Of a DNA stretch of 64,000 nt, positions 1-64,000 are shown piece after piece. The DNA lies in NCBI GenBank assembly GCA_013327885.1, contig JABUMY010000014.1, positions 1 through 64,000 on the forward strand, given 5' to 3'. A model generated the notes under the pieces. The model did no database searches, was not told the origin of the DNA, and saw only the letters and a list, made by a program, of their open reading frames with translations. A program made the position numbers and the translations under genes. How positions within the stretch are numbered: the stretch's first letter is position 1; each line of letters opens with the position of its first letter. The stretch is from Flavisolibacter longurius (lineage in GTDB: Bacteria > Bacteroidota > Bacteroidia > Chitinophagales > Chitinophagaceae).

Positions 1-284
1 AAAATCTTCAGCAGCGCCCCGTCTACCAGCACCGACAGCCACCAGAAAAAAAGCATCACCGGAATGGGTAGCAGGAGGCCGTTGAACTCGTATCCCAACT
101 TTTCCAGCAAAAGGCTGCTGCCGTACAGCAAAAAAAGCGTTAGCAGGTTGATGATGACGGAGAAACCAAGCGAAGCCCAAAATCGCCGGAACCCGAAGAA
201 TGCAATGACCAAGGCTTCCGAAAAAAAACAGATCAAAAATGGAAAAAGAATCAACAGGAAGGGCAGCATGCTTTCAACCGTCAT
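1..284 (-). CDS. membrane protein, C-terminus beyond window edge
   Basis: Minus-strand reading frame open to the left edge (94 codons seen). The visible part is very hydrophobic, with roughly three membrane segments (residues 6-30, 36-60 and 70-90), so it is an inner-membrane protein of unknown function. The first ATG at 284 sits directly on the T-run of an intrinsic terminator placed after aconitase, leaving no room for its own promoter. The in-frame ATG at 269 is an alternative start. The gene probably depends on read-through from aconitase. No family recognised. Confidence 0.6.
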   Translation of the reverse strand, partial: MTVESMLPFLLILFPFLICFFSEALVIAFFGFRRFWASLGFSVIINLLTLFLLYGSSLLLEKLGYEFNGLLLPIPVMLFFWWLSVLVDGALLKI

Positions 285-319
285 AAAAAAACCCCACAGG
301 TTTAGGCGCTGCGGGGTTT
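285..319 (-). terminator. intrinsic terminator after aconitase
   Basis: On the minus strand an 11-bp stem (AAACCCCGCAG pairing with CTGTGGGGTTT, one G-U) is followed by a T-run. It starts 20 nt after the aconitase stop codon and ends on the base before the ATG of the next gene. Confidence 0.75.
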
Positions 320-338
320 AAAAATAAGGCTGATTTTT

Positions 339-2606
339 TTATCCTTTACCAAACTGCCTGCGGATCAGGTTAAGGGCACTGCCGGCCTTGAACCACTCGA
401 TCTGCTGCTCGTTGTAGGTATGGTTTACCTTGATCTTGTCGGAAGTGCCATCGGCATGGTTCAGCACAACTGTCAGTTGCTTGCCGGGGGCAAACTCTGT
501 CAGCCCCAGGATATCGATGGTATCGTCTTCCTGTACCTTGTCGTAATCTTCCTTCACCGCAAACGTAAGACCCAGCATCCCCTGCTTTTTCAGGTTGGTC
601 TCGTGAATACGGGCAAAGCTTTTTACCAGAATAGCCCGCACACCCAGGTGCCTTGGCTCCATGGCCGCATGTTCGCGGGAAGAGCCTTCACCGTAGTTCT
701 CATCACCCACCACCACGGCACCAATGCCGTGTGCTTTGTAATGACGCATGGTAGCTGGCACCGGTCCGTATTCGCCGGTAAGCAGATTCTTTACACTATC
801 GGTTTGGCCGTTAAAAAAGTTCACGGCACCAATCAGCATGTTGTTCGAAATATTATCGAGGTGACCGCGGTACTTCAGCCATGGACCTGCCATGGAGATG
901 TGGTCGGTTGTACATTTTCCTTTTGCCTTGATCAGGAGGCGAAGCCCTCTGAGGTCGGTGCCTTCCCAGGCGGGGAACGGCGTCAGGAGCTGCAAACGGT
1001 CGGAGGTTGGGCTTACAGCCACTTCTACGTCCTTACCGTTTTCGGCCGGTGCCAGGTAACCCGGATCCTCAACCGAAAATCCACGGGGAGGCAGTTCGTA
1101 TCCCGAAGGCTCATCCAGCATCACTTCTTCACCTTTGTCATTCACCAGCTTATCCTTTAACGGGTTAAATGACAGGCGGCCGGCGATGGCGTACGCCGTA
1201 ACAATTTCAGGTGATGCTACAAACGCATGCGTAGAGGCCAGGCCGTCGTTACGCTTGGCAAAGTTGCGGTTGAACGAAGTAACGATGGTGTTCTTGCGGG
1301 AAGGATCGTCGATATGACGCGACCACTGCCCGATACAGGGACCGCAGGCATTGGCCAGCACCACACCGCCAATTTCGTCAAAGGTGTTCAGGTAACCATC
1401 TTTGTCGATGGTGTAGCGCACCAGCTCGGAGCCCGGTGTTACCGTAAACTCGGCGGCGGCTTTCAGCCCTTTTGTTTTGGCCTGCGCGGCAATGGAGGCC
1501 GAGCGGCTGATGTCTTCGTACGAAGAGTTGGTGCAGGAACCGATCAGGGCTACTTCCACCTGATCGGGCCAGCCATTGGCAGCCACAGCTTCAGCCATCT
1601 TCGAGATCGGTGTGGCCAGGTCTGGTGTGAACGGTCCGTTTACATGCGGCTCCAGTTCATCAAGGTTCAGTTCCAGGATCTGGTCGTAATATTTAGCAGG
1701 GTTGGCATATACTTCGTCATCCGGGCGCAGGTGCTCCCGTACATTGTTGGCCAGTGCTGCCACATCTTCCCTGCCGGTAGAGGCCAGGTAAGCAGCCATG
1801 CGGTCGTCGTAAGCAAACAGCGAGCAGGTAGCGCCAATTTCGGCACCCATGTTACAGATGGTGGCTTTACCGGTACAGCTCATGCTGTCAGCGCCTTCGC
1901 CAAAATATTCTACAATGGCACCGGTGCCGCCTTTTACAGTCAGTTTGCCGGCCACCCAAAGAATCACGTCTTTCGGGGCTGTCCAGCCACTCATCTTACC
2001 GGTCAGCTTAACGCCGATCAGCTTGGGCATTTTCAGTTCCCAGGGCAGGCCTGCCATTACGTCCACGGCATCGGCACCGCCAACACCAATGGCAATCATT
2101 CCCAGGCCACCGGCATTGGGTGTATGCGAATCAGTACCAATCATCATACCACCGGGGAAGGCATAGTTTTCCAGCACTACCTGGTGAATGATACCGGCAC
2201 CCGGCTCCCAAAAGCCAATACCGTATTTATTGGAGATCGAAGAAAGAAAATCATATACTTCGCGGTTGGTATCAATGGCCGCATTCAAGTCTGCTTCCGC
2301 ACCCAGTTTTGCCTGGATAAGGTGGTCGCAGTGTACCGACGAAGGCACGGCTACTCGTTCGCGTCCGCAGGTATCAAACTGCAGAAGGGCCATCTGGGCC
2401 GTGGCATCCTGCATGGCTACGCGGTCCGGCGCAAAGTCAACATATTCTTTTCCCCGCTCGAACGTGCGGGTAGCGGGTACAAAACTGTGGGCATACAGGA
2501 TTTTTTCAGCAAAGGTCATCGGACGATTCAGTAACTTTCTGGCGTTCATCACCCTGGCTGGCAGCTCAGCGTATACTTTTTTAATCAGATCGAGGTCGAA
2601 AAGCAT
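339..2606 (-). CDS. acnA: aconitate hydratase
   Basis: TCA-cycle enzyme interconverting citrate and isocitrate through a [4Fe-4S] cluster. About 755 residues, the size of the mitochondrial-type aconitases usual in Bacteroidota. The cluster cysteines are seen in [11 protein letters not shown] and in [10 protein letters not shown]; the swivel domain carries [16 protein letters not shown] choose the ATG at 2606 ([12 protein letters not shown]) because homologues begin at this point; the ten upstream in-frame residues look like leader sequence. Transcribed alone, ending in a strong terminator. The symbol is generic: the Bacteroidota enzyme is often simply called acn. Confidence 0.95.
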
Positions 2607-2740
2607 AATCGTAATTGTTGAGTTTGTAACAGGCAAACTATTTGCAGCCTGTTTAAAAGTGGTGCGAAATTACAAAAAAGAGGGCAAGAAATTAACATGC
2701 CGTCTTTTTGGGGTATTGGTAAAAATTCTATTTTAGTCCA

Positions 2741-2962
2741 ATGAACCGACTCAAAAATTTCATTGAATGGAAGGCTTTTGGTGTGTGTACCGCAATCGGT
2801 GAAAGAATGGGGATCGCAACATCCCGCATTCGCATGTGGTTCATGTATCTTTCTTTTTTAACCCTTGGCTCCCCGATTGTGGTGTACATGGTGCTGGCGT
2901 TCTGGCTGAACATGAAGCGCTATATTTCATCAGCAAGAAGAAACCCGGTACGCTATCTCTAG
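2741..2962 (+). CDS. PspC-domain small membrane protein
   Basis: 73 residues. It matches the PspC domain pattern: an N-terminal stretch (GVCTAIGERMGIATSRIRMWF) followed by a single hydrophobic segment (about residues 36-57) and a short basic tail. PspC proteins are membrane-bound partners in envelope-stress signalling; short stand-alone versions are common in Bacteroidota and their role there is unclear. Divergent from aconitase, upstream of nusB. Confidence 0.8.
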   Translation: MNRLKNFIEWKAFGVCTAIGERMGIATSRIRMWFMYLSFLTLGSPIVVYMVLAFWLNMKRYISSARRNPVRYL

Positions 2963-2974
2963 CCTTTGCATGTG

Positions 2975-3040
2975 AGCTATATGCTACTGGCTGCTGGCTA
3001 CTCGCCACTTGCTACTGCTTACTGCCTACTCCCTACTCCC
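2975..3040 (+). repeat. low-complexity CTACTGGCTGCTGGCTACT-like run
   Basis: Degenerate direct repeats of a 6-8 base theme (ctactggct / gctactg / cctactc) fill the gap before nusB. Similar runs recur at 17.17 kb, 33.9 kb and 34.7-34.9 kb. Confidence 0.5.
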
Positions 3041-3095
3041 AACACCGCACTTCGGCGTTTGTTCCTATCTTCGCCGCCCCAAAAGTTCTCTAACA

Positions 3096-4022
3096 ATGAT
3101 CAGCAGAAGGAATATTCGCGTGAAAGTGATGCAGACGGTGTACACATTATCAACCCTGGAAACCGGTAGCAAGCCCGGTGAGCCTGTTAAAGCACTGCAA
3201 AAACATTTCGACCAGTCAAAAGACTTGCTTCTTTACCTTACTTATTTTTTGGCCGAAGTGGCCGGCTACGCCGAACAGGATTCTTACCAGCGCCGCTCCA
3301 AGCACCTTCCTTCCGTTGAAGACATGAACGTAAACACCAAGATCGCCGGCAACGAATTGCTGTGGAAGATCAAGGAAGACCCCACTTACCGCCAGGCGGT
3401 GGAGCAGGCCAAGCCCCAGCACCGCATCGACAAAGACCTGGTACGCAAAACCTACCAACAACTGGTGGAAACACCTGAATACAAGCAATACATTGCTACA
3501 GCAGAACGCAATGCCAAAGGTGAAAAAGAAATCCTTGATTTTATTTTTCGCGAACTGATGCTGCACAACGAATCCTTTACCTCGCACATCGAAGAGACCT
3601 TTATGAACTGGGACGACGATGGTGAAATGGTGATTCAAACACTCGACGAAATGCTGCAGCGGCCCGGCACCATCAACTTTCAGCAAACGATGACGCCGGA
3701 CAAATGGGACTTTGCCAAATTGCTGCTCAATACCGTGCTGGAGAAAAAAGAGCATCTCGAATCGCTCATTATTCCTAAGCTGAAAAACTGGGACCCCGAG
3801 CGGATCGCTGCGCTGGACATGATCATCATGAAAATGGGTGTAGCCGAATTTCTTTATTTCGAAACCATTCCGCCCAAGGTTACCATCAACGAATATATCG
3901 ATATCAGCAAAGAATACAGCACGCAGCAAAGCGGGCAGTTTGTCAACGGTATCCTCGATAATATTCACAAAGAATTAGTGCGCAACAACCAGTTGCAGAA
4001 GAGCGATTTTAAAAAAGCCTGA
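3096..4022 (+). CDS. nusB: transcription antitermination factor NusB
   Basis: About 308 residues. The C-terminal third has the NusB RNA-binding fold (KNWDPERIAALDMIIMKMG, then the INEYIDISKEYST motif); the long N-terminal extension is typical of Bacteroidota NusB. NusB joins NusE/S10 in antitermination on rRNA operons. The ATG at 3096 (MISRRNIRVKVMQ) is chosen over upstream in-frame starts because the segment before it is low-complexity intergenic repeat. Followed at short distance by a DUF1573 lipoprotein and yajC, a gene order often seen in Bacteroidota. Confidence 0.9.
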   Translation: MISRRNIRVKVMQTVYTLSTLETGSKPGEPVKALQKHFDQSKDLLLYLTYFLAEVAGYAEQDSYQRRSKHLPSVEDMNVNTKIAGNELLWKIKEDPTYRQAVEQAKPQHRIDKDLVRKTYQQLVETPEYKQYIATAERNAKGEKEILDFIFRELMLHNESFTSHIEETFMNWDDDGEMVIQTLDEMLQRPGTINFQQTMTPDKWDFAKLLLNTVLEKKEHLESLIIPKLKNWDPERIAALDMIIMKMGVAEFLYFETIPPKVTINEYIDISKEYSTQQSGQFVNGILDNIHKELVRNNQLQKSDFKKA

Positions 4023-4032
4023 CCATTTCGTT

Positions 4033-4040
4033 TACATTTG
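4033..4040 (+). promoter_or_regulatory. Bacteroidota -7 element TACATTTG
   Basis: Exact match to the TAnnTTTG -7 consensus of the Bacteroidota primary sigma factor, 20 bases before the ATG of the DUF1573 gene. No convincing -33 TTTG is seen, so this is a candidate promoter for the DUF1573-yajC pair. Confidence 0.45.
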
Positions 4041-4059
4041 CACCCATAAACAAAAAGCC

Positions 4060-4518
4060 ATGAAGCATAGTTTTCTTTTCATTCTGGCGGCAGCGGTTTT
4101 ATCCTGCAACGTCACCGATAAAAAGGATGCATCCGGCAACGCCACCAGTACGGTAGCTACCGATGGCAAAGCAGCCCTTTCCGATTCGGCCAACACCACT
4201 ACCATAGCCTGGCTCGATCCCGAAGTGCAAAACCTTGGCGACATGAAAAAAGGACAGGTGGCCGAGATCAGCTGGAAGTTTAAAAACACCGGCGACAAGC
4301 CGCTTTATATAGCCAACGTTACCGCCGGCTGCGGATGCACCACGCCGGATGTACCAAGAGAGCCCATTGCACCGGGTGCCGAAAGTGTGATCAAAGCAAA
4401 ATTCAACAGCGAGAACTTTAGCGGCCATGTGACCAAAGAAGTGTACGTGATGGCCAACAACAGCAACCGCAACAACGGCACCAATAACAAGCTGTCGTTT
4501 ACCGCCGATATTAAATAA
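4060..4518 (+). CDS. DUF1573 lipoprotein
   Basis: 152 residues with a lipoprotein signal (AAAVLSC, Cys about residue 16) and an Asp/Ser/Thr-rich linker. It then has an Ig-like DUF1573 domain containing the signature (WKFKNTGDKPLYI...AGCGCTTPD...P.APG). DUF1573 proteins are abundant exported proteins of Bacteroidota with no firm function. It lies between nusB and yajC, 26 bases before yajC, and is probably cotranscribed with yajC. Confidence 0.88.
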   Translation: MKHSFLFILAAAVLSCNVTDKKDASGNATSTVATDGKAALSDSANTTTIAWLDPEVQNLGDMKKGQVAEISWKFKNTGDKPLYIANVTAGCGCTTPDVPREPIAPGAESVIKAKFNSENFSGHVTKEVYVMANNSNRNNGTNNKLSFTADIK

Positions 4519-4544
4519 CCGTTCAACAATTTAAAATAAGCATT

Positions 4545-4895
4545 ATGTTTTTCATTTTACAGGCACAACCGGCACCCGGCCCATTTGGCGGCATGTCTTC
4601 CCTCATTTTCATGGGAATGATCATGCTGGTGTTCTGGCTGTTCTTTATTCGTCCGCAAGCAAAAAAACAAAAGCAGCAAAAGCTGTTTATCGAAGACCTG
4701 AAAAAAGGCGACAAGGTAGTGACCATCGCCGGTATTCATGGCCGTATCAACCGTGTAAATGACGATGGCACCATTGACCTGGAGATCAACCCGGGCAGCT
4801 ATATCAAAATGGAGAAAAGCGCCATTTCACTGGAAATGACACAGCAACTGAACAAAGCAACTGCAGCACCAGTTGTGACTACAGAAAAGAAATAA
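4545..4895 (+). CDS. yajC: preprotein translocase subunit YajC
   Basis: 116 residues: one N-terminal transmembrane helix (about residues 17-38) ending in FIRPQAKKQKQQK, then the GDKVVTIAGIHGRI domain that defines YajC. YajC associates with SecDF in the Sec holotranslocon. Followed by a strong bidirectional terminator. Confidence 0.95.
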   Translation: MFFILQAQPAPGPFGGMSSLIFMGMIMLVFWLFFIRPQAKKQKQQKLFIEDLKKGDKVVTIAGIHGRINRVNDDGTIDLEINPGSYIKMEKSAISLEMTQQLNKATAAPVVTTEKK

Positions 4896-4910
4896 CCTCT
4901 GTTTCCCGAT

Positions 4911-4949
4911 AAAGAAAAAGCCTTCCTGCAAGTGAAGGCTTTTTCTTTT
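4911..4949. terminator. bidirectional intrinsic terminator after yajC
   Basis: Perfect 15-bp stem AAAGAAAAAGCCTTC / GAAGGCTTTTTCTTT with a short loop. A- and T-rich flanks make it functional on either strand. Confidence 0.85.
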
Positions 4950-5029
4950 GGTACCGGCGACAGGAAGTCGATTGAACTTCCGTTGCGTCAAACGCTTGTA
5001 CGGCTGGTAACTTTATGCAGCATTTTATC

Positions 5030-5101
5030 GAACCGCAGAGACGCAGAGAATACAGTTAAACTCTGCGAAACCCTTTGCGTCCTCATCTTCTCTGCGGTTC
5101 A
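5030..5101. repeat. interrupted inverted repeat GAACCGCAGAGACGCAGAG
   Basis: The left arm gaaccgcagagacgcagaga (5030 on) is answered by tctctgcggttc (5089-5100), with an internal echo ctctgcgaaaccctttgcgt. The phrase AACCGCAGAGACGCAGAG is a theme I recognise from intergenic spaces of many unrelated bacterial genomes. It lies between yajC and a convergent small gene. Confidence 0.6.
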
Positions 5102-5109
5102 AACTCCAA

Positions 5110-5334
5110 TCACAAATATTTAAACACCCCTTTCTGGTAGTTATCCAGGTCTTCCAGCGTATCTATTTCGTCAAACCGGTTGGTCTTTCCCGAGGCTTCC
5201 TTTCGCACAAGAATTACTTTGGCGCCGTTGACAACAGCACTCCTGGCCCGCCCAAAGATCTTCTCCAGTTCATCGGTATTGCTGATGGTCTGCAGCTCTT
5301 CTATCTGGGTAACATTGATAACATAATCATTCAT
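5110..5334 (-). CDS. conserved small hypothetical protein
   Basis: 74 residues, soluble, mixed alpha/beta by eye (MNDYVINVTQIEELQTI...). No membrane segment, no motif. Codon use fits the neighbours and it has its own space between a repeat and the divergent rarA gene, so it is probably real. Function unknown. Confidence 0.6.
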   Translation of the reverse strand: MNDYVINVTQIEELQTISNTDELEKIFGRARSAVVNGAKVILVRKEASGKTNRFDEIDTLEDLDNYQKGVFKYL

Positions 5335-5412
5335 ACAAATGGCTTAAAGGCGTCAAAATAAAATCAAACGGCGCAAACATTTTTCAAATCCTTTTTGCGG
5401 TTACTTTGAACC

Positions 5413-6681
5413 ATGAACACCGCAATTCCCCTGGCCGAACGCATGCGTCCGCAAAGCCTTGATGACCTTGTTGGGCAACAACACCTCACGGGAAAGGGCA
5501 GCATCCTGCGCACCGCTATTGAACGGGGCAAAATTCCTTCCATTTTGTTGTGGGGACCACCCGGCACCGGCAAGACAACCATTGCCAACATTATTGCTCA
5601 CACCTTGCAGGTTCCGTTCATCCAGCTAAGCGCCATCAGCTCCGGTGTAAAAGATGTTCGCGAAGCCATTGCCGAAGCCAAAGAAACAGAAGGCACTATC
5701 CTGTTCATCGACGAGATCCACCGCTTTAACAAAGGCCAGCAGGATGCTTTGCTGGGCGCCGTAGAAAAAGGCATCATTACGCTCATTGGCGCCACCACCG
5801 AAAACCCTTCGTTTGAAGTAAACAGCGCCTTGCTCTCCCGCTGCCAGGTGTATGTGCTAAAATCACTGGAGCCTGAAAACATGGTCACGCTGCTGCAGCT
5901 TGCCATGCAGAAAGACGATTGGCTGAAAGGAAAAACGATCAATCTAAAAGAAACCGAAGCCCTCATACGGCTATCGGGTGGCGATGCCCGCAAGTTGCTC
6001 AACCTTTTTGAACTGGTGGTGGATGCGCTTTCTGATGAAGCTACCATTGAACTGACAGACGAAAAGGTGATGGCCATTGCACAGCAGCGCATTGCCCTTT
6101 ACGATAAAACCGGTGAGCAGCACTACGATATTATTTCCGCATTTATCAAATCCATGCGGGGCTCCGATCCCAACGGCGCCATTTACTGGCTGGCCCGCAT
6201 GATCGAAGGCGGCGAGGACGTTCGGTTCATTGCACGCCGCATGGTGATCTTCGCGTCTGAAGACATCGGTAACGCCAATCCTACGGCGCTGGTATTGGCC
6301 AACACTTGCTTTGATGCGGTGAACAAGATCGGCAACCCCGAGTCGCGGATCATACTGGCGCAATGTGCTACGTATCTTGCTTCCTCGCACAAAAGCAACG
6401 CCTCTTACATGGCCATTGAAGAAGCGCTGGACGTGGTGCGCCGGCAGGGCGACCTTCCCGTTCCCCTGCATGTGCGCAATGCACCAACAGGACTGATGAA
6501 AAAAATGGGTTACGGCAAAAATTACAAGTATGCCCACAGCTATGAAGGCAATTTTACCGAGCAGGAATTTTTACCAGCACAATTGAGCGGCACTACATTT
6601 TATGATCCCGGTCGCAACCCACGGGAAGAAGAGCTGCGCAAATTTTTGCGAAGCCTGTGGAAGGAAAAGTATGGGTATTGA
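5413..6681 (+). CDS. rarA: replication-associated recombination protein A (AAA+ ATPase)
   Basis: 422 residues, the normal RarA/MgsA length. Walker A GPPGTGKT at 48-55, Walker B ILFIDEIHRF near 95-104, sensor region GATTENPSFEVN, and the C-terminal tetramerisation part with SMRGSDPNGAIYWLARM. It acts at stalled replication forks. Single gene with short flanks. Confidence 0.95.
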   Translation: MNTAIPLAERMRPQSLDDLVGQQHLTGKGSILRTAIERGKIPSILLWGPPGTGKTTIANIIAHTLQVPFIQLSAISSGVKDVREAIAEAKETEGTILFIDEIHRFNKGQQDALLGAVEKGIITLIGATTENPSFEVNSALLSRCQVYVLKSLEPENMVTLLQLAMQKDDWLKGKTINLKETEALIRLSGGDARKLLNLFELVVDALSDEATIELTDEKVMAIAQQRIALYDKTGEQHYDIISAFIKSMRGSDPNGAIYWLARMIEGGEDVRFIARRMVIFASEDIGNANPTALVLANTCFDAVNKIGNPESRIILAQCATYLASSHKSNASYMAIEEALDVVRRQGDLPVPLHVRNAPTGLMKKMGYGKNYKYAHSYEGNFTEQEFLPAQLSGTTFYDPGRNPREEELRKFLRSLWKEKYGY

Positions 6682-6729
6682 GAAAGGATCGCTTTCAAAA
6701 CTTACCTAAAATCGTTTGATACCATGTTA

Positions 6730-7602
6730 ATGAAAAAACCTGCCTTCCTTTTGGCCCTTCTGCTCATAACAATTGGTACAGTGGCGCAAACCAGTTATCG
6801 AGGCTTTATCGATAAATACCCGGTTGAGTTGGTTACCAGCATTTATGCAGACGGAGAAGCCACCGCCATTTATACCTACACCAATGTTGATGAACCCATC
6901 GTAGTAAGCGGCAAGTTGGAACAAGGCCGCCTGACATTGTTGGAAAAAGACAAGGAGCAAAAAGCCAAAGCAAGTTTGACCTTCCCAAACTTTACCCCAA
7001 ACGCCAGCAGCATAGACGGCAATTGGACGGACCTGCGCAGCGGAAAGCAGCTTAAGATCAACCTGTCAAAAGTTTTTTCGCTGGATGATGGTGTAAACGA
7101 GAAGGGAGGTGAATTGTTGCAACCCGTTTCCTTGGGTAAACACTATTTTAGGTTGGTGGTTGCCAAAGAAGATGCTTTCGCAAAAGTATCCGGTGTAAAA
7201 ATCCTGGAGAAAAAAACCGACAGGTTGGTGCAGCAACTGGCTGTAGATTGCCAGCTTTTGGGCCTGAACAGCATTGATACCGGAGATTATAATTTTGACG
7301 GTCTTGCCGATTTTTCTGTTTTTGAAGCGAGTTACACCGGTCCAAATACATCGCGGCTTTATTTTCTTTTTGCTCCCAAAACAGGCAGCTTTGTGGACAG
7401 TGGTTTTACCGGCACCTCCCTCGAATTTGACAACAAACGAAAAAGAATTTTCGAACGCAACCAGTGCTGCGCCGGAACAAGCGTTACCACGGCCGAATAT
7501 AAAGTAGTGCAAAACAAAATGGTGCTGCTTAAACAGCAATGCTTCAAATGGGATGAAAAAAAGCAAGCGTTAGTGGAGCACAGTTGGAAAGACTGCCAGT
7601 AA
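6730..7602 (+). CDS. exported protein with XAC2610-like C-terminal domain
   Basis: About 290 residues. A signal peptide (MKKPAFLLALLLITIGTVAQ) is followed by a beta-rich N-terminal half. The C-terminal half has the pattern DYNFDGLADFSV...LFAPKTGSFV...F.GTSLEFDNKRKRI typical of XAC2610-related (FG-GAP-like) proteins that often bind calcium through the DxNxDG loop. Periplasmic or secreted; function unknown. The ATG at 6730 is preferred over 6724 because it opens the signal peptide directly. Confidence 0.7.
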   Translation: MKKPAFLLALLLITIGTVAQTSYRGFIDKYPVELVTSIYADGEATAIYTYTNVDEPIVVSGKLEQGRLTLLEKDKEQKAKASLTFPNFTPNASSIDGNWTDLRSGKQLKINLSKVFSLDDGVNEKGGELLQPVSLGKHYFRLVVAKEDAFAKVSGVKILEKKTDRLVQQLAVDCQLLGLNSIDTGDYNFDGLADFSVFEASYTGPNTSRLYFLFAPKTGSFVDSGFTGTSLEFDNKRKRIFERNQCCAGTSVTTAEYKVVQNKMVLLKQQCFKWDEKKQALVEHSWKDCQ

Positions 7603-7699
7603 TTGCTATTTACTCATGTCAGGAATAGCAGTGGTGAAACGCTACTACATTACCCAATGCAAAAGTTTTTAAGCTGCAACGAAAAAGGCCGACAAAGAT

Positions 7700-7775
7700 T
7701 AGCCCAGGGTGCAAGCCCTGGGTAAAGGACTGTTGTGAGAAAAGTAGCCCTGAAAGGACGACACAGTTAACCATC
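7700..7775. repeat. REP-like palindromes AGCCCAGGGTGCAAGCCCTGGGT
   Basis: Palindrome tagcccagggtgcaagccctgggta (7700-7724), followed 30 bases later by agccctgaaaggacg. Same design as the element at 60.24-60.32 kb. The remaining gap from 7603 to 7982 holds nothing else I can support. Confidence 0.6.
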
Positions 7776-7982
7776 CCGCATTGCATTCATTGAGATTCTA
7801 TCAAGATAAATTGATTGATTAGAAAAATGCTGTCACTTACCTAGCGGTCTGCATTATTCTTCATTGGGAGCCACTTAACAAGAAAACGCTCAGGTGCCTT
7901 TTTGCTAACCCCAGCCTGAAGGCCTATTGTGTGGACACATTTCTTACAGTCAATACATGATTTCTGCACGTACACAACAGCT

Positions 7983-8702
7983 TTATTTTCCTTTATGAGA
8001 GGCCGCTGCCAGTACAAGGCCATCCATATTCTGCGCCAGTTGCTTCATTCGGTACACCCTTTCCGTTTGATCATCGGCTCGTTGCTCCGGCGGACAAAAA
8101 TAATCGCCTTCCACAGCAGCAAGTTTGTAGCCGAGAAGATGAGCCTTGGCAAACAAAAAAGAGCGCCAGCCCCAGCCGCAGGTTTCGGGCAAGGCGTCAA
8201 GATGCGGCAGGAGGTCAGTGTTAAAAAGAAAAGGCCCGTACAAATAATCAGTCCTATATCCGGTCAGTTCTTCACAACAACGGTTGATGGTTGTTTCCGT
8301 CATTTGCTGAAACGGGGGAAAGGAGGCAAAAGCTTTCGCAGACCTGGCGGCCAACACAACGCCGCTACCCTCCTCCCACTTGCTACTGGCAAGCAACGCT
8401 GGCAAATGCTGCCGAAAAAAATGGAGCTTATCCGGCTCTGTATAAAGAATAGTCCTTGCACCCGCAAGCCGGGCTTCGGTTAGACTTTTCTTCGCCTGCG
8501 CCCAAAGGCCTTTGGCTTCAAAAAAAGAAACATTCGGTAACCTTTGTACGAGGTCCTGGTGCGCAGGCGAAGAGCCGCCATCGGTAACAAAAACAGGTAT
8601 GCCTGCCTGTGAGAGGACGGTAAGTGATTCTCCTAACAATAATTCTTCTTCCTTATCTCTTGCCCAGGTGATGGTGGCGATGGCCAGTGTTGCTTTGTCC
8701 AT
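7983..8702 (-). CDS. putative glycosyltransferase-like protein (GT-A fold)
   Basis: 239 residues. The N-terminus (LAIATITWARDKEEELLLGESLTVLSQAGIPVFVTDGGS) looks like a GT-A/GT2 nucleotide-sugar binding half, with ARTILYTEPDKLHFF near residue 90 in place of a DxD-type motif. No membrane segment. It starts 1 base after the stop of the CapA-type gene, so the two are cotranscribed. The assignment rests on fold-like pattern only; donor and acceptor cannot be told. Confidence 0.5.
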   Translation of the reverse strand: MDKATLAIATITWARDKEEELLLGESLTVLSQAGIPVFVTDGGSSPAHQDLVQRLPNVSFFEAKGLWAQAKKSLTEARLAGARTILYTEPDKLHFFRQHLPALLASSKWEEGSGVVLAARSAKAFASFPPFQQMTETTINRCCEELTGYRTDYLYGPFLFNTDLLPHLDALPETCGWGWRSFLFAKAHLLGYKLAAVEGDYFCPPEQRADDQTERVYRMKQLAQNMDGLVLAAASHKGK

Positions 8703-8703
8703 G

Positions 8704-9765
8704 TTATTTTTTCCGTTGCGTTTGTGCCGGTACTCGTTTCAAAACCATGCCATCATCCCTTATGAGCAATTTTGATTTGGGAAAATCTTTTTCCGTCAAC
8801 CGCTGGATTTTTTTGATAACAGCACCCGTTTCATCCGGCACCGGTCCGCCCTCACCTTCCTGCCGGGTGGCAATGATCTGTCCTTTTAAAAATTCGCCCT
8901 TTCTATTGACGCAAACTTTCATGATAGGCGCAATACCATTGGGCCCATCGAGATTAAATCTACCGTAGGTGGCAAAATTGCCAAGGCTGTAAATGATAAA
9001 GCGGTTTTTGTAAAGGTCTATCGCACGGGTTACGTGGGGACCGTGCCCAAATACAATATCGGCACCGGCATCGATCACGGCACGGGAAAACCGGTACACA
9101 TCACCGCGGTCTTCACCCAGGAATATTTCTTTTTGAAACGGTACATGCTGCCAGCTAGCACCTTCGCCACCACCATGAAAAGAAACGATCACGATATCGC
9201 AAATGCTGTCGAGGTAGGAAACAATCTCCCTTGCTGCTTTCAGGTTGTTGATGTTTTGCGTGCCGCGGTTGGGGGCAAACGATGCCAGGCCGTAACGTAC
9301 CCCACCCTTTCGCAATACCACGTAAGGCTGGATGGTGGTACCGCTGGAATGGATACCAACGTTTTGTAGCGTTCGAACCGTTTGAATTCTTGCCTCCGGG
9401 CCAAAATCACCGCTGTGGTTATTGGCAACACTCATCAGGTCAAAGCCTGCTGCCTTTAGGTAAGTTGCGTAGTGTTCCGGTGTTTTAAACGCATAACATT
9501 TTGTTGAATCCTTGCATTTTTTCATCTGGCCCTCACCATTGAACAGTGTGCCTTCATAATTGCCAAATGTAATGTCGGCCGACTGCAGGTATCGCTCTAC
9601 CGGCTTGAGTAAATTCCGGCCATCGTCTGGCGGCAGGTAACCATCGGGAAAAGAAGTGCCCAGCATAATATCGCCAACGCCGATAATGCGGAGGGTATCT
9701 GTCGCCGGTTGTGCCGATACAAAAAGGGGGAAAAAAAGGAGCAGTACAAAGGCAACTTTTCTCAT
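8704..9765 (-). CDS. CapA-family exported protein (PGA_cap metallophosphatase fold)
   Basis: About 353 residues. A signal peptide (MRKVAFVLLLFFPLFVSAQ) precedes a CapA domain: RIIGVGDIMLG, ADITFGNYEGTLF, SVANNHSGDFG, IVIVSFHGGGEG and GHGPHVTRAI, the metal-binding segments of the PgsA/CapA family. Members take part in poly-gamma-glutamate capsule synthesis or have other metallophosphoesterase-like roles; the substrate here is unknown. Start taken at 9765 where the signal peptide begins. Operon with the GT-A-like gene downstream. Confidence 0.85.
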   Translation of the reverse strand: MRKVAFVLLLFFPLFVSAQPATDTLRIIGVGDIMLGTSFPDGYLPPDDGRNLLKPVERYLQSADITFGNYEGTLFNGEGQMKKCKDSTKCYAFKTPEHYATYLKAAGFDLMSVANNHSGDFGPEARIQTVRTLQNVGIHSSGTTIQPYVVLRKGGVRYGLASFAPNRGTQNINNLKAAREIVSYLDSICDIVIVSFHGGGEGASWQHVPFQKEIFLGEDRGDVYRFSRAVIDAGADIVFGHGPHVTRAIDLYKNRFIIYSLGNFATYGRFNLDGPNGIAPIMKVCVNRKGEFLKGQIIATRQEGEGGPVPDETGAVIKKIQRLTEKDFPKSKLLIRDDGMVLKRVPAQTQRKK

Positions 9766-9965
9766 GGGTTTATCCAGGTTGCGTTTCAAAAATAGCGTAA
9801 AAATGGACACCCGCTTGGAGGGTCGGCAACAGCAGGGCAGATCAGACTAAATGAACCGGTCCCATTCGCGGCGAGCAGTATTTCACCCTGAACCACAACA
9901 GCGCAAAAAATGGAACGGCAGCCAGGCATTCAGTGCTTATATTCGACACCCAAAATTTTCCCCGC

Positions 9966-11315
9966 ATGCAAAAGGTCTTGGCCAGTGTTGTATTCATCTT
10001 GTCCGTCCAGTTTTCATCGGCACAAACCATTGTGTACCGCGACCCACAGATCGAGCAAATGGTAAAAGAGATCAATGCCGACTCTCTCAGGTCCTACACA
10101 AAACAACTGGTGCAATTTGGCACCCGGCATACACTGAGTTCTACCACCGATAAAAAGCGTGGCATCGGCGCTGCCCGGGAATGGGTGGTGCAAAAGTTCA
10201 GCGAGTTTGGCAAAGCCAGCAAGGGGCGCCTGACGGCTTTTGTTGACAACACCACGCTGCAACCCGATGGCCGCCGCATTGATGCCAAAACAAGCCTGGG
10301 CAATGCCATGGCCATCTTGAAGGGAACCGATACGGCCGATAAGCGGATTTACATGATCAGCGGTCACCTCGACAGCCGGGTCACCAATGTGCTTAACCGC
10401 AACGCCGATGCGCCGGGTGCCAACGACGACGGTAGTGGTGTGGCGGCCGTCATGGAATGTGCCCGCATCCTGAGCCGGCACTCCTTTCCGGCAACGATCG
10501 TGTTTGTTGCGTTCAGCGGTGAAGAGCAGGGCCTGCTTGGCGCCACCTATCTTGCCAACAGGGCAAAAGCAGAAGGCTGGCAGATCGATGCCCTGCTGAA
10601 CAACGACATCATGGGCAGCAACAACAGCAGCGAAACCAATATTATCAATAATACACAGGTGCGAGTTTTCAGTGAAGGGCTTTCGGTGCAGGATACGGGA
10701 AGGGTTTTGCAAAACATCCGCAACCTGGGGCTGGAGAACGATGGCAAAGCCCGTACGCTTGCCCGTTATGTAAAAGAAGTGGGCGAACGTTATGTGCCCA
10801 ACCTGGAAGTGGTGATGGTTTATCGTAACGACCGCTTTCTTCGCGGTGGCGATCATTCACCTTTTGTACAACGCGGCTATGCTGCCGTGCGCCTTTCCGA
10901 AATGAACGAAAACTTTTATCACCAACACCAGGACCTGCGCACCGAAAACGGCGTTGTGTACGGCGATCTTCCGGAGTTCATGGATTTTGAATACCTGCGT
11001 AAAAACACCGGCGTCAACCTGGCCACCCTCGCCAACCTTGCCAAGGCGGCGGCGTCACCACAGCAGGTGGAAATAAAAGTAAAGGCACTAACGAATACCA
11101 CTACCCTAAGTTGGACGGCTCCGAAAACCGGCAGGCCAAAAGGTTTTTATGTATTGATGCGGGAAACAACATCACCTGTATGGCAGAAAAAGTTTTTCAC
11201 GGCAGAAAACACCATCACCCTGCCTTACTCAAAGGACAATTATTTTTTCGCGGTTCAATCGGTAACGGAGCAGGGCAACGAAAGCCTGCCCGTTTTGCCA
11301 CAGGTTGAGCGTTAA
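9966..11315 (+). CDS. M28-family zinc aminopeptidase, exported
   Basis: About 449 residues: signal peptide (MQKVLASVVFILSVQFSSAQ), then an M28 domain with metal-site segments ISGHLDSR, GANDDGSGVA, FSGEEQGLLG, LNNDIMGS and GGDHSPF. The last about 85 residues form a fibronectin-III-like domain (VEIKVKALTNTTTLSWTAPKTG). It releases amino acids from peptides in the periplasm or outside the cell. Start moved to 9966 because the upstream codons are not signal-peptide-like. The elaA-type gene follows after 9 bases. Confidence 0.88.
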   Translation: MQKVLASVVFILSVQFSSAQTIVYRDPQIEQMVKEINADSLRSYTKQLVQFGTRHTLSSTTDKKRGIGAAREWVVQKFSEFGKASKGRLTAFVDNTTLQPDGRRIDAKTSLGNAMAILKGTDTADKRIYMISGHLDSRVTNVLNRNADAPGANDDGSGVAAVMECARILSRHSFPATIVFVAFSGEEQGLLGATYLANRAKAEGWQIDALLNNDIMGSNNSSETNIINNTQVRVFSEGLSVQDTGRVLQNIRNLGLENDGKARTLARYVKEVGERYVPNLEVVMVYRNDRFLRGGDHSPFVQRGYAAVRLSEMNENFYHQHQDLRTENGVVYGDLPEFMDFEYLRKNTGVNLATLANLAKAAASPQQVEIKVKALTNTTTLSWTAPKTGRPKGFYVLMRETTSPVWQKKFFTAENTITLPYSKDNYFFAVQSVTEQGNESLPVLPQVER

Positions 11316-11324
11316 CACAAGACT

Positions 11325-11780
11325 ATGCAGGTAGAATGGATCGAAAAGACATTTGCGGATCTGACATCATACGAGCTGTATGCGGTCCTGCAACTGCGCA
11401 ACGAAGTATTTGTGGTAGAGCAGGCCTGTGTTTTCCAGGATGCCGATGACAAAGACCAGGGGTGCTACCACCTGATGGGTTTTGCGGACAAAAAACTTGT
11501 GGCCTACACACGCCTGGTGCCTCCGGGCCATATTTATACTGAAACGTCTATTGGCCGCGTCGTAACCTCTCCTGCGATAAGGGGTAGCGGTGCCGGCAGG
11601 GAATTGATGCAGCAATCCATCGATCGCTGTTACCGCCTGTTTGGGAATGGCCCCATCCGCATCGGGGCGCAGTTTTATTTAAAGCATTTTTACGCCTCGT
11701 TTGGCTTCCGGCAGGTCAGTGAAATCTACCTGGAGGATGGCATCGAACATATCTACATGCTGCTGCAGCCTGCCTCCTAG
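11325..11780 (+). CDS. elaA: GNAT acetyltransferase, ElaA family
   Basis: 151 residues. The ElaA signature is clear: LYAVLQLRNEVFVVEQ near the N-terminus, IGRVVTSPAIRGSGAGRELM as the acetyl-CoA loop, and FYASFGFRQVSE near the end. Substrate unknown. It follows the M28 peptidase by 9 bases, suggesting cotranscription, perhaps only by convenience. Confidence 0.85.
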   Translation: MQVEWIEKTFADLTSYELYAVLQLRNEVFVVEQACVFQDADDKDQGCYHLMGFADKKLVAYTRLVPPGHIYTETSIGRVVTSPAIRGSGAGRELMQQSIDRCYRLFGNGPIRIGAQFYLKHFYASFGFRQVSEIYLEDGIEHIYMLLQPAS

Positions 11781-11948
11781 CAGAAATACGCTATACAACT
11801 TTTCCTTTTTAAACAGCGCTGTTCCAGACGGGTAATTCTACTGCGTACTATCACCCATTATTAAAAAAAGATTTACGACTTGCTTGTATAAGTCTGGCGG
11901 GCCGTCTATTTTCGTTACGAAATCCGAACAACGCTAAATCCGTATTCT

Positions 11949-12896
11949 ATGAGAAGAATTGTACTCTTTTGGCGTACAGCCATACTTCTTTGTTTTATTA
12001 CCCTTTCCCTCGTGCCGGTTCAGGCACAATCTGTCCGATATGGTAAGGTAGAAGTTGGTGCAGGCGTTGGCCCGCTGATCTTCCTGGGTGACCTTGGCGG
12101 AAACCTTGGCCGCGGTACCACGTTTATCAAAGATGTCAACCTTCCCACTACCAACCTTTCCCTTGGTTTGCAGGTGAATGTATACCCCACCGAATGGCTG
12201 GGATTTCGTGTTGCTTTTAACAGTGGTAAGCTGGAAGGTGCCGATAGCCTGATCAACGAAAAAGGGGGCGCCGAAATTTCCCGCAAGGTGCGTAACCAGC
12301 ACTTCCGCTCGAAGCTCACAGAAGGGTATGCCGCCATTGAATTTTATCCCACTGTATTTTTTGAGCGTTATGACGGCCTGCAAGGCAAGCTTCGCCCCTA
12401 TGGCCTGATTGGTGTGGGCATGTTCCGCTTTAACCCGCAAACGCAATATTATTCGCCAAACGGTACCACCCGCTGGGTTGACCTCCGCGACCTGCGCACC
12501 GAAGGCCAGGGCATGGCTGAATACCCCACCCGGAAGCAGTACAACCTTACCCAGGTAGAAATCCCGATGGGCATTGGTGCCAAGTATTATGTTTCAGAAG
12601 ACATGTATGTTGGCCTCGAGATTCTTCACCGCAAAACTTTTACCGATTATATCGATGACCTGAGCACCACTTATATCAATCCCGACCTGTTTGACAAATA
12701 CCTGTTACCCGAAGATGCGGTTGTTGCCAAGCAGGTTTATTACAGGGGATTTACGGCTAACTCCCGTCCTGATGATGGTGAAATGCGCGGCCAAAAACGA
12801 AATAATGATGCGTTCTTTTCAACGCTGATCCGTTGTGGCTGGCGCTTTGGCAACGAAGGCCGCACACCCGGCAACATGCGCTGCCCTAAATTTTAA
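11949..12896 (+). CDS. outer-membrane beta-barrel protein (DUF6089-like)
   Basis: 315 residues with signal peptide (to about residue 27, VQAQS). It then has alternating beta strands rich in Gly and aromatic residues (GAGVGPLIFLGDLGG, RPYGLIGVGMFRFNP, IPMGIGAKYYVSEDMYVGLEI), as in Bacteroidota outer-membrane barrels of the DUF6089 type. Single gene; function unknown. Confidence 0.75.
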   Translation: MRRIVLFWRTAILLCFITLSLVPVQAQSVRYGKVEVGAGVGPLIFLGDLGGNLGRGTTFIKDVNLPTTNLSLGLQVNVYPTEWLGFRVAFNSGKLEGADSLINEKGGAEISRKVRNQHFRSKLTEGYAAIEFYPTVFFERYDGLQGKLRPYGLIGVGMFRFNPQTQYYSPNGTTRWVDLRDLRTEGQGMAEYPTRKQYNLTQVEIPMGIGAKYYVSEDMYVGLEILHRKTFTDYIDDLSTTYINPDLFDKYLLPEDAVVAKQVYYRGFTANSRPDDGEMRGQKRNNDAFFSTLIRCGWRFGNEGRTPGNMRCPKF

Positions 12897-13177
12897 ACTG
12901 ATCCTGTTCAGTTCAACTTTTTTCCGGTAAGATCGGAATGACGTTAACCTTTACTGTGGTTGTATCAACCTAGTCCGTACTCTATCTTATCAAAGGTTTT
13001 TGTCAACATCCGTTTCTTACCGGAATTTTTTTCTCCTTCCCATAGCAGTTTCCTTTCTTCAATAGCGGTTTGGCTAAATCCTGAAACGGATTCAATTCTT
13101 TCTCTGCATCTTTCGTTTTACGAATTGTCAAAATGCTGACGATTTCCGGCTTGGCAATTGCAGCGGAGGTCTGCAGG

Positions 13178-13726
13178 ATGAAAAGGACTATTTTTTTGTT
13201 GCTGATGCTCTCCCTGCTACAAGCCTGCAGCAACGATGCGCAGGAGCAAAAGCCCGAGCAGGAAACTCATGTCTCGAATGCAACGCCTTCAAATGAAACA
13301 GGCAACAAAACGGGATCGATTCTCAACAATATTTTACTCGAAGAAAAGGGCGGGCTAACCGTTTCCTCCGCCTTTCTTGCAGATGAAGCCGGGAGACTTG
13401 TCAACCCTAACAATACTGTAACTGCTGGCAAGCCGGTTTATCTTATGCTTGTCATCAAGGAAGGATGGGTGGTAAAAAATAACTTGGTTTCACCGGGAAC
13501 CGAACAAACCATCACCACGCACAATGGCGAACCTGTTTTGAAATCCAGCGATTTGTTCGCGGCAAGTCCGCAAATAAAAGCCGAAGATGCTTCACGTCTC
13601 CAACTTAAGGTATTGTTGAAAACGTCCAGACCAGACATCAGGTATTATGTCATCCGCTTTCGTGTTTGGGATAAAAATGGAAAAGGAGAAATTACCGGCG
13701 AGTATCAATTACAGGTGGAAAAATAG
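13178..13726 (+). CDS. lipoprotein of unknown function
   Basis: 182 residues starting MKRTIFLLLMLSLLQAC, a lipoprotein signal with Cys at about 17. A low-complexity Gln/Asn/Thr linker precedes an all-beta domain of about 130 residues. The ATG at 13178 is chosen since it opens the signal and is preceded by a purine-rich GGAGGT. No family recognised. Confidence 0.7.
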   Translation: MKRTIFLLLMLSLLQACSNDAQEQKPEQETHVSNATPSNETGNKTGSILNNILLEEKGGLTVSSAFLADEAGRLVNPNNTVTAGKPVYLMLVIKEGWVVKNNLVSPGTEQTITTHNGEPVLKSSDLFAASPQIKAEDASRLQLKVLLKTSRPDIRYYVIRFRVWDKNGKGEITGEYQLQVEK

Positions 13727-13751
13727 CCGCCTTTTCCGCTCCTGAACCTTC

Positions 13752-13782
13752 TTTTATCTTGCTGCCTGCATCCTTATCTTTG
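13752..13782 (+). promoter_or_regulatory. candidate Bacteroidota promoter
   Basis: -7 element TATCTTTG (13775-13782), an exact TAnnTTTG match, 19 bases after a T-rich -33-like TTTT. It lies 19 bases before the DUF2911 gene start. Confidence 0.45.
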
Positions 13783-13801
13783 AGCCCAAATACCTGACAT
13801 T

Positions 13802-14632
13802 ATGATTCGAAAATTGTTTTTCGCAACGATTCTGCTTGCTGCCTTTACTGCCGATGCACAGCAACTGCGTACACCGGCTCCCAGTCCTTCACAAACTGTT
13901 CAACAGGAATTTGGCATATCCTCCGTACAACTGATCTATTCCCGCCCGGCCATGAAAGAGCGTAAGATTTTTGGCGACCTGGTGCCTTACGGAAAAGTAT
14001 GGCGCACCGGTGCCAACCAGGCCACCCGCATTAAGTTTGCCGATGATGTAAGCATTGGCGGACAGCCGCTCAAAGCCGGCGAATATGCCCTGTACACCAT
14101 TCCCGGTGAAAACGAATGGGAAGTTATCATCAACAAAGGCTCCGAAAACTGGGGCACCAACTATAAGCAGGAAGACGACTTGCTTCGAGTGAAAGTGAAG
14201 TCAACCAAGTTGGCCAACCCGGTTGAAACTTTTACCATGCAGTTTGAGAACATCAAGCCAACATCTACCGACCTGGCGATCATGTGGGACAGAACGGCTG
14301 TGAAAGTTCCGATTACAACCGACATTGACAGCAAAGTAATGGCGCAGATCAACAACGCCATGAACCGCGATAACCGTCCTTATTTTGGTGCCGCCATGTA
14401 TTATCTGGAGACCGGCAAAGACCTGAACCAGGCCGTTACCTGGCTTGACAAAGCCATTGAGCAAAACCCCAACGCCTTTTGGATCTACCACCAAAAAGCC
14501 AATGCCCTGGCCAAGCTGGGTAAAAAAGAAGATGCCAAACAGGCCGCTAACAAGTCTATTGAACTGGCAAAAGCCCAGAAGAATGATGATTATGTAAAGC
14601 TGAATGAAAAGCTGCTGGCGAACTTGAAATAA
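13802..14632 (+). CDS. DUF2911 protein with C-terminal TPR repeats
   Basis: 276 residues. Signal peptide (MIRKLFFATILLAAFTADAQ), then DUF2911 (residues about 30-170: SSVQLIYSRPAMKERKIFG, VPYGKVWRTGANQATRIKFADDV, LKAGEYALYTIPGENEWEVIINK). Two TPR-like helices follow (AAMYYLETGKDLNQAVTWLDKAIEQNP...). A common periplasmic protein of Bacteroidota; role unknown. A terminator follows 17 bases after the stop. Confidence 0.9.
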   Translation: MIRKLFFATILLAAFTADAQQLRTPAPSPSQTVQQEFGISSVQLIYSRPAMKERKIFGDLVPYGKVWRTGANQATRIKFADDVSIGGQPLKAGEYALYTIPGENEWEVIINKGSENWGTNYKQEDDLLRVKVKSTKLANPVETFTMQFENIKPTSTDLAIMWDRTAVKVPITTDIDSKVMAQINNAMNRDNRPYFGAAMYYLETGKDLNQAVTWLDKAIEQNPNAFWIYHQKANALAKLGKKEDAKQAANKSIELAKAQKNDDYVKLNEKLLANLK

Positions 14633-14649
14633 TACAGGTTTACAAAATG

Positions 14650-14689
14650 AAAAAGAGGCTGTCTCCGATTTGAGAGACAGCCTCTTTTT
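14650..14689. terminator. terminator, 14-bp perfect stem
   Basis: AAAGAGGCTGTCTC / GAGACAGCCTCTTT with A and T tails on both sides. It is joined directly to a REP-like element; the same pairing of terminator plus REP is found at 28.72 kb. Confidence 0.85.
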
Positions 14690-14690
14690 C

Positions 14691-14782
14691 TTTCAAGCCC
14701 GGAGGGCTTTCCCCTGAATAGCCACCGGTGCAACCGGTGGTAGAGATTCGATTGCGTTCATCGACCCCGGAGGGGTCTCCCA
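14691..14782. repeat. REP-like composite palindrome element, copy A
   Basis: Three palindromes in a row: agcccggagggct, ccaccggtgcaaccggtgg, gaccccggaggggtc. Nearly identical to the element at 28768-28857. From 14783 to 15223 I see no supportable gene. Confidence 0.75.
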
Positions 14783-15223
14783 TTTAGCCTGAATTTTATA
14801 GAAAATCGGATCACCTACCCGGAATCAACGCTATCATACTAAAGAATGTATGGCGTAGGGACCTGCTCCTGGCATATCCTACAGAATGTGCGAAACTGCC
14901 CTAACTACCCCTACAGATTTACTGCGGGAACCAATTGCAATAAGAAGATTTTTATTATTGGCTTTGGACGAATGGATTCGGTTAAAGCCGATACCAGAGT
15001 GCATTACGAAGTATTACCTTTCCCCGCGCTGCAGCAGCGGGGCAATAATAGAGAAACATAGCAAAAAAATCGATGAACCGATTGTAAAACGCCGGTTCAA
15101 TCACCAATCATTTTCTTTTTCTATCGGGATTTTTCGATGGCGAAAAAACCAAGGCTACCGTAAGCTGTTTTCTATTGAGAACTTATTGTACGGATACTTC
15201 CATTGAGCTTACCTCTCCCTGCA

Positions 15224-16963
15224 TCACTCATTCACCGCAACAACCGGCTCCTTCTTTAAAAAAAGCTGCAAGAGTTGTGCAATCAACAACACCCCGATGG
15301 CACCAATGGCATTCAGCCAGAGAAAACTGATATCGGGTAGCCCGCTGATCAGGGGCAGGTCTTTTTTAAAGAACAACGCAACGATAAAAAGCTCCACCAC
15401 AATCGCTGCAACAAACGTAGCCGTTCCTTTTACATTTTTCAGGTAAAATGCAACAAGGAAAATACCCAGTATCACCCCATAAAAAAGAGAACCCAGGATG
15501 TTAACGGTTTCTATCAGGCTTTGCCCCAGGTTGTGGGCAAACTCCGCCACCAGCACACAAAAAATACCCCAGCCCAGGGTATACCATTTGGCCGTTCTGT
15601 ATTCTTCCACTTCCGTGGTCTTTTTGCCAAAGCGCTGGTGAAAATCAACCACCGTACTGGCGGCAAGCGAATTGAGTGCAGCCGCAATAGAACCCCAGGC
15701 AGCCAGGAAAATAATGGCGATCAGCAATCCTTTCAACCCTTGTGGAAGATAGTTTTTGACAAAGGATAAAAACACAAAATTGGCGTCTTCACCTTTTTTG
15801 TTCACCGCTTGCTGGCTGATGCCACGGAAGGCTGTCCTGTATTCTTCTCCCTGCTTGTTCAATTGCTGAAAGCGTTGCACCACGGTGTCAGTTTCTACAC
15901 CCGCTTTTCGCATTTCGGTGTACCGGATAGCCGCCTCCTTTTTTTGCGCCGAAACGGAATCATACCGCTTTTGCAACTGTGCCACCGAATCGCGGTAAGG
16001 TGTGGCATTGATCTCTTTCAGCAAGCCATCGTTAAAAGAGATTGGCGAAGGAGCAAACTGGTAAAAAGCAAATACCAGTACACCAATCAATAAAATACCA
16101 AACTGCATCGGCACTTTCACCAGGCCGTTCATCAGGAGACCGAGCCGGCTTTCGCGGTTGTTCTGTGCCGTTAGGTAACGGCCCACCTGCGAATGATCGG
16201 TACCAAAATAAGATAGGGCCAGAAAAAAACCACCGATAATACCGCTCCAGAGATTGTAGCGGTCGTTCCAGTTAAAGCCATCTTCGGTCATGCCTGTTGT
16301 GATCACGTTGGTGCGACCGGCTTTGCCGCTGATGTGCAGGGCGTCAGTAAAGCCCACTCCTGCCGGCAACAGGTACACCACCATGCAGGCGGCAGCGATC
16401 ATGGCGGCAAAGATGATGATCAACTGTATCTTCTGCGTATGCGCCACGGAACGGGCACCACCGTAAACGGTATAAATGATCAGCATACCACCCATGACAA
16501 TATTCACCCAAAACACATCCCAGCCAAAAAGCGACGAAACAATAATGGACGGAGCGTAGATACTGATACCTGTTGAAAGCCCCCTTTGCAGGAGGAATAA
16601 AAAAGAAGTAAAGGTTCTAGTTTTGGTATCGAAGCGGTTTTGCAAAAACTCGTAAGCCGTGTACACCTTCAGCTTGTTGAAGATGGGGACAAAGGTGATA
16701 CAGATGACCACCATCGCCAGCGGAAGCCCGAAGTAATATTGCACAAAACGCATACCGTCGGCAAAGGCCTGTCCCGGCCCCGAAAGAAACGTAACCGCAC
16801 TGGCCTGCGTACCCATGATGCTAAGCAGCACCACATACCAGGGAAGGTTGCGGTTCGACAAAAAATAACCTTCCAGGCTTTTTGTTGTACGGCTTTTGTA
16901 AAGACCATACAGAATGATCCCTACAAGAACCAAAATGATTACAAGCCAGTCAACAAGCGTCAT
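15224..16963 (-). CDS. sodium:solute symporter (SSS family)
   Basis: About 579 residues with 13 or so membrane helices. SSS hallmarks: LSNRNLPWYVVLLSIMGTQASAVTFLSGPGQAF, VYGGARSVAHTQ and SYFGTDHSQVGRYLTA. A hydrophilic coiled-coil-like insert (roughly residues 345-400, rich in Gln/Lys/Arg) separates two membrane halves. The ATG at 16963 overlaps the stop of a 40-residue gene (ATGA), indicating translational coupling. With the upstream PIG-L deacetylase it forms a module; the substrate may be a deacetylated amino sugar or its conjugate (inference). Confidence 0.9.
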   Translation of the reverse strand: MTLVDWLVIILVLVGIILYGLYKSRTTKSLEGYFLSNRNLPWYVVLLSIMGTQASAVTFLSGPGQAFADGMRFVQYYFGLPLAMVVICITFVPIFNKLKVYTAYEFLQNRFDTKTRTFTSFLFLLQRGLSTGISIYAPSIIVSSLFGWDVFWVNIVMGGMLIIYTVYGGARSVAHTQKIQLIIIFAAMIAAACMVVYLLPAGVGFTDALHISGKAGRTNVITTGMTEDGFNWNDRYNLWSGIIGGFFLALSYFGTDHSQVGRYLTAQNNRESRLGLLMNGLVKVPMQFGILLIGVLVFAFYQFAPSPISFNDGLLKEINATPYRDSVAQLQKRYDSVSAQKKEAAIRYTEMRKAGVETDTVVQRFQQLNKQGEEYRTAFRGISQQAVNKKGEDANFVFLSFVKNYLPQGLKGLLIAIIFLAAWGSIAAALNSLAASTVVDFHQRFGKKTTEVEEYRTAKWYTLGWGIFCVLVAEFAHNLGQSLIETVNILGSLFYGVILGIFLVAFYLKNVKGTATFVAAIVVELFIVALFFKKDLPLISGLPDISFLWLNAIGAIGVLLIAQLLQLFLKKEPVVAVNE

Positions 16964-17082
16964 GAAAAGAATTTGGTGAAGCGGTAAAACAAAAATACCA
17001 GCAGGCAAAGAAATAAAATGACAAGAATGTACCAGGCATTCCAGGAGTTGAACAGTGGCGGTTTATCGTGTTTTGTCTCCAT
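16960..17082 (-). CDS. 40-residue single-pass membrane protein coupled to SSS symporter
   Basis: A very small frame: METKHDKPPLFNSWNAWY, then one hydrophobic helix and a basic end (FTKFFS). Its TGA overlaps the symporter ATG (ATGA). Soluble N-terminus, aromatic belt (W14, W17, Y18) and one helix suggest a small subunit or assembly partner of the symporter. Some SSS transporters are known to have small partner subunits, but I cannot assign this one to a named family. Confidence 0.7.
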   Translation of the reverse strand: METKHDKPPLFNSWNAWYILVILFLCLLVFLFYRFTKFFS

Positions 17083-17203
17083 ACAGCAAGTATTTTCAAA
17101 TGCTACCTAAATCTTTTTGATCCAGGAATCGTGAACAACTTTTCTAACTATTGACTCTCGCTCACTACTGGCTAATCGCTACTGGCTACTAGCTTCAATC
17201 CAC

Positions 17204-17368
17204 TCACCTTCTCCTACGCAGTATTCCCGATCCCAGCAATCCCAGCACAAGCCCTATGATCAATCCAAGCGTAACTTTTTTCAGAAAGATACCCAAAATG
17301 TATCCCAGTATCACCACAAAGGCAAACGCAATATACCCCCGGTTGTTATCCGGTTTTTTTTCCGCCAT
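17204..17368 (-). CDS. 54-residue two-helix membrane protein
   Basis: Starts within the stop codon of the PIG-L gene (TGATG overlap at 17368). Sequence begins MAEKKPDNNRGYIAF, has two hydrophobic stretches (about 12-28 and 32-48, the second a Gly-rich LGLIIGLVLGLLG) and ends in RRRR. The tight overlap and protein-like composition support a real gene in the deacetylase-symporter operon. Function unknown. Confidence 0.65.
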   Translation of the reverse strand: MAEKKPDNNRGYIAFAFVVILGYILGIFLKKVTLGLIIGLVLGLLGSGILRRRR

Positions 17369-19866
17369 CAGAGTTCTTTTTGTTGGTTCAGCGCAATAAG
17401 GTTCGCCAGCAGCCGGTAAGCTCCCGGAACACCGGCCGGCAGTTGCCGGAAAAAAGAAAGCCCGGTATAGGTAAAATAACCTTTGCCATGTTTGGCAACC
17501 ACCAGGCTGCCGTCGTGCGGTTGTTCACCGGGATCGCTCATACGTAAAACCGGCTGAAAGCGGTTATCCCAATCCGTTGCATGGTAAAGACTGCGTTCCT
17601 GCACCCAGCTCTTAAAATCACTTTCACCTATTTTATTGGGAAAATTCAACACAGGATGTTGCGGCACCAGGAAGCTGACCGGCGCATTTTCATCCGTGAT
17701 CCTTCTGTTGACAACCGTAAACGGGTAAGGACCGATCCTTCCGCGCAAGCCGTTGGCCTGCGAGTATTGCATGATGTAATTGCCGCCAGCCTCCACGTAG
17801 GCCATCAGCTTATCGTAGTATTTGCCCATCCAGTCGTTTGCATTTAACGAACGCACACCGGCAATAATGGCATCAAATTGCTGCAGGTTATTGCGCTCCA
17901 GTTCTTTTTCGGTGAGCAGCGTTACCTCGTATCCCATCTGCTCCAGGGCTTCAGGAACTTTGTCACCGGCACCTACAATGTAACCGATCCTTTTACCGGC
18001 CGTTTTCAGGTCCAGGTTCAGGATCTTTACCGACTTGCCATAGAAATATTGTATCGCAGGAATATGATCATAGGTTATTGACCGCAAAGTAAGATAGGCA
18101 TTGTGCTCACCGGTTTTATCCTCGTACAAGACGGAACCAAATGCACGGTCTTCGCTGCGGTTTTGAAGCGACGCCGACGAAACCCTAAAGGCAAATGCCT
18201 GCGTGGCACGGTTGGAAAGTGTGAACGGTACGTCCTTTATCGTTGAATCAATCATTGTTGATCGAATATGCGGGGATGCTTTTCCTGACAACGCTGTTTG
18301 GGCCGAGAAAAAAACAGCAACGGGTTGCGTAGCCGTATCGCTGCGACGCAACAATACAACCGATGGCGCAATGGAAACGGTGGCGGGTGGTAAAATGGTA
18401 AACGGCTGGTAGATCTCTCCTTTCACAGCATCCGAATATTTATACTGCATCGGCCGTGTCAGGATAAGTTCCTGTCCGTTTATGGTAACCACAAAGTTTG
18501 CGGTGTAGGGTTTGTCAACATCGGGCTGACCGATCTTTTGCTGGTCGTTCACCACAAAATAGCCTTCCCGCATGGTTTCCCGCAGCCAATAGGGTTGCGT
18601 GAGTTCTTTGTTCGCACTTACCTTGATTTTTTTTGTCAACGCAAAATTTTTATTGCGGGTGAGCGGTTGTAAAAACGTGGTATCAAAGCCTTCTAGTTGC
18701 ACTTGCTTGAGCACCACCCCGGTTCCCAATCTGTCGTTTGCCAGCACGCTAAACTGCAGCGAATCACCCTGCACGGCATGTGGTGTAGCAGCTACCACTT
18801 CTACCCACAAACCACTGGCAGCAACAATGAGGTCGGACACTTCCTTTGCTTTTTGTGCTGTCCAAGCATTTTGCTGCGGTAAATTTTTAAGCGTGTTATA
18901 AAGCTTCACCAACAAGGGCACTGATTTTTGCGGTGCCGCAAAATCATAGCTGCGAATAACGGCATTCACTTGTGCCTGCACGTTAGTAAGCGCTGTGCCC
19001 GAAAGCACTTTCGACCAAGTCGTGTTCACGCCATCGTGCAAATCATTTTTTGGTGCTTCGCCACCAATGGTCTTAAAAAATTCGATGGCTTCTCCCCTTC
19101 CGCGCAGCGAGCCAAATCCCTGGCTTTTGTGCTGGCTTCGACTTTCAGCAGCAATTTCGCCATAGCTTTTTCCAAGCACGGGATTAAAATCACCGGCGTC
19201 GAGTTGGAACTGGTCGGGACTGGTGGTGTTGTTTCCGCCAAAATTGAAGGTGTTCCAAAGAATGCGTTTCGCCTGCCAGGGCTTTACAAATTGCAATTGT
19301 GCCGGGAAGCGCTTGGGGTCAGCAGCAGCCTTAAACGCTTCCACCGCTAGAATGGCCGAAGCCGTGTGCTGCCCATGACCGCCTTCACCGGTGGTTGGGA
19401 AACGGGTTATGATCACATCGGGCTGAAACTTGCGGATCACCCAAACAGCATCGCTCAATATTTTCTCACGGTCCCATTTCGTAAAGGTTTCTTCCGGTGA
19501 TTTGGAATAGCCAAAATCATAAGCACGGGAAAAAAATTGCTCGGCGCCATCAATGTGACGGGCCGCCAGCAATTCCTGTGTGCGAATAAGCCCAAGCTCC
19601 ACACCTTGTTCTTCACCAATCAGGTTTTGCCCGCCATCGCCGCGGGTCAGTGAAAGATAGCCGGTACGGTACAATTTATCTTTTGAAAAATAGGTCAGCA
19701 GCCTTGTGTTCTCGTCATCAGGGTGCGCAGCAAAATACAGAACGCTGCCAAGCACGTTCAGCTTTTTGATGCCAAGGTAAATATCACCGGAAGTAGGAAA
19801 GGACGGCGCCTGCGCTCCCGCTGCCAGCGAAAAAAATAAAAAGAAAAGAAAACAGTTTTTTTTCAT
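17368..19866 (-). CDS. PIG-L/LmbE family deacetylase, large exported form
   Basis: 832 residues. Signal peptide (to about residue 20), then an LmbE domain with zinc motif AHPDDE (47-52), LSLTRGDGGQNLIGEEQG and the later GEGGHGQHTAS histidines. About 550 further residues include beta-sandwich segments and a C-terminal ThuA-like/GATase-like part (YIVGAGDKVPEALEQMGYEVTLLTE...FDAIIAGVRSLN). Family members remove N-acetyl groups from GlcNAc conjugates; the size and export are typical of Bacteroidota. First gene of the operon ending in the SSS symporter. Confidence 0.9.
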   Translation of the reverse strand: MKKNCFLFFLFFSLAAGAQAPSFPTSGDIYLGIKKLNVLGSVLYFAAHPDDENTRLLTYFSKDKLYRTGYLSLTRGDGGQNLIGEEQGVELGLIRTQELLAARHIDGAEQFFSRAYDFGYSKSPEETFTKWDREKILSDAVWVIRKFQPDVIITRFPTTGEGGHGQHTASAILAVEAFKAAADPKRFPAQLQFVKPWQAKRILWNTFNFGGNNTTSPDQFQLDAGDFNPVLGKSYGEIAAESRSQHKSQGFGSLRGRGEAIEFFKTIGGEAPKNDLHDGVNTTWSKVLSGTALTNVQAQVNAVIRSYDFAAPQKSVPLLVKLYNTLKNLPQQNAWTAQKAKEVSDLIVAASGLWVEVVAATPHAVQGDSLQFSVLANDRLGTGVVLKQVQLEGFDTTFLQPLTRNKNFALTKKIKVSANKELTQPYWLRETMREGYFVVNDQQKIGQPDVDKPYTANFVVTINGQELILTRPMQYKYSDAVKGEIYQPFTILPPATVSIAPSVVLLRRSDTATQPVAVFFSAQTALSGKASPHIRSTMIDSTIKDVPFTLSNRATQAFAFRVSSASLQNRSEDRAFGSVLYEDKTGEHNAYLTLRSITYDHIPAIQYFYGKSVKILNLDLKTAGKRIGYIVGAGDKVPEALEQMGYEVTLLTEKELERNNLQQFDAIIAGVRSLNANDWMGKYYDKLMAYVEAGGNYIMQYSQANGLRGRIGPYPFTVVNRRITDENAPVSFLVPQHPVLNFPNKIGESDFKSWVQERSLYHATDWDNRFQPVLRMSDPGEQPHDGSLVVAKHGKGYFTYTGLSFFRQLPAGVPGAYRLLANLIALNQQKEL

Positions 19867-19927
19867 GCGTGTGGCAATAGTATTAAAAAGTTAAAAACCA
19901 AAAACGGCTGCTGGTTATTCTCTTTTT

Positions 19928-20010
19928 TGTTCAATGTTCGATGTTTGATGTTCGATGTTCAAAGTTTGAAGTTTCTCATCTCCCGTTTCACGTCAGTCGT
20001 CTCTCGTCCC
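19928..20010. repeat. low-complexity TTCGATGTTTGATGTTCGATG run
   Basis: Degenerate direct repeats (caatgttcgatgtttgatgttcgatgttcaaag, then cgtttcacgtcagtcgtctctcgtc) fill the gap between the M14 stop and the deacetylase start. Confidence 0.5.
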
Positions 20011-22515
20011 TTATTGTCCAACAAGGAAAACGGCATTGGCAAAAAGAAGCTTGCCCGATTCCCAAAAGCTGCGGAACAACACATCATCAGCAAGATAGGT
20101 TACCGTACCGCGACCAACATCCTGCACACCAAAAAGGAGCCCATTTTGCAAACGGCTGGCGAGATTGGTACCAACAAAACCAGCAACGGGTTTGTCTGTG
20201 CGCAGCACACCAACATTCCACCCGCCATCTTTGATAAAATCGTAAATAGCCGCATCCTGCTTTAGCGTATAATAATACTCAGGGTAGCCAAAGGCAAGGG
20301 GGTGTGTATTGTCCAGTTGCACCCTGAAAATAGAACCTGGCGTCATGCCACGCAGTGCATCCCGTTCGCGGTCTTCGTAACGCTTCACGTAAGCAGAAAG
20401 ATCTTTGGGTTCAGCATCATCGCCTTTTTTTGCTTTGAGGCTCCAATCCAGGCGGCTCAACTGCGCCACCGCGCCTTCCAGCGCCACAACATGACCGCCG
20501 TTACTGATCCAGTTGCGAAAGGCGTCGGCCGCGGTTTTATCCGTCAAAAAGCGGTAAGCGCCATCGGGCATGATCACCACATCGTAATTACTCCAATTCA
20601 TCCGGCCGGCATCTGCCACGTTTACCAGTGTTACGGGGTATTGGAGCACCTTATCGAAATAATGCCACACTTCACCGGCGGCCAAACTGCTCGTGCCTTC
20701 GCCTGTAAACAAGGCAACGCGACGGGCTTTCAGGGGCAATACGCTGCTGCTGCCAAAGTCAAAGCCTTTGTCAACAAAACCGGAACTGACAGCCGTTAAC
20801 CGTACGCCGGCACTGTCTGCCGCCGTTCGCACCGTTTGCCAGAGTGCAGGGTTGTATTGATTGCCGGTTTTTAATACGATCACCGAACCGCGGTCGAAGG
20901 TTTTTCCACCCGACTCAAATGGCGTAGTAGCAAAACGCAGCTTGATCCCTTTTTGCAGCAAGCCACCCACCAGCTTTACCGATTGCACACCGTTCCAGGG
21001 AATAATATAAGCATAGGGCTCTGCGGTGAGGTTTGCATTCAGGTTGTTTGACCGCACTTTTAATTCTCCGTCAGTATAGGCAACGGCTGTTTTTATACCA
21101 TAGGTTTTTATGCCATAAGCATAAGGCAGGGCCCATGCGGTAATATCATAAGTAGCCGAATCGGACAATTTGGTTGCCGGTTCAAACAATACTTTTACCA
21201 GGTTGCTTCTTGGTTGGGCAGAAGGAATTACAACATCAATTTCTGTGATGCTAAAAGACTCTTCCTTGTTAGTATTGTAGTTATAGCCACGAACTGATGC
21301 CGCTTTTGCCGGGTAATACCGGATCTTGTTTTGATCAAGCAATTTTAAAAGCGAAATAAACCGTGCACTGTCGGTCTTTTCCGGCTTTATCACAAAAGAT
21401 TTGTACTCACCCACACCTGCATTGGCCGCGTTGAAATAAGAGGCAAATTCGTTTTTCAGTTTGGCTGCATTTTTTGATGCAACCTCGATGGTACTCATGC
21501 CGGTTGTGTGGTGGTGCAGGGCCCTGTCCACCAACGTCAGCGTATCGCCGTTCTCTACCACCATACCCAGTCCGGCACCAATGCCGCCTTGCTCGTAGGT
21601 CATGCCAATGGCACCGTTATAAATCGGGTAGGTATCACCGTAAGAAGGGTATAAAAGATCAAAACGTTCGCGGGTAAAATAAAGCCAGCCGTTTGCATCA
21701 AAATAGCGGGCATGGTTGCGACCGATGGTCGTTTGAAAATCACGCTGCCACTTGGTGATGACCTCGTGGAAAGGCTCTGCCGCTGGTGCAAAATAATAAG
21801 GCTCGTTCGGTCCCTGCTCATGAAAGTCTACATGTATCTGCGGCATCCATTCGTTATACAACGCTACACGATGCCGGCTTTCGGTTTGCGTTTGCCAAGC
21901 CCAGTCGCGGTTGAGGTCAAAATTATAATGATTGGCCCGTCCACGCGGCCAGGGCTCGTTATGCTCTCTTGCTTCCGGCGATGGATTAAAACTAGTGCCT
22001 GCAACCGAATTGTACCAGTTCACATACCGGTCCCTCCCGTCAGGGTTCAGGCAGGGATCCAAAACCACGACGGTATTCTGCAGGTATTGCCTCGCGGCGG
22101 TATTCGACGGGTCGGCCAGTGCATGCAGTGTCAAAAGTGCAGCTTCTGAAGAAGACGGCTCGTTACCGTGCACATTGTAGCTTAACCAAACAATAACCGG
22201 CTGCCCTGCTTCCGTTGTGCTGCCACCATTTACCGTACGCATGTTGGCGGCACGTATGATCTCCAGGTTGGAAAGATTGGCTTGCGACGAAACAAAGGCC
22301 ACCACCAGGGGACGGCCTTCGTTGGTAGTGCCATACTGCTGCAGTTTTACCGTAGCCGGGCTGGCCGCGGCCACGGAGCGATAGTATTCCACAAGACGGT
22401 GGTGCGGTGTAAAACGGGTTCCGACCTTATAGCCTAAAAATTGTTCCGGTGATTGCAGTTGCGCAAAACAAACACTTGCCAACAGCAGGAAAGCTGGGAG
22501 AAAAAGGGTTCGCAT
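20011..22515 (-). CDS. M14-family zinc carboxypeptidase, exported
   Basis: 834 residues. Signal peptide (MRTLFLPAFLLLASVCFAQ), then an M14 domain with zinc ligands in YNVHGNEPSSSEAAL and HVDFHEQGPNEPYYF, substrate-site NPDGRDRYVNW and NFDLNRDWAW, and the catalytic Glu region GMTYEQGG. The long C-terminal part has a ThuA/GATase-like stretch (ARRVALFTGEGTSSLAAGEVWHYFDKV...YDVVIMPDGAY). It probably trims peptides in the periplasm or outside. Confidence 0.9.
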   Translation of the reverse strand: MRTLFLPAFLLLASVCFAQLQSPEQFLGYKVGTRFTPHHRLVEYYRSVAAASPATVKLQQYGTTNEGRPLVVAFVSSQANLSNLEIIRAANMRTVNGGSTTEAGQPVIVWLSYNVHGNEPSSSEAALLTLHALADPSNTAARQYLQNTVVVLDPCLNPDGRDRYVNWYNSVAGTSFNPSPEAREHNEPWPRGRANHYNFDLNRDWAWQTQTESRHRVALYNEWMPQIHVDFHEQGPNEPYYFAPAAEPFHEVITKWQRDFQTTIGRNHARYFDANGWLYFTRERFDLLYPSYGDTYPIYNGAIGMTYEQGGIGAGLGMVVENGDTLTLVDRALHHHTTGMSTIEVASKNAAKLKNEFASYFNAANAGVGEYKSFVIKPEKTDSARFISLLKLLDQNKIRYYPAKAASVRGYNYNTNKEESFSITEIDVVIPSAQPRSNLVKVLFEPATKLSDSATYDITAWALPYAYGIKTYGIKTAVAYTDGELKVRSNNLNANLTAEPYAYIIPWNGVQSVKLVGGLLQKGIKLRFATTPFESGGKTFDRGSVIVLKTGNQYNPALWQTVRTAADSAGVRLTAVSSGFVDKGFDFGSSSVLPLKARRVALFTGEGTSSLAAGEVWHYFDKVLQYPVTLVNVADAGRMNWSNYDVVIMPDGAYRFLTDKTAADAFRNWISNGGHVVALEGAVAQLSRLDWSLKAKKGDDAEPKDLSAYVKRYEDRERDALRGMTPGSIFRVQLDNTHPLAFGYPEYYYTLKQDAAIYDFIKDGGWNVGVLRTDKPVAGFVGTNLASRLQNGLLFGVQDVGRGTVTYLADDVLFRSFWESGKLLFANAVFLVGQ

Positions 22516-22567
22516 TCAGTTTGAATATTTAGCAACAATATTAAACCCGAAATTCCAAACCTGTTGT

Positions 22568-22640
22568 AAAACAAAAGCCCCTGCCGAAGCAGGGGCAGGT
22601 TGTCGCCGGATGGTTTAGGTTTTCGGCAGGACAACCAAAT
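22568..22640 (-). ncRNA. candidate structured leader or small RNA with terminator
   Basis: On the minus strand two hairpins are adjacent. GGTTGTC-CT-GCCG...CGGC-GACAACC (22598-22636) is followed by GCCCCTGC-TTCG-GCAGGGGC (22577-22596) and a T-rich tail (TTTTGTTTT). It lies 53 bases upstream of the M14 gene on the same strand, so it may be a leader that terminates early, or a small RNA. I recognise no RNA family. The rest of the 22641-23174 gap shows no supportable gene. Confidence 0.35.
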
Positions 22641-23174
22641 CCTTGTATAATGTTTTTTACCCTTTTTAGGACCGTTGAATGGACAAATACTAATCACTCT
22701 TTTCATTGCACGATGTCCCAAAGGCGCCAAAGTAGAAACAGTGACGCACAATAGCAAAAAGGCCCAAATACTAATCGACTAAACCCCGCTTTTTAACGGT
22801 GAGGTATATGCACTTTCTGTTTGCTGTAAAACAGATAACAACAAAGAAACCCGCAGATAGTTTAAGCAAACGTTAAGGAATTGTTTAGCACGGGTTAAAC
22901 TACACGGCATTTTTAGGGTGAAAAATGGGTTGGGCATTGTAACGCATTTTTTGTGAAACCCGCTACAGCAAAGGATTTCATGAGCCCGATCTGAAAGTTT
23001 ACGGTAGTAACGGGATGAAAATCTGGTTCCTGTTCCGCAATTGCGCCGCCTTACCTTCACACCAGAAACGAAAAACAGATCTTTTACAGGTGCATCTGAA
23101 ATATTTGCTTGCTGCTACGATTGGCATTGCGATGAAAAGGAAAAATTATTCGTAAACAGAAAAAGTAAATACGT

Positions 23175-23594
23175 ATGAAAAAGCAATTGATTAGCAAAAG
23201 CGTAAAAGCAGGTTTTTTGAAAATGGGCGTTGCCGCTCTTCTCCTGTTAAACCTTACACAGGCATCAGCGAAATCCTCAACTGAAGTATCAGACCCCTTC
23301 GTTAATATCGCTTATGCAGGAACCGTAAAAAACCAGGCACAGTTCCAGTTTGACATGGTCAATGACAATGATGAGCAATACCTGTTGGTGATCCAGGGTG
23401 ATGATGGTTTGGTTTTGTACAAAGAAAAAATCGACAAGCGTACGTTCACCAAAAAGTTCGCTCTTGACAACAACGATCTGCAGACTTCGAAACTGGTGTT
23501 CACTGTTACCGGTTTGAAATCGAAAAAGACGCAATCTTTCGAGGTTAAACCCCAGGTGCGTACCGTACAGGAAGTTGTTATCAACAAATTATAA
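23175..23594 (+). CDS. small exported protein of unknown function
   Basis: 139 residues. N-terminal signal peptide (cleavage likely near ASAKS, residue 33), then about 100 residues predicted all-beta (FQFDMVNDNDEQYLLVIQGDDGLVLYKEKIDKR), ending VVINKL. Followed by a perfect terminator hairpin. No family recognised. Confidence 0.7.
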   Translation: MKKQLISKSVKAGFLKMGVAALLLLNLTQASAKSSTEVSDPFVNIAYAGTVKNQAQFQFDMVNDNDEQYLLVIQGDDGLVLYKEKIDKRTFTKKFALDNNDLQTSKLVFTVTGLKSKKTQSFEVKPQVRTVQEVVINKL

Positions 23595-23703
23595 TAGCCC
23601 GTTGTCCGTTCGATTTTGAAGACTGGCGCCGTACCCATATAGCGGTACCGCCCATGAAAATAACACCCGGCATACAACAGAATTGCGTTGTTGCTGCCAA
23701 ATC

Positions 23704-23733
23704 AATAGTCCCGCCAATTGGCGGGACTATTTC
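23704..23733. terminator. perfect 12-bp hairpin AATAGTCCCGCC/GGCGGGACTATT
   Basis: Perfect palindromic stem with AATT loop, 110 bases after the small exported gene and facing the TonB receptor gene; suited to stop transcription from both sides. Confidence 0.75.
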
Positions 23734-23848
23734 GTTTACGATATTTAAATAATCTGTTACGTCAAACCTTTTTTAAAACAATTCTTGTTTTCAATAACAA
23801 AAGACAATACGGCTTGCACCAACAACTGCTTACAGCAAAAGAACCCAG

Positions 23849-26665
23849 TTATTTGGTTGGCAGCTGTAAACTAAGGCGGCCAAAATAATAAGCGCCGTTA
23901 AAGCCCATTTGCTGCACCCGGCGGCTGTATACAAATCTGCCCAGGCTTTGGTTGGCGCTGTGTGACTGCACATCGGGGTACACATCAAAAAGATTGTTGG
24001 CACCCACTGTAAACGTCAGGTTGGTCAACACCTGGTACGAAAGGGAAAGGTCGGTAACGGTTTTGGCAGAAAAGGTCTGGTCGAGGCTTTCGGGCCGGTT
24101 CCCGTTAAAAGCGTTGGCCACCGGTGCAACGGTCGGGTCCAGGTAAAGAACATCACCAAACCGCACAAAGCGCAGCATCACACCCAACTTGGTGTACCGG
24201 TAATTAAAGGCCAGCGAAAGTTTGTCTTTTGGATTGGCCCGTTCGATGCGGCTTTCGTCCTCGCGGTTAAAATAATTTCCCAACTGGCCGCCGGTTCTTA
24301 GCAGTTCCGAAGCATAAATAACAGGCATCCCTGCATCGTCCCTTACCACCTGGTTGTCGGTAATGTTCAGGGCCAGGATCGTTCGCAGCGAATGATTGCC
24401 ACGGAACGTTTTCGAATACGTCGCCACGGCTTCTACGCCACGGGCCCTTGTGTCAATGGCATTGGTAAAAAAGTTAGCCGTTTGTGCACCTTCCGCATCC
24501 AGGATCTGCTTTATCTGTGCATTGGTATTGCCGTTAAAATTATTGGTAAGAATAATGCGCCTGTCAATATTGATCTGGTAAGCATCCAGGGTAAATTCAA
24601 ACCCTGTGAATGGCTTGGCGGTGATACCAAATGAATAATTGCGGCTGGTCTCTTCTTTTAATTCCGGTATACCCAACAGGTTGGCAAGCCGACTGTCGTT
24701 GGGAAACGTTCCGGCCTGTACCGGCACCAGGTTGCCGCCCTGCGATACAAACAACGTGTTGGTTTTGGCGTAATACTTTTGTTGTTGCGATGGTGCTCTA
24801 AAACCACTGCTGATGGAAGCCCGCAGGTTCAATGCTTCCACGACTTTTAAGCGGCCGCTGAATTTGTAATTAAGCGTTGAGCCAAAATCGCTGTAGTTCT
24901 CAAAACGCACAGCACCGGTAAGAAGCAGCTTCCGGTTGAAATCCTGCTCAAGGTCCAGGTACACCGCTTTTGCATTACGGGTTTTGGTATCGCCGATGGT
25001 ATTGACAAAACCCGGAAACACCTGCGCACCATTGGCCGCTTTGGAAGCGACATCATAGTTTTGGTAAGACGCTTCTTCGCCGCTGCGAATCCCAAAGGCA
25101 TCGATGCGGTATTCAAGACCGGCCGCTACGTTCAGTCCCTGCAACACATCATACCGCCGCGAAAAATCGGCATTCGCGGTGTTCTGCCAGAATTTTAATC
25201 CACCTGCATCAAAAGAAGTTTGCGGGTTTGGCGACACGGCAAACTGTGTATAATTAAGAGAATTGCTGACACCAAAATCAAACTTGTTAATGCCATAGGT
25301 ATTGCTGATATCCACGTTCCAGGCTTTGATCTTGGTACGATAACCCACCGAAGCTGACAGGTCTTCGATATCGGTATCGATGTTGGGCAAAAAGCCGTTT
25401 GGATACAAGGCAAAAACATTGGGTGCATAGGTGGTAGCATTGGTGGGAACCCCACTCGGATACCGGTAAAAGCCGGCTGCATTGCCTTCTTTTTTGCTAT
25501 AGCCGCCAAAAAGATAAAGCTCGCCGCTGTTGCCAACGGGGTAGCCAAAATTGTAAAACAAGGCACCGCCTTTCATTCCCGAATTGCCGGCACGGATATC
25601 AAAAAATTCACGACTTAAACCCCTCGCCGCCATAATCGAATCGTCGCGGTTTTGCCCGTTTACATTTGGATAAACAGCACCGGTATAAGTGCCGGCGCGG
25701 TTGGTAGGATTTCGTTGCACGTATTCGCCGTTAAGGATTAAATACCCCTTGCCAATAGCAAAGCCGTAACCAAGATTTCCCTGGTAGGTTTCGCCATCGG
25801 TAACGGTTACATCCGGGCTGCCGCTGATACCCTGTAAGATATTCAGCGCATAATTTTTTGGATACTTCGAATGGTAAAAGCCATAGCTGCTGCCGGCTTC
25901 CAAAAGTCCGGTGCGTTTTTTCAGTACGATGTTGATCACACCGGCAATGGCATCGGAACCGTATTGCGCCGAGGCACCGTCGCGAAGGATCTCTATGCGG
26001 TCGATGGCTGTTGCCGGGATGGCACTGAGGTCAGTGTTGACCTGGCCGCGGTTGACCGTGCCGTTTACGTTCACCAGGGCCGACTGGTGACGCCGTTTAC
26101 CGTTAATAAGAACGAGTACCTGGTCTGTTCCCAGTCCGCGCAATTGCGCAGGGTCCATATGGTCGGTGCCGTCGGCCACGGTTTGCCGTGCCGACTGAAA
26201 CGAAGGTGCGATGTAGTTCATGATCTGGTTCAGGTCAACCTGTCCCAGGTCTGTCACCACCTGCGACAGCGGAATCACATCCACCGGTACCGGCGTTTCA
26301 GTTCGGGTTCGGGCAGCACTGCGGGAACCAACCACCGTGACCATGCTAAGGTCTCGGCTACCGCTAAGGATAATATCCTGCACCGCACCAGTTGGCCCAA
26401 CGGTAACAGCAACATTTTGCGTGGAAAAACCAACATACGACACCGTTAGTGTGTACTGTCCGGGTGGCAGGGAAAGGGAATAGTTGCCGCTGTTGTCGGC
26501 AAGCGTTCCCTGTTGGCTGCCTTGCACTGTAACGGAGGCACCCGACAATCCTTGTCCGCCGGCGTCGCTCACCTTTCCCCGAAGGGTTACATTTTGCGCA
26601 AAAACAACCTGAAAGCAAAAAATGGAAAGAACCAGGGTGATGATTGTGTGGTAATGTTTCTTCAT
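23849..26665 (-). CDS. TonB-dependent receptor
   Basis: About 938 residues. Signal peptide (MKKHYHTIITLVLSIFCFQVVFAQ), a carboxypeptidase-like regulatory domain (VTLRGKVSDAGGQGLSGASVTVQGSQ), the plug (PVPVDVIPLSQ, IDRIEILRDGASAQYGSDAIAGVINIVLKK) and a 22-strand barrel ending in an aromatic residue pattern. No SusD partner is next to it, so it is probably not a polysaccharide-type SusC; cargo unknown. The ATG at 26665 opens the signal peptide, so the 52 upstream in-frame codons are excluded. Confidence 0.92.
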   Translation of the reverse strand: MKKHYHTIITLVLSIFCFQVVFAQNVTLRGKVSDAGGQGLSGASVTVQGSQQGTLADNSGNYSLSLPPGQYTLTVSYVGFSTQNVAVTVGPTGAVQDIILSGSRDLSMVTVVGSRSAARTRTETPVPVDVIPLSQVVTDLGQVDLNQIMNYIAPSFQSARQTVADGTDHMDPAQLRGLGTDQVLVLINGKRRHQSALVNVNGTVNRGQVNTDLSAIPATAIDRIEILRDGASAQYGSDAIAGVINIVLKKRTGLLEAGSSYGFYHSKYPKNYALNILQGISGSPDVTVTDGETYQGNLGYGFAIGKGYLILNGEYVQRNPTNRAGTYTGAVYPNVNGQNRDDSIMAARGLSREFFDIRAGNSGMKGGALFYNFGYPVGNSGELYLFGGYSKKEGNAAGFYRYPSGVPTNATTYAPNVFALYPNGFLPNIDTDIEDLSASVGYRTKIKAWNVDISNTYGINKFDFGVSNSLNYTQFAVSPNPQTSFDAGGLKFWQNTANADFSRRYDVLQGLNVAAGLEYRIDAFGIRSGEEASYQNYDVASKAANGAQVFPGFVNTIGDTKTRNAKAVYLDLEQDFNRKLLLTGAVRFENYSDFGSTLNYKFSGRLKVVEALNLRASISSGFRAPSQQQKYYAKTNTLFVSQGGNLVPVQAGTFPNDSRLANLLGIPELKEETSRNYSFGITAKPFTGFEFTLDAYQINIDRRIILTNNFNGNTNAQIKQILDAEGAQTANFFTNAIDTRARGVEAVATYSKTFRGNHSLRTILALNITDNQVVRDDAGMPVIYASELLRTGGQLGNYFNREDESRIERANPKDKLSLAFNYRYTKLGVMLRFVRFGDVLYLDPTVAPVANAFNGNRPESLDQTFSAKTVTDLSLSYQVLTNLTFTVGANNLFDVYPDVQSHSANQSLGRFVYSRRVQQMGFNGAYYFGRLSLQLPTK

Positions 26666-26850
26666 AAACTGGGTTTTCGTTATGTAACAAGAAAGCAGTG
26701 GACCTGGTGGTAACAACAGGATCCCTTGAATTGTTTTGTTTTGCTGGAAATTGTCTTCCGGGAACGGACGTGTTCTTGCTTTGAGAGAGTTACAGTAAGA
26801 TACTATTATTTTACCATCCATCTTGTTTTTGCCACTGCATTTTTACAGGG

Positions 26851-26879
26851 TTGCGAATCCTTCCCACACTGTAAGTTTG
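26851..26879 (+). promoter_or_regulatory. candidate Bacteroidota promoter for ggt
   Basis: -33-like TTG (26851-26853), 18 bases, then -7 TAAGTTTG (26872-26879), an exact TAnnTTTG match, 18 bases before the ggt start. Confidence 0.5.
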
Positions 26880-26897
26880 TAGCCCTAACTTCAACAC

Positions 26898-28607
26898 ATG
26901 CGACTACTCCTTTTTTCTTTTCTTTTTGTTTGCTTTTCCTGTTCTACACCCAAAGGGATCATTGGTACCAACAGTGCCATTAATCCTTACCAGTATTCCA
27001 TTACAAAAAAAGCGGTGGCCAACAAAGGCGCGGTGGCATCGGCTCATCCACTGGCCAGTTTAGTTGGTATAGAAGTGATGCGCAGGGGCGGCAATGCCTT
27101 TGATGCAGCGGTGGCCACGCAATTAGCGCTTGCGGTGGTTTATCCCAATGCCGGCAACCTGGGTGGCGGTGGTTTCCTGGTGGCCCGGACGGCAGGTGGC
27201 GAAAACCTGTCGCTGGATTACCGGGAGACGGCTCCGGCTCTTTCGCGGCGCGACATGTACCTCGATGCAAACGGCGACGTGATGGAAGGAAAAAGTCTTT
27301 ACGGGCATCTTGCCGCCGGTGTACCTGGAACCGTTGCCGGCCTTTTTGAAACAGCGAAATATGCAAAGCTACCGATGGCGGCATTGATCCAGCCAGCGAT
27401 TGACCTGGCCGAAAAAGGCTTTGTCATTACCCAACGCGAAGCGGCAGGCCTTAATAGCATACAGGATGATTTGGGTAAGTACAATACAACGCAAAACGCC
27501 TTGCAAAAGGCGGCCTGGAAAGCCGGCGATACCTTGTATCAACCCGACCTGGCCGCAACACTAATCCGCATCCGCGACAATGGTGCTGCCGGTTTTTACG
27601 AAGGCAAAACAGCGCAGTTGGTCATTGAAGAAATGAAGCGTGGCAATGGCATTATGACGCTTAATGATCTAAAGAACTACAAAGCTAAATGGCGGGAGCC
27701 GCACCTTTTTTCTTATAAAGGCTATTCAATTGTAAGCATGCCAATGCCAAGCAGCGGCGGCGTACTGCTGCACCAGATGATGAAGATGGTGGAAGAGCGG
27801 CCCCTTGCTACCTATGGCTTTCAGCACCCTATGGCCGTACAATTGATGGTGGAAGCCGAACGCAGGGCCTTTGCTGACAGGGCTGAACATATGGGCGATG
27901 CCGATTTTTACCGCGTACCACTGGCGCAGCTGACCGATACCGCTTATCTCAACGGCCGGATGCGGGATTACAAACCCGGCGAAGCCGGTAACAGCACGGT
28001 GACAAAGCCGGGGCAATTGGCTCGGCAAAGCGAAGAAACAACCCACCTGAGCGTGATTGATGCTGACGGCAATGCCGTTGCCGTGACCACAACGCTGAAC
28101 AATTCTTATGGCAGCCGGACGATTGTAGGCGGTGCCGGTTTTTTGCTGAATGATGAAATGGATGATTTTAGCGTGAAGCCCGGCGTACCCAATTTATACG
28201 GTGCCATTGGCGGCGAAGCCAATGCCATTGCACCGGGCAAACGCATGCTGAGCGCCATGACGCCAACGGTTGTCCTGCAGAATGGCAAGCCCTATCTTGT
28301 TGTGGGGACGCCGGGTGGTACCACCATTCCCACATCAGTTTACCAGACTTTGGTAAATATTCTTGACTTTGGCATGAATACAGAAGATGCCGTGAACAAA
28401 CCCAAGTTTCATCACCAATGGCTACCCGATGTTGTTTCGGTGGAAAGAACCTTCCCGAAAGAAGTTAGAGAAGCATTGGAAAAAATGGGTTATAAGATCG
28501 TGGAGCGATCATCCATTGGCCGCGTCGAAGCCATCCGCGTATTGCCCAACGGCAGCTTTGAAGCCGTAGCGGATAGTCGCGGTGATGATTCGGCGGCAGG
28601 ATGGTAG
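26898..28607 (+). CDS. ggt: gamma-glutamyltransferase
   Basis: 569 residues. Lipoprotein-type signal (FLFVCFSC, Cys about 15), then the Ntn-hydrolase fold: GGNAFDAAVATQLALAVVYPNAGNLGGGGFLVA, LDYRETAPA for substrate binding, and the processing/nucleophile Thr in SEETTHLSVIDADGNAVAVTTTLN. The large and small subunits arise by self-cleavage before that Thr. It hydrolyses glutathione and gamma-glutamyl peptides in the periplasm. Confidence 0.95.
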   Translation: MRLLLFSFLFVCFSCSTPKGIIGTNSAINPYQYSITKKAVANKGAVASAHPLASLVGIEVMRRGGNAFDAAVATQLALAVVYPNAGNLGGGGFLVARTAGGENLSLDYRETAPALSRRDMYLDANGDVMEGKSLYGHLAAGVPGTVAGLFETAKYAKLPMAALIQPAIDLAEKGFVITQREAAGLNSIQDDLGKYNTTQNALQKAAWKAGDTLYQPDLAATLIRIRDNGAAGFYEGKTAQLVIEEMKRGNGIMTLNDLKNYKAKWREPHLFSYKGYSIVSMPMPSSGGVLLHQMMKMVEERPLATYGFQHPMAVQLMVEAERRAFADRAEHMGDADFYRVPLAQLTDTAYLNGRMRDYKPGEAGNSTVTKPGQLARQSEETTHLSVIDADGNAVAVTTTLNNSYGSRTIVGGAGFLLNDEMDDFSVKPGVPNLYGAIGGEANAIAPGKRMLSAMTPTVVLQNGKPYLVVGTPGGTTIPTSVYQTLVNILDFGMNTEDAVNKPKFHHQWLPDVVSVERTFPKEVREALEKMGYKIVERSSIGRVEAIRVLPNGSFEAVADSRGDDSAAGW

Positions 28608-28720
28608 GTAAGAGGACGAGGTTAAGATTAAGGTTAAGGAGGAGTTATTCATTATTCATTATTGAATATTGATTGATTATTGGAGCAAATGATTTTTATG
28701 TAAAAGAAATAATAGATACT

Positions 28721-28767
28721 AAAGAAAAGAGGCCGTCTCGAAATATTTGAGACGGCCTCTTTTCTTT
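28721..28767. terminator. terminator with 19-bp perfect stem
   Basis: AAAGAAAAGAGGCCGTCTC / GAGACGGCCTCTTTTCTTT, 19 bp without mismatch, directly joined to REP-like copy B. The 28608-28720 stretch before it contains only AT-rich low-complexity repeats (ttattcattattcattattgaatattg). Confidence 0.85.
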
Positions 28768-28857
28768 CAAGCCCGGAGGGCTTTCCCTTGAATAGCCACC
28801 GGAGCAACCGGTGGTAGACGATAGTGGTATGTAATCGGACCCCGGAGGGGTCTCCCC
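28768..28857. repeat. REP-like composite palindrome element, copy B
   Basis: agcccggagggct, ccaccggagcaaccggtgg and gaccccggaggggtc in the same order and spacing as at 14691-14782. The shared sequence begins inside the preceding terminator stem. Confidence 0.75.
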
Positions 28858-28940
28858 TTTATCTCCAATCGTATACTATAAAGGGTTTGAAATGACATGG
28901 AATGGGATATAAATAAAAACTCTCTCCAACATCTACCAAT

Positions 28941-28981
28941 AAAAAAGAGGCTGCCTCTTTTTGAGACAACCTCTTTTTTTT
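28941..28981. terminator. second terminator between convergent genes
   Basis: AAAAAAGAGGCTG...CAACCTCTTTTTT with A/T tails, 12 bases past the cytochrome gene stop; serves the minus-strand operon and could also stop ggt read-through. Confidence 0.7.
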
Positions 28982-28993
28982 GTGATTAGGACC

Positions 28994-29608
28994 TTATTTG
29001 GCTACGGATACTTTATCAGGTGTAACGGGGCCGGGTACCCGGTTACTGACAGCCGTTGTCGATTTCAGGTAGGCGAGCATGGATTTCAGGTCGTCATCCG
29101 AAAGCTTACCTACACCTTCCCAGGGCATAGGCGGTAATACCGGGCGGCCGTTTTCCATTCCCAAATGTTTTCCTGTACGCATGGTTTGAATGAACTGGTG
29201 TTCGGTCCAGGCACCAACACCGGTGGCACTGTCTGAGGTGAGGTTAGCCGAATACGAAATTCCCCAGGGACCAACAAAAGCTGTGGCGTCAGGCGCCATC
29301 AGGGCCCAGTTTCCGGGTTGCAAAGCCGAAGCAGCGATCGGTGGCATGGGCGAACCGGCAGGGTGTCCCGCAAGCAGTTTAGACGAATCAATGACAGGTC
29401 CGTGCGGTGTCATTTTTTTGGGCGAGTGGCAGTCGTTACACCCACCGGCCAGGATCAGGAACTGGCCACGCTTTACAGCTTCTTCTTTGGAATAAGCCGC
29501 TTGTACCAGGGGTTCGCCAGGCGTTTTGGTTTCGCTTCCCGACTGGCAGGACCAAAGGATGGCGGTGCCGGCCAGAAGCGAAGCAATTGTGAAATTTGTT
29601 TTGCGCAT
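28994..29608 (-). CDS. monohaem c-type cytochrome lipoprotein
   Basis: 204 residues. Lipobox LWSC (Cys 21), one haem-binding CxxCH (CNDCH, 57-61), and a later Met-rich MPPMPWEGVGKLSDDDLKSMLAYL segment that supplies the usual C-terminal helix and probable axial Met. Anchored at the periplasmic side. Last gene of a likely operon with the hemerythrin protein (42-base gap), hinting at oxygen or redox function. Confidence 0.85.
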   Translation of the reverse strand: MRKTNFTIASLLAGTAILWSCQSGSETKTPGEPLVQAAYSKEEAVKRGQFLILAGGCNDCHSPKKMTPHGPVIDSSKLLAGHPAGSPMPPIAASALQPGNWALMAPDATAFVGPWGISYSANLTSDSATGVGAWTEHQFIQTMRTGKHLGMENGRPVLPPMPWEGVGKLSDDDLKSMLAYLKSTTAVSNRVPGPVTPDKVSVAK

Positions 29609-29650
29609 GTGTGGTTTGATTTAAAAGGAAAGATAAATTAGTCTTATTGA

Positions 29651-30337
29651 TTATGCAAGCAAGGCCCCTTCCTGCAATGCCTCTTTTACTTCGTTCCATT
29701 TTTTTTCAGGCAGGGCTTCTTCGGCCAGGTCGCAGAAAAAACTGAACACCGGTGGTGGTGCTGCCAGCTTGATCTCGTTGTACCAGGCAATGATCTCGTA
29801 GGTTGCCATGCCGCGCAGCATCCAAAAGCCAAAGGCTTTGTTTTGCTCCGGTGGAATGGACGCTGCGATCTCCTGTACTTTGGCCTTCAGGTCTTCATCG
29901 CTAAAGTAGCGCCACAGGCAGGCGTTAATGATGGTCTCTTCTTTTTTCATGTGCTCCACGTTAAACGCAAGAAACGCGTTGAATTGTTGGAGCAACTCGT
30001 TGCCAGCCCACAGGTTTTGCGCCGCTGTATTGGTTTCGGTAAACTGGCGCAGGCATTTCTCCAGGCCATGCGACAGTTCGTGGTCAACCTGGTGCTGGGC
30101 CTCAAAATCATCGACAAGCTGTGGATCATATGTTTTCAGAAGGGGAAAGATCTGGCTGTCTTCCGTATGAGCATGGTGTTCAAAAAGGAGGTTCACCAGC
30201 TTCACCCTGTTTACAGCTTCGGCAATTTCTTCCTCCACTGAAAAATTTATGTGTTGCAGCAAAAGGGCGGTGTCGTACAAAAGGGCACGCAGGCCTTTGT
30301 GGACCTGCCCGAAGGGGTTGAATCGTAAGGTTTGCAT
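29651..30337 (-). CDS. hemerythrin HHE-domain protein
   Basis: 228 residues, all-helical, cytosolic. Four-helix hemerythrin pattern with metal ligand candidates in HKGLRALLYDTALLLQH, LFEHHAHTEDSQIFPLL, HQVDHELSHGLE and HMKKEETIINACLW. Such domains bind a di-iron centre and sense or carry O2 or NO. It sits between a small secreted protein and a c-type cytochrome. Confidence 0.85.
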   Translation of the reverse strand: MQTLRFNPFGQVHKGLRALLYDTALLLQHINFSVEEEIAEAVNRVKLVNLLFEHHAHTEDSQIFPLLKTYDPQLVDDFEAQHQVDHELSHGLEKCLRQFTETNTAAQNLWAGNELLQQFNAFLAFNVEHMKKEETIINACLWRYFSDEDLKAKVQEIAASIPPEQNKAFGFWMLRGMATYEIIAWYNEIKLAAPPPVFSFFCDLAEEALPEKKWNEVKEALQEGALLA

Positions 30338-30360
30338 ATAGAAGAATTGTAAATAAAGGC

Positions 30361-30540
30361 TTACATGAATACCACAAGAGAACCCGGCAGAACGATGGCA
30401 TTATTGACCTTGGAAGGTTTGGTGCTGCAAACAACCTGGCAGTTTTCTTTGGAAGCCGGCTCGGTGGCACGGGCTTTCCAAAAGACAACACCATTGATAC
30501 CGAGTAAAACCAGCAGCAGGGAGAAGATCAGTCGAAGCAT
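30361..30540 (-). CDS. small secreted protein, two cysteines
   Basis: 59 residues: a signal peptide (to about residue 25) and a short mature part with C34 and C38 (CQVVC). It begins the small operon, 23 bases before the hemerythrin gene. The in-frame upstream extension is not protein-like, so the ATG at 30540 is used. Function unknown; the CxxxC spacing is not a standard haem motif. The 30541-30930 gap has no gene I can support. Confidence 0.5.
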   Translation of the reverse strand: MLRLIFSLLLVLLGINGVVFWKARATEPASKENCQVVCSTKPSKVNNAIVLPGSLVVFM

Positions 30541-30930
30541 AGTGGGTTGTGTTTGATAAAGCAAAACTGCCCGTATTATAGTAGGTACAAAAGCTGTATC
30601 GGCATGAACCGTCAAAAATGGCGTATCAAATGTTGAGGAGAGGTCGGTAAGAAGGATAGGTGGCAAACCAACCGCTGTTTCATACCTGTTTTCAGTCGCT
30701 TCATGCAGAAGTTATAGCGCGGCGTTACCAGGAAAGCTTTTTTTGCAGTAGTGATGGCCGCGCCAACCAATCAGGATAAGGAAAACGGGAATTTTACCAA
30801 CCATAAAGAGCTCCTGTTTCCGGGAATGAATAGTTTGCTTATTTTTCGCACCCGTTTGTTTTGGCACCGGTCCTCATTTTTTGGTAAAGGGAAAAACAAA
30901 TCTCATTCAACAACATTCTAACCCAAAGCA

Positions 30931-32028
30931 GTGAACGCAATGCCGGACGCAAAGCAGGAAATGGTCTTATTTGAGCGAAGGGTGCTCTTTGTCGGCATCA
31001 CCATGTTCACACTGGTGCGGATCATTACACCCCTGGGGTTTAACGTTCCGGCGAACTGGGTGGACCTTGTTGGTTTTCTTTTCCAGTTTGCGGGTGTTGC
31101 GGTTCTTTGGTTTTCCAGTCTTTACCTGGCACGCCTCGTGCGCCGTTGGTTGCCGGGATTACCCAATACACTAAAACGCATTTTACTGACCGAGATCGTT
31201 TGCCTTGTTTCTAGCATTTGCATTAACCAGGGACAGGTGTTGATCGGCCGACTGTACCTGGCGCAGGAAGACCCGCCCATGACGCTGGAAAACTTCCTGC
31301 TTTACAGCGTTAACCTATCACTGGTGGTGCTGCTGATCACCGGTGTGTTTGAAGCCGTGTACCAGCAATACCTGTTGCGCCTTTCGCAAAAACAGGTTAA
31401 CGAACTTTTGCGCCAGCAGGCAGAAAATAAGTTGCGGGTTCTGCGCGGGAAGATCAACCCGCATTTTCTTTTTAACAGTCTGAATACCGTTAGCTCACTG
31501 CTGTATAAAGACGCCGCCAAAGCCGAAAATTTTGTGGAAGAACTCTCTACGGTCTACCGCTATCTCCTGCGCAATTACGACGATGAACTTACCACGCTGG
31601 AGAACGAGATCAGGTTCATTCGCTCCTACGCCACGCTCCTGCACATTCGCTTCGAAGGAAGCCTGCAGATCAGCATTCAACCCAATCCTGGACTGCTGCC
31701 TTTCCGCGTACCGCCAACCTCCTTGCAATTGCTGCTCGATTATATCATTCGCACCAATATTTTATCCGCCGCCAAGCCACTCTTTATTCGCATATATACC
31801 GACCAGGGATGCCTGGTGGTTGAAAACAACCGCCAGCCCAAAACACAAACCTTTGGTCCGGAAACCACGGAGCTGGATACCCTGTTTACCCGTTTCAGTT
31901 TGTTGGGCAACAAAGAAATTGGCATTGATGAAACAGAAACAAGGTTCCGGGTTTCGCTTCCCCTGCAAGATGTGATCAGCGGCACCAATCAGTCAACCCC
32001 TTTAAACTCTGCGTATGAAAAGGTATAG
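30931..32028 (+). CDS. LytS-type sensor kinase with degenerate ATP-binding site
   Basis: 365 residues from GTG (ATG at 30940 is an alternative). Four hydrophobic helices (about 17-36, 43-66, 82-104, 122-145), then the His_kinase domain with intact KINPHFLFNSLN (H178). The HATPase N-box is replaced: LLLDYIIRTNIL (267-278) stands where the next gene has LLVENAVKHNIV, so the Mg/ATP-binding Glu-Asn are lost. The glycine-rich G-box is also absent. It is probably a pseudokinase partner of the next gene, which overlaps it by 14 bases. Confidence 0.85.
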   Translation: MNAMPDAKQEMVLFERRVLFVGITMFTLVRIITPLGFNVPANWVDLVGFLFQFAGVAVLWFSSLYLARLVRRWLPGLPNTLKRILLTEIVCLVSSICINQGQVLIGRLYLAQEDPPMTLENFLLYSVNLSLVVLLITGVFEAVYQQYLLRLSQKQVNELLRQQAENKLRVLRGKINPHFLFNSLNTVSSLLYKDAAKAENFVEELSTVYRYLLRNYDDELTTLENEIRFIRSYATLLHIRFEGSLQISIQPNPGLLPFRVPPTSLQLLLDYIIRTNILSAAKPLFIRIYTDQGCLVVENNRQPKTQTFGPETTELDTLFTRFSLLGNKEIGIDETETRFRVSLPLQDVISGTNQSTPLNSAYEKV

Positions 32029-33052
32029 AACTATTAACCTGGCCATACGGATCTGGGTGGTGCTTATCATCAGCATTATCGGCTGGTTCAATGCTGGTCT
32101 TTTTAAAAGCTTTTTTAGTGCCAACAGCCTGAAGATGGCGCTGTTTATCCTGGTGTCCAACCTCCTGATCTTTGAAGTTTGTCGCTGGGTGCTTTCCTTT
32201 GTTTACAAGGGACTTAAAAAAACAACCGGCGCTACCAAACGACTGGCGATCGTATTTTTTACGGCTTATGTAACGGCAACAGTTATGCGGCTGGTATTAA
32301 TCAACATTCGTCCCTTGTTCTTTGACGTTACGCTGCAGCCGTTTGGACACATGGTTGCCATGGCATTGATCATGACCATGCCCATATCCTGGATCGTACT
32401 TGCCGTGAACGAACTGCTTTTCTTTACCGAAAAAACGCGGAAGATCGAACAGGAAAAAGAAGAGCTGGCACAGGTAACTTTGCAGCAACAATACGATTCG
32501 TTGAAGGAACAGGTGAACCCGCATTTTCTTTTCAACAACCTTAACTCGCTCATTACACTCATCTCCAAAGACCCGGAAAGGGCAGACAGCTTTGTGGAAG
32601 AAATGAGTGTGGTTTACCGTTACCTCCTGCGTAACAACCAGGACAATACTACCACGCTGAAAGAAGAGGTCCGCTTTATCGAAAGCTACAATCATCTTTT
32701 AAAAACCCGCTTTGGACAAGGGTTTCAAAGCAGCATACAGGTAGAGCCGGAAGCCATGAATGACCAACTGCCGCCAATGACCTTACAACTCCTGGTGGAG
32801 AATGCCGTTAAACACAACATCGTTTCGGCCGACAGGCCGCTTTACCTGAAACTCTTTACAAATGAAGGCAAGCTGGTGGTGCAAAACAACCTGCAAAAGA
32901 AAACGAGAGCGGTTGCCTCCAACAAAGTTGGCCTGGCCAACATCAACGCAAAATACAAACTGCTCAAGCTGCCGCCGGTGACGGTAGCGGAAACAGCGGA
33001 CAGTTTTACTGTGACCATTCCCCTCATTAAAAACAAAGACCTGCTATCATGA
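32015..33052 (+). CDS. LytS-type sensor histidine kinase
   Basis: 345 residues. Four membrane helices in the first 130 residues, a coiled-coil linker (EKTRKIEQEKEELAQ), QVNPHFLFNNLN with the phospho-acceptor His, and an intact N-box LLVENAVKHNIV and G-box-like VGLANINAKYKLL. It partners the LytTR regulator that follows (4-base ATGA overlap). Paralogue of the upstream gene, probably from tandem duplication. Confidence 0.9.
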   Translation: MKRYRTINLAIRIWVVLIISIIGWFNAGLFKSFFSANSLKMALFILVSNLLIFEVCRWVLSFVYKGLKKTTGATKRLAIVFFTAYVTATVMRLVLINIRPLFFDVTLQPFGHMVAMALIMTMPISWIVLAVNELLFFTEKTRKIEQEKEELAQVTLQQQYDSLKEQVNPHFLFNNLNSLITLISKDPERADSFVEEMSVVYRYLLRNNQDNTTTLKEEVRFIESYNHLLKTRFGQGFQSSIQVEPEAMNDQLPPMTLQLLVENAVKHNIVSADRPLYLKLFTNEGKLVVQNNLQKKTRAVASNKVGLANINAKYKLLKLPPVTVAETADSFTVTIPLIKNKDLLS

Positions 33053-33816
33053 AAGTACTGATCATTGAAGACGAAGAACTGGGTGTTGAGCGGCTGACAA
33101 AACACCTCAACGCCATTGATCCTGCCATTGAAGTGGTGGGCACTACCGGTAGCATCACCGATTCGGTGCAATGGCTGCAAGCCAACCCGCATCCTGATAT
33201 TGTGCTGATGGACATTGAACTTTCCGACGGGCAAAGCTTTGCTATTTTTAATGAAGTGGATATCAAAAGCACAGTGATCTTTACCACGTCTTATGACGAA
33301 TTTGCCCTGAAAGCGTTTAAGGTAAACAGCATTGATTACCTCTTAAAGCCCATCAAAAAAGAAGACCTCAAAAACAGCCTCGATAAATATTACCAACTCC
33401 GGCAGCAGTACGCCCCATCGCCTTCGATGCACATTGAAAGCCTGCTGAGTGAGCTGAAACAACAACAGAAAAAAACTTACCGTAACCGCTTTCTGGTGAA
33501 GCAGGGACAGCGGCTTGTTTCGATCGAGATCACCGACATTGCTTATTTCTACGCCGAAGGACGGCTTTGTTTTTTCAAGACCTGGAGCAAGGCCAAATAC
33601 ATTGTTGATTATACACTTGACGAGCTGGAAGAAATGCTGGACCCGCTCACGTTTTACCGGGCCAACCGCGGCTTTATTGTGCAGGTAAAATCCATTTCGC
33701 AGATACACACTCATTTTAACGGCAAGCTTTTGCTGGAACTGGAACCTTCCACCGAAAAAGAAGTGGTGATCAGCCGGGAAAAGGCGTCGGAGTTTAAGGA
33801 GTGGCTGGGGAAGTAG
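33049..33816 (+). CDS. LytTR-family response regulator
   Basis: 255 residues. Receiver domain with the acidic pair EDEE near the start, phospho-acceptor Asp in VLMDIEL, Thr/Ser switch FTTSYDEFALKAF and Lys in YLLKPIKK. It is followed by a LytTR DNA-binding domain (RNRFLVKQGQRLVSIEITDIAYFYAEGRLCF...FYRANRGFIV). Phosphorylated by the neighbouring kinase; targets unknown. Confidence 0.95.
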   Translation: MKVLIIEDEELGVERLTKHLNAIDPAIEVVGTTGSITDSVQWLQANPHPDIVLMDIELSDGQSFAIFNEVDIKSTVIFTTSYDEFALKAFKVNSIDYLLKPIKKEDLKNSLDKYYQLRQQYAPSPSMHIESLLSELKQQQKKTYRNRFLVKQGQRLVSIEITDIAYFYAEGRLCFFKTWSKAKYIVDYTLDELEEMLDPLTFYRANRGFIVQVKSISQIHTHFNGKLLLELEPSTEKEVVISREKASEFKEWLGK

Positions 33817-33851
33817 GGGGCGACAGTGATTGGTTATTGGTTACTGAGGGA

Positions 33852-34028
33852 ATGAGATAATACGATAATTTGATAATTTGATAATGGGATAATGGGGGTT
33901 AGTGCTTGCGTGCTTGTGTTATCATTCGAAAATGGTAAATGACTTTTGTAAAAAAGCAACCACCAGAAGCTAACAGCTAACAGCTAATAGCTAGCAGCTA
34001 GTAGCTCAAAGCTCACGGCTCGCAGCTT
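33852..34028. repeat. low-complexity GATAATTTGATAAT and GCTAACAGCTAACAGC runs
   Basis: First gataatacgataatttgataatttgataatgggataat (33855-33894), then gctaacagctaacagctaatagctagcagctagtagctcaaagctcacggctcgcagct (33969-34027). Degenerate direct repeats with about 7-8 base period. Confidence 0.55.
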
Positions 34029-34052
34029 TCCTCTTTCCTCCCCCAATTCCGC

Positions 34053-34060
34053 TATTTTTG
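34053..34060 (+). promoter_or_regulatory. Bacteroidota -7 element TATTTTTG
   Basis: Exact TAnnTTTG match, 17 bases before the beta-barrel gene start. Confidence 0.45.
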
Positions 34061-34076
34061 CCGCTAATCATACAGT

Positions 34077-34730
34077 ATGCAGCGATTTAAAAGCTTTTGT
34101 CTCCTGGCTGTTTTTGCCCTTTCCGCTACCCTTGCCAGTGCTCAGGCACGCATTTTTGCCGGGGCGCTACACAGCTCAGCCAAATACACCATCCGCAATA
34201 CAAAGCAAGACACGGAGTTCAAGCAGGGCTTCCTGGCAGGCGTTGGCCTGACCACGCAAATAGAAGGACCGCTTTATTTTGCACCCTCGCTGCATTACAG
34301 CCAAAAAGGCTACAAGGTCACTGCTTACAACCTGCCGTCTAATCCGCCCCATGTAGATGCAAGGGACAACGACGTTTCCATGCGCAGCATCGTCCTCACC
34401 CCTCTTTTCCAGGTCAACTTTTCAAAAAGCGAAAACTTTGGTTTTTTCCGTTTCGGACCCGGCTTTGATATTTCATTTTCCGGCCAGGAAAAATTTGACA
34501 GTGCTGGCATCAAGACCATCGACCGCAACATGAAGTTTGGCCCGACCTCTTATAGCCCTGCGACGGCTTTTTTTAATGTGCAATTGGGTTACCAGTTTGC
34601 CAATGGCCTCAACGTTGTAGGTCATTACGAACATGGCCTCAGCAGCTTGAACAACAAAGACCTCGGCCCCGTTATCCTGCAACGTGTACTGGGACTGATG
34701 GTAGGCTGGCGATTTGGCGGGAAGAAATAG
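34077..34730 (+). CDS. outer-membrane beta-barrel protein (PorT-like)
   Basis: 217 residues. Signal peptide (cleavage near ASAQA, residue 23), then eight or so amphipathic strands (GFLAGVGLTTQIEGPLYFAPSLHYSQKGY, NFGFFRFGPGFDISF) ending VGWRFGGKK, as in the OMP_b-brl family. Single gene; function unknown. Confidence 0.8.
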   Translation: MQRFKSFCLLAVFALSATLASAQARIFAGALHSSAKYTIRNTKQDTEFKQGFLAGVGLTTQIEGPLYFAPSLHYSQKGYKVTAYNLPSNPPHVDARDNDVSMRSIVLTPLFQVNFSKSENFGFFRFGPGFDISFSGQEKFDSAGIKTIDRNMKFGPTSYSPATAFFNVQLGYQFANGLNVVGHYEHGLSSLNNKDLGPVILQRVLGLMVGWRFGGKK

Positions 34731-34744
34731 CGGCGAGCAAGAAG

Positions 34745-34932
34745 GTATGAGCCATGAGCCGTGAGCTGTGAGCTTTGAGCAAATACAAATGCTATAAAAT
34801 TTTTTCCAAAGGAAATTGAGGAAGGAAACCTTCGGGTCTCAAAAACTTGTTTCGAACAAACCATCGCATCCATACAAACGAATCGATCAGCAACGGCTGT
34901 TAGCTAGCAGCTTACGGCTCATGGCTCATAGC
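34745..34932. repeat. low-complexity GAGCCATGAGCCGTGAGC run in two blocks
   Basis: gagccatgagccgtgagctgtgagctttgagc (34749-34780) and ggctgttagctagcagcttacggctcatggctcatagct (34895-34933). The blocks are roughly inverted relative to each other (GAGCCATGAGCC versus GGCTCATGGCTC). Confidence 0.5.
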
Positions 34933-34939
34933 TTACTCC

Positions 34940-35896
34940 TCACTTATAAATCTCCACCACAATCTTCCCATCCCCTTTCACATAGCCCCGGTACATGCCT
35001 TCGGTATTAAAAGGGAGGGCAATGCCACCTTTGTGGTCAACAGCCACCAGGCCGCCATCGCCGCCGATCTGGGGAAGTTTCTTTAAGATCACCTCACCGG
35101 TTGCTTCGGTCAGCGAATAACCTTTGTACTCCATCAGATCGGCCACGGTTTTGGCGGCACAAAGCCGCAGGAAAAATTCGCCCCAGCCGGTGCAGCTGAC
35201 GGCGCAAAGGTGGTTGGCGTAGGTACCGGCACCAATGATGGGCGAGTCGCCAACACGTCCCCATTTTTTATTGGTCATACCACCCGTGCTGGTGGCAGCC
35301 GCCAGGTTACCCGAAACATCCAACGCCACGGCGCCAACCGTTCCAAACTTTTCTTCTTTAGGCCTTTTCAGGATAGTCTTCCCACTGCCATGATCAAGCT
35401 CCGTGGCATTGGGGTCCTGTTCCTTTAGCCGTTGCAGTGCCTCCCATCTTTCCTTTGCAAAGAAATAATCCTGGCCCACCATCTCCAGTCCCTGCAAGCG
35501 GGCAAATTCCTCTGCGCCGCTTCCCACCATCATCACATGTTCACTTTTTTCCATCACGGCCCTTGCCGCCGTTACCGGATTTTTAATGTTGGTCACTCCT
35601 GCAATGGCACCGGCGGAAAGGTCTTTACCAAACATAATGGAAGCATCCAGCTCGTTCTTTCCCTCGGCAGTAAAGACTGCGCCTTTCCCGGCATTGTACA
35701 GCGGGCAGTCCTCCAGTTCCCGCACGGCCGTTTCCACCGCATCCAGCGATGAGCCGCCGGCCGCCAGTATCGCATGCCCTTTTGCCAGGGCCGAATGGAG
35801 TGCATCGGTGTAGGCCTTTTCCAGTGCTGCCGTCATCTTGCTTTTTACAATTGTTCCGGCGCCTCCGTGTACGGCCAGTGCTATTTTCTGTTTCAT
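34940..35896 (-). CDS. iaaA: isoaspartyl peptidase / L-asparaginase (Ntn-hydrolase)
   Basis: 318 residues. N-terminal LAVHGGAGTI, NAGKGAVFTAEGKNELDASIM, and the autocleavage nucleophile Thr in KFGTVGAVALDVSGNLAAATSTGGMTNK, then RVGDSPIIGAGTYA. It cleaves isoaspartyl dipeptides and asparagine after self-processing into two subunits. No signal peptide, so cytosolic. Confidence 0.95.
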   Translation of the reverse strand: MKQKIALAVHGGAGTIVKSKMTAALEKAYTDALHSALAKGHAILAAGGSSLDAVETAVRELEDCPLYNAGKGAVFTAEGKNELDASIMFGKDLSAGAIAGVTNIKNPVTAARAVMEKSEHVMMVGSGAEEFARLQGLEMVGQDYFFAKERWEALQRLKEQDPNATELDHGSGKTILKRPKEEKFGTVGAVALDVSGNLAAATSTGGMTNKKWGRVGDSPIIGAGTYANHLCAVSCTGWGEFFLRLCAAKTVADLMEYKGYSLTEATGEVILKKLPQIGGDGGLVAVDHKGGIALPFNTEGMYRGYVKGDGKIVVEIYK

Positions 35897-36045
35897 GTTT
35901 TTGCCCTTTTAACCCCCGTTGTTTATGCAGCAAACATGCCATGCCTCCTCTCCTTAACCCACCTATTAACCAATCAACTTTTCAACCTTTCAACCCACCA
36001 TCGCCATTTCTTTCACAAATCTTAACGAAACCACGCCACCTTGCT

Positions 36046-36076
36046 TTTGTCTGAAAAAGACATATACCTACTTTTA
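36046..36076 (+). promoter_or_regulatory. candidate promoter just upstream of tamB
   Basis: TTTG (36046-36049), 19 bases, then TACTTTTA (36069-36076), one mismatch to TAnnTTTG. Transcription would start only a few bases before the TTG start codon, giving an almost leaderless message. Confidence 0.35.
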
Positions 36077-36089
36077 CACAAATTAGCCG

Positions 36090-39000
36090 TTGAGGAAACC
36101 GCTCAAAATACTTGTCCGTGTCTTTCTCTCCATCCTTTTGCTGCTCATATTGATCTGGGCATTTTTGCAAACAGACTGGGGACAGAATTGGCTTGCCCGC
36201 CAGGTGACCGGACGCCTCTCCAAAGATCTTCAGACCAAAATCGACATCAAGCACGTCAGCATTGGCTTTTTCAACCGCATGGAACTGGAAGGTGTGTATG
36301 TGGAAGACCAGAAAAAAGATACCCTGCTGTATGCCGGTGCCGTAAAGGTTCGCATTACCGACTGGTTCTTTTTTAAGGACAAAGCGGTGCTGGAATACAT
36401 CGGCCTTGAAAATGCGGTGATCAATTTCAACCGCACCGATTCGGTTTGGAACTACGGCTTCCTGGCCAGTTATTTTGCCTCCACCGATACGGTGACGGTA
36501 AAAAAAGACGCTGGTATTGCCTTTAACCTGAAAACAGTTGATTTTGACAACGTGCGGTTTGTTCAGAAAGACGCCTGGAAAGGTTCGGACATGACCGTTC
36601 GTATTGGCTCACTGGACCTCGATGCTCGTAATATTTCTATTTCCGATAAAGAAGTACTCATCAACTCCGTAGCCATAACGGACCCTTATTTTTCTACGCT
36701 TAGCTACAAAGGAAAGTTTACCGATACAACATCCACCGTTAACGACTGGCGCATTGCCGTCAACAACATTAGCCTTACAAACGGCCGCTTTCGCATGGAC
36801 ATTGACGACTATGTGCCGGATGTGACTTATTTCGACGGCAACCACATGGACTTCCGCAACATCAGCGGTTCGGCTTCTAATTTTTCCATGCGCGGCGATA
36901 CGATCAAGGCGGCGGTAAAACTTTCCACGGCGGAACGCAGCGGCTTTACCGTAAACAACCTGCAAACAGCGCTGACCATTCAGCCGGGAACCTTTTCATT
37001 TGAAGACCTTTTGCTGCAAACCGACCACACGACCTTGCGCCGCTCTTTTGTGCTGAAAGGAGACGGGCCGGGCGGCTTTTCTGATTTTGTGCACGGCGTC
37101 ACCATGGAAGCCGATTTTGACAACTCGGTCATTGCTTCCGACGACCTGGCTTTTTTTATTCCCGATACAAAGAGCTGGAAAAAAACCATCAACATCAACG
37201 GGAAAGTGGCCGGCAGCGTGGACAGGCTAAGCTCCGAAGACCTGCAGGTACGTATGGGCAACACCATTGTCGATGGTAACATCAGCGTGATTGGCCTGCC
37301 CGATATCAACAAAACACTCCTGAACATCGACGCCAACAATCTGAGCACCACCTATGCCGATGCGGTGAGCTTTTTCCCGGCCCTTTCCAGGGTGAGCTCT
37401 CCCAATGTGCGGGCCCTTTCTTACCTGCGGTTTAAAGGTGTGTTTACCGGCTTTATCAACGACTTTGTTTCCTACGGCACCATTCAAACAGCGCTGGGAA
37501 CACTGACGACGGACCTGAACATGAAGATCCCGCAAACGGGAGAGCCGGTCTATTCAGGCTCGCTTTCAACCAACGGGTTTCAGCTGGGACGCCTGGTCAA
37601 CAGCCCGGATGTAGGCATCGTGGATTTCCAGGGCGATGTAAAAGGCCGCAGCTTCGACTGGAACAAGATGTCACTCAACATCGACGGTACGGTGCGCCGC
37701 ATTCAGTACGGCAATTATACCTATCGTAATATCAGGGGGAAAGGAACCGTTTCGAAACGGCAACTAAACGGCGACTTTACCGTGAAGGATCCCAACGCCG
37801 ACCTGGAACTCAGTGGCCTGATCGACTTCCGCAAAGACATACCCGTTTTTGATGCCACGGCACAGATCCGCGTGGCCAACCTGAAAGCTTTGCAGCTAAC
37901 CCCGGAAGACATTCGCTTAAAGGGCGACTTTAACCTGAACCTGCAGGGCAGCAACCTGTCGAACCTGATTGGTACGGCACGCATCAGCAATGCAGAACTG
38001 ATGGCCAACGGGCAACAGTTGTCGTTTGATTTTCTCAACGTGGCTTCTTACTACATCAACAATGAACGCAGCCTGGCCGTAAGCTCCAACGAATTTGACG
38101 GACGCATTACGGGCAACTTCGACATTGCCACCCTGCCCTCTGCTTTCCGGCATTTTTTGAACCGCTACTACCCTGCCTACATCCCGGCTCCAAAGGCCTA
38201 CACTCCACAGGATTTTTCTTTTGATATAACTACGGGTAACGTGGAGGAATACCTGCGATTGCTGGACAAAAATCTTTCGGGCCTGAACAACAGCCGGCTG
38301 AAAGGATCGCTGAACACCACCGCCAATACCATGACCCTGGATGCGGATGTGCCGCAGTTTGCCTACCAGCAGTTTGATTTTTCCAACATCCGCCTTGAAG
38401 GCGTGGGAACGCTTGACAGCCTTGTGCTGAACGGCAGCGCCACCGATGCCACACTATCGAAAGGTATTACGCTACCACAGGTGAATTTCAGCATCAGGGC
38501 CAGCAACGATGTTTCGGACATTATCATCAACACCAATTCCAATATTGCCATTAACCAGGCATCCCTTGCCGCACAGATCAAAACTTACAGCGATGGCATC
38601 TCGGTGCTTTTCCATCCTTCTTCCTTCACGCTGAACGGAAAGAACTGGAGCATAGAACAGGGTGGCGAATTGAACCTGCGGCAAAGCGCCGTGGCGCACG
38701 GGCAGGTGATCCTGAAAGAAGGTCCGCAGGAAGTAAAGATTGAAACCGTTGCCTCCGACATTGGTACCTGGAATGACCTGCAGGTGACCCTGCAAAACCT
38801 GAACCTTGGCGACCTCTCGCCACTGCTGGTAAAAGACATGCGGATTGAAGGCGCACTTTCGGGGGTGATCGTTGCTGAAAATCCAACCGGTAAAATGATG
38901 ATCAACGTCGATCTAAGGGGTGCACAGATCAGGGTGGACAACGACAGCATCGGCGACATTGTGCTCAATGGCCGCTACAACAATGTGGATGGCATGCTGA

Positions 39001-40865
39001 CGGCCCGCGGCAACAACCTGGACCCGGAACACAAGATCAATTTTGACATGGCTATGGACTTGAAAGACACGGCCGATGCCTTCCAGGATCGCATTACGCT
39101 TCGTCCGGATAATTTTCAAATAAAAATATTGGAGCGTTTTGTGGGGACGATGTTTACCGACCTGCAAGGCACCATGACAGGTGATGTGAACATTGTGGGA
39201 GAAGGCAGCAACCGCGATTACCTGGCCAAGGTGCGCCTGCGCAATGCCGGCCTGAAAGTGGTGTTTACGCAAGTGCCTTACACCATCGAGGACACGGACA
39301 TTGAACTGCGAAAAGACTTTATTGACCTTAGCGGCATACAGCTCCGCGACCGGCGGGGCAACCTGGGACGCATCACCGGCGGCATATCGCACAAAGGTTT
39401 CCAGGACATGAACTTTGACCTGGCGGTGCAAACGGTATCGCCGCAGATGGAACTGATCAACACCACGTACAAAGACAACCAGCAGTTTTACGGCCGTGCC
39501 TATGGTACCGGAAGTTTTGTGCTGCTTGGCCCGCAGTACGACATGAACATGTTCATTGATGTAAAAGCTTCCACCACCGACAGCTCTTACATTACCATTC
39601 CGCCGGCGCAAACCCGCGAAACCGGCCAGGCCAGTTTTATGGTGGAGAAAAAGTATGGTAGAGAAATGACTGACATTGAACGTCGTGGCGGCGAATCCAA
39701 TATTTCTTATGAAGTAACGATGACGGCTACCCCGCTTGTTAACGTTGAAGTGATATTGGATGAACTTACGGGTGATATCATTCGCGGTCGTGGCAACGGC
39801 ACGTTGAAGATCACCTCCGGTACCATTGCACCGCTGCGCATTTCGGGTCGTTATAATATTGAAGAAGGAAACTACCTCTTCACCTTTCAGTCGGTTTTCA
39901 AACGGCCCTTTATTGTGCGCAAAGGCGCTAATAACTACATTGAATGGAACGGCGACCCTTACGCTGCCAACATCCGCCTGGATGCGTATTACACAGCGGA
40001 GAATGTAAGCTTTGCGCCGCTGGCGAATACGCTGGTGGTGGACCAGGAAACATCGCGGTCGCTGATGCGGGTTCGGGACAATGTAAACGTGGCCGCCACG
40101 CTGACCGGTGACCTGTTTGCACCCAACATTGCTTTTCGACTGGAGTTCCCCGCCAACAGCATTGCCTATTCGCAGCCTTCGGTGCAGTTTGCTTTGCAGC
40201 AACTCGAACGCAATACCAACGAACTGACAAAGCAGGTAACTTTCCTGGTGGTGACCAACTCGTTTGCGCCCTACGAAACAGGCCAGACCGTGGCCCGCCC
40301 TTTTGAAGAGCTGGCCTACAACACCATCTCTGGTGTGTTGTTCAACGTGATTAACCGTGAGTTGAACCAAATCCTCTCTAAAGTATTACGCAACAAGTTT
40401 ACGCTGAACCTTTCCGGCTCACTGTACAACCGCAACCTTTTTGACCCCAACGCAAGAGGCATACGCCTGTTCAACCAGGCCACCTCCAACATCAGCGTGG
40501 GTACCTCGTTGTTCAATGGCAGGGCCATTCTTTCAGTAGGAGGAAGCTTTGACATTCCGTTGGAGTCAAACATCCAGCAAACCTTCCAGATCCTGCCGGA
40601 CGTAAGCCTGCAGATCCTGCTGAACAAAACCGGCTCACTGCGCACCACCTTCTTCTACCGGCAGAACATCGATTTTCTCAACGGCTTTGCCACCAGCGGA
40701 AGCCCGCAGACAAGACGATACGGTACCAGTCTTTCGTACAACAAGGAGTTTGATTCCTTTAGCGAGTTCCTTTTTGGTGGAAAAAGGAAGCGACCACGTT
40801 TGGCCGCCACCGACAGCAGTCGCCAGACCTTGTTGCTGGGGCCATCGGGTATGAACCAGGACTAG
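36090..40865 (+). CDS. tamB: translocation and assembly module protein TamB
   Basis: 1591 residues starting at a TTG. One N-terminal membrane helix (LFLSILLLLILIWAFLQ, about 10-27), a very long repetitive beta-taco region resembling AsmA/VPS13-like lipid conduits, and the C-terminal DUF490/TamB domain (about residues 1130-1560). Bridges inner and outer membranes and takes part in outer-membrane protein or lipid delivery. It is alone here, without the usual TamA-type partner. Confidence 0.92.
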   Translation: MRKPLKILVRVFLSILLLLILIWAFLQTDWGQNWLARQVTGRLSKDLQTKIDIKHVSIGFFNRMELEGVYVEDQKKDTLLYAGAVKVRITDWFFFKDKAVLEYIGLENAVINFNRTDSVWNYGFLASYFASTDTVTVKKDAGIAFNLKTVDFDNVRFVQKDAWKGSDMTVRIGSLDLDARNISISDKEVLINSVAITDPYFSTLSYKGKFTDTTSTVNDWRIAVNNISLTNGRFRMDIDDYVPDVTYFDGNHMDFRNISGSASNFSMRGDTIKAAVKLSTAERSGFTVNNLQTALTIQPGTFSFEDLLLQTDHTTLRRSFVLKGDGPGGFSDFVHGVTMEADFDNSVIASDDLAFFIPDTKSWKKTININGKVAGSVDRLSSEDLQVRMGNTIVDGNISVIGLPDINKTLLNIDANNLSTTYADAVSFFPALSRVSSPNVRALSYLRFKGVFTGFINDFVSYGTIQTALGTLTTDLNMKIPQTGEPVYSGSLSTNGFQLGRLVNSPDVGIVDFQGDVKGRSFDWNKMSLNIDGTVRRIQYGNYTYRNIRGKGTVSKRQLNGDFTVKDPNADLELSGLIDFRKDIPVFDATAQIRVANLKALQLTPEDIRLKGDFNLNLQGSNLSNLIGTARISNAELMANGQQLSFDFLNVASYYINNERSLAVSSNEFDGRITGNFDIATLPSAFRHFLNRYYPAYIPAPKAYTPQDFSFDITTGNVEEYLRLLDKNLSGLNNSRLKGSLNTTANTMTLDADVPQFAYQQFDFSNIRLEGVGTLDSLVLNGSATDATLSKGITLPQVNFSIRASNDVSDIIINTNSNIAINQASLAAQIKTYSDGISVLFHPSSFTLNGKNWSIEQGGELNLRQSAVAHGQVILKEGPQEVKIETVASDIGTWNDLQVTLQNLNLGDLSPLLVKDMRIEGALSGVIVAENPTGKMMINVDLRGAQIRVDNDSIGDIVLNGRYNNVDGMLTARGNNLDPEHKINFDMAMDLKDTADAFQDRITLRPDNFQIKILERFVGTMFTDLQGTMTGDVNIVGEGSNRDYLAKVRLRNAGLKVVFTQVPYTIEDTDIELRKDFIDLSGIQLRDRRGNLGRITGGISHKGFQDMNFDLAVQTVSPQMELINTTYKDNQQFYGRAYGTGSFVLLGPQYDMNMFIDVKASTTDSSYITIPPAQTRETGQASFMVEKKYGREMTDIERRGGESNISYEVTMTATPLVNVEVILDELTGDIIRGRGNGTLKITSGTIAPLRISGRYNIEEGNYLFTFQSVFKRPFIVRKGANNYIEWNGDPYAANIRLDAYYTAENVSFAPLANTLVVDQETSRSLMRVRDNVNVAATLTGDLFAPNIAFRLEFPANSIAYSQPSVQFALQQLERNTNELTKQVTFLVVTNSFAPYETGQTVARPFEELAYNTISGVLFNVINRELNQILSKVLRNKFTLNLSGSLYNRNLFDPNARGIRLFNQATSNISVGTSLFNGRAILSVGGSFDIPLESNIQQTFQILPDVSLQILLNKTGSLRTTFFYRQNIDFLNGFATSGSPQTRRYGTSLSYNKEFDSFSEFLFGGKRKRPRLAATDSSRQTLLLGPSGMNQD

Positions 40866-41197
40866 AAAATTAAAATGGTTTGGTGAACGGAGCAGGTTTT
40901 TGTTCTCCATCTTCGACGGAAACGCAATAAAATTCTATTGGTCGTTAATCTGAAAAACAAAAGCTACCGAAGCAATTTTTATTTACGCCTGCGAGTATAG
41001 ATAAGGTTGTATCAACGTACTGCAGTAATCCCAAACCTTCTTTTCGTTTTGAAGCGAAAAATAGCATCAACTATGCTTCTCTTCCACAGGTAAGCCCACT
41101 TCATTTTGCTGATTCTTTTCCGTGAAGGACCCTGTCTATTTTGCAGATGTCCTTAACATAAATCACGTTGCTTGCATAACCATGCGTTAAAACATAG

Positions 41198-41908
41198 ATC
41201 ATCGCCTGTGTGTGTAACAAGTATCTGTTCCCCGTTAAAGCACTCAGCAAAGTATACAGGGCTAAGTATGTGCAGCAGCTCAGAGAAAGCGGTATAGACG
41301 ATAAAGTGATCCTGGAAAGCCTGTTTCAAAAACAGTGGGTGGTCTATTGCAAACGACCCTTTGGCGGACCGCAGCAGGTAATTGAATACTTAGGAAGGTA
41401 TACGCACAAGGTGGCCATCTCTAATCATCGCCTGGAGCAGGTAACTGCCCGTGACGTCACCTTCCGCTACAAAGATTACAAGGATGCAGGGGCTTCAAAA
41501 CGCATGACCCTCAGCAATGGGGAGTTTGTGCGACGGTTTGCGCAGCATATCCTGCCGCAGCGCTTTGTGCGCATCGGGCATTATGGCATCCTGAGCAGCG
41601 CCTGGAAAAGGGGTAAACTGCAGGCGGTGCAAAAGGCGCTGAAGGTGGTAAGAAGGGAACCTATAGTAAAGACCCTGCTCCGGCGGTGCCCTTGCTGTGA
41701 AACCGGTACGCTCATCACCATAGCGGTCTTTTCTCAGCGCGGCCCACCCAAACAGTATTTAGGGGAAAAAAGATCTGTTCCGGCCGCATGGCAGCAGTGG
41801 GTAGGGGCTCCAATGTGCCTGTCGCAATCCACATCAATGAAAACACCTCTTACACTGCACACACGACTGCACCACGCACAAAAAAAGAGGCGCCCTGCCT
41901 CTGAATAA
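41198..41908 (+). pseudogene. IS91-family (Y2 HUH) transposase, 5'-truncated
   Basis: The frame corresponds to the C-terminal half of an IS91-type transposase: KYLFPVKALSKVYRAKY, WVVYCKRPFGGPQQVIEYLGRYTHKVAISN with the catalytic tyrosine region, the MTLSNGEFVRRFAQHILPQRFVRIGHYG block, and a late CPCC motif. An in-frame stop lies just before 41198, and the N-terminal zinc-binding and HUH part (about 150 residues) is missing, so it cannot be active. It borders the cassette array. IS91-like elements move by one-ended rolling-circle transposition and often carry neighbours along. The 40866-41197 stretch before it shows nothing further. Confidence 0.85.
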
Positions 41909-41966
41909 ACCCTCCCCCTCACACGATAACGCCATAGACAAAAACCTTTCCTTTAGTTAACCGGTT

Positions 41967-42026
41967 CCGTTCAACACCGGCTTCATTGTTCGCCCGTTGG
42001 GCGCAACGAAGCCTTAGTTATTGGTG
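41967..42026 (-). repeat. attC-like site after the hepT/mntA unit (60 bp)
   Basis: Minus strand: CACCAATAAC, TAA, a stem GGCTTCGTTGCGCCC / GGGCGAACAATGAAGCC, and GTTGAACGG. Length, AAC/GTT ends and imperfect stem are those of an ordinary short attC. It starts 9 bases after the hepT stop. Confidence 0.6.
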
Positions 42027-42034
42027 GCTGTTGG

Positions 42035-42373
42035 TCAAGTTTCGGAGAGCCGCTGCAGTTGTGCGATCATTTGTGGCAGGAATGTCTCCTTGATTGTCCA
42101 AACAATGGAATAGTCAATACCGAAGTAATCATGAACTATGCGGTTTCTGAATCCTCGAATGCGGTGCCAGTCTATTTCTGGAAAGCGGTCTTTGAATTCT
42201 TCAGGAAGGCGGTTAGCAGCTTCTCCTATGATTTCAAAGTTGCGGATCACGGCATCTACCGTCTTACTGTCCTTCGTAAAGTCTTCGAAACTTTGCCCTT
42301 TTGTGTAATCAAGGATCTTGTGGGCACTTTCCAAAATGTCGCCAACCAAAAGCTTGGGTTCACGTTTAGACAT
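42035..42373 (-). CDS. hepT: HepT-family toxin (HEPN RNase)
   Basis: 112 residues (DUF86). The RX4HXY active-site motif is R76-N-R-I-V-H81-D-Y83. HepT is an RNase toxin of type VII toxin-antitoxin pairs; the partner MntA modifies the Tyr of this motif with AMP. The ATG at 42373 overlaps the end of mntA by 8 bases; a TTG six bases earlier is an alternative start. Carried as cargo of the cassette array. Confidence 0.9.
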   Translation of the reverse strand: MSKREPKLLVGDILESAHKILDYTKGQSFEDFTKDSKTVDAVIRNFEIIGEAANRLPEEFKDRFPEIDWHRIRGFRNRIVHDYFGIDYSIVWTIKETFLPQMIAQLQRLSET

Positions 42374-42656
42374 AGACAATCTCCCGTTCTATTGCCTTGA
42401 AGTATTTGTCTTTAACGCCTTTACGAGATACCAGGTCTACCTTCTTTTGAAGGCGTTGTTCAATGTATTGTGCCAAATCTATGAATTCAATACCGATGGC
42501 TCGATCAAAGTCCACAATGATATCAATATCACTTGCGGGGGAAAAATCATCCCGTACCACTGAGCCAAACAAGCCAAGGCTCTGCACATGGAACCGCCTG
42601 GACAACTCAGGCTTAAGCTGTGCCAATGCTTGTTTTATTTCAGAGAGTTGCTCCAT
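42366..42656 (-). CDS. mntA: MntA-family nucleotidyltransferase antitoxin
   Basis: 96 residues. Minimal nucleotidyltransferase with G31-S32 and D43-x-D45 (GSVVRDDFSPASDIDIIVD), further Asp at 49. MntA AMPylates HepT and thereby silences it. Antitoxin is upstream and overlaps the toxin, as usual. It starts about 45 bases inside the unit, after the GTTATGGGCG boundary. Confidence 0.9.
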   Translation of the reverse strand: MEQLSEIKQALAQLKPELSRRFHVQSLGLFGSVVRDDFSPASDIDIIVDFDRAIGIEFIDLAQYIEQRLQKKVDLVSRKGVKDKYFKAIEREIVYV

Positions 42657-42691
42657 CCTTCAAATTTAGGAAATCTTACCCGAACCGAAAT

Positions 42692-42891
42692 CGCCCATAA
42701 CGACCAGGTATTGCTGCAGGTGGGATATTTTATAATGTCCAGCCCGAAACTGCTGCCGAATAATGATTAAAAATTGAAGATAATAACTAAAGCCAAATAG
42801 TTATTCGTCCAGCCCGGGCTAAAGTACAGCGATGCAATCAGTTGATGTTTCAAAGTCTAGCCCCGCCTGCAGCAATATTTTTGTTGTACGT
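42692..42891 (-). repeat. attC-like site after the araC/qorB unit (200 bp)
   Basis: Minus strand: R'' ACGTACAAC, then AAAAA, then TATTGCTGCAGG (42866-42877), answered by CCTGCAGCAATA (42709-42720), spacer CCTGGTC, and R' GTTATGGGCG. The middle contains three GGGCT(G/A)GAC blocks. Confidence 0.7.
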
Positions 42892-43062
42892 TCGCCCTTC
42901 TTTCGGATGTGCCTTTATAACGTATGTGGCCACCGAAGTTGAGTGTGTTCAAGAAGCGTCGGAAGAAGGCAGGCACATTTGCAGGGTTAGCTTTTGTACG
43001 ACGGTTTTGTGCCTTCTGAATGGGCCTGGCCTGCTGAGTGGGTGAAGACAGGCCGGTTAAAT

Positions 43063-43092
43063 AAAAAAAAGCTACCGAAGTAGCTTTGGAAA
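43063..43092 (-). terminator. terminator after the qorB-like gene
   Basis: Minus strand AAAGCTAC-TTCG-GTAGCTTT followed by a T-run, 20 bases past the stop. Confidence 0.85.
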
Positions 43093-43108
43093 CTTATACA
43101 ATCACCTG

Positions 43109-43963
43109 TTACGAAATCTGCTTCAATGCTTCTCCAACGGTTTCAGAAAGTGGCGTGGTAGGCCTTCCGATAAGCTTAGAGAGTTGGCGACTGTCATCAA
43201 ACACATCTCCTTTAGATACCGATACATCCCAATTGGCAATTGCCTGTGCAAATCCTTGTGGTACGCCAAAATTTGTTAGTATAGCAGTGTATTCTGATTC
43301 CGGTAGATTTTTGAATGGAATGTCTTTTCCTGCCTGACGTGAAATTTCGGCGGCGAAATCAGTCAGCGTATATGCGTTATCACCTGCAAGTTCATATACT
43401 TTGCCCTGGTGCCCTTCACCTGTTAGAACTACAGCTGCTGCTTCTGCAAAATCTTTACGTGCAGCAGAAGAAATTTTACCATCCCCTGCACTGCCCAAAA
43501 AAGCTCCGCCACCCAGTGCTCCAGGTATCGAGCCCGTATAATTTTCGGTGTACCAGCCATTGCGCAGCAAAGTGAATGGAATACCGCTTTCCTTTAATGC
43601 CGCTTCAGTGGCAAGGTGTTCGCCGGCAAGATTAATGGATGATGTATCTGCATGAAGCAGACTTGTATAAACAATCCATTTTACACCTGCTTTCTTTGCC
43701 GCTTCAATGATATTCTTGTGTTGAGTGGCACGTTTTCCTATTTCATTAGCTGAAATGAGCAATAAAGTGTCTATGCCTTGAAGTGCAGTGGCAAGTGTTT
43801 CTGGTTTATCATAATCCGCCTCACGGACTTCTACGCCAAGGTTGGATGCCTTTTGTTTAGAACGAACTAAAGCAACAATATTGTCAGCGGCAGTTTTCTC
43901 TTTCAATTTAGATACTACAATTTGACCCAGTTGTCCTGTTGCACCTGTAACGCCAATTTTCAT
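43109..43963 (-). CDS. QorB-like NAD(P)H quinone oxidoreductase (atypical SDR)
   Basis: About 284 residues from MKIGVTGATGQLG, the NmrA/QorB-type dinucleotide-binding start. Further matches: VALVRSKQKASNLGVEVREADYD, LLRNGWYTENYTGSIPGAL and SAARKDFAEAAAVVLT. Related proteins reduce quinones or bind NAD(P)(H) as redox sensors. Second gene of one cassette, 90 bases after the AraC-type regulator, so it is a plausible target of it. Confidence 0.85.
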   Translation of the reverse strand: MKIGVTGATGQLGQIVVSKLKEKTAADNIVALVRSKQKASNLGVEVREADYDKPETLATALQGIDTLLLISANEIGKRATQHKNIIEAAKKAGVKWIVYTSLLHADTSSINLAGEHLATEAALKESGIPFTLLRNGWYTENYTGSIPGALGGGAFLGSAGDGKISSAARKDFAEAAAVVLTGEGHQGKVYELAGDNAYTLTDFAAEISRQAGKDIPFKNLPESEYTAILTNFGVPQGFAQAIANWDVSVSKGDVFDDSRQLSKLIGRPTTPLSETVGEALKQIS

Positions 43964-44053
43964 AATCATTTTCTTTTTGTTGAAAAGCAAAGGTCACACG
44001 AATAAACCGGCTGGGAAAGGTAAAAAAATGCCTTTTAGTGATACTTTTCGGAA

Positions 44054-44923
44054 CTAACTCTTATTAAAGCTTTCCCGGAACTCAATGGGTGTTTTAGCAA
44101 TATGCTTGCGGAAGTATTTAATAAAGTTGGTCGGCTCTTCAAAACCCAGGTCATAGCCAATTTCTTTGATGGAAAGGTTGGTATGGATGAGCAGGCGTTT
44201 AGCTTCAAGCATTACCTTTTCATCAATGATAACCTTTGGCGTTTTACCCATTGTTGTTGTCGTTGCATGGTACAAACGCTTTTCAGATACATTCATTTGA
44301 GAAGCATAGCCGCTTACTGATTTCAGGGTTCTAAACTGTGCCGTAAGCAGGTCTTTGAACAATACGGTGTAATCTAGGTCTACGCCTTTCGCCATCTCCT
44401 TAAAGCCTTGTGCCCTTCTTTCCCTTTCTGCAAGCAACAGCAGGTTGTGAAGCAAATTGTGTAAAAGGCTATAATGATAAGCATCGTTGTTTCTGCTTAA
44501 CTCTGCTTCAATGGCATGAAAGGCAATCAGCAGGGAAGGAGATGATTTAACGTCAATTATTGAAATGTCCAGGAGGTCGTTGAAAAGTATAGTATTGGTC
44601 AGGTATTTTGTATCATCTTCTGTTTTAGCAAAGAAGTTATCGGTAAACACCAACACCTTGCCGTCGTGTTTGCTGGCGGCATCAATTGCCTTTACCCTAT
44701 CCTTATTGATGAACAAAAACGTATCTGCTTTCACTTTCACAGGCTCAAAATCTATTAAGTATTCAGCAGCACCCTTTTGTACCCAAAAGATGTGATAGAA
44801 CTCTGTGCGGTGTGGTGTTGTAATGGACTTATGATGCTTTAAGACGGTGTCTGCAATCGGAAGAACTTCAATTTCCAAGGGCAGCCCTGGCTTAAACTTT
44901 ACTTGTGTGATGTTAGATTGCAC
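44054..44923 (-). CDS. AraC-family transcriptional regulator
   Basis: 289 residues from a GTG. N-terminal cupin-like sensing domain (YHIFWVQKGAAEYLIDFEPVKVKADTFLFIN) and a C-terminal pair of helix-turn-helix motifs (MNVSEKRLYHATTTTMGKTPKVIIDE, then NLSIKEIGYDLGFEEPTNFIKYFRK). Probably controls the downstream oxidoreductase. The stretch 44924-45210 before it lies inside the cassette; I see no gene there. Confidence 0.9.
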   Translation of the reverse strand: MQSNITQVKFKPGLPLEIEVLPIADTVLKHHKSITTPHRTEFYHIFWVQKGAAEYLIDFEPVKVKADTFLFINKDRVKAIDAASKHDGKVLVFTDNFFAKTEDDTKYLTNTILFNDLLDISIIDVKSSPSLLIAFHAIEAELSRNNDAYHYSLLHNLLHNLLLLAERERRAQGFKEMAKGVDLDYTVLFKDLLTAQFRTLKSVSGYASQMNVSEKRLYHATTTTMGKTPKVIIDEKVMLEAKRLLIHTNLSIKEIGYDLGFEEPTNFIKYFRKHIAKTPIEFRESFNKS

Positions 44924-45210
44924 ACACGAAGTTATCAGTTTAGTTCAGTCATAAGGAGGTTCGGCTGAAAAAGCCAGTATGAAATTGAAACTTACGTTGT
45001 TGAGGTGGTTATTTAATTGATATTAAAATTAAAGCTGAGTACATTCAGCCAAGCCGGGGGTGGCTGGAATGTGTGCCGCATTTTAAACTCTTTGCAAGAT
45101 TGGCGTTTGTGCTTAGGTTCTGTGGGCCTTGCAGTGTGCTAAAAATTGCGTGGGGTAGCATCGTAAATTCTAACCGTGGTTCAACTTTTACGGTCTGTAC
45201 AAATAGGGTG

Positions 45211-45348
45211 ACGTACAACGTGAAAGCATTGCTGTCAGGTGTGGCATTGGCAGCAGTGCAGATGAATAAAGATAATCAGATGCCGTGTTATTTGTCAGCC
45301 AAATAGTAGCACGTCCAGCCACACTTGCAGCAATGCACTGTTGGCCGC
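45211..45348 (-). repeat. attC-like site after the DUF3997-like unit (138 bp)
   Basis: Minus strand: R'' GCGGCCAAC, AGT, GCATTGCTGCAAGTGTGG, a middle with GGCTGGACGT, the complementary arm CCACACCTGACAGCAATGC, spacer TTTCAC, R' GTTGTACGT. R'' begins 31 bases after the gene stop. Confidence 0.75.
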
Positions 45349-45378
45349 TGGTCTCTTGTCAACAAAAACTGCCCCAAT

Positions 45379-45798
45379 TCAAATCTTTTTAAGTACCAAA
45401 CCAATTCTCTTGGCATTCACCACTTCCACGAACGATGCTGAGTCTAAAGGCCCAGACACATGGGATTTGATAACATTATTTGAACTTTCTCCATTTGCGA
45501 CAGTTTCAATTTTGAAATCTTTGTTTATAATCCAATACTGATACTCTGTTCCAAATCGGGATGTCCGTGATTTAGCAATAATCCATTTTGCATCGTTTGC
45601 ATATTCTGTGACGGTCATTGGCACAATTTCAATACCCGAGCCCGAACATTTCTCCTCAGAATAGAGTATTCGTCTGTCGACATTATCATATTCGGAGAGC
45701 CTGAAGTTGTTTCCAAGATGCTTTTCCTTAATAAAGCCACAACAACTGTGAATTAGAAAGCTGAGTCCAATTATCAAAAATCCAATTGTCTTACGCAT
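45379..45798 (-). CDS. small lipoprotein, DUF3997-like
   Basis: 139 residues. Lipobox region FLIHSCC (Cys about 19-20), then LGNNFRLSEYDNVDRRILYSEE, VPMTVTEYANDAKWIIAKS, YQYWIINK and SGPLDSASF. This order of segments resembles DUF3997-type proteins (recognised by pattern, not searched). The sole gene of its cassette. Function unknown. Confidence 0.65.
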   Translation of the reverse strand: MRKTIGFLIIGLSFLIHSCCGFIKEKHLGNNFRLSEYDNVDRRILYSEEKCSGSGIEIVPMTVTEYANDAKWIIAKSRTSRFGTEYQYWIINKDFKIETVANGESSNNVIKSHVSGPLDSASFVEVVNAKRIGLVLKKI

Positions 45799-45839
45799 AT
45801 TTAGGGAGTCAGTTCAGTTGTCGTATTGGGTGGCGACTT

Positions 45840-46044
45840 GCGGCCAACGAACAGAGCTTTGTGCAGTAGCGGTACTCCGTGTTCCGTCAAGCCCAGAACC
45901 GAAGGTGAAAAATGATTTACAGTTGAAAATAACAAGTGTTGTTGAATAGCGTTGGGTCAAGCTGGATATGCAGCACAATAGTGAACATGCTGCCGATGTT
46001 TCGTACGTCGCCCCGCTATTGCACAAAACTCCCTGTTGGCTGCG
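45840..46044 (-). repeat. attC-like site after the metallopeptidase unit (205 bp)
   Basis: Minus strand: R'' CGCAGCCAAC, AGG, GAGTTTTGTGCAATAGCGG, with the complementary arm CCGCTACTGCACAAAGCTC, spacer TGTTC, and R' GTTGGCCGC. Arm pairing is 17 of 19. R'' begins 25 bases after the gene stop. Confidence 0.75.
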
Positions 46045-46068
46045 GTTTCGGCAATTTTATTTTGACAA

Positions 46069-47331
46069 CTATGTTACGATAGCGTTAGGATGGTCCTTCA
46101 ATTTAAACACTTCATCTCGACCAATTATTCTCTCGGCTAAGGACTTTATGTGAAACTCAAACACATTACCTTTTGGTAAGTCCTTTTCGAGTTTTGCAGA
46201 GTTATCAAGAATGTCAATAACTGCATTGGTCGTTGGCATTAAATAAAGATTATCAATAGCCAATTTCAAATCGAATATTTCATGATCCAACTGATGATGT
46301 AGAAAGTCAATCTCTTGTTGCGTAGAACCCTTGGGCAAATATCTGTCTACGATATACTGCCTCATTACCATAATCAAAGCTACCTTTCTAAAGTTGCTTT
46401 CTGCCAGACCTTCAGTTCTAAAACCCTCTGACTTGAGCGTTCGACGAAATCGTTGTGCAATGGTAGCCTGTAACTCGAAAAAAGAGAAGATTAGAAAGAA
46501 TAGTTTGCTAAATTCTGTTGCAGATTTGATATTCTCATTTTGTTTGAAAACAAAATTTGCTATCAATTCAAATGAAAACCAATCACATTCTATTTCGTCT
46601 ACTAGTCGCTCCCTTTCGGTATTAAAGTATGTTCTGTTATTTCTTAAGTCTTGTCGGATTTTGTCCAAGCCTTCACGAGACAAACTAACTTTCCCATAAT
46701 ATGTTGCTATTTCTTCAAAGTTTTCCTGATTTTCATAACAACATTGTTGCAAGGCTAAATCAAAAATCTTTGAGGATGCCTCGCTCACTCCACGGTCTAC
46801 ATGTTTTTGATGTTTTAGATAATGGAATATCTCATGACCAACGATGAAGTAGTCAACGAGGTTTTGAAAAAATGAAGTTTTCAAATGCTCGCTAAAGCTT
46901 TCCATGTAATTTCCATAGTTCGCTAAATCCTTCTCTTGTACTAGATAGTATTGGGTGAAGGGCACAATTGGATGGCGGAATACGAATGAAGCGAAGTGAT
47001 AATTTTCTTCTATAACATATAAACAGCCGCTTTGCTTTAATATTTCTGTGAGGGATGAATAGCCGGAGCCATTGGAAATTGTTCTAAAAATATTTTTCAA
47101 AAGAAACGACTGCGAAACATCGAAAAAGATTACGCTTTCGGTTCTTCTGTGCAACACGAAAGAACTCTGTCGGTAGGATGCGATTAACTCAATTGGAAGG
47201 TTTCTGTCTCCAAGAACAATCTCACTAAAACTGTGGACGTGTGTGAAGTACGCCTTATTAATGTTTTCAGATGCAAAGAGGTTTGATAAGATTGCGGCTT
47301 TCTGACCACTCCATACAACATTGTTACTCAT
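46069..47331 (-). CDS. putative HExxH zinc metallopeptidase
   Basis: 420 residues, cytosolic, AT-rich. HEIFH at 166-170 inside FIVGHEIFHYLKHQ fits a zincin active site; the downstream DEIECDWFSFE (245-255) offers the third ligand Glu/Asp. Helical C-terminal half. No closer family recognised. It shares a cassette with the 83-residue gene upstream (16-base gap), which suggests a two-protein system, possibly of defence or toxin type (inference). Confidence 0.6.
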   Translation of the reverse strand: MSNNVVWSGQKAAILSNLFASENINKAYFTHVHSFSEIVLGDRNLPIELIASYRQSSFVLHRRTESVIFFDVSQSFLLKNIFRTISNGSGYSSLTEILKQSGCLYVIEENYHFASFVFRHPIVPFTQYYLVQEKDLANYGNYMESFSEHLKTSFFQNLVDYFIVGHEIFHYLKHQKHVDRGVSEASSKIFDLALQQCCYENQENFEEIATYYGKVSLSREGLDKIRQDLRNNRTYFNTERERLVDEIECDWFSFELIANFVFKQNENIKSATEFSKLFFLIFSFFELQATIAQRFRRTLKSEGFRTEGLAESNFRKVALIMVMRQYIVDRYLPKGSTQQEIDFLHHQLDHEIFDLKLAIDNLYLMPTTNAVIDILDNSAKLEKDLPKGNVFEFHIKSLAERIIGRDEVFKLKDHPNAIVT

Positions 47332-47347
47332 GGAGAAATATGTTGAA

Positions 47348-47599
47348 CTACTGCTCTAAATTGCTGATTTCTTTTCCATCTTTCGTCAACTTAAGCTTAA
47401 TACCCTTACCTTTTAAGACGGCGATTAACGAAGTCACCGCCCCTAAAACCGCAGGCAGATTTTCAATCACAAGCCCAATTATTTTTTGTCCGTCAAAGCC
47501 TGAGGCTTCTTCGGTGAAGGCTTCCTTCTCATGATTTTTCACAAAGTCTTCAAAATACTGCCGGGCTTCTTCGTTGCTTTGAATAATTATCTCACTCAT
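47348..47599 (-). CDS. small protein, EACC1-like pattern, partner of metallopeptidase
   Basis: 83 residues from MSEIIIQSNEEARQ. A hydrophobic central segment (GLVIENLPAVLGAVTSLIAVL) is followed by KGKGIKLKLTKDGKEISNLEQ. A membrane-like helix followed by a short beta hairpin with KLTKDGKEI resembles effector-associated component EACC1 of predicted conflict systems. This is pattern resemblance only. The start at 47599 is preferred over an upstream ATG since the latter adds only Lys/Ser residues. Confidence 0.5.
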   Translation of the reverse strand: MSEIIIQSNEEARQYFEDFVKNHEKEAFTEEASGFDGQKIIGLVIENLPAVLGAVTSLIAVLKGKGIKLKLTKDGKEISNLEQ

Positions 47600-47661
47600 A
47601 AGTTTCGATTTTGATTTTTGAAAAGACAAGTTAGCAAAAAAATTAAAGCGGCTCTACAAAT

Positions 47662-47800
47662 CGCAGCCAACGGAACGAGGCTTTCAGCAGTACAGGAATT
47701 TGAAATGCTGTCGCCTCAATTAGTTACTGTAGCAAAATAATGATTCTTTCGATTGGCGCATATTCTGGCGCCTGTATTGCTGGAAACCTATGTTACCAGC
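47662..47800 (-). repeat. attC-like site after the 179-residue unknown gene (139 bp)
   Basis: Minus strand: R'' GCTGGTAAC, then GGTTTCCAGCAATACAGG (47771-47788), complementary arm CCTGTACTGCTGAAAGCC (47679-47696), spacer TCGTTCC, and R' GTTGGCTGCG. R'' starts 13 bases after the stop codon. Confidence 0.75.
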
Positions 47801-47812
47801 ATGTGCTTTCGG

Positions 47813-48352
47813 TCACATAAGCTCTTCCCTTAGAATAGCTTTCACTTTAAAGGTTGTTTGCCCTTTGTCCGGCAAAAATGATTTAAACTTTTCGTTGAAA
47901 AACTCTTGCAAGAAGTTCCAGTCACTTGCATTCATCCCGCCGCTACCATGTTTGTCAACTTGGTCAACAACTTTAAGGCAGCCAATAAGTTCAAAATTTC
48001 CCCGAAACTTCATAAAATCTTTTCGCCAAATGGTCAGTCTGTATGAGCCTAAAAAGTATGGCTTGATTTCAGGATGAATAGTCCACATTCTTTGTAGTTC
48101 ATTGTCTGAATACTTGAAATAGTCACTTTTCTTGTTTCCTATTCCATAAAACCCACTTTCATAGATACTCTCAATTGTGGGCTTTTCTATCCTGTCGTAT
48201 GTCAATGCAGCAAAGGTGAAATTCTGCGGACTTCTTTCTTTATAAGTACTCGTGCAAAGAAGTGCTTTGTATTTGCCGTCAGCAGCCTTGAAAGTCAGTA
48301 TGTCTCCCTGATTTACGTCTCTTATTTTCTGCATGAGTCTTATTTTCTGCAT
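47813..48352 (-). CDS. hypothetical cassette protein
   Basis: 179 residues, soluble. Begins with a duplicated MQKIR (MQKIRLMQKIRDVNQGDILTF) because 18 bases are repeated in tandem; the second ATG at 48334 is an equally good start. The N-terminal GDILTFKAADGKYKALLCTS looks like a small beta-barrel, slightly like Imm26-type immunity proteins. Function unknown. Confidence 0.6.
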   Translation of the reverse strand: MQKIRLMQKIRDVNQGDILTFKAADGKYKALLCTSTYKERSPQNFTFAALTYDRIEKPTIESIYESGFYGIGNKKSDYFKYSDNELQRMWTIHPEIKPYFLGSYRLTIWRKDFMKFRGNFELIGCLKVVDQVDKHGSGGMNASDWNFLQEFFNEKFKSFLPDKGQTTFKVKAILREELM

Positions 48353-48369
48353 GAGGCTTCAATGGCATT

Positions 48370-48570
48370 GCTGGTAACGTTCGAGTATTTGCGAAGGCAG
48401 GGAATTCATTGATTGTCCAGCCCGGTACAAATGCCCATTTGAAAATATGTTGTTGAAGTTAAGAACTAAAGTTGAGCATTGAACGTCGAGCCCGAACCGC
48501 TGCTGGTGCTTGCACATAGCTGATGTTACATTGTCCAGCCCTGCTTTTGCAAATACTTTTGTTGGGCGTA
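48370..48570 (-). repeat. attC-like site after the PH-like unit (201 bp)
   Basis: Minus strand: R'' TACGCCCAAC, AAAA, GTATTTGCAAAAGCAGG, complementary arm CCTGCCTTCGCAAATAC, spacer TCGAAC, and R' GTTACCAGC. Three GGGCT(G/C)GAC blocks lie between the arms, and three in the araC/qorB site. Confidence 0.75.
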
Positions 48571-48654
48571 GCATTCGAAATCATCTTTTTGTTGTCGCTG
48601 CTATGTTAACCAAAATGTCCAAATAAGCTAAGAGTAATTAATCAGTTGTCAACT

Positions 48655-49110
48655 TTATGTTTTTATAGAACGCTTTGTCGTTTTTAATATAGGCTTTGTC
48701 GAACTATAATTACAGATAAAAAAATTAAGCATTTTAAACTTTTTACCCGTTGTCAAAGTAACGACTATAGCCTTGAGAAAAATATTATAAACATATTCGT
48801 CTTCCTGTGCTGTTTTTATCTGGTCTAATTGAATGTGTTTGTGTCTGAGAAAAAGCATGTCTGAAATCAGCAAACCGCCTTCTGTCTGCTTGATTTTATA
48901 CCTATAGTTTATTAGAAGGTCTAGCAGTACAATTATGCCGTAGATAGTTCCTAAAAAAGCAAATGTCAACCCTATTAATACAGCTGTTTTATTTTTATTA
49001 CTGTCAAAAATAATGAAAGCGAATTTAGCTATTAGGTATACGCCTGTCAGAAAAAGAACAAAGACAACAAACATTAAAATGTATGTCAGATAATTAAACT
49101 TTCCTTTCAT
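48655..49110 (-). CDS. membrane protein with PH-like domain
   Basis: 151 residues. Two hydrophobic helices (about 9-33 and 43-66), then a cytosolic beta-rich part (GGLLISDMLFLRHKHIQLDQIKT...VVTLTTGKKFKMLNF) resembling bacterial PH domains. AT-rich. First unit of the array on its 5' side. Function unknown. Confidence 0.6.
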   Translation of the reverse strand: MKGKFNYLTYILMFVVFVLFLTGVYLIAKFAFIIFDSNKNKTAVLIGLTFAFLGTIYGIIVLLDLLINYRYKIKQTEGGLLISDMLFLRHKHIQLDQIKTAQEDEYVYNIFLKAIVVTLTTGKKFKMLNFFICNYSSTKPILKTTKRSIKT

Positions 49111-49127
49111 TGACGGTCTGGTTATGT

Positions 49128-49137
49128 TACGCCCAAC
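49128..49137 (-). repeat. 5' boundary of the array (GTTGGGCGTA)
   Basis: Matches the R'' of the first unit over 13 of 14 bases when extended. Just beyond lies a 14-base imperfect inverted repeat (49155-49168 with 49188-49201), perhaps the rest of a worn attC or attI. No integrase follows; hisF starts at 49272. Confidence 0.6.
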
Positions 49138-49271
49138 ATTTGTATTTACGAAACTTCTTGCTCCATTTCATCTTGATCTCCAATACCAAATGCGGCAAGA
49201 AATTAACTCAACATACTAAAATTTTCGTTTAGATGTCACCCCGCTATTTAACCATTTCAACAATCGAACAT

Positions 49272-50030
49272 TCACTTCCTCACCGCAACACCTTTCTCAG
49301 CCAAAAACGCTTTCAGGTCTGGTATCTCGATCTCCTTAAAATGAAATACACTGGCGGCAAGTGCTGCATCCGCGCCGGCCTTGAGAAAGACATCGGCAAA
49401 ATGCTGCATCGATCCACCACCACCCGAAGCAATAACGGGAATGGGTAGCCGTTCGGAAAGCAGCCGGGTAATATCCAGCGCAAAACCAGCCTTCGTACCG
49501 TCATGGTTCATAGAGGTAAGCAGGATTTCGCCGGCGCCCCTTTCCACCGCTTCCTGCGCCCAGTCTATGCATTTGGTGCTTGTTTTGGTGCGGCCGCCAT
49601 GCAGGTACACATACCACTCACCGTCTTCTTCCTGCCGCGTATCAATGGCCAATACCACGCACTGGCTGCCGGCCCTGTTGGCAATGTCCGTTATTACTTG
49701 CGGCGACTGAAAGGCAGCCGTATTGATAGAGATCTTATCGGCACCGTTGTTCAATAAAACAGAAACATCATCAACTGTTTTTATGCCGCCACCCACCGTG
49801 AAGGGAATGTTGATGGTATGAGCAACACGCTTTACCAGCTCGGCCAGTGTTTTGCGTTTTTCCACCGTGGCGGTAATGTCAAGGAATACCAGTTCATCGG
49901 CTCCCTGCTTCGCATAATTGGCGGCCAGTTCCACCGGATCGCCGGCATCACGCAGGTTCACAAAATTGGTTCCTTTTACGGTTCTGCCGTCCTTGATATC
50001 AAGGCAGGGAATGATTCGTTTTGCCAGCAT
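49272..50030 (-). CDS. hisF: imidazole glycerol phosphate synthase subunit HisF
   Basis: 253 residues, TIM barrel. Catalytic Asp in [12 protein letters not shown] and in [10 protein letters not shown], phosphate loops FTVGGGIKT and VIASGGGG. Makes IGP and AICAR from PRFAR using ammonia from HisH. The ATG at 50030, two bases after the hisA stop, is used; upstream codons lie within hisA. Confidence 0.96.
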
Positions 50031-50032
50031 AA

Positions 50033-50752
50033 TCAAGCATTGAGTTTGGTGAGGTCCGCCAGTTGCACACGGCCTTCGTAAATGGCTTTGCCGATGATAA
50101 CACCTTTGCAACCGATATCCTGCAACAGGTACAGGTCATCTAAGGAGCTTACACCGCCGCTGGCAATAAAATGCAGCTCCGGAAATTTTTGAACAATGCT
50201 TTTGTACAATTCTGTTGAGGGGCCTTCCAGTGCGCCGTCCTTGGAAACATCGGTACAGAATATCTGCTGTACACCTTTTTGAATGTACTCCTCCATAAAG
50301 TCATAGATCCAGATATCTGTCTGCTCCATCCACCCACTGATGGTCAGCTTCTCCCCTTTTACATCGGCTCCCAGCAAAAATTTTTCGGCACCCCATTTTT
50401 GCAGCCACTGCACAAAGGTTTCTTTTTCCTTTACAGCCATGCTGCCAACAGTGGCCAGCGCTGCGCCGGAATCAAACACGATCTGCACGTCTTTTTCCGA
50501 TTTGATGCCGCCGCCAAAATCAATAACGAGCGAAGTTTTGCCGGCAAGCGTTTCCAGCACCTTCCAGTTCTTTACCTTGCCTTCTTTGGCGCCGTCCAGG
50601 TCCACCAGGTGAAGCCGTTGCAGGCCGGCATCTTCAAACTGCCGGGCCACTTCCAAAGGGTGTTCGTTGTATATCTTTTTTTGCGCATAATCGCCATGCG
50701 TCAGCCGAACGCACTTGCCTTCGATAATATCTATAGCCGGTATGATTTCCAT
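50033..50752 (-). CDS. hisA: phosphoribosylformimino-5-aminoimidazole carboxamide ribotide isomerase HisA
   Basis: 239 residues, TIM barrel: [43 protein letters not shown] and FIASGGVSS. Isomerises ProFAR to PRFAR. Its ATG overlaps the last base of hisH. Confidence 0.96.
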
Positions 50753-51342
50753 CAGATGTCTAAAAAATTTTGAATGATGCGGTCGCCTGTTTCTGCACTT
50801 TTTTCGGTGTGAAACTGTACGCCGTAAAAATTGTCCTTTTGCACCGCCGCCGCATATTCGATCCCATACTGACAGCTTGCGATGGTGTGTTCGCTCTGCT
50901 CGGCATAATAGCTGTGCACATTGTAGATATAACTCGCTTCTTTCACGTCTGCAAACAGCGGCGATCGCAGGTTGTAGATTGTGTTCCAGCCGACCTGCGG
51001 TATCTTGATGCGGTCTTCGCCGGCACGAAACTTTTTAACGGCTACCGGCACAATGCCCAGGCAATCGGTATTGTTTTCTTCCGAATGAAGGCAAAGCAAC
51101 TGCATACCTACGCAAATGCCCAGTACCGGTTGTTTCAGGTCCTTTATCACGACGTCCAAGTTGTTCTGCTGCAGGCTGGCCATGGCACTGCTGGCCTCTC
51201 CCACACCGGGAAAGATCACCTTGTCGGCAGCACGGATCTTTTCAGCGTCATCGGTCACTTCGCCTTGTATACCCAGGCGTTCCAGTGCAACGATCACCGA
51301 TTGGATATTTCCTGCGTTGTATTTGATTATTGCAAGATTCAT
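50752..51342 (-). CDS. hisH: imidazole glycerol phosphate synthase subunit HisH
   Basis: 196 residues. Class-I glutamine amidotransferase: KYNAGNIQSV, PGVGEASSAM, nucleophile Cys in LGICVGMQLL, and the His-x-Glu pair in FYGVQFHTEKS. First visible gene of a his block that lacks hisG, D, C, B before it and hisIE after it. Confidence 0.96.
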   Translation of the reverse strand: MNLAIIKYNAGNIQSVIVALERLGIQGEVTDDAEKIRAADKVIFPGVGEASSAMASLQQNNLDVVIKDLKQPVLGICVGMQLLCLHSEENNTDCLGIVPVAVKKFRAGEDRIKIPQVGWNTIYNLRSPLFADVKEASYIYNVHSYYAEQSEHTIASCQYGIEYAAAVQKDNFYGVQFHTEKSAETGDRIIQNFLDI

Positions 51343-51432
51343 TTTAAATTAGTTTACAGTTCACTGTTAACCGTTTACAGTTGAAGAAACAAACTGCAAA
51401 CCGTAAACGTTAAACGGTGAACGATTTCTTCA

Positions 51433-51505
51433 GCGGAAGTAGCTCACCTGGTAGAGCGACAGCTTCCCAAGCTGTAGGTAGCGGGTTCGAGTCCCGTCTT
51501 CCGCT
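51433..51505 (+). tRNA. tRNA-Gly (anticodon CCC)
   Basis: GCGGAAG acceptor arm paired with CTTCCGC, D-arm AGCTC-ACCTGGTA-GAGC, anticodon stem ACAGC/GCTGT with loop TTCCCAA, T-arm GCGGG-TTCGAGT-CCCGT. CCA is not encoded. Lies on the opposite strand to the his and trp genes. Confidence 0.95.
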
Positions 51506-51548
51506 CAACTTTCTTTATTTCAATTCTTGTAGGTAAAGAAATATGCCG

Positions 51549-52319
51549 CTACGCTAAAACTGTTCCCAAAAATTGTTTGGTGACGGCTTCCACATCACCA
51601 CCACCCTCAAGTGCCTTGATATACGCACTGCCGATAATGGCGCCGTTTGTATATTTTGATGCCGCTGTAAACGTGGCTTTGTCTTTTATGCCAAAGCCCA
51701 CCAGCACAGGATTTTGCAGGTTCATTGCCTGTAACCGCTGCAGGTAGGTTTTCACCACCGAAAAATCCTTGTCCGACCCCGTTAGGCTCGATGAAGAAAC
51801 CGCGTACAAAAAACCGGTGCTCAAGCTATCCAGCTTGCGGATACGCTCTTCGGATGTTTCCGGCGTGACGAGGAAAATAAAATCAAGGCCGTGCTTTTTA
51901 ACAATGACGCCGTATTCCTTTTCATATTCAAACATGGGAATATCCGGTATGATCAGGCCATCGATGCCCACCTCCGCTGCTTTGGCACAAAAAGCGTCGA
52001 AGCCATATTGCAATAAAGGGTTCAGGTAACCCATCAACACCACCGGTACCGAGATGTCCTTTCGGAAGTCTTTCAATTGCTCAAACAGGGTGGTGATGGT
52101 CATGCCGTTTTGCAAGGCCTGGCTGCCGCTGGCCTGTATCACAGGTCCATCCGCCAGGGGATCGCTGTAAGGCATTCCCAGCTCTATCAGGTCGGCACCC
52201 GACTGCTGCAGCGCTTTCATCACTGGCAGCGTGCTATTCAACTGCGGGTAACCGGCCGTGCAATACACATTTAAGACGTTCTTGTTTTTCCGTTCAAAAA
52301 GTTCCGTGATCCTGCTCAT
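51549..52319 (-). CDS. trpA: tryptophan synthase alpha chain
   Basis: 256 residues. TIM barrel with catalytic Glu in DLIELGMPYSDPLADGPVIQ and Asp in GLIIPDIPMFEY; phosphate loop VGFGIKDKATF. Releases indole for TrpB. The ATG overlaps the DUF695 gene stop (ATGA). Last gene of the trp operon. Confidence 0.96.
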   Translation of the reverse strand: MSRITELFERKNKNVLNVYCTAGYPQLNSTLPVMKALQQSGADLIELGMPYSDPLADGPVIQASGSQALQNGMTITTLFEQLKDFRKDISVPVVLMGYLNPLLQYGFDAFCAKAAEVGIDGLIIPDIPMFEYEKEYGVIVKKHGLDFIFLVTPETSEERIRKLDSLSTGFLYAVSSSSLTGSDKDFSVVKTYLQRLQAMNLQNPVLVGFGIKDKATFTAASKYTNGAIIGSAYIKALEGGGDVEAVTKQFLGTVLA

Positions 52320-52738
52320 AACATTTCATAAAAGGCCGAAACGTTTTTCCATTCGGCATCGGCCTCTGTTTCGTAGAAAGTTTCCCTTTCCACCGTAGAC
52401 AAATAATAATTGAGAAAGCCATCCACCTTCTCGGGTTCCTTTGTATAAAAAATGATCTCCCGCTTGCGAAAAGCCGTTGTATGCCCTACATGGACAGTCT
52501 GCGTTTGTTCTTCGAGGTATTCGATCATTTTTTTCTCCACTTCGTGAAGATAATCGTACTCATCCTCCTGCGGGTGTCCGTACTCGTTATACGTATCCGG
52601 AACGATCCCGATCAACACAACATGGGGGAAACCTGCCTGTATCGATGGATCGGCCAGGTCCTTGTTGATCACGGCCAGCGCCGGGAACCCTTCCACCTCA
52701 AACTCAAACCCCGTATAGGTTGCCGATTTGCTGTTCAT
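52316..52738 (-). CDS. DUF695-like protein inside the trp operon
   Basis: About 140 residues. FEFEVEGFPALAVINKDLAD near the start, GHPQEDEYDYLHEVEKKMIEYLEE, then REIIFYTKEP and ETFYETEADAEWKNVSAFYEML match the DUF695 pattern. Function unknown. Overlaps trpA by 4 bases, so translation is coupled with it. Confidence 0.75.
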   Translation of the reverse strand: MNSKSATYTGFEFEVEGFPALAVINKDLADPSIQAGFPHVVLIGIVPDTYNEYGHPQEDEYDYLHEVEKKMIEYLEEQTQTVHVGHTTAFRKREIIFYTKEPEKVDGFLNYYLSTVERETFYETEADAEWKNVSAFYEML

Positions 52739-52773
52739 ATTTCCTGAATTTAAAAGTCTGTTATGTAAAGCAT

Positions 52774-52822
52774 TCACCACTCACCACTCACCACTCACCA
52801 CTCACCACTCACCACTCACCAC
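52774..52822. repeat. heptanucleotide repeat, 7 exact copies of TCACCAC
   Basis: 49 bases with no interruption. The last two copies supply the stop codon and final residues (GGEW) of trpB. Confidence 0.95.
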
Positions 52823-54008
52823 CATCCATCACCCGCATATAGGTTGCCAGGTCTTTGTCGCCCCTGCCGCTTAAGCAGATCACCACTTTGTCCGATTCTT
52901 TTAACGACAATTGATTCAATGCCGAAAATGCATGGCCTGTTTCCAATGCAGGAATGATCCCTTCCAGCCGGGCCACTTCAAACGAAGCTTTCAGGGCATC
53001 GCTGTCGGTGACGCTTAAAAATTTTCCACGACCACTTTTGTAAAGATGTGCATGCAACGGGCCAATGCCCGGGTAATCTAGCCCCGCCGAAATACTATGC
53101 GGTTCCACAACCTGCCCGTCGCCGGTTTGCATGACCAGTGATTTACTGCCGTGTAAAACGCCTTCCGTTCCCAGTTGCGTAGTGGCAGCGCTCTTCCCGG
53201 AATTGACGCCTTCCCCCGCTGCTTCCACGGCCACCAGCTCCACGGAGGCATCATCCAGAAAATGATAAAACGCACCGGCGGCATTGGAGCCACCACCCAC
53301 GCAGGCAATGACCTTATCGGGCAATTCAGTGCCGGTTTTTTCTTTTAACTGCCGGCGAATCTCTTTGGAGATAACACTTTGAAAACGGGCTACCATATCA
53401 GGGTAAGGGTGGGGTCCCACTACGCTGCCAATTATGTAATGCGTATCGTGCGGATTGTTGATCCAGTCGCGGATAGCCTCGTTGGTAGCGTCTTTCAGCG
53501 TTTTGCTTCCACTGACCGCCGGTACCACTTTCGCACCCAGCATTTTCATGCGGGCTACATTGGGTGCCTGCCGCTGGATATCTTTTTCGCCCATGTACAC
53601 AATGCACTCAATGCCTTTGAGGGCACAAACCGTAGCCGTAGCCACACCGTGCTGGCCTGCACCGGTTTCGGCAATAATGCGCTTTTTGCCCAGCCGCTGT
53701 GCCAGGAGGATTTGACCAACGGTGTTGTTGACTTTATGCGCACCGGTATGACAAAGGTCTTCGCGTTTTAAAAAGAGTTGTGTTCCGTATTGCTTGCTCA
53801 AACGCTCGGCAAAATACAGCGGTGTTGGTCGGCCTACGTAGTCTTCCAGCAATTGCTGGTATTCTTTCTGAAAGCCGGACTCGTTAATGATGTCGAGGTA
53901 TTTAGTACGCAGCTCCTCCACATTACGGTGCAGCATCTCCGGAATGTAGGCCCCGCCAAAGCGGCCGTAATAGCCCTGCTCATCGGGGGCAAAAATGCTT
54001 TTTGTCAT
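52809..54008 (-). CDS. trpB: tryptophan synthase beta chain
   Basis: 399 residues from MTKSIFAPDEQGYYGRFGGAYIPEMLH; a further ATG at 54065 would add 19 atypical residues, so the inner start is preferred. PLP Lys in KREDLCHTGAHKVNN, GAGQHGVATA and CVGGGSNAAGAF. Condenses indole with serine. The C-terminus runs into a heptanucleotide repeat. Confidence 0.95.
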   Translation of the reverse strand: MTKSIFAPDEQGYYGRFGGAYIPEMLHRNVEELRTKYLDIINESGFQKEYQQLLEDYVGRPTPLYFAERLSKQYGTQLFLKREDLCHTGAHKVNNTVGQILLAQRLGKKRIIAETGAGQHGVATATVCALKGIECIVYMGEKDIQRQAPNVARMKMLGAKVVPAVSGSKTLKDATNEAIRDWINNPHDTHYIIGSVVGPHPYPDMVARFQSVISKEIRRQLKEKTGTELPDKVIACVGGGSNAAGAFYHFLDDASVELVAVEAAGEGVNSGKSAATTQLGTEGVLHGSKSLVMQTGDGQVVEPHSISAGLDYPGIGPLHAHLYKSGRGKFLSVTDSDALKASFEVARLEGIIPALETGHAFSALNQLSLKESDKVVICLSGRGDKDLATYMRVMDGGEW

Positions 54009-54135
54009 CCCGTATTCCACTGCCGAACCTTTCTCCTCTGTTTTGCGTGTAATATGATAACTCATGTTGTATCGTATGTTTGAAAAGGGTTGTTCTGGAT
54101 AGAAAAGATATCTCTCCTTTCCCGTGAGCTCCTTT

Positions 54136-54495
54136 TCAAATCGTTTCTAAATTTGTTTTTGTGCGTTCGCTGACGATATTGCCCGTATTCAATACCGTAG
54201 CGGGTTCGAACAGCATTACCCACACTTCTTTCTCCGCAACAGGCTTGTGCTCTACGCCTCTCGGCACGATCAGCATTTCGCCTTCGGTTACTTCCACCGA
54301 ACGGTCCCGGTATTCCATGCGAAAGTTTCCCTTCAACACAAAAAACGCTTCGTCTTCCGCTTCGTGGTGGTGCCAGATAAATTCGCCCAGGAACTTCGCC
54401 AGCTTTACCTGCTGCCCGTTCAATTCCCCCACAATTTTCGGGCTCCAGTATTCGGTTACCAACTCAAACTTCTGCAGGAGATTGATCTTGTCCAT
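54136..54495 (-). CDS. cupin-domain protein in the trp operon
   Basis: About 119 residues. Cupin motifs EFIWHHHEAEDEAFFVLKG and PRGVEHKPVAEKEVW. It overlaps the end of trpF by about 32 bases and sits before trpB. Metal-binding beta-barrel; role unknown. Confidence 0.8.
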   Translation of the reverse strand: MDKINLLQKFELVTEYWSPKIVGELNGQQVKLAKFLGEFIWHHHEAEDEAFFVLKGNFRMEYRDRSVEVTEGEMLIVPRGVEHKPVAEKEVWVMLFEPATVLNTGNIVSERTKTNLETI

Positions 54496-55165
54496 TGTCA
54501 TTTTTTAATTCGGTGATGAATTGCGCCACTTTCTGCATGTCCTTTACACCCGGCTCTGTTTCAAAACGACTGTTGATGTCCACCGCGATCATGTTCTTCG
54601 CGGCGCCTGTTCGCATAAAGTCCCGTACCGTTGCCGCGTCTGTCGGCTCAATGCCACCACTCAGGAAAAAGGGTTTTTGAATGGGTACATCCTGCAGGCG
54701 TTTCCAGTCAAATTTGCGACCGGTGCCGCCGTACAGCGCCTTGTTTTCGCGTTCGCCTTTTGGCGCCGGCACGCCGGTATCGAAAAGGAAAAAATCAGCG
54801 TCTTCGTAATAGTCCTTTATCATCCAGCCCACATGGTCGTTTTCGGCAAAGCGAAAGGCTTTGATCACATCAATGTTGGCAACGATCTTCTGGCATTCGT
54901 ACGGCGTTTCCCTACCGTGAAGCTGCACCATATCCAGCCCGTACTCTTCAATGCTGCGCATAACTTCTTCGTAGCTTGCATCCACAAACACACCCACTTT
55001 GTACAGTTTTACGTTGGCTTTTTTTACAGCAGTGCCACTGAGTCCGGCCCTTCCCACATACCGGGGACTGGGTGGGTAAAAAATAAAACCGGCGTAGCTC
55101 ACATCCAGTTCCGGTAAGGCGAGAAGCTGATCGATCCTGGTGATGCCGCAAACTTTTACTTTCAT
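54464..55165 (-). CDS. trpF: phosphoribosylanthranilate isomerase
   Basis: 233 residues: KVKVCGITR start with catalytic Cys, GFIFYPPSPRYV, VQLHGRE, DTGVPAPKG loop and FLSGGIEP. A C-terminal tail beyond the barrel is rich in charged residues. Confidence 0.95.
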   Translation of the reverse strand: MKVKVCGITRIDQLLALPELDVSYAGFIFYPPSPRYVGRAGLSGTAVKKANVKLYKVGVFVDASYEEVMRSIEEYGLDMVQLHGRETPYECQKIVANIDVIKAFRFAENDHVGWMIKDYYEDADFFLFDTGVPAPKGERENKALYGGTGRKFDWKRLQDVPIQKPFFLSGGIEPTDAATVRDFMRTGAAKNMIAVDINSRFETEPGVKDMQKVAQFITELKNDNGQDQSPAEV

Positions 55166-55259
55166 CCGAGTGCATTTTGACGTTGAATCGTAGCAGCAAT
55201 CGCAGCACCAGGAAAACCTTCCTGTAATGACCTTAAAGATACTATCGTCGCCTTCATCC

Positions 55260-56036
55260 TCACAACTGGTAGGTAAATTCTTTGAAGGCCATCATGGGAC
55301 TTTCCTGCTTCATAAAATTTTCGCCTATTAAAAAACCACGAAAGCCATGGGCTTTCAGGTAATGAATGTTCTTCACATCGTTGATGCCGCTTTCCGCCAC
55401 TTTAATAAAGGCATCATCAATCCTTTCAGCCAGCCGAACCGAATGCTCCAGGTCCACTTCAAAATTTTTGAGGTTACGGTTGTTCACGCCAACAAGATCT
55501 ACCGTATCGCAGATGTGGTCGAGCTCTGTTTCATCATGCAGTTCCAGCAGCACTTCCAGCCCAAGGTTTTTGGCCGCCACCGATAGGGTTTTAACCTGCT
55601 GCGGCGACAGACAGGCAGCGATCAGGAGGATCACATCGGCACCGAAGGCTTTGGCTTCGATCAACTGGTATTCATCGATCATAAAATCCTTGCGCAGGAG
55701 TGGAATACCGTTGTCTCTTGCCGCCACCAGGTCGTCGAGCGAACCACCAAAAAAGCGGTGGTCCGTTAAGATGGAAATACCAGAAGCGCCATAGCCAAAA
55801 TAGGCCTTGGTCACCGCTTCTACGCTGTCGCGGTTGTTGATAACACCTTTCGACGGCGACTGCCGCTTGTACTCCGCAATAATGCCGGTCTTTCGTTCGT
55901 CAAGCAAGGATCTTTTCAGCGAAAGACAAGAGCGGCTGAAATAATGTTCTTTCTCCAGTACGGCAACGGGCCAGTCTTTTTTTCGCTGCGCTACTTCGCC
56001 TTTTTTATGTTCGATGATGGTCTCCAGAATATTCAT
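55260..56036 (-). CDS. trpC: indole-3-glycerol phosphate synthase
   Basis: 258 residues. IIAEYKRQSPSKG, RKDFMIDEYQL, GVNNRNLKNF and KVAESGINDVKNI are the substrate and catalytic segments of IGPS. Confidence 0.96.
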   Translation of the reverse strand: MNILETIIEHKKGEVAQRKKDWPVAVLEKEHYFSRSCLSLKRSLLDERKTGIIAEYKRQSPSKGVINNRDSVEAVTKAYFGYGASGISILTDHRFFGGSLDDLVAARDNGIPLLRKDFMIDEYQLIEAKAFGADVILLIAACLSPQQVKTLSVAAKNLGLEVLLELHDETELDHICDTVDLVGVNNRNLKNFEVDLEHSVRLAERIDDAFIKVAESGINDVKNIHYLKAHGFRGFLIGENFMKQESPMMAFKEFTYQL

Positions 56037-56040
56037 TTCA

Positions 56041-56165
56041 ACACAAATTTTTAAACACGGATTTTTGCACGGATTGCACGAATTTTTTGCCTTACTATTT
56101 ATCTCTTCTCTACTTTTAAAAGTTCGAAATCCTCAAACCAACTACAAACAACAAACAATAAACTA
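56041..56165. repeat. low-complexity repeat CACGGATTTTTGCACGGATTGCACGAATT
   Basis: The 5' part repeats the theme also found at 57168-57210; the 3' part is ctacaaacaacaaacaataaactacaaac. Sits between trpD and trpC. Confidence 0.55.
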
Positions 56166-56172
56166 CAAACTT

Positions 56173-57165
56173 TTACTGCATCTGAATCAGTTTCTGAAAC
56201 GCTGCGAACGCCTTACCGCTTTCCAAACTCTCGCAGGCGGCGTTGTACGCTTCTTCGTAGGTAGCGTAATCGCCCATGCAGTTGAGGGCCATGGCGGCGT
56301 TGGCCAGCACCACGGCGTTCTGCGACCAGGAGCCTTCTCCCTTCAACACTTTCAAAAAAATCTTTGCTGCTTCATCGACCGTGCTGCCGCCATAAATATC
56401 CATTGGTGAAACCGTACGTTTTCCAATCTGCTCTGCAGACAATACTTTTTCACCGCTGTTGGTGATCACTTTTGTGTCGGAGGTCAGGGAGATCTCGTCG
56501 TAGCCATCCAACCCATGAATGATGGTGAAGGGCTTGCCTTCCTGCTGCAACAGGTAGTTGTAAATGCGGGCCATCTCCAGGTTGTATACGCCTACCAACT
56601 GGTATTCGGGCTTGGCAGGATTTACCATTGGTCCCAGCATGTTGAAAAAGGTACGAAAGCCCAGGTTTTTGCGGATGCCGGCAACGGCTTTCAGCGCCGG
56701 GTGAAACAAGGGCGCATGCAAAAAAGTAAAGCCCACTTCGTCGAGCTCGCGGTTCAGGCTGTCGTTGCTGTTTTTAAATTTATAACCCAGCGATTCCATT
56801 ACGTTGGAAGCGCCACTAACGGATGTGGCGCCGTAGTTGCCGTGCTTGGCCACTTTTTTCCCGGCGCCGGCAACAATAAGGCAGGATAAGGTGGAAATGT
56901 TAAACGTATTCTTGCCATCGCCACCGGTACCCACAATGTCCATTACTTTTTGCCCTTTCAGGTCAACCGGCACGGCCAATTCCAGCAGGCCATCCCGAAA
57001 ACCCTGCAGTTCGCTGATGCTGATGCTACGCATAAGGTAGACCGTTATAAAGGCAGTCAGCTCTACATCGTTGTACGTTCCCCTTGCAATGTTGCGCATG
57101 ATCTCCTGCGCCTGCTGGCGGGACAGTGTTTTATGTTCGAATAGCTGTTGTAATATCTTCTTCAT
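56173..57165 (-). CDS. trpD: anthranilate phosphoribosyltransferase
   Basis: 330 residues. IVGTGGDGKNTFNISTLS, KHGNYGATSVSGASNVMESLG and RTFFNMLGPMVNP are the PRPP and anthranilate sites. Confidence 0.96.
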   Translation of the reverse strand: MKKILQQLFEHKTLSRQQAQEIMRNIARGTYNDVELTAFITVYLMRSISISELQGFRDGLLELAVPVDLKGQKVMDIVGTGGDGKNTFNISTLSCLIVAGAGKKVAKHGNYGATSVSGASNVMESLGYKFKNSNDSLNRELDEVGFTFLHAPLFHPALKAVAGIRKNLGFRTFFNMLGPMVNPAKPEYQLVGVYNLEMARIYNYLLQQEGKPFTIIHGLDGYDEISLTSDTKVITNSGEKVLSAEQIGKRTVSPMDIYGGSTVDEAAKIFLKVLKGEGSWSQNAVVLANAAMALNCMGDYATYEEAYNAACESLESGKAFAAFQKLIQMQ

Positions 57166-57312
57166 TTAAACACGAATTGTAAACACGAATTTTTGCACGG
57201 ATTACACGAATTAATTCCCTAACTTCTCAACCTATCAACCTATTCACTTATCAACTTATCAACTTATCAACTTATCAACCTATTAACTTATTAACCCATT
57301 AACTTATCAACC
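57166..57312. repeat. low-complexity repeats in trpG-trpD gap
   Basis: AACACGAATTTTTGCACGGATTACACGAATT, then many copies of TTATCAAC/TTAACTTATCAACCT up to the trpG stop. Confidence 0.6.
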
Positions 57313-57315
57313 ATC

Positions 57316-57882
57316 TCACCGCTTCAGCCAGTTACGGAGAATGGTTTCGCCGTTAGGCGTCAGCACACTTTCGGGGTGAAACTGCACGCCCTGTACATCA
57401 TAGGTTTTGTGTTGCAAAGCCATGATGTAGCCGTTGTTGTCTTCCGCCGTTATTTGCAATGAATCCGGAAAGCCCTCGCGGCTTACCACCCAACTGTGGT
57501 AACGGCCTACCGGGATGGTTTCCGGCAGGTCTTTGAACAAAGGTGTTGGCTCTAACTGGCAGTCAAGGGCAACCCCGTGATACACGGTTGAAAGATTTAC
57601 CAGGGTTCCGCCAAAGGCTTGTCCAATGGCCTGGTGGCCGAGGCAGACACCAAGTATCGATTTGGTGGCAGCATAGGCATCGATCAGGGGTAGCAGTTGT
57701 CCCGCTTCGGAGGGAATGCCCGGGCCGGGTGACAGGATAATCTTATCATACCCAGCCACTTTTTCCAACGGTATTTCATCGTTGCGAAAAACATCCACAT
57801 CAATTCCTTTGTCCACCTGCTTTACCAGGTGAACCAGGTTATAAGTAAACGAATCGTAATTATCAAAAACCAGCAACTTCAT
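57316..57882 (-). CDS. trpG: anthranilate synthase component II (glutamine amidotransferase)
   Basis: 188 residues. FDNYDSFTYNLVHL, LSPGPGIPSEAG, nucleophile Cys in GVCLGHQAIGQAFGG, and VQFHPESVLTPNG. Supplies ammonia to TrpE; in many Bacteroidota it also serves PabB. Confidence 0.96.
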   Translation of the reverse strand: MKLLVFDNYDSFTYNLVHLVKQVDKGIDVDVFRNDEIPLEKVAGYDKIILSPGPGIPSEAGQLLPLIDAYAATKSILGVCLGHQAIGQAFGGTLVNLSTVYHGVALDCQLEPTPLFKDLPETIPVGRYHSWVVSREGFPDSLQITAEDNNGYIMALQHKTYDVQGVQFHPESVLTPNGETILRNWLKR

Positions 57883-57902
57883 TTCTCAAATTTTAGAATC
57901 AA

Positions 57903-57965
57903 TATTCTCTTCCTCAATCAACCTGTCAACTTTTCAACCTATTAACTTATCAACTTATCAACCTC
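57903..57965. repeat. low-complexity TTATCAACTTATCAACCT run
   Basis: Direct repeats of tcaacctgtcaacttttcaacctattaacttatc in the trpE-trpG gap, the same theme as at 57.25 kb. Confidence 0.55.
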
Positions 57966-59381
57966 TCAACCTACTCCCTCCGCCATCTCTATCGCCTTCT
58001 TCAACGCATTTAACTTATTGGCCACTTCCTGCAATTCGCTTTCGGGATCACTGGCGGCCACAATACCGGCACCACCCTGCAGGAACAACGTATTGTCCTT
58101 GCTGAGCAGCGTACGGATCATAATGGCGTGGTTGCAGCTCCTGTCGAAGCCAACAAAACCAATGGCACCACCGTAAAAGCTGCGGGCTGTGGGCTCCAGG
58201 GTGTTGATCAATTGCATGGCCTTGTACTTGGGCGCACCGCTTAGCGTCCCCGCAGGAAAAGTTTTAAAAAGCACATCAAAAGGATTGGTGCCTTCGGCCA
58301 CATCGCCGGTCACTTCGCTTACCATGTGAATCACATGCGAGTAGTATTGAATTTGCTTGTATTGGCTGACTTCCACGTTGGTACAAACAGTGCTCAGGTC
58401 ATTGCGGGCAAGGTCCACCAGCATAACATGCTCGGCGTTTTCCTTGGCATCTTTGGTCAGTTCATCAGCCCGTTGCTGGTCCACGGCATCATCGCCGCTG
58501 CGCTTGAAGGTACCGGCAATGGGGTGAATGATAGCCTTTCCGTTGCGGATGATCAGTTGCGCCTCGGGTGAAGATCCTACCAGCTTGTAATCACCATAAT
58601 CAAAGAAGAAAAGGTAAGGCGATGGGTTGATGTTGCGAAGGGCACGGTACACGTTGAACTCATCCCCGGAAAATGCCTGCTGAAAGCGGCGGCTTAATAC
58701 GATCTGGAAAACATCGCCGCGGTGACAACTGGCAATGCCTTTTTTTACCATCTGGCGAAAGTCTTCGTCTTCCATGTTGGACGATTCGATACCCACAGCG
58801 CGGAAAGGAAACACGGGAACATCCTTGCTGTTGATCAGGCTTTCCACCACGGCCAGCTCGCTTTCCACACCCGCTACTTTGTTCTCGAGCAGGAGCAATT
58901 CATCGCGGTAATGGTTAATGGCAATCACGTATTGATACAAACGGTAACGGGCATACGGGATCTGGTTGCGCACATCCGAGGACTCCTGAAACCGGATGGT
59001 CTCAAACAACTGCACGGCATCAAAGGTGAAATAACCATACAGTCCCTGTGCAAACCGGGCCGCTTTGGTATCGGTAGTTGTGGTTTCAAAGCGTTGCGTA
59101 AAATCCCAGAGGATAGTTTGCAGGGGTTCGTTTCCAGCCAGGGCCGTCCGTTGCGCAGGCTGTCCCGGCAGCTTGGTTTCTATCACGTCTTTCCTGATCT
59201 CAATGCCACCGATGGCATTGATGCCGATAAATGAATAGCTGTTCTCCGCCGCGTGGTGATCGGTGCTCTCGAGAAGAACGGTATCGCGAAAGCGGTCACG
59301 CAGGCGCAGGTAGATGCCAACGGGTGTGTACACATCGGCGAGCATTTTCCGGACTGTCGTTTCAATTTGTATCTTCTTCAT
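57966..59381 (-). CDS. trpE: anthranilate synthase component I
   Basis: 471 residues from ATG at 59381. LESTDHHAAENSYSFIGI contains the tryptophan feedback site region (LLES). Chorismate-binding C-terminus: HPIAGTFKRSGD, ENAEHVMLVDLARNDL, HMVSEVTG and GTLSGAPKYKAM. First structural gene of the trp operon. An ATG at 59393 lies on the terminator T-run and is less likely. Confidence 0.96.
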   Translation of the reverse strand: MKKIQIETTVRKMLADVYTPVGIYLRLRDRFRDTVLLESTDHHAAENSYSFIGINAIGGIEIRKDVIETKLPGQPAQRTALAGNEPLQTILWDFTQRFETTTTDTKAARFAQGLYGYFTFDAVQLFETIRFQESSDVRNQIPYARYRLYQYVIAINHYRDELLLLENKVAGVESELAVVESLINSKDVPVFPFRAVGIESSNMEDEDFRQMVKKGIASCHRGDVFQIVLSRRFQQAFSGDEFNVYRALRNINPSPYLFFFDYGDYKLVGSSPEAQLIIRNGKAIIHPIAGTFKRSGDDAVDQQRADELTKDAKENAEHVMLVDLARNDLSTVCTNVEVSQYKQIQYYSHVIHMVSEVTGDVAEGTNPFDVLFKTFPAGTLSGAPKYKAMQLINTLEPTARSFYGGAIGFVGFDRSCNHAIMIRTLLSKDNTLFLQGGAGIVAASDPESELQEVANKLNALKKAIEMAEGVG

Positions 59382-59392
59382 ACACGGTAACA

Positions 59393-59421
59393 TAAAAAGC
59401 CCCGCTAGTTGCGGGGCTCTG
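59393..59421 (-). terminator. trp attenuator terminator
   Basis: Minus strand AGCCCCGC-AACTA-GCGGGGCT then TTTTT, ending 12 bases before the trpE start. Its left arm (CAGAGCCCCG) can instead pair with CGGGGTTCTG in the end of the leader peptide coding region, forming an antiterminator of 10 pairs including one G-U. Confidence 0.85.
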
Positions 59422-59450
59422 ACTATATTGAATAAACAACGGCAATAGCG

Positions 59451-59510
59451 CTACAGAACCCCGAAAGAGTTTGTATGCCACCACCAAAATTTATTACTGA
59501 TCATTTTCAT
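59451..59510 (-). CDS. trpL: trp operon leader peptide
   Basis: 19 codons: MKMISNKFWWWHTNSFGVL then TAG. Three consecutive TGG Trp codons (9-11). When Trp-tRNA is low, the ribosome should stall there, leaving the CGGGGTTCTG segment (codons 16-19) free to block the terminator. When Trp is plentiful, the ribosome reaches the stop, covers that segment and the terminator forms. A second ATG is at codon 3. Confidence 0.9.
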   Translation of the reverse strand: MKMISNKFWWWHTNSFGVL

Positions 59511-59515
59511 TTGTG

Positions 59516-59547
59516 CAAATATGCGCAAGGATGGACGATTTGGCAAA
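59516..59547 (-). promoter_or_regulatory. candidate trp operon promoter
   Basis: Minus strand TTTG (59547-59544), 20 bases, then CATATTTG (59523-59516), one mismatch to TAnnTTTG. Transcription would begin about where the trpL ATG lies, so trpL may be leaderless or use its second ATG. Confidence 0.5.
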
Positions 59548-59575
59548 CTTTTTTTTAGCTTTTAAAAAAACGGTT

Positions 59576-59857
59576 ATGACAATACAACATAAAGAAGGTG
59601 AAAACAGGGGTGTGTTTTTTATTGCGGAAGAAGAGGAAATTCTCGCCCAGCTAGCTTACGCCAAAAGCAGCGACAATACGATGATCATTGAGCACACCGA
59701 AGTGGATGATGAGCTGCGGGGACAAAATATTGGGTATGAACTGGTGCACAAATCCGTGGAATATGCCCGCATGCACGGCATGAAAGTATCGCCGGTATGC
59801 CCTTTTGCCAAAGCAGTTTTTGACAAAAAGCCGGAGTTTGGAGATGTTTTGGTTTGA
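59576..59857 (+). CDS. GNAT-like N-acetyltransferase (Gtn/YjdJ type)
   Basis: 93 residues. Compact GNAT with VFFIAEEEEILAQLAY, HTEVDDELRGQNIGYELV as the acetyl-CoA loop and VSPVCPFAKAVFDKKPEF, as in small YjdJ-like proteins. Divergent from trpL. Confidence 0.85.
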   Translation: MTIQHKEGENRGVFFIAEEEEILAQLAYAKSSDNTMIIEHTEVDDELRGQNIGYELVHKSVEYARMHGMKVSPVCPFAKAVFDKKPEFGDVLV

Positions 59858-60235
59858 GTTGAAACAGTTATTAATTATTGGTTATTGGTTGATTGGGGCT
59901 GTTTTCTAGTGCGAAAGGCTCTGGAAAAATCACGTGTGAAAAAAGCTTTGAGCAGCCTTGTTATGTAACGCGGCCAATGGAAAAGATTTCTGAAACAAAT
60001 TCAAATTTGCGGCTTTGTTAGCCAGCGACAGAACAACTATTGATCTTCGCTTGCGACGCTCCGTTCATCTTTCGGTAATTCTATTGTGCTGCGTAAACCC
60101 ACCAAAGATCATTACAGCATTAACAATGCTGGTGATAAACCTTCAAGGATGCAACGCGGCTTTAGCAGGATGGGCGAGATGAGGGAGAGAATGTTAACCC
60201 GAACGTTATTTGTTATATGCTTTAGCGCTGCTGTT

Positions 60236-60330
60236 CGACCCCTTCAGGGTCGGTGGTTATTTCTCTTCTTTTCTTACCCCGGGTTTCACCCGGGGCTATT
60301 TACAGGAGACCCCTTCAGGGTAATAACTTT
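60236..60330. repeat. REP-like palindromes: GACCCCTTCAGGGTC and CCCCGGGTTTCACCCGGGG
   Basis: gaccccttcagggtc, then taccccgggtttcacccggggcta, then agaccccttcagggt. Variant of the 7.7 kb element. The whole 59858-60847 gap has no gene I can support. Confidence 0.65.
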
Positions 60331-60693
60331 CAATCTTCTTTTCCAACGTTAGTTGTCTTCGATCCATCATTCTCATTATGATGATTAGCTTCTCAAATGA
60401 ATGCAGTAATAAATGTTCAATAGTCAACTCTCAATGTTCAATTCTCAATTAAGAAAACTGCCATTCCTAATAATCCCTAATCCCGCTGGTTCAGCGCCTT
60501 ATTGCGCATGGTCTAACGCTTCTATTTGATGTAAGAAAAGAGTAGCGCAATACAGCGCCTGCAGTATCTTACTTCATAAGCGGGTAAAAAGTAAAGCAGC
60601 ACACAACCTGTAGTAAGGATAAAAATAGAAAATGAAGACTTCTTACAACGTGAATAGTGCAACCGGTAATGAAAGCCTGTTGTGCGCTGGCCT

Positions 60694-60763
60694 GGCGAAT
60701 CCAGCGGAGCGTTGGATTCGCCTTGAACTTTTGGCTCCACCTTTTCGGGAGAGAAAAGGTGGA
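60694..60763. repeat. twin hairpins GGCGAATCCA/TGGATTCGCC and TCCACCTTTTC/GAAAAGGTGGA
   Basis: Two adjacent hairpins with stems of 10 and 11 bp and loops of 9 and 6 bases. A recurring intergenic block is suspected; it creates short spurious frames with ...EPKVQG... on the minus strand. Confidence 0.6.
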
Positions 60764-60848
60764 AAACCACCTACAGAAAAAACTGCCTGCAAAAGAAAAC
60801 TCTCTGCCGGCAAACTTACAATCCTACCCCAGCTCCCCGATTAAAACA

Positions 60849-60882
60849 AAAAGCCCCTGCCAGCAAACTGGCAGAGGCTAGT
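60849..60882 (-). terminator. terminator downstream of the 345-residue lipoprotein gene
   Basis: Minus strand AGCCTCTGCCAG-TTTG-CTGGCAGGGGCT, 12 pairs with one mismatch, then TTTTTGTTTT. Confidence 0.8.
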
Positions 60883-60947
60883 AACGTATTTTATAAAAGT
60901 GATCACTGTTCCCGAGTACATCCATACCGGAGAGGCCACAGCCATCC

Positions 60948-61985
60948 CTACTGGTACTGAATATAAATCGGCTTTGGCCGCAAGTTCAAAATCTCTTCCC
61001 TTGTCATCAGCTCCGCCTGGTTACTATACTCTGTATCATTGACATAAAACAGCTTGAACCCGGTAAACTGCACCGGCTCCGGTGCAATCCAGCTATAATA
61101 CGTGCTTTTCTTTTTCGCTGTCGGTCCCCAGCCATCCATATCCATAATGATCTGCAGTTCAGGATGCAGCTTGATGTTTTTTGAGTTTGTCACCATACCC
61201 TGCGTAAAGCGGTGGATCATAAACATTTTCGGCGGCAGGTTATGCGTCCGCACAAGGTTCGCCAGGTAATCGCTTACCCAGTTGATCTCACGGGCATCCA
61301 CCGACCCGATCACACTGCCCGGGCGGGCACCCCCTTTGGAATTCATATAAAATTCCGGGTCAATACCCAGGTGCACATTGGGCAGGGAAAGGTATTTTTC
61401 GTAGTGCGGCACTTCCGACTGCAGGTCACTCAGGCCGGTTTGAATATCAATGAAAACAATGGCGTCGATCTCTTTGGCCCATTTCAGCACCGTATCGATC
61501 TGGCCGTACGGCATGCGGAAACGCCATTTGTTGTCTTTACCCGGACTGCCCTGGGCCGTAACGGCAATGTAATGCAGCGCTGGTATGGACTTGATCACCG
61601 TATCGGCTTCATTCCACTTTTTCACTTCTTCCAGCAGGCGGGGAATCATTTCTTTTTTGGGCCACTTGGCCAGCGCACCCATGCGGTTGCTGTACAGGTT
61701 TCCGTAATAGGCCACTACCCTGTTAAAGGGTAAAATAGCACCAGGAAGCGGCAAAGGTCCTTTTACAGGCCAGCGGCCGGTAGTATCGCCATTGGCCAGG
61801 TGCGCCATCAGTGAATGGTAACGGGCTGTATCCAGCGTAGGCTTAGCCGGCTCGTTGTTTTGGGCTGCGGCTTCTTTTGTTTGTGCCGTGGAATCGCCGG
61901 TGCGTCCCGTTTCTGCTGCATTGTTGCCACAACTGCTAAGGGCTACTGCTGCCAGGATACCGGAACCGAGAAGGAACTTTTTCAT
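60948..61985 (-). CDS. lipoprotein of unknown function
   Basis: 345 residues. Lipobox VALSSC (Cys about 19), a Thr/Ala/Gln-rich linker to residue 55, then a soluble alpha/beta domain with FNRVVAYYGNLYSNRMGAL, AIVFIDIQTG, NVHLGIDPEFYM and IIMDMDGWGP, suggestive of a TIM-barrel-like shape. No family recognised. Confidence 0.7.
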   Translation of the reverse strand: MKKFLLGSGILAAVALSSCGNNAAETGRTGDSTAQTKEAAAQNNEPAKPTLDTARYHSLMAHLANGDTTGRWPVKGPLPLPGAILPFNRVVAYYGNLYSNRMGALAKWPKKEMIPRLLEEVKKWNEADTVIKSIPALHYIAVTAQGSPGKDNKWRFRMPYGQIDTVLKWAKEIDAIVFIDIQTGLSDLQSEVPHYEKYLSLPNVHLGIDPEFYMNSKGGARPGSVIGSVDAREINWVSDYLANLVRTHNLPPKMFMIHRFTQGMVTNSKNIKLHPELQIIMDMDGWGPTAKKKSTYYSWIAPEPVQFTGFKLFYVNDTEYSNQAELMTREEILNLRPKPIYIQYQ

Positions 61986-62248
61986 AGACTATTGAAAAAT
62001 CATTGATTGTAAAAGCGCTAATGTAGCAGGAAAATCACAAACTTGGTTTTTAAAACCGAAACATTCCGTTTCCACGCCTAAAAACAGTTTGGGGCGGGTG
62101 AAAACGACTTTCTAAATTGAATGTGAATCAATTTTGAACAAGACCACGAACGGCATCGCTTCATACCTTTAATGTAAATAAACCACATTTACCTTTGCTA
62201 TAGCTTTCCCTTCTGGCACAACAATTTTGCTACTGAAAGAAAAATAGT

Positions 62249-62464
62249 ATGCAGGAAAAAAATGACATTACCCGTAACCGCCCCACGGAAGAAGGCCGCC
62301 AGAATGACCCCAATCTACGCGATGATGACGGACGCCAGGGTGCCAGCACAATGAGCTCATCGGAAACGGATAGCGCAAAAGAAAATCTTACCCGAACAGC
62401 TTCGGATAATTTCAGGGAAGACAGCGAGGGAGATGAAAAAGCGGATAAGCGCTTTGACGAATAA
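62249..62464 (+). CDS. small hydrophilic, probably disordered protein
   Basis: 71 residues with only a few hydrophobic ones; rich in Asp, Glu, Ser, Thr, Arg. No domain. Its neighbours are of the same kind. Function unknown. Confidence 0.55.
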   Translation: MQEKNDITRNRPTEEGRQNDPNLRDDDGRQGASTMSSSETDSAKENLTRTASDNFREDSEGDEKADKRFDE

Positions 62465-62537
62465 CGATGTGAGTGGTCAGTGGTGAAGGGTGAGAAAACA
62501 AACTCCGTTTTCACCACTGACAAATCACAGCCGGCAA

Positions 62538-62936
62538 CTACATGTTACCATTTTCATCGCTGCTCCTTTGGCGTCGCTGACCGGAACTTTGTCCGCCTTT
62601 GCGGCCAATTTCGCTCATATGATCGCGGTTCTGGCTTACGATCTGCCCGCCTTTGCGGCCGGCTTCACGGGCTTCATCACGACTCCACTCATGGGCAACG
62701 CCCTGGCGGTGAGCAGCACGACCGCCTTCGCTGGCAATACGGCGCTGCTTTTCAGGATCCATGGCGGCAAAACCGCGGTTAGAAGTTTTCCGGCTGCCGG
62801 AATCATCCATGCTGCTTTCGGGAGATTCCATACCGGTTCTTTCCGATTGATTTTGCTGGGGATTACTCATCGGCCCGAAACCACGGTTTTCCTGGTCCAT
62901 TCTGCCTTGATTGTCATTTTGACCTCTTTCTGCCAT
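62538..62936 (-). CDS. KGG-repeat stress protein
   Basis: 132 residues, very hydrophilic. The KGG-type motif occurs repeatedly: AMDPEKQRRIASEGGRAAH, EWSRDEAREAGRKGGQIV and MSEIGRKGGQSS, as in general stress protein GsiB/Con-10-like families. Probably induced in stationary phase or desiccation (family knowledge). Confidence 0.8.
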   Translation of the reverse strand: MAERGQNDNQGRMDQENRGFGPMSNPQQNQSERTGMESPESSMDDSGSRKTSNRGFAAMDPEKQRRIASEGGRAAHRQGVAHEWSRDEAREAGRKGGQIVSQNRDHMSEIGRKGGQSSGQRRQRSSDENGNM

Positions 62937-63110
62937 AACACTCAGAATTTTAAACGGTTAACAAATGATGAAGTACAACATGGCTCTGCAACAAAATAGT
63001 GCCGCTGTAAGCCTGAACTGAAATAGCTGAGTTGGTGGGTAATTTTTGCTATAGTAGAGGACAGTTTGGGGTTTGATATGCACAAGCAAACCCAGCCGTA
63101 GTAGGGGTTT

Positions 63111-63383
63111 TCAGCCGCGAATAATACGGAAATCGCCAAAGAATTCTTCGCTCCGCTCCTCGACATCAACAGCCTTTACGTTTGCCCCAGAAGGCCCTTT
63201 GCGACACCATTCCGAGAAGTCCTGTAATTGATAAGGCTCACCGGTTACAACGGCTTCTACATGCCCTTCGGGAGTATTGCGTATCCAGCCAACAACACCA
63301 ATAGCCTCGGCCACTTTTTTGGCGGAAGCCCGGTAGTACACACCTTGTACGGTTCCTTGTATCAGCAAGTGTTGGGTGGGCAT
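63111..63383 (-). CDS. acyP: acylphosphatase
   Basis: 90 residues. Phosphate loop QGTVQGVYYRASA with Arg and catalytic Asn in VGWIRNTPEGHVEAVVTG. Hydrolyses acyl phosphates. The start MPTQHLLIQGTV at 63383 gives the standard length; the upstream in-frame extension is not part of it. Confidence 0.93.
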   Translation of the reverse strand: MPTQHLLIQGTVQGVYYRASAKKVAEAIGVVGWIRNTPEGHVEAVVTGEPYQLQDFSEWCRKGPSGANVKAVDVEERSEEFFGDFRIIRG

Positions 63384-63471
63384 GGTTAGTTGATCATTTT
63401 TGGAAACGGTGCAAATAAGAGATTCCTCCTGACTTTGGCACAACATTTCCGCTTTTACACAGAAATAGATT

Positions 63472-63669
63472 ATGAAACCACAACAACAAAATACAGACCT
63501 CAAAGGCCGCAGCCATGTGTATGTACAAACGCCGGATGGCGAGGAGATCAACATCCCGGCCGGCAGCGAGCAACAGCTGGAAGGCGTTCCGGATGAGGCT
63601 ATGGCGCAAACCGCCGAAAACACGCCAACCACCCACAGTGAGGAAGTGACCAGTGGTGACGCTTCCTGA
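63472..63669 (+). CDS. small hydrophilic protein
   Basis: 65 residues, starting MKPQQQNTDLKGRSHVYVQTPDGEEINIPAGSEQQ in content: one short beta-like stretch and a Thr/Glu/Ser-rich tail. Head of a run of three plus-strand genes for similar proteins. Function unknown. Confidence 0.55.
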   Translation: MKPQQQNTDLKGRSHVYVQTPDGEEINIPAGSEQQLEGVPDEAMAQTAENTPTTHSEEVTSGDAS

Positions 63670-63696
63670 CCCTTTTTGTAAACAACAAAATCAAGC

Positions 63697-63948
63697 ATGA
63701 TGGAAGAAAGAATAAACAACGGCAGCGAGAGAGCGGAAAACCTGCAGGTCAACAGCCCCGCACAGGGAGAAGCACCCCAAAACAGTAGGATGGCTCCCGA
63801 TGCGCCAACGATCAACGACAGCAGGGCCAACGTGGCAAAGGATGATTTCACCCAGGGAGTTGCCGGAACAGAGTTGAACCCCGAGTTTAGCGATGCTGCC
63901 GACCCTGCATCGGAAAAAATGGGTACGGATAGCCGTGATAGTGATTAA
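63697..63948 (+). CDS. small hydrophilic protein
   Basis: 83 residues, low in hydrophobics, ending GTDSRDSD; 27 bases after the previous gene. Probably disordered. Function unknown. Confidence 0.55.
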   Translation: MMEERINNGSERAENLQVNSPAQGEAPQNSRMAPDAPTINDSRANVAKDDFTQGVAGTELNPEFSDAADPASEKMGTDSRDSD

Positions 63949-63961
63949 CGTTTAAAACCGA

Positions 63962-64000
63962 ATGGACATGAATAACAGAAACGACAACAAAAAAGAAACC
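63962..64000 (+). CDS. start of a further hydrophilic protein, cut by window end
   Basis: 13 codons (MDMNNRNDNKKET), the same Asn/Asp/Lys-rich style, 13 bases after the previous stop. A second ATG is at codon 3. Confidence 0.35.
   Translation, partial: MDMNNRNDNKKET

Follow-up and report, generated by a model that had tools for sequence, protein, structure and literature searches.

The window analysed here (the whole stretch of DNA, 64,000 nucleotides) carries on its minus strand a trp operon that is preceded by a short leader gene, trpL (Table 1). The operon opens with trpE, for which the best NCBIfam match, trpE_most, lies under its cut-off; among the named loci listed, the closest TrpE is that of Flavisolibacter longurius, at 91% identity. 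Two in-frame ATG codons, at 59393 and 59381, could start the gene. The latter, which lies 12 nt beyond the terminator described below, is the likely one, since in 10 of 14 other genomes of the genus TrpE is matched from residues 4-6 of the longer ORF onward. A second chorismate-binding paralogue (G000, contig C7:64166-64969, L002) is 35% identical to TrpE over residues 208-469. Two genes of other kinds are interspersed in the operon, a cupin-domain gene between trpF and trpB (54136-54501, minus strand), whose ORF overlaps the end of trpF, and a DUF695 gene between trpB and trpA (52316-52780, minus strand). Beyond trpA, a tRNA-Gly(CCC) gene (51433-51506, plus strand) separates it from a hisH-like glutamine-amidotransferase gene, both of these lying on the minus strand. 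On the other side, a GNAT acetyltransferase gene (59513-59857, plus strand) points away from the trp operon. The longest ORF that can be assigned to it, beginning at GTG 59513, overlaps the trpL promoter, and its true start is therefore probably downstream.

Table 1. Leader, promoter and operon features, in coordinates of the window.
Feature	Position	Strand	Remarks
-33 promoter element TTTG	59544..59547	(-)	read from sequence
-7 promoter element CATATTTG	59516..59523	(-)	20-nt spacer after TTTG; 5 nt before leader ATG 59510
Leader ORF trpL, 19 codons MKMISNKFWWWHTNSFGVL and stop TAG	59451..59510	(-)	ATG 59510, TAG 59453-59451
Three tandem Trp codons (TGG), putative stall site, part of segment 1	59478..59486	(-)	
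Protector hairpin 1:2	59440..59486	(-)	Trp codons pair with CGCTATTGCC 3' of the stop; by folding, 59486-59477 with 59449-59440
Segment 2 CGGGGTTCTG, left arm of antiterminator	59454..59463	(-)	within last trpL codons; pairs with 59421-59412
Segment 3 CAGAGCCCCGC, common to antiterminator and terminator	59411..59421	(-)	
Intrinsic terminator 3:4 with U-run	59394..59420	(-)	stem 59420-59396, U-run to 59394
trpE, first structural gene	57966..59381	(-)	Pfam Anth_synt_I_N and Chorismate_bind; start taken as ATG 59381
Downstream trpG, trpD, trpC, trpF, cupin, trpB, DUF695, trpA	51549..57882	(-)	named by family matches and gene order

The original prediction described a 19-codon leader with three tandem TGG codons, a segment within it that pairs with the left arm of a terminator, and the terminator itself 12 bases before trpE, and all of these are present in the sequence. 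The promoter-like TTTG-N20-CATATTTG that it placed directly before the leader likewise reads at 59547-59516 (-) and is of Bacteroidota type. The antiterminator comprises 10 pairs on the minus strand before trpE, formed between CGGGGTTCTG and the complementary CAGAGCCCCG in the left part of the terminator. Folding added an element that was absent from the original prediction, a protector hairpin on the Trp codons. Each of these structures is more stable than its shuffled versions, with none of 200 shuffles as good for the whole leader (-44.2 kcal/mol, z -4.85), nor for the antiterminator (-21.0 kcal/mol, z -4.84), the terminator (-20.3 kcal/mol, z -5.53) or the protector (-19.1 kcal/mol, z -3.81) when each was cut out. 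The Trp-codon run alone proves nothing, since TGGTGGTGG is common genome-wide, with 310 occurrences. The trpL locus is, however, the sole place listed by a pattern scan that looked on both strands of the window for short ORFs containing an amino-acid run and having a terminator behind them, and that one scan recovered no leader for any other amino acid in the window.

Tandem-Trp leaders precede trpE in most other Bacteroidota genomes examined. TrpE searches at E 1e-80 matched 15 of 18 genomes of the genus; the family search matched 113 of 147 genomes, the window's own genome and two of the genus included, and the phylum search 114 of 198, leaders being read only where TrpE matched. About 480 bases around the trpE start were read in 15/15 genus, 109/110 other family, 39 class or order and 25/69 other-class genomes. 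Before trpE, a short ORF with two or more consecutive Trp codons is present in 15/15, 105/109, 37/39 and 17/25 of these, respectively. The same rule found 1, 2, 0 and 0 on the reverse complement and a mean of 1.2, 6.0, 0.4 and 1.2 in first-order Markov shuffles. The full WWW occurs in 15 genus, 95 family, 33 class or order and 16 other-class genomes and in no control; counted by leader, three consecutive Trp codons are present in 106 of the 116 genus and family leaders with a detected terminator. The four family exceptions are L142 and L143, with a one-Trp leader, L123, with a match further upstream to the covariance model R1 (described below), and L157, with none in the stretch read. In L142 and L143 a hairpin with a T-run nevertheless follows the single-Trp leader, as judged by eye.

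A terminator-like hairpin lies 3' of the leader in 15/15 genus, 101/105 family, 36/37 class or order and 16/17 other-class genomes, and the same search before the leader, as a control, returned 2/14, 11/94, 14/37 and 5/15. These counts come from a rule relaxed on mismatches and loops, which replaced a stricter one; L058, L159 and L179 fail even the relaxed rule and are counted as misses, although a hairpin and T run are readable by eye in each. The leader hairpins of three family members (L026, L029 and L141) fail the U-run test, and the hairpin may act differently there. Several His codons precede WWW in four leaders of other classes (L179, L188, L191 and L195; e.g. MRHVAYHSAHYYGWWW), which may be a second amino-acid input or chance.

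Conservation extends from the parts to their pairing. Across 115 distinct genus and family leaders, helices 2:3, 3:4 and 1:2 each pair better within than between genomes, with none of 2000 permutations as good; the permutations are uncorrected for shared ancestry, which adds to the result, so within-genome pairing is support and not proof. Among the 36 class and order leaders outside the family, 3:4 and 1:2 pass, but in the same region of segment 2 pairing within genomes has no advantage over mixed pairing (991/2000). For the 16 other-class leaders it is 3:4 and 2:3 that pass (0 and 2 of 2000), and 1:2 that is no better than mixed (647/2000).

A first alignment (A1), of 89 among the 115 leaders from family and genus, brought together two registers of segment 2; pairs were therefore counted separately on the GVL and RGL types: 23 GVL and 56 of 57 RGL leaders (L129 left out), with 36 leaders of neither type uncounted. 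In the 56 RGL family leaders the terminator has 95.1% of its cells paired and 49 cells changed on both sides, neither value being reached in any of 500 shuffles. The antiterminator in the same leaders has 85.0% of cells paired and 11 double-change cells, reached in 1 and 2 of 500 shuffles; slid versions pair at most 59.8%, and the covariation score is less clear (46/500). For the 23 GVL leaders, which share the window's own register, the terminator is again supported (84.8%, 0/500). The antiterminator counts in this set are not above shuffles (79.2% paired, 85/500; slid versions at most 61.1%), because its core is nearly invariant. Covariation is thus strong for the terminator and modest for the antiterminator. 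The RGL consensus fold also joins seven bases of the TGG codons to a segment further downstream (columns 45-52); in this helix 370 of the 392 cells are paired, G facing C or U and U facing A or G. In one leader, L138, segment 3 carries U in place of C and both of its partners carry A in place of G, a change that touches the antiterminator and terminator partners alike and keeps both helices.

From the 56 RGL leaders, none of them of this genus, we built a covariance model, R1. The trpL locus is its sole match in the window's own genome at E 0.001 (73.8 bits, E 1.8e-13), with no second match at that threshold. R1 matches 51 of 78 family genomes at E 1e-6 or better, many of these being training genomes, and in the class sample reaches at most 41.2 bits outside the genus, which makes it a family model. 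We considered whether matches of up to 41 bits might be further copies of the element, and they look like noise: the eight that were fetched lie at hairpins beside other reading frames, and these stretches are without an ATG-started short ORF with tandem Trp codons. A chance origin of the trpL element itself is ruled out by the fold statistics, the leader search on reverse complements and shuffles, and this covariance model made without the genus.

The sequence parts, alternative folds, conservation, covariation and promoter geometry are best explained by a ribosome-mediated transcription attenuator of the trp operon, a reading to which we give a probability of roughly 0.93. A short ORF with tandem Trp codons stands before a trp biosynthetic gene; an intrinsic terminator lies between this leader and the first structural gene; an alternative antiterminator, modest in its covariation, uses the left arm of that terminator; and the Trp codons fall within the protector arm. 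The steps that would join these parts, from transcription start through stalling, coupling and termination to the Trp response, are ones that we infer. RNA polymerase would start at the leader ATG, or a few bases from it, and a ribosome would board the 5' end of the RNA with no Shine-Dalgarno sequence to guide it. A shortage of charged tRNA-Trp would make this ribosome stall on one of the three Trp codons and open the protector hairpin, freeing segment 2 (CGGGGUUCUG) to pair with newly made segment 3; with 2:3 paired, no terminator would form and trpE to trpA would be transcribed. When Trp is plentiful, the ribosome would reach the stop codon and cover segment 2, leaving 3:4 to form the terminator 12 bases before trpE.

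The geometry of the leaders is consistent with such a switch. In 96 of the 116 genus and family leaders, 13-16 nt separate the last Trp codon from segment 2. In 85 of the 116, segment 2 starts within the ORF and is complete by the stop codon; in 21 it runs across the stop, in 9 it comes after it, and in 1 it is weak. Since a ribosome occupies about 12 nt beyond the codon being translated (PMC4833913), one on any Trp codon should leave segment 2 free, and one at the stop codon should cover it. When we modelled a ribosome on the last Trp codon and RNA polymerase at the end of segment 3, 2:3 formed in 14/15 genus and 77/101 family leaders; with the ribosome at the stop, the terminator formed in 13/15 and 80/101, and without a ribosome in 11/15 and 78/101. 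With a stalled ribosome and the whole leader made, the terminator is usually the minimum-energy structure, and only 3/15 genus and 5/101 family leaders retain the antiterminator; the window's own leader then folds at -22.6 kcal/mol with the terminator (z -1.75). Because the terminator usually wins in the full leader even behind a stalled ribosome, the switch is predicted to work kinetically, during transcription, through coupling. The nearly fixed spacing of 13-16 nt, the anatomy and the conservation all fit the Trp attenuation by a ribosome that was originally proposed, as does the lack of any TrpR, TRAP or T-box match over cut-off in the 18 genomes of the genus.

Three other explanations would dispense with some part of this scheme. 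The hairpin might be no more than a partial terminator that constantly reduces trp expression and has a leader ORF beside it by accident; the terminator is indeed the helix that covaries most strongly, and 3:4 usually wins in full-length folds. Such a terminator would have no use for tandem Trp codons, which 105 of 109 family genomes keep against a shuffle mean of 6, nor for their nearly fixed spacing to segment 2, and the antiterminator and protector pairings are conserved as well; we regard it as very unlikely. A still lower probability attaches to a leader that responds directly to a TRAP-like protein or, as a T-box, to tRNA rather than to a translating ribosome. TRAP-like and T-box systems likewise control trp genes through termination. 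However, the Trp-rich ORF is conserved, and neither the T-box covariance model (RF00230) nor the TRAP protein family (PF02081) has a match at E 0.001 in any of the 18 genus genomes, while control genomes do match (B. subtilis for TRAP). TrpR is likewise over its cut-off in none of the 18, with one TrpR-like match under the cut-off in G009. Of all the readings considered, this direct sensing is the least probable.

The remaining one of the three is that of an arrest peptide like TnaC, in which the nascent chain would sense free tryptophan and stall the ribosome. It draws on the peptide itself: the residues after the Trp run are mostly HTN, and WWWHTNS is strikingly conserved in the family. The codons, however, are conserved beyond what the peptide needs. 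Leader Thr codons are ACA in 78 of 84 cases, Asn codons AAC in 78 of 82 and His codons CAT in 81 of 95, whereas the trpE bodies of 44 genus and family members use ACA at 26%, AAC at 35% and CAT at 66%. A bias in Thr and Asn codons so far from that of the trpE bodies indicates selection on the RNA. Synonymous positions show almost no variation, in contrast to trpE, and the RGL consensus fold has the ACA codon paired, so that the peptide is a consequence of the RNA. The stop codon precedes the GGGG core in L010 and L012, and yet the segment-2 RNA stays; outside the family the residues after WWW differ. We judge a TnaC-like peptide to be even less likely than a plain terminator, if slightly ahead of direct sensing, and retain ribosome-mediated attenuation as the explanation of the locus.

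That the leader gene may be leaderless, as was also originally proposed, gains support from a -7-like box held at a nearly fixed distance before the ATG across the family. All 15 genus leaders and 92/103 of the family have this box (A..TT[TC]G) with its end 4-9 nt ahead of the ATG (2 of the 105 family leaders had too little upstream sequence), and TTTG stands 17-23 nt before it in 15/15 and 84/103. In the control 6-nt windows upstream the motif is present, on average, in 1.4 genus leaders (maximum 8/15) and 11.5 family leaders (maximum 51/103), maxima that probably reflect the -33 element, and before all ATGs of the window the same box occurs in 36 of 2020 cases. Outside the family the geometry is sparse, at 14/37 class or order leaders, which is no more than the best control window there, and 5/17 of other classes; near-leaderless geometry is therefore mainly a family trait. 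In F. psychrophilum the corresponding motif, TAnnTTTG, lies at -12 to -5 (PMC9723704), and by this measure transcription would start here at about 59511. From its promoter geometry, then, the trp mRNA is probably leaderless or nearly so.

It is also conceivable that the same attenuator is transcribed from a start further upstream and has an ordinary 5' UTR, which would contradict only the leaderless part and is compatible with attenuation. The first base of the -7 box departs from TAnnTTTG, the box geometry thins out beyond the family, and leaderless mRNAs are rare in the phylum: they make up 5.5% in F. psychrophilum (PMC9723704), and in B. thetaiotaomicron about 3.7% of 5' UTRs are shorter than 10 nt (PMC7366714). 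Against this stand the position of the box, at 4-9 nt in every genus leader and nearly nine-tenths of the family's, and its scarcity both before ATGs of the window at large and in the other 6-nt windows of the 103 family leaders. We consider an upstream start unlikely, though a good deal less so than the three explanations above.

A broader proposal builds on the near-leaderless start, and we hold it as possible rather than likely. Throughout the Chitinophagaceae, the trp attenuator may sit on a leaderless or nearly leaderless mini-mRNA, with selection keeping the -7 box 4-9 nt before the ATG to let a ribosome board the 5' end immediately; elsewhere in the phylum leaderless mRNAs are uncommon, and Shine-Dalgarno sequences are lacking. 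If so, the RNA released at the terminator, about 118 nt long, would itself be a leaderless mRNA or sRNA of small size and might act in trans, like that of S. meliloti. More generally, ribosome-mediated attenuation needs a ribosome close behind RNA polymerase, and a conserved attenuator of this kind would be indirect evidence of such coupling in Bacteroidota. The locus could also serve as a simple reporter for coupling and for leaderless initiation in a phylum with little Shine-Dalgarno use.

The kind of element described here is already known. Attenuation was reportedly surveyed by Vitreschak et al. in 2004. For Bacteroidota the classic enterobacterial design described in the original prediction is not new: the Rfam family Bacteroid-trp (RF01692) is listed for Bacteroidetes (PMC2864571) and is named before the F. 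psychrophilum trp operon (PMC6414381), and strong clues for leader-peptide attenuation of amino-acid operons have been described in F. psychrophilum (PMC9723704). Among the matches listed in the open-access literature, no paper concerns a Chitinophagaceae trp attenuator. Bacteroid-trp resembles the present leader in being a Bacteroidetes Trp leader in the same place before trpE, and differs in peptide, its leaders reading e.g. WWWNNLRQTS where ours reads WWWHTNSxGVL. Its model (gathering score 49) has no match at 59300-59700 up to E 10 and none in the window's own genome. Of 148 phylum-sample genomes, 13 match it (11 over cut-off), all in one other family (f5), as does the control Bacteroides ihuae; it matched 5 of the 19 trpE loci scanned, each over a WWW leader. 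The model of the E. coli leader (RF00513, Trp_leader) scores 31.5 bits at the locus, under its gathering score of 41, and exceeds its cut-off in none of 78 family genomes, 19 of which have a weaker match somewhere; E. coli itself passes. By score, then, the locus is in neither Rfam family, although it is predicted to work like the classic trp attenuator. Tandem-Trp attenuators are thereby documented across a family whose sampled genomes all stay under the cut-offs of both public RNA models.

The likeness to E. coli trpL is close in architecture. In both, a short ORF holds consecutive Trp codons, trpE is preceded by a terminator, and the left arm of that terminator has an alternative partner; segment 2 follows the last Trp codon at 13 nt in E. 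coli and at 13-16 nt in most leaders here. Stall codons, antiterminator and terminator of the enterobacterial design are all present; what does not carry over is the position of segment 2, which follows the stop codon in E. coli and lies inside the ORF here. Moreover, E. coli has two Trp codons in place of three, and here no ordinary 5' UTR is expected and no TrpR exceeds its cut-off in the 18 genus genomes. An attenuator RNA that begins at the trpL ATG has a counterpart in the trpL/rnTrpL of Sinorhizobium meliloti (PMC7298713), which differs in being alphaproteobacterial and in that its RNA and peptide also act in trans. Two features stand out in the present leader, a probable near-leaderless start and an antiterminator arm that is written into the last codons of the leader gene.
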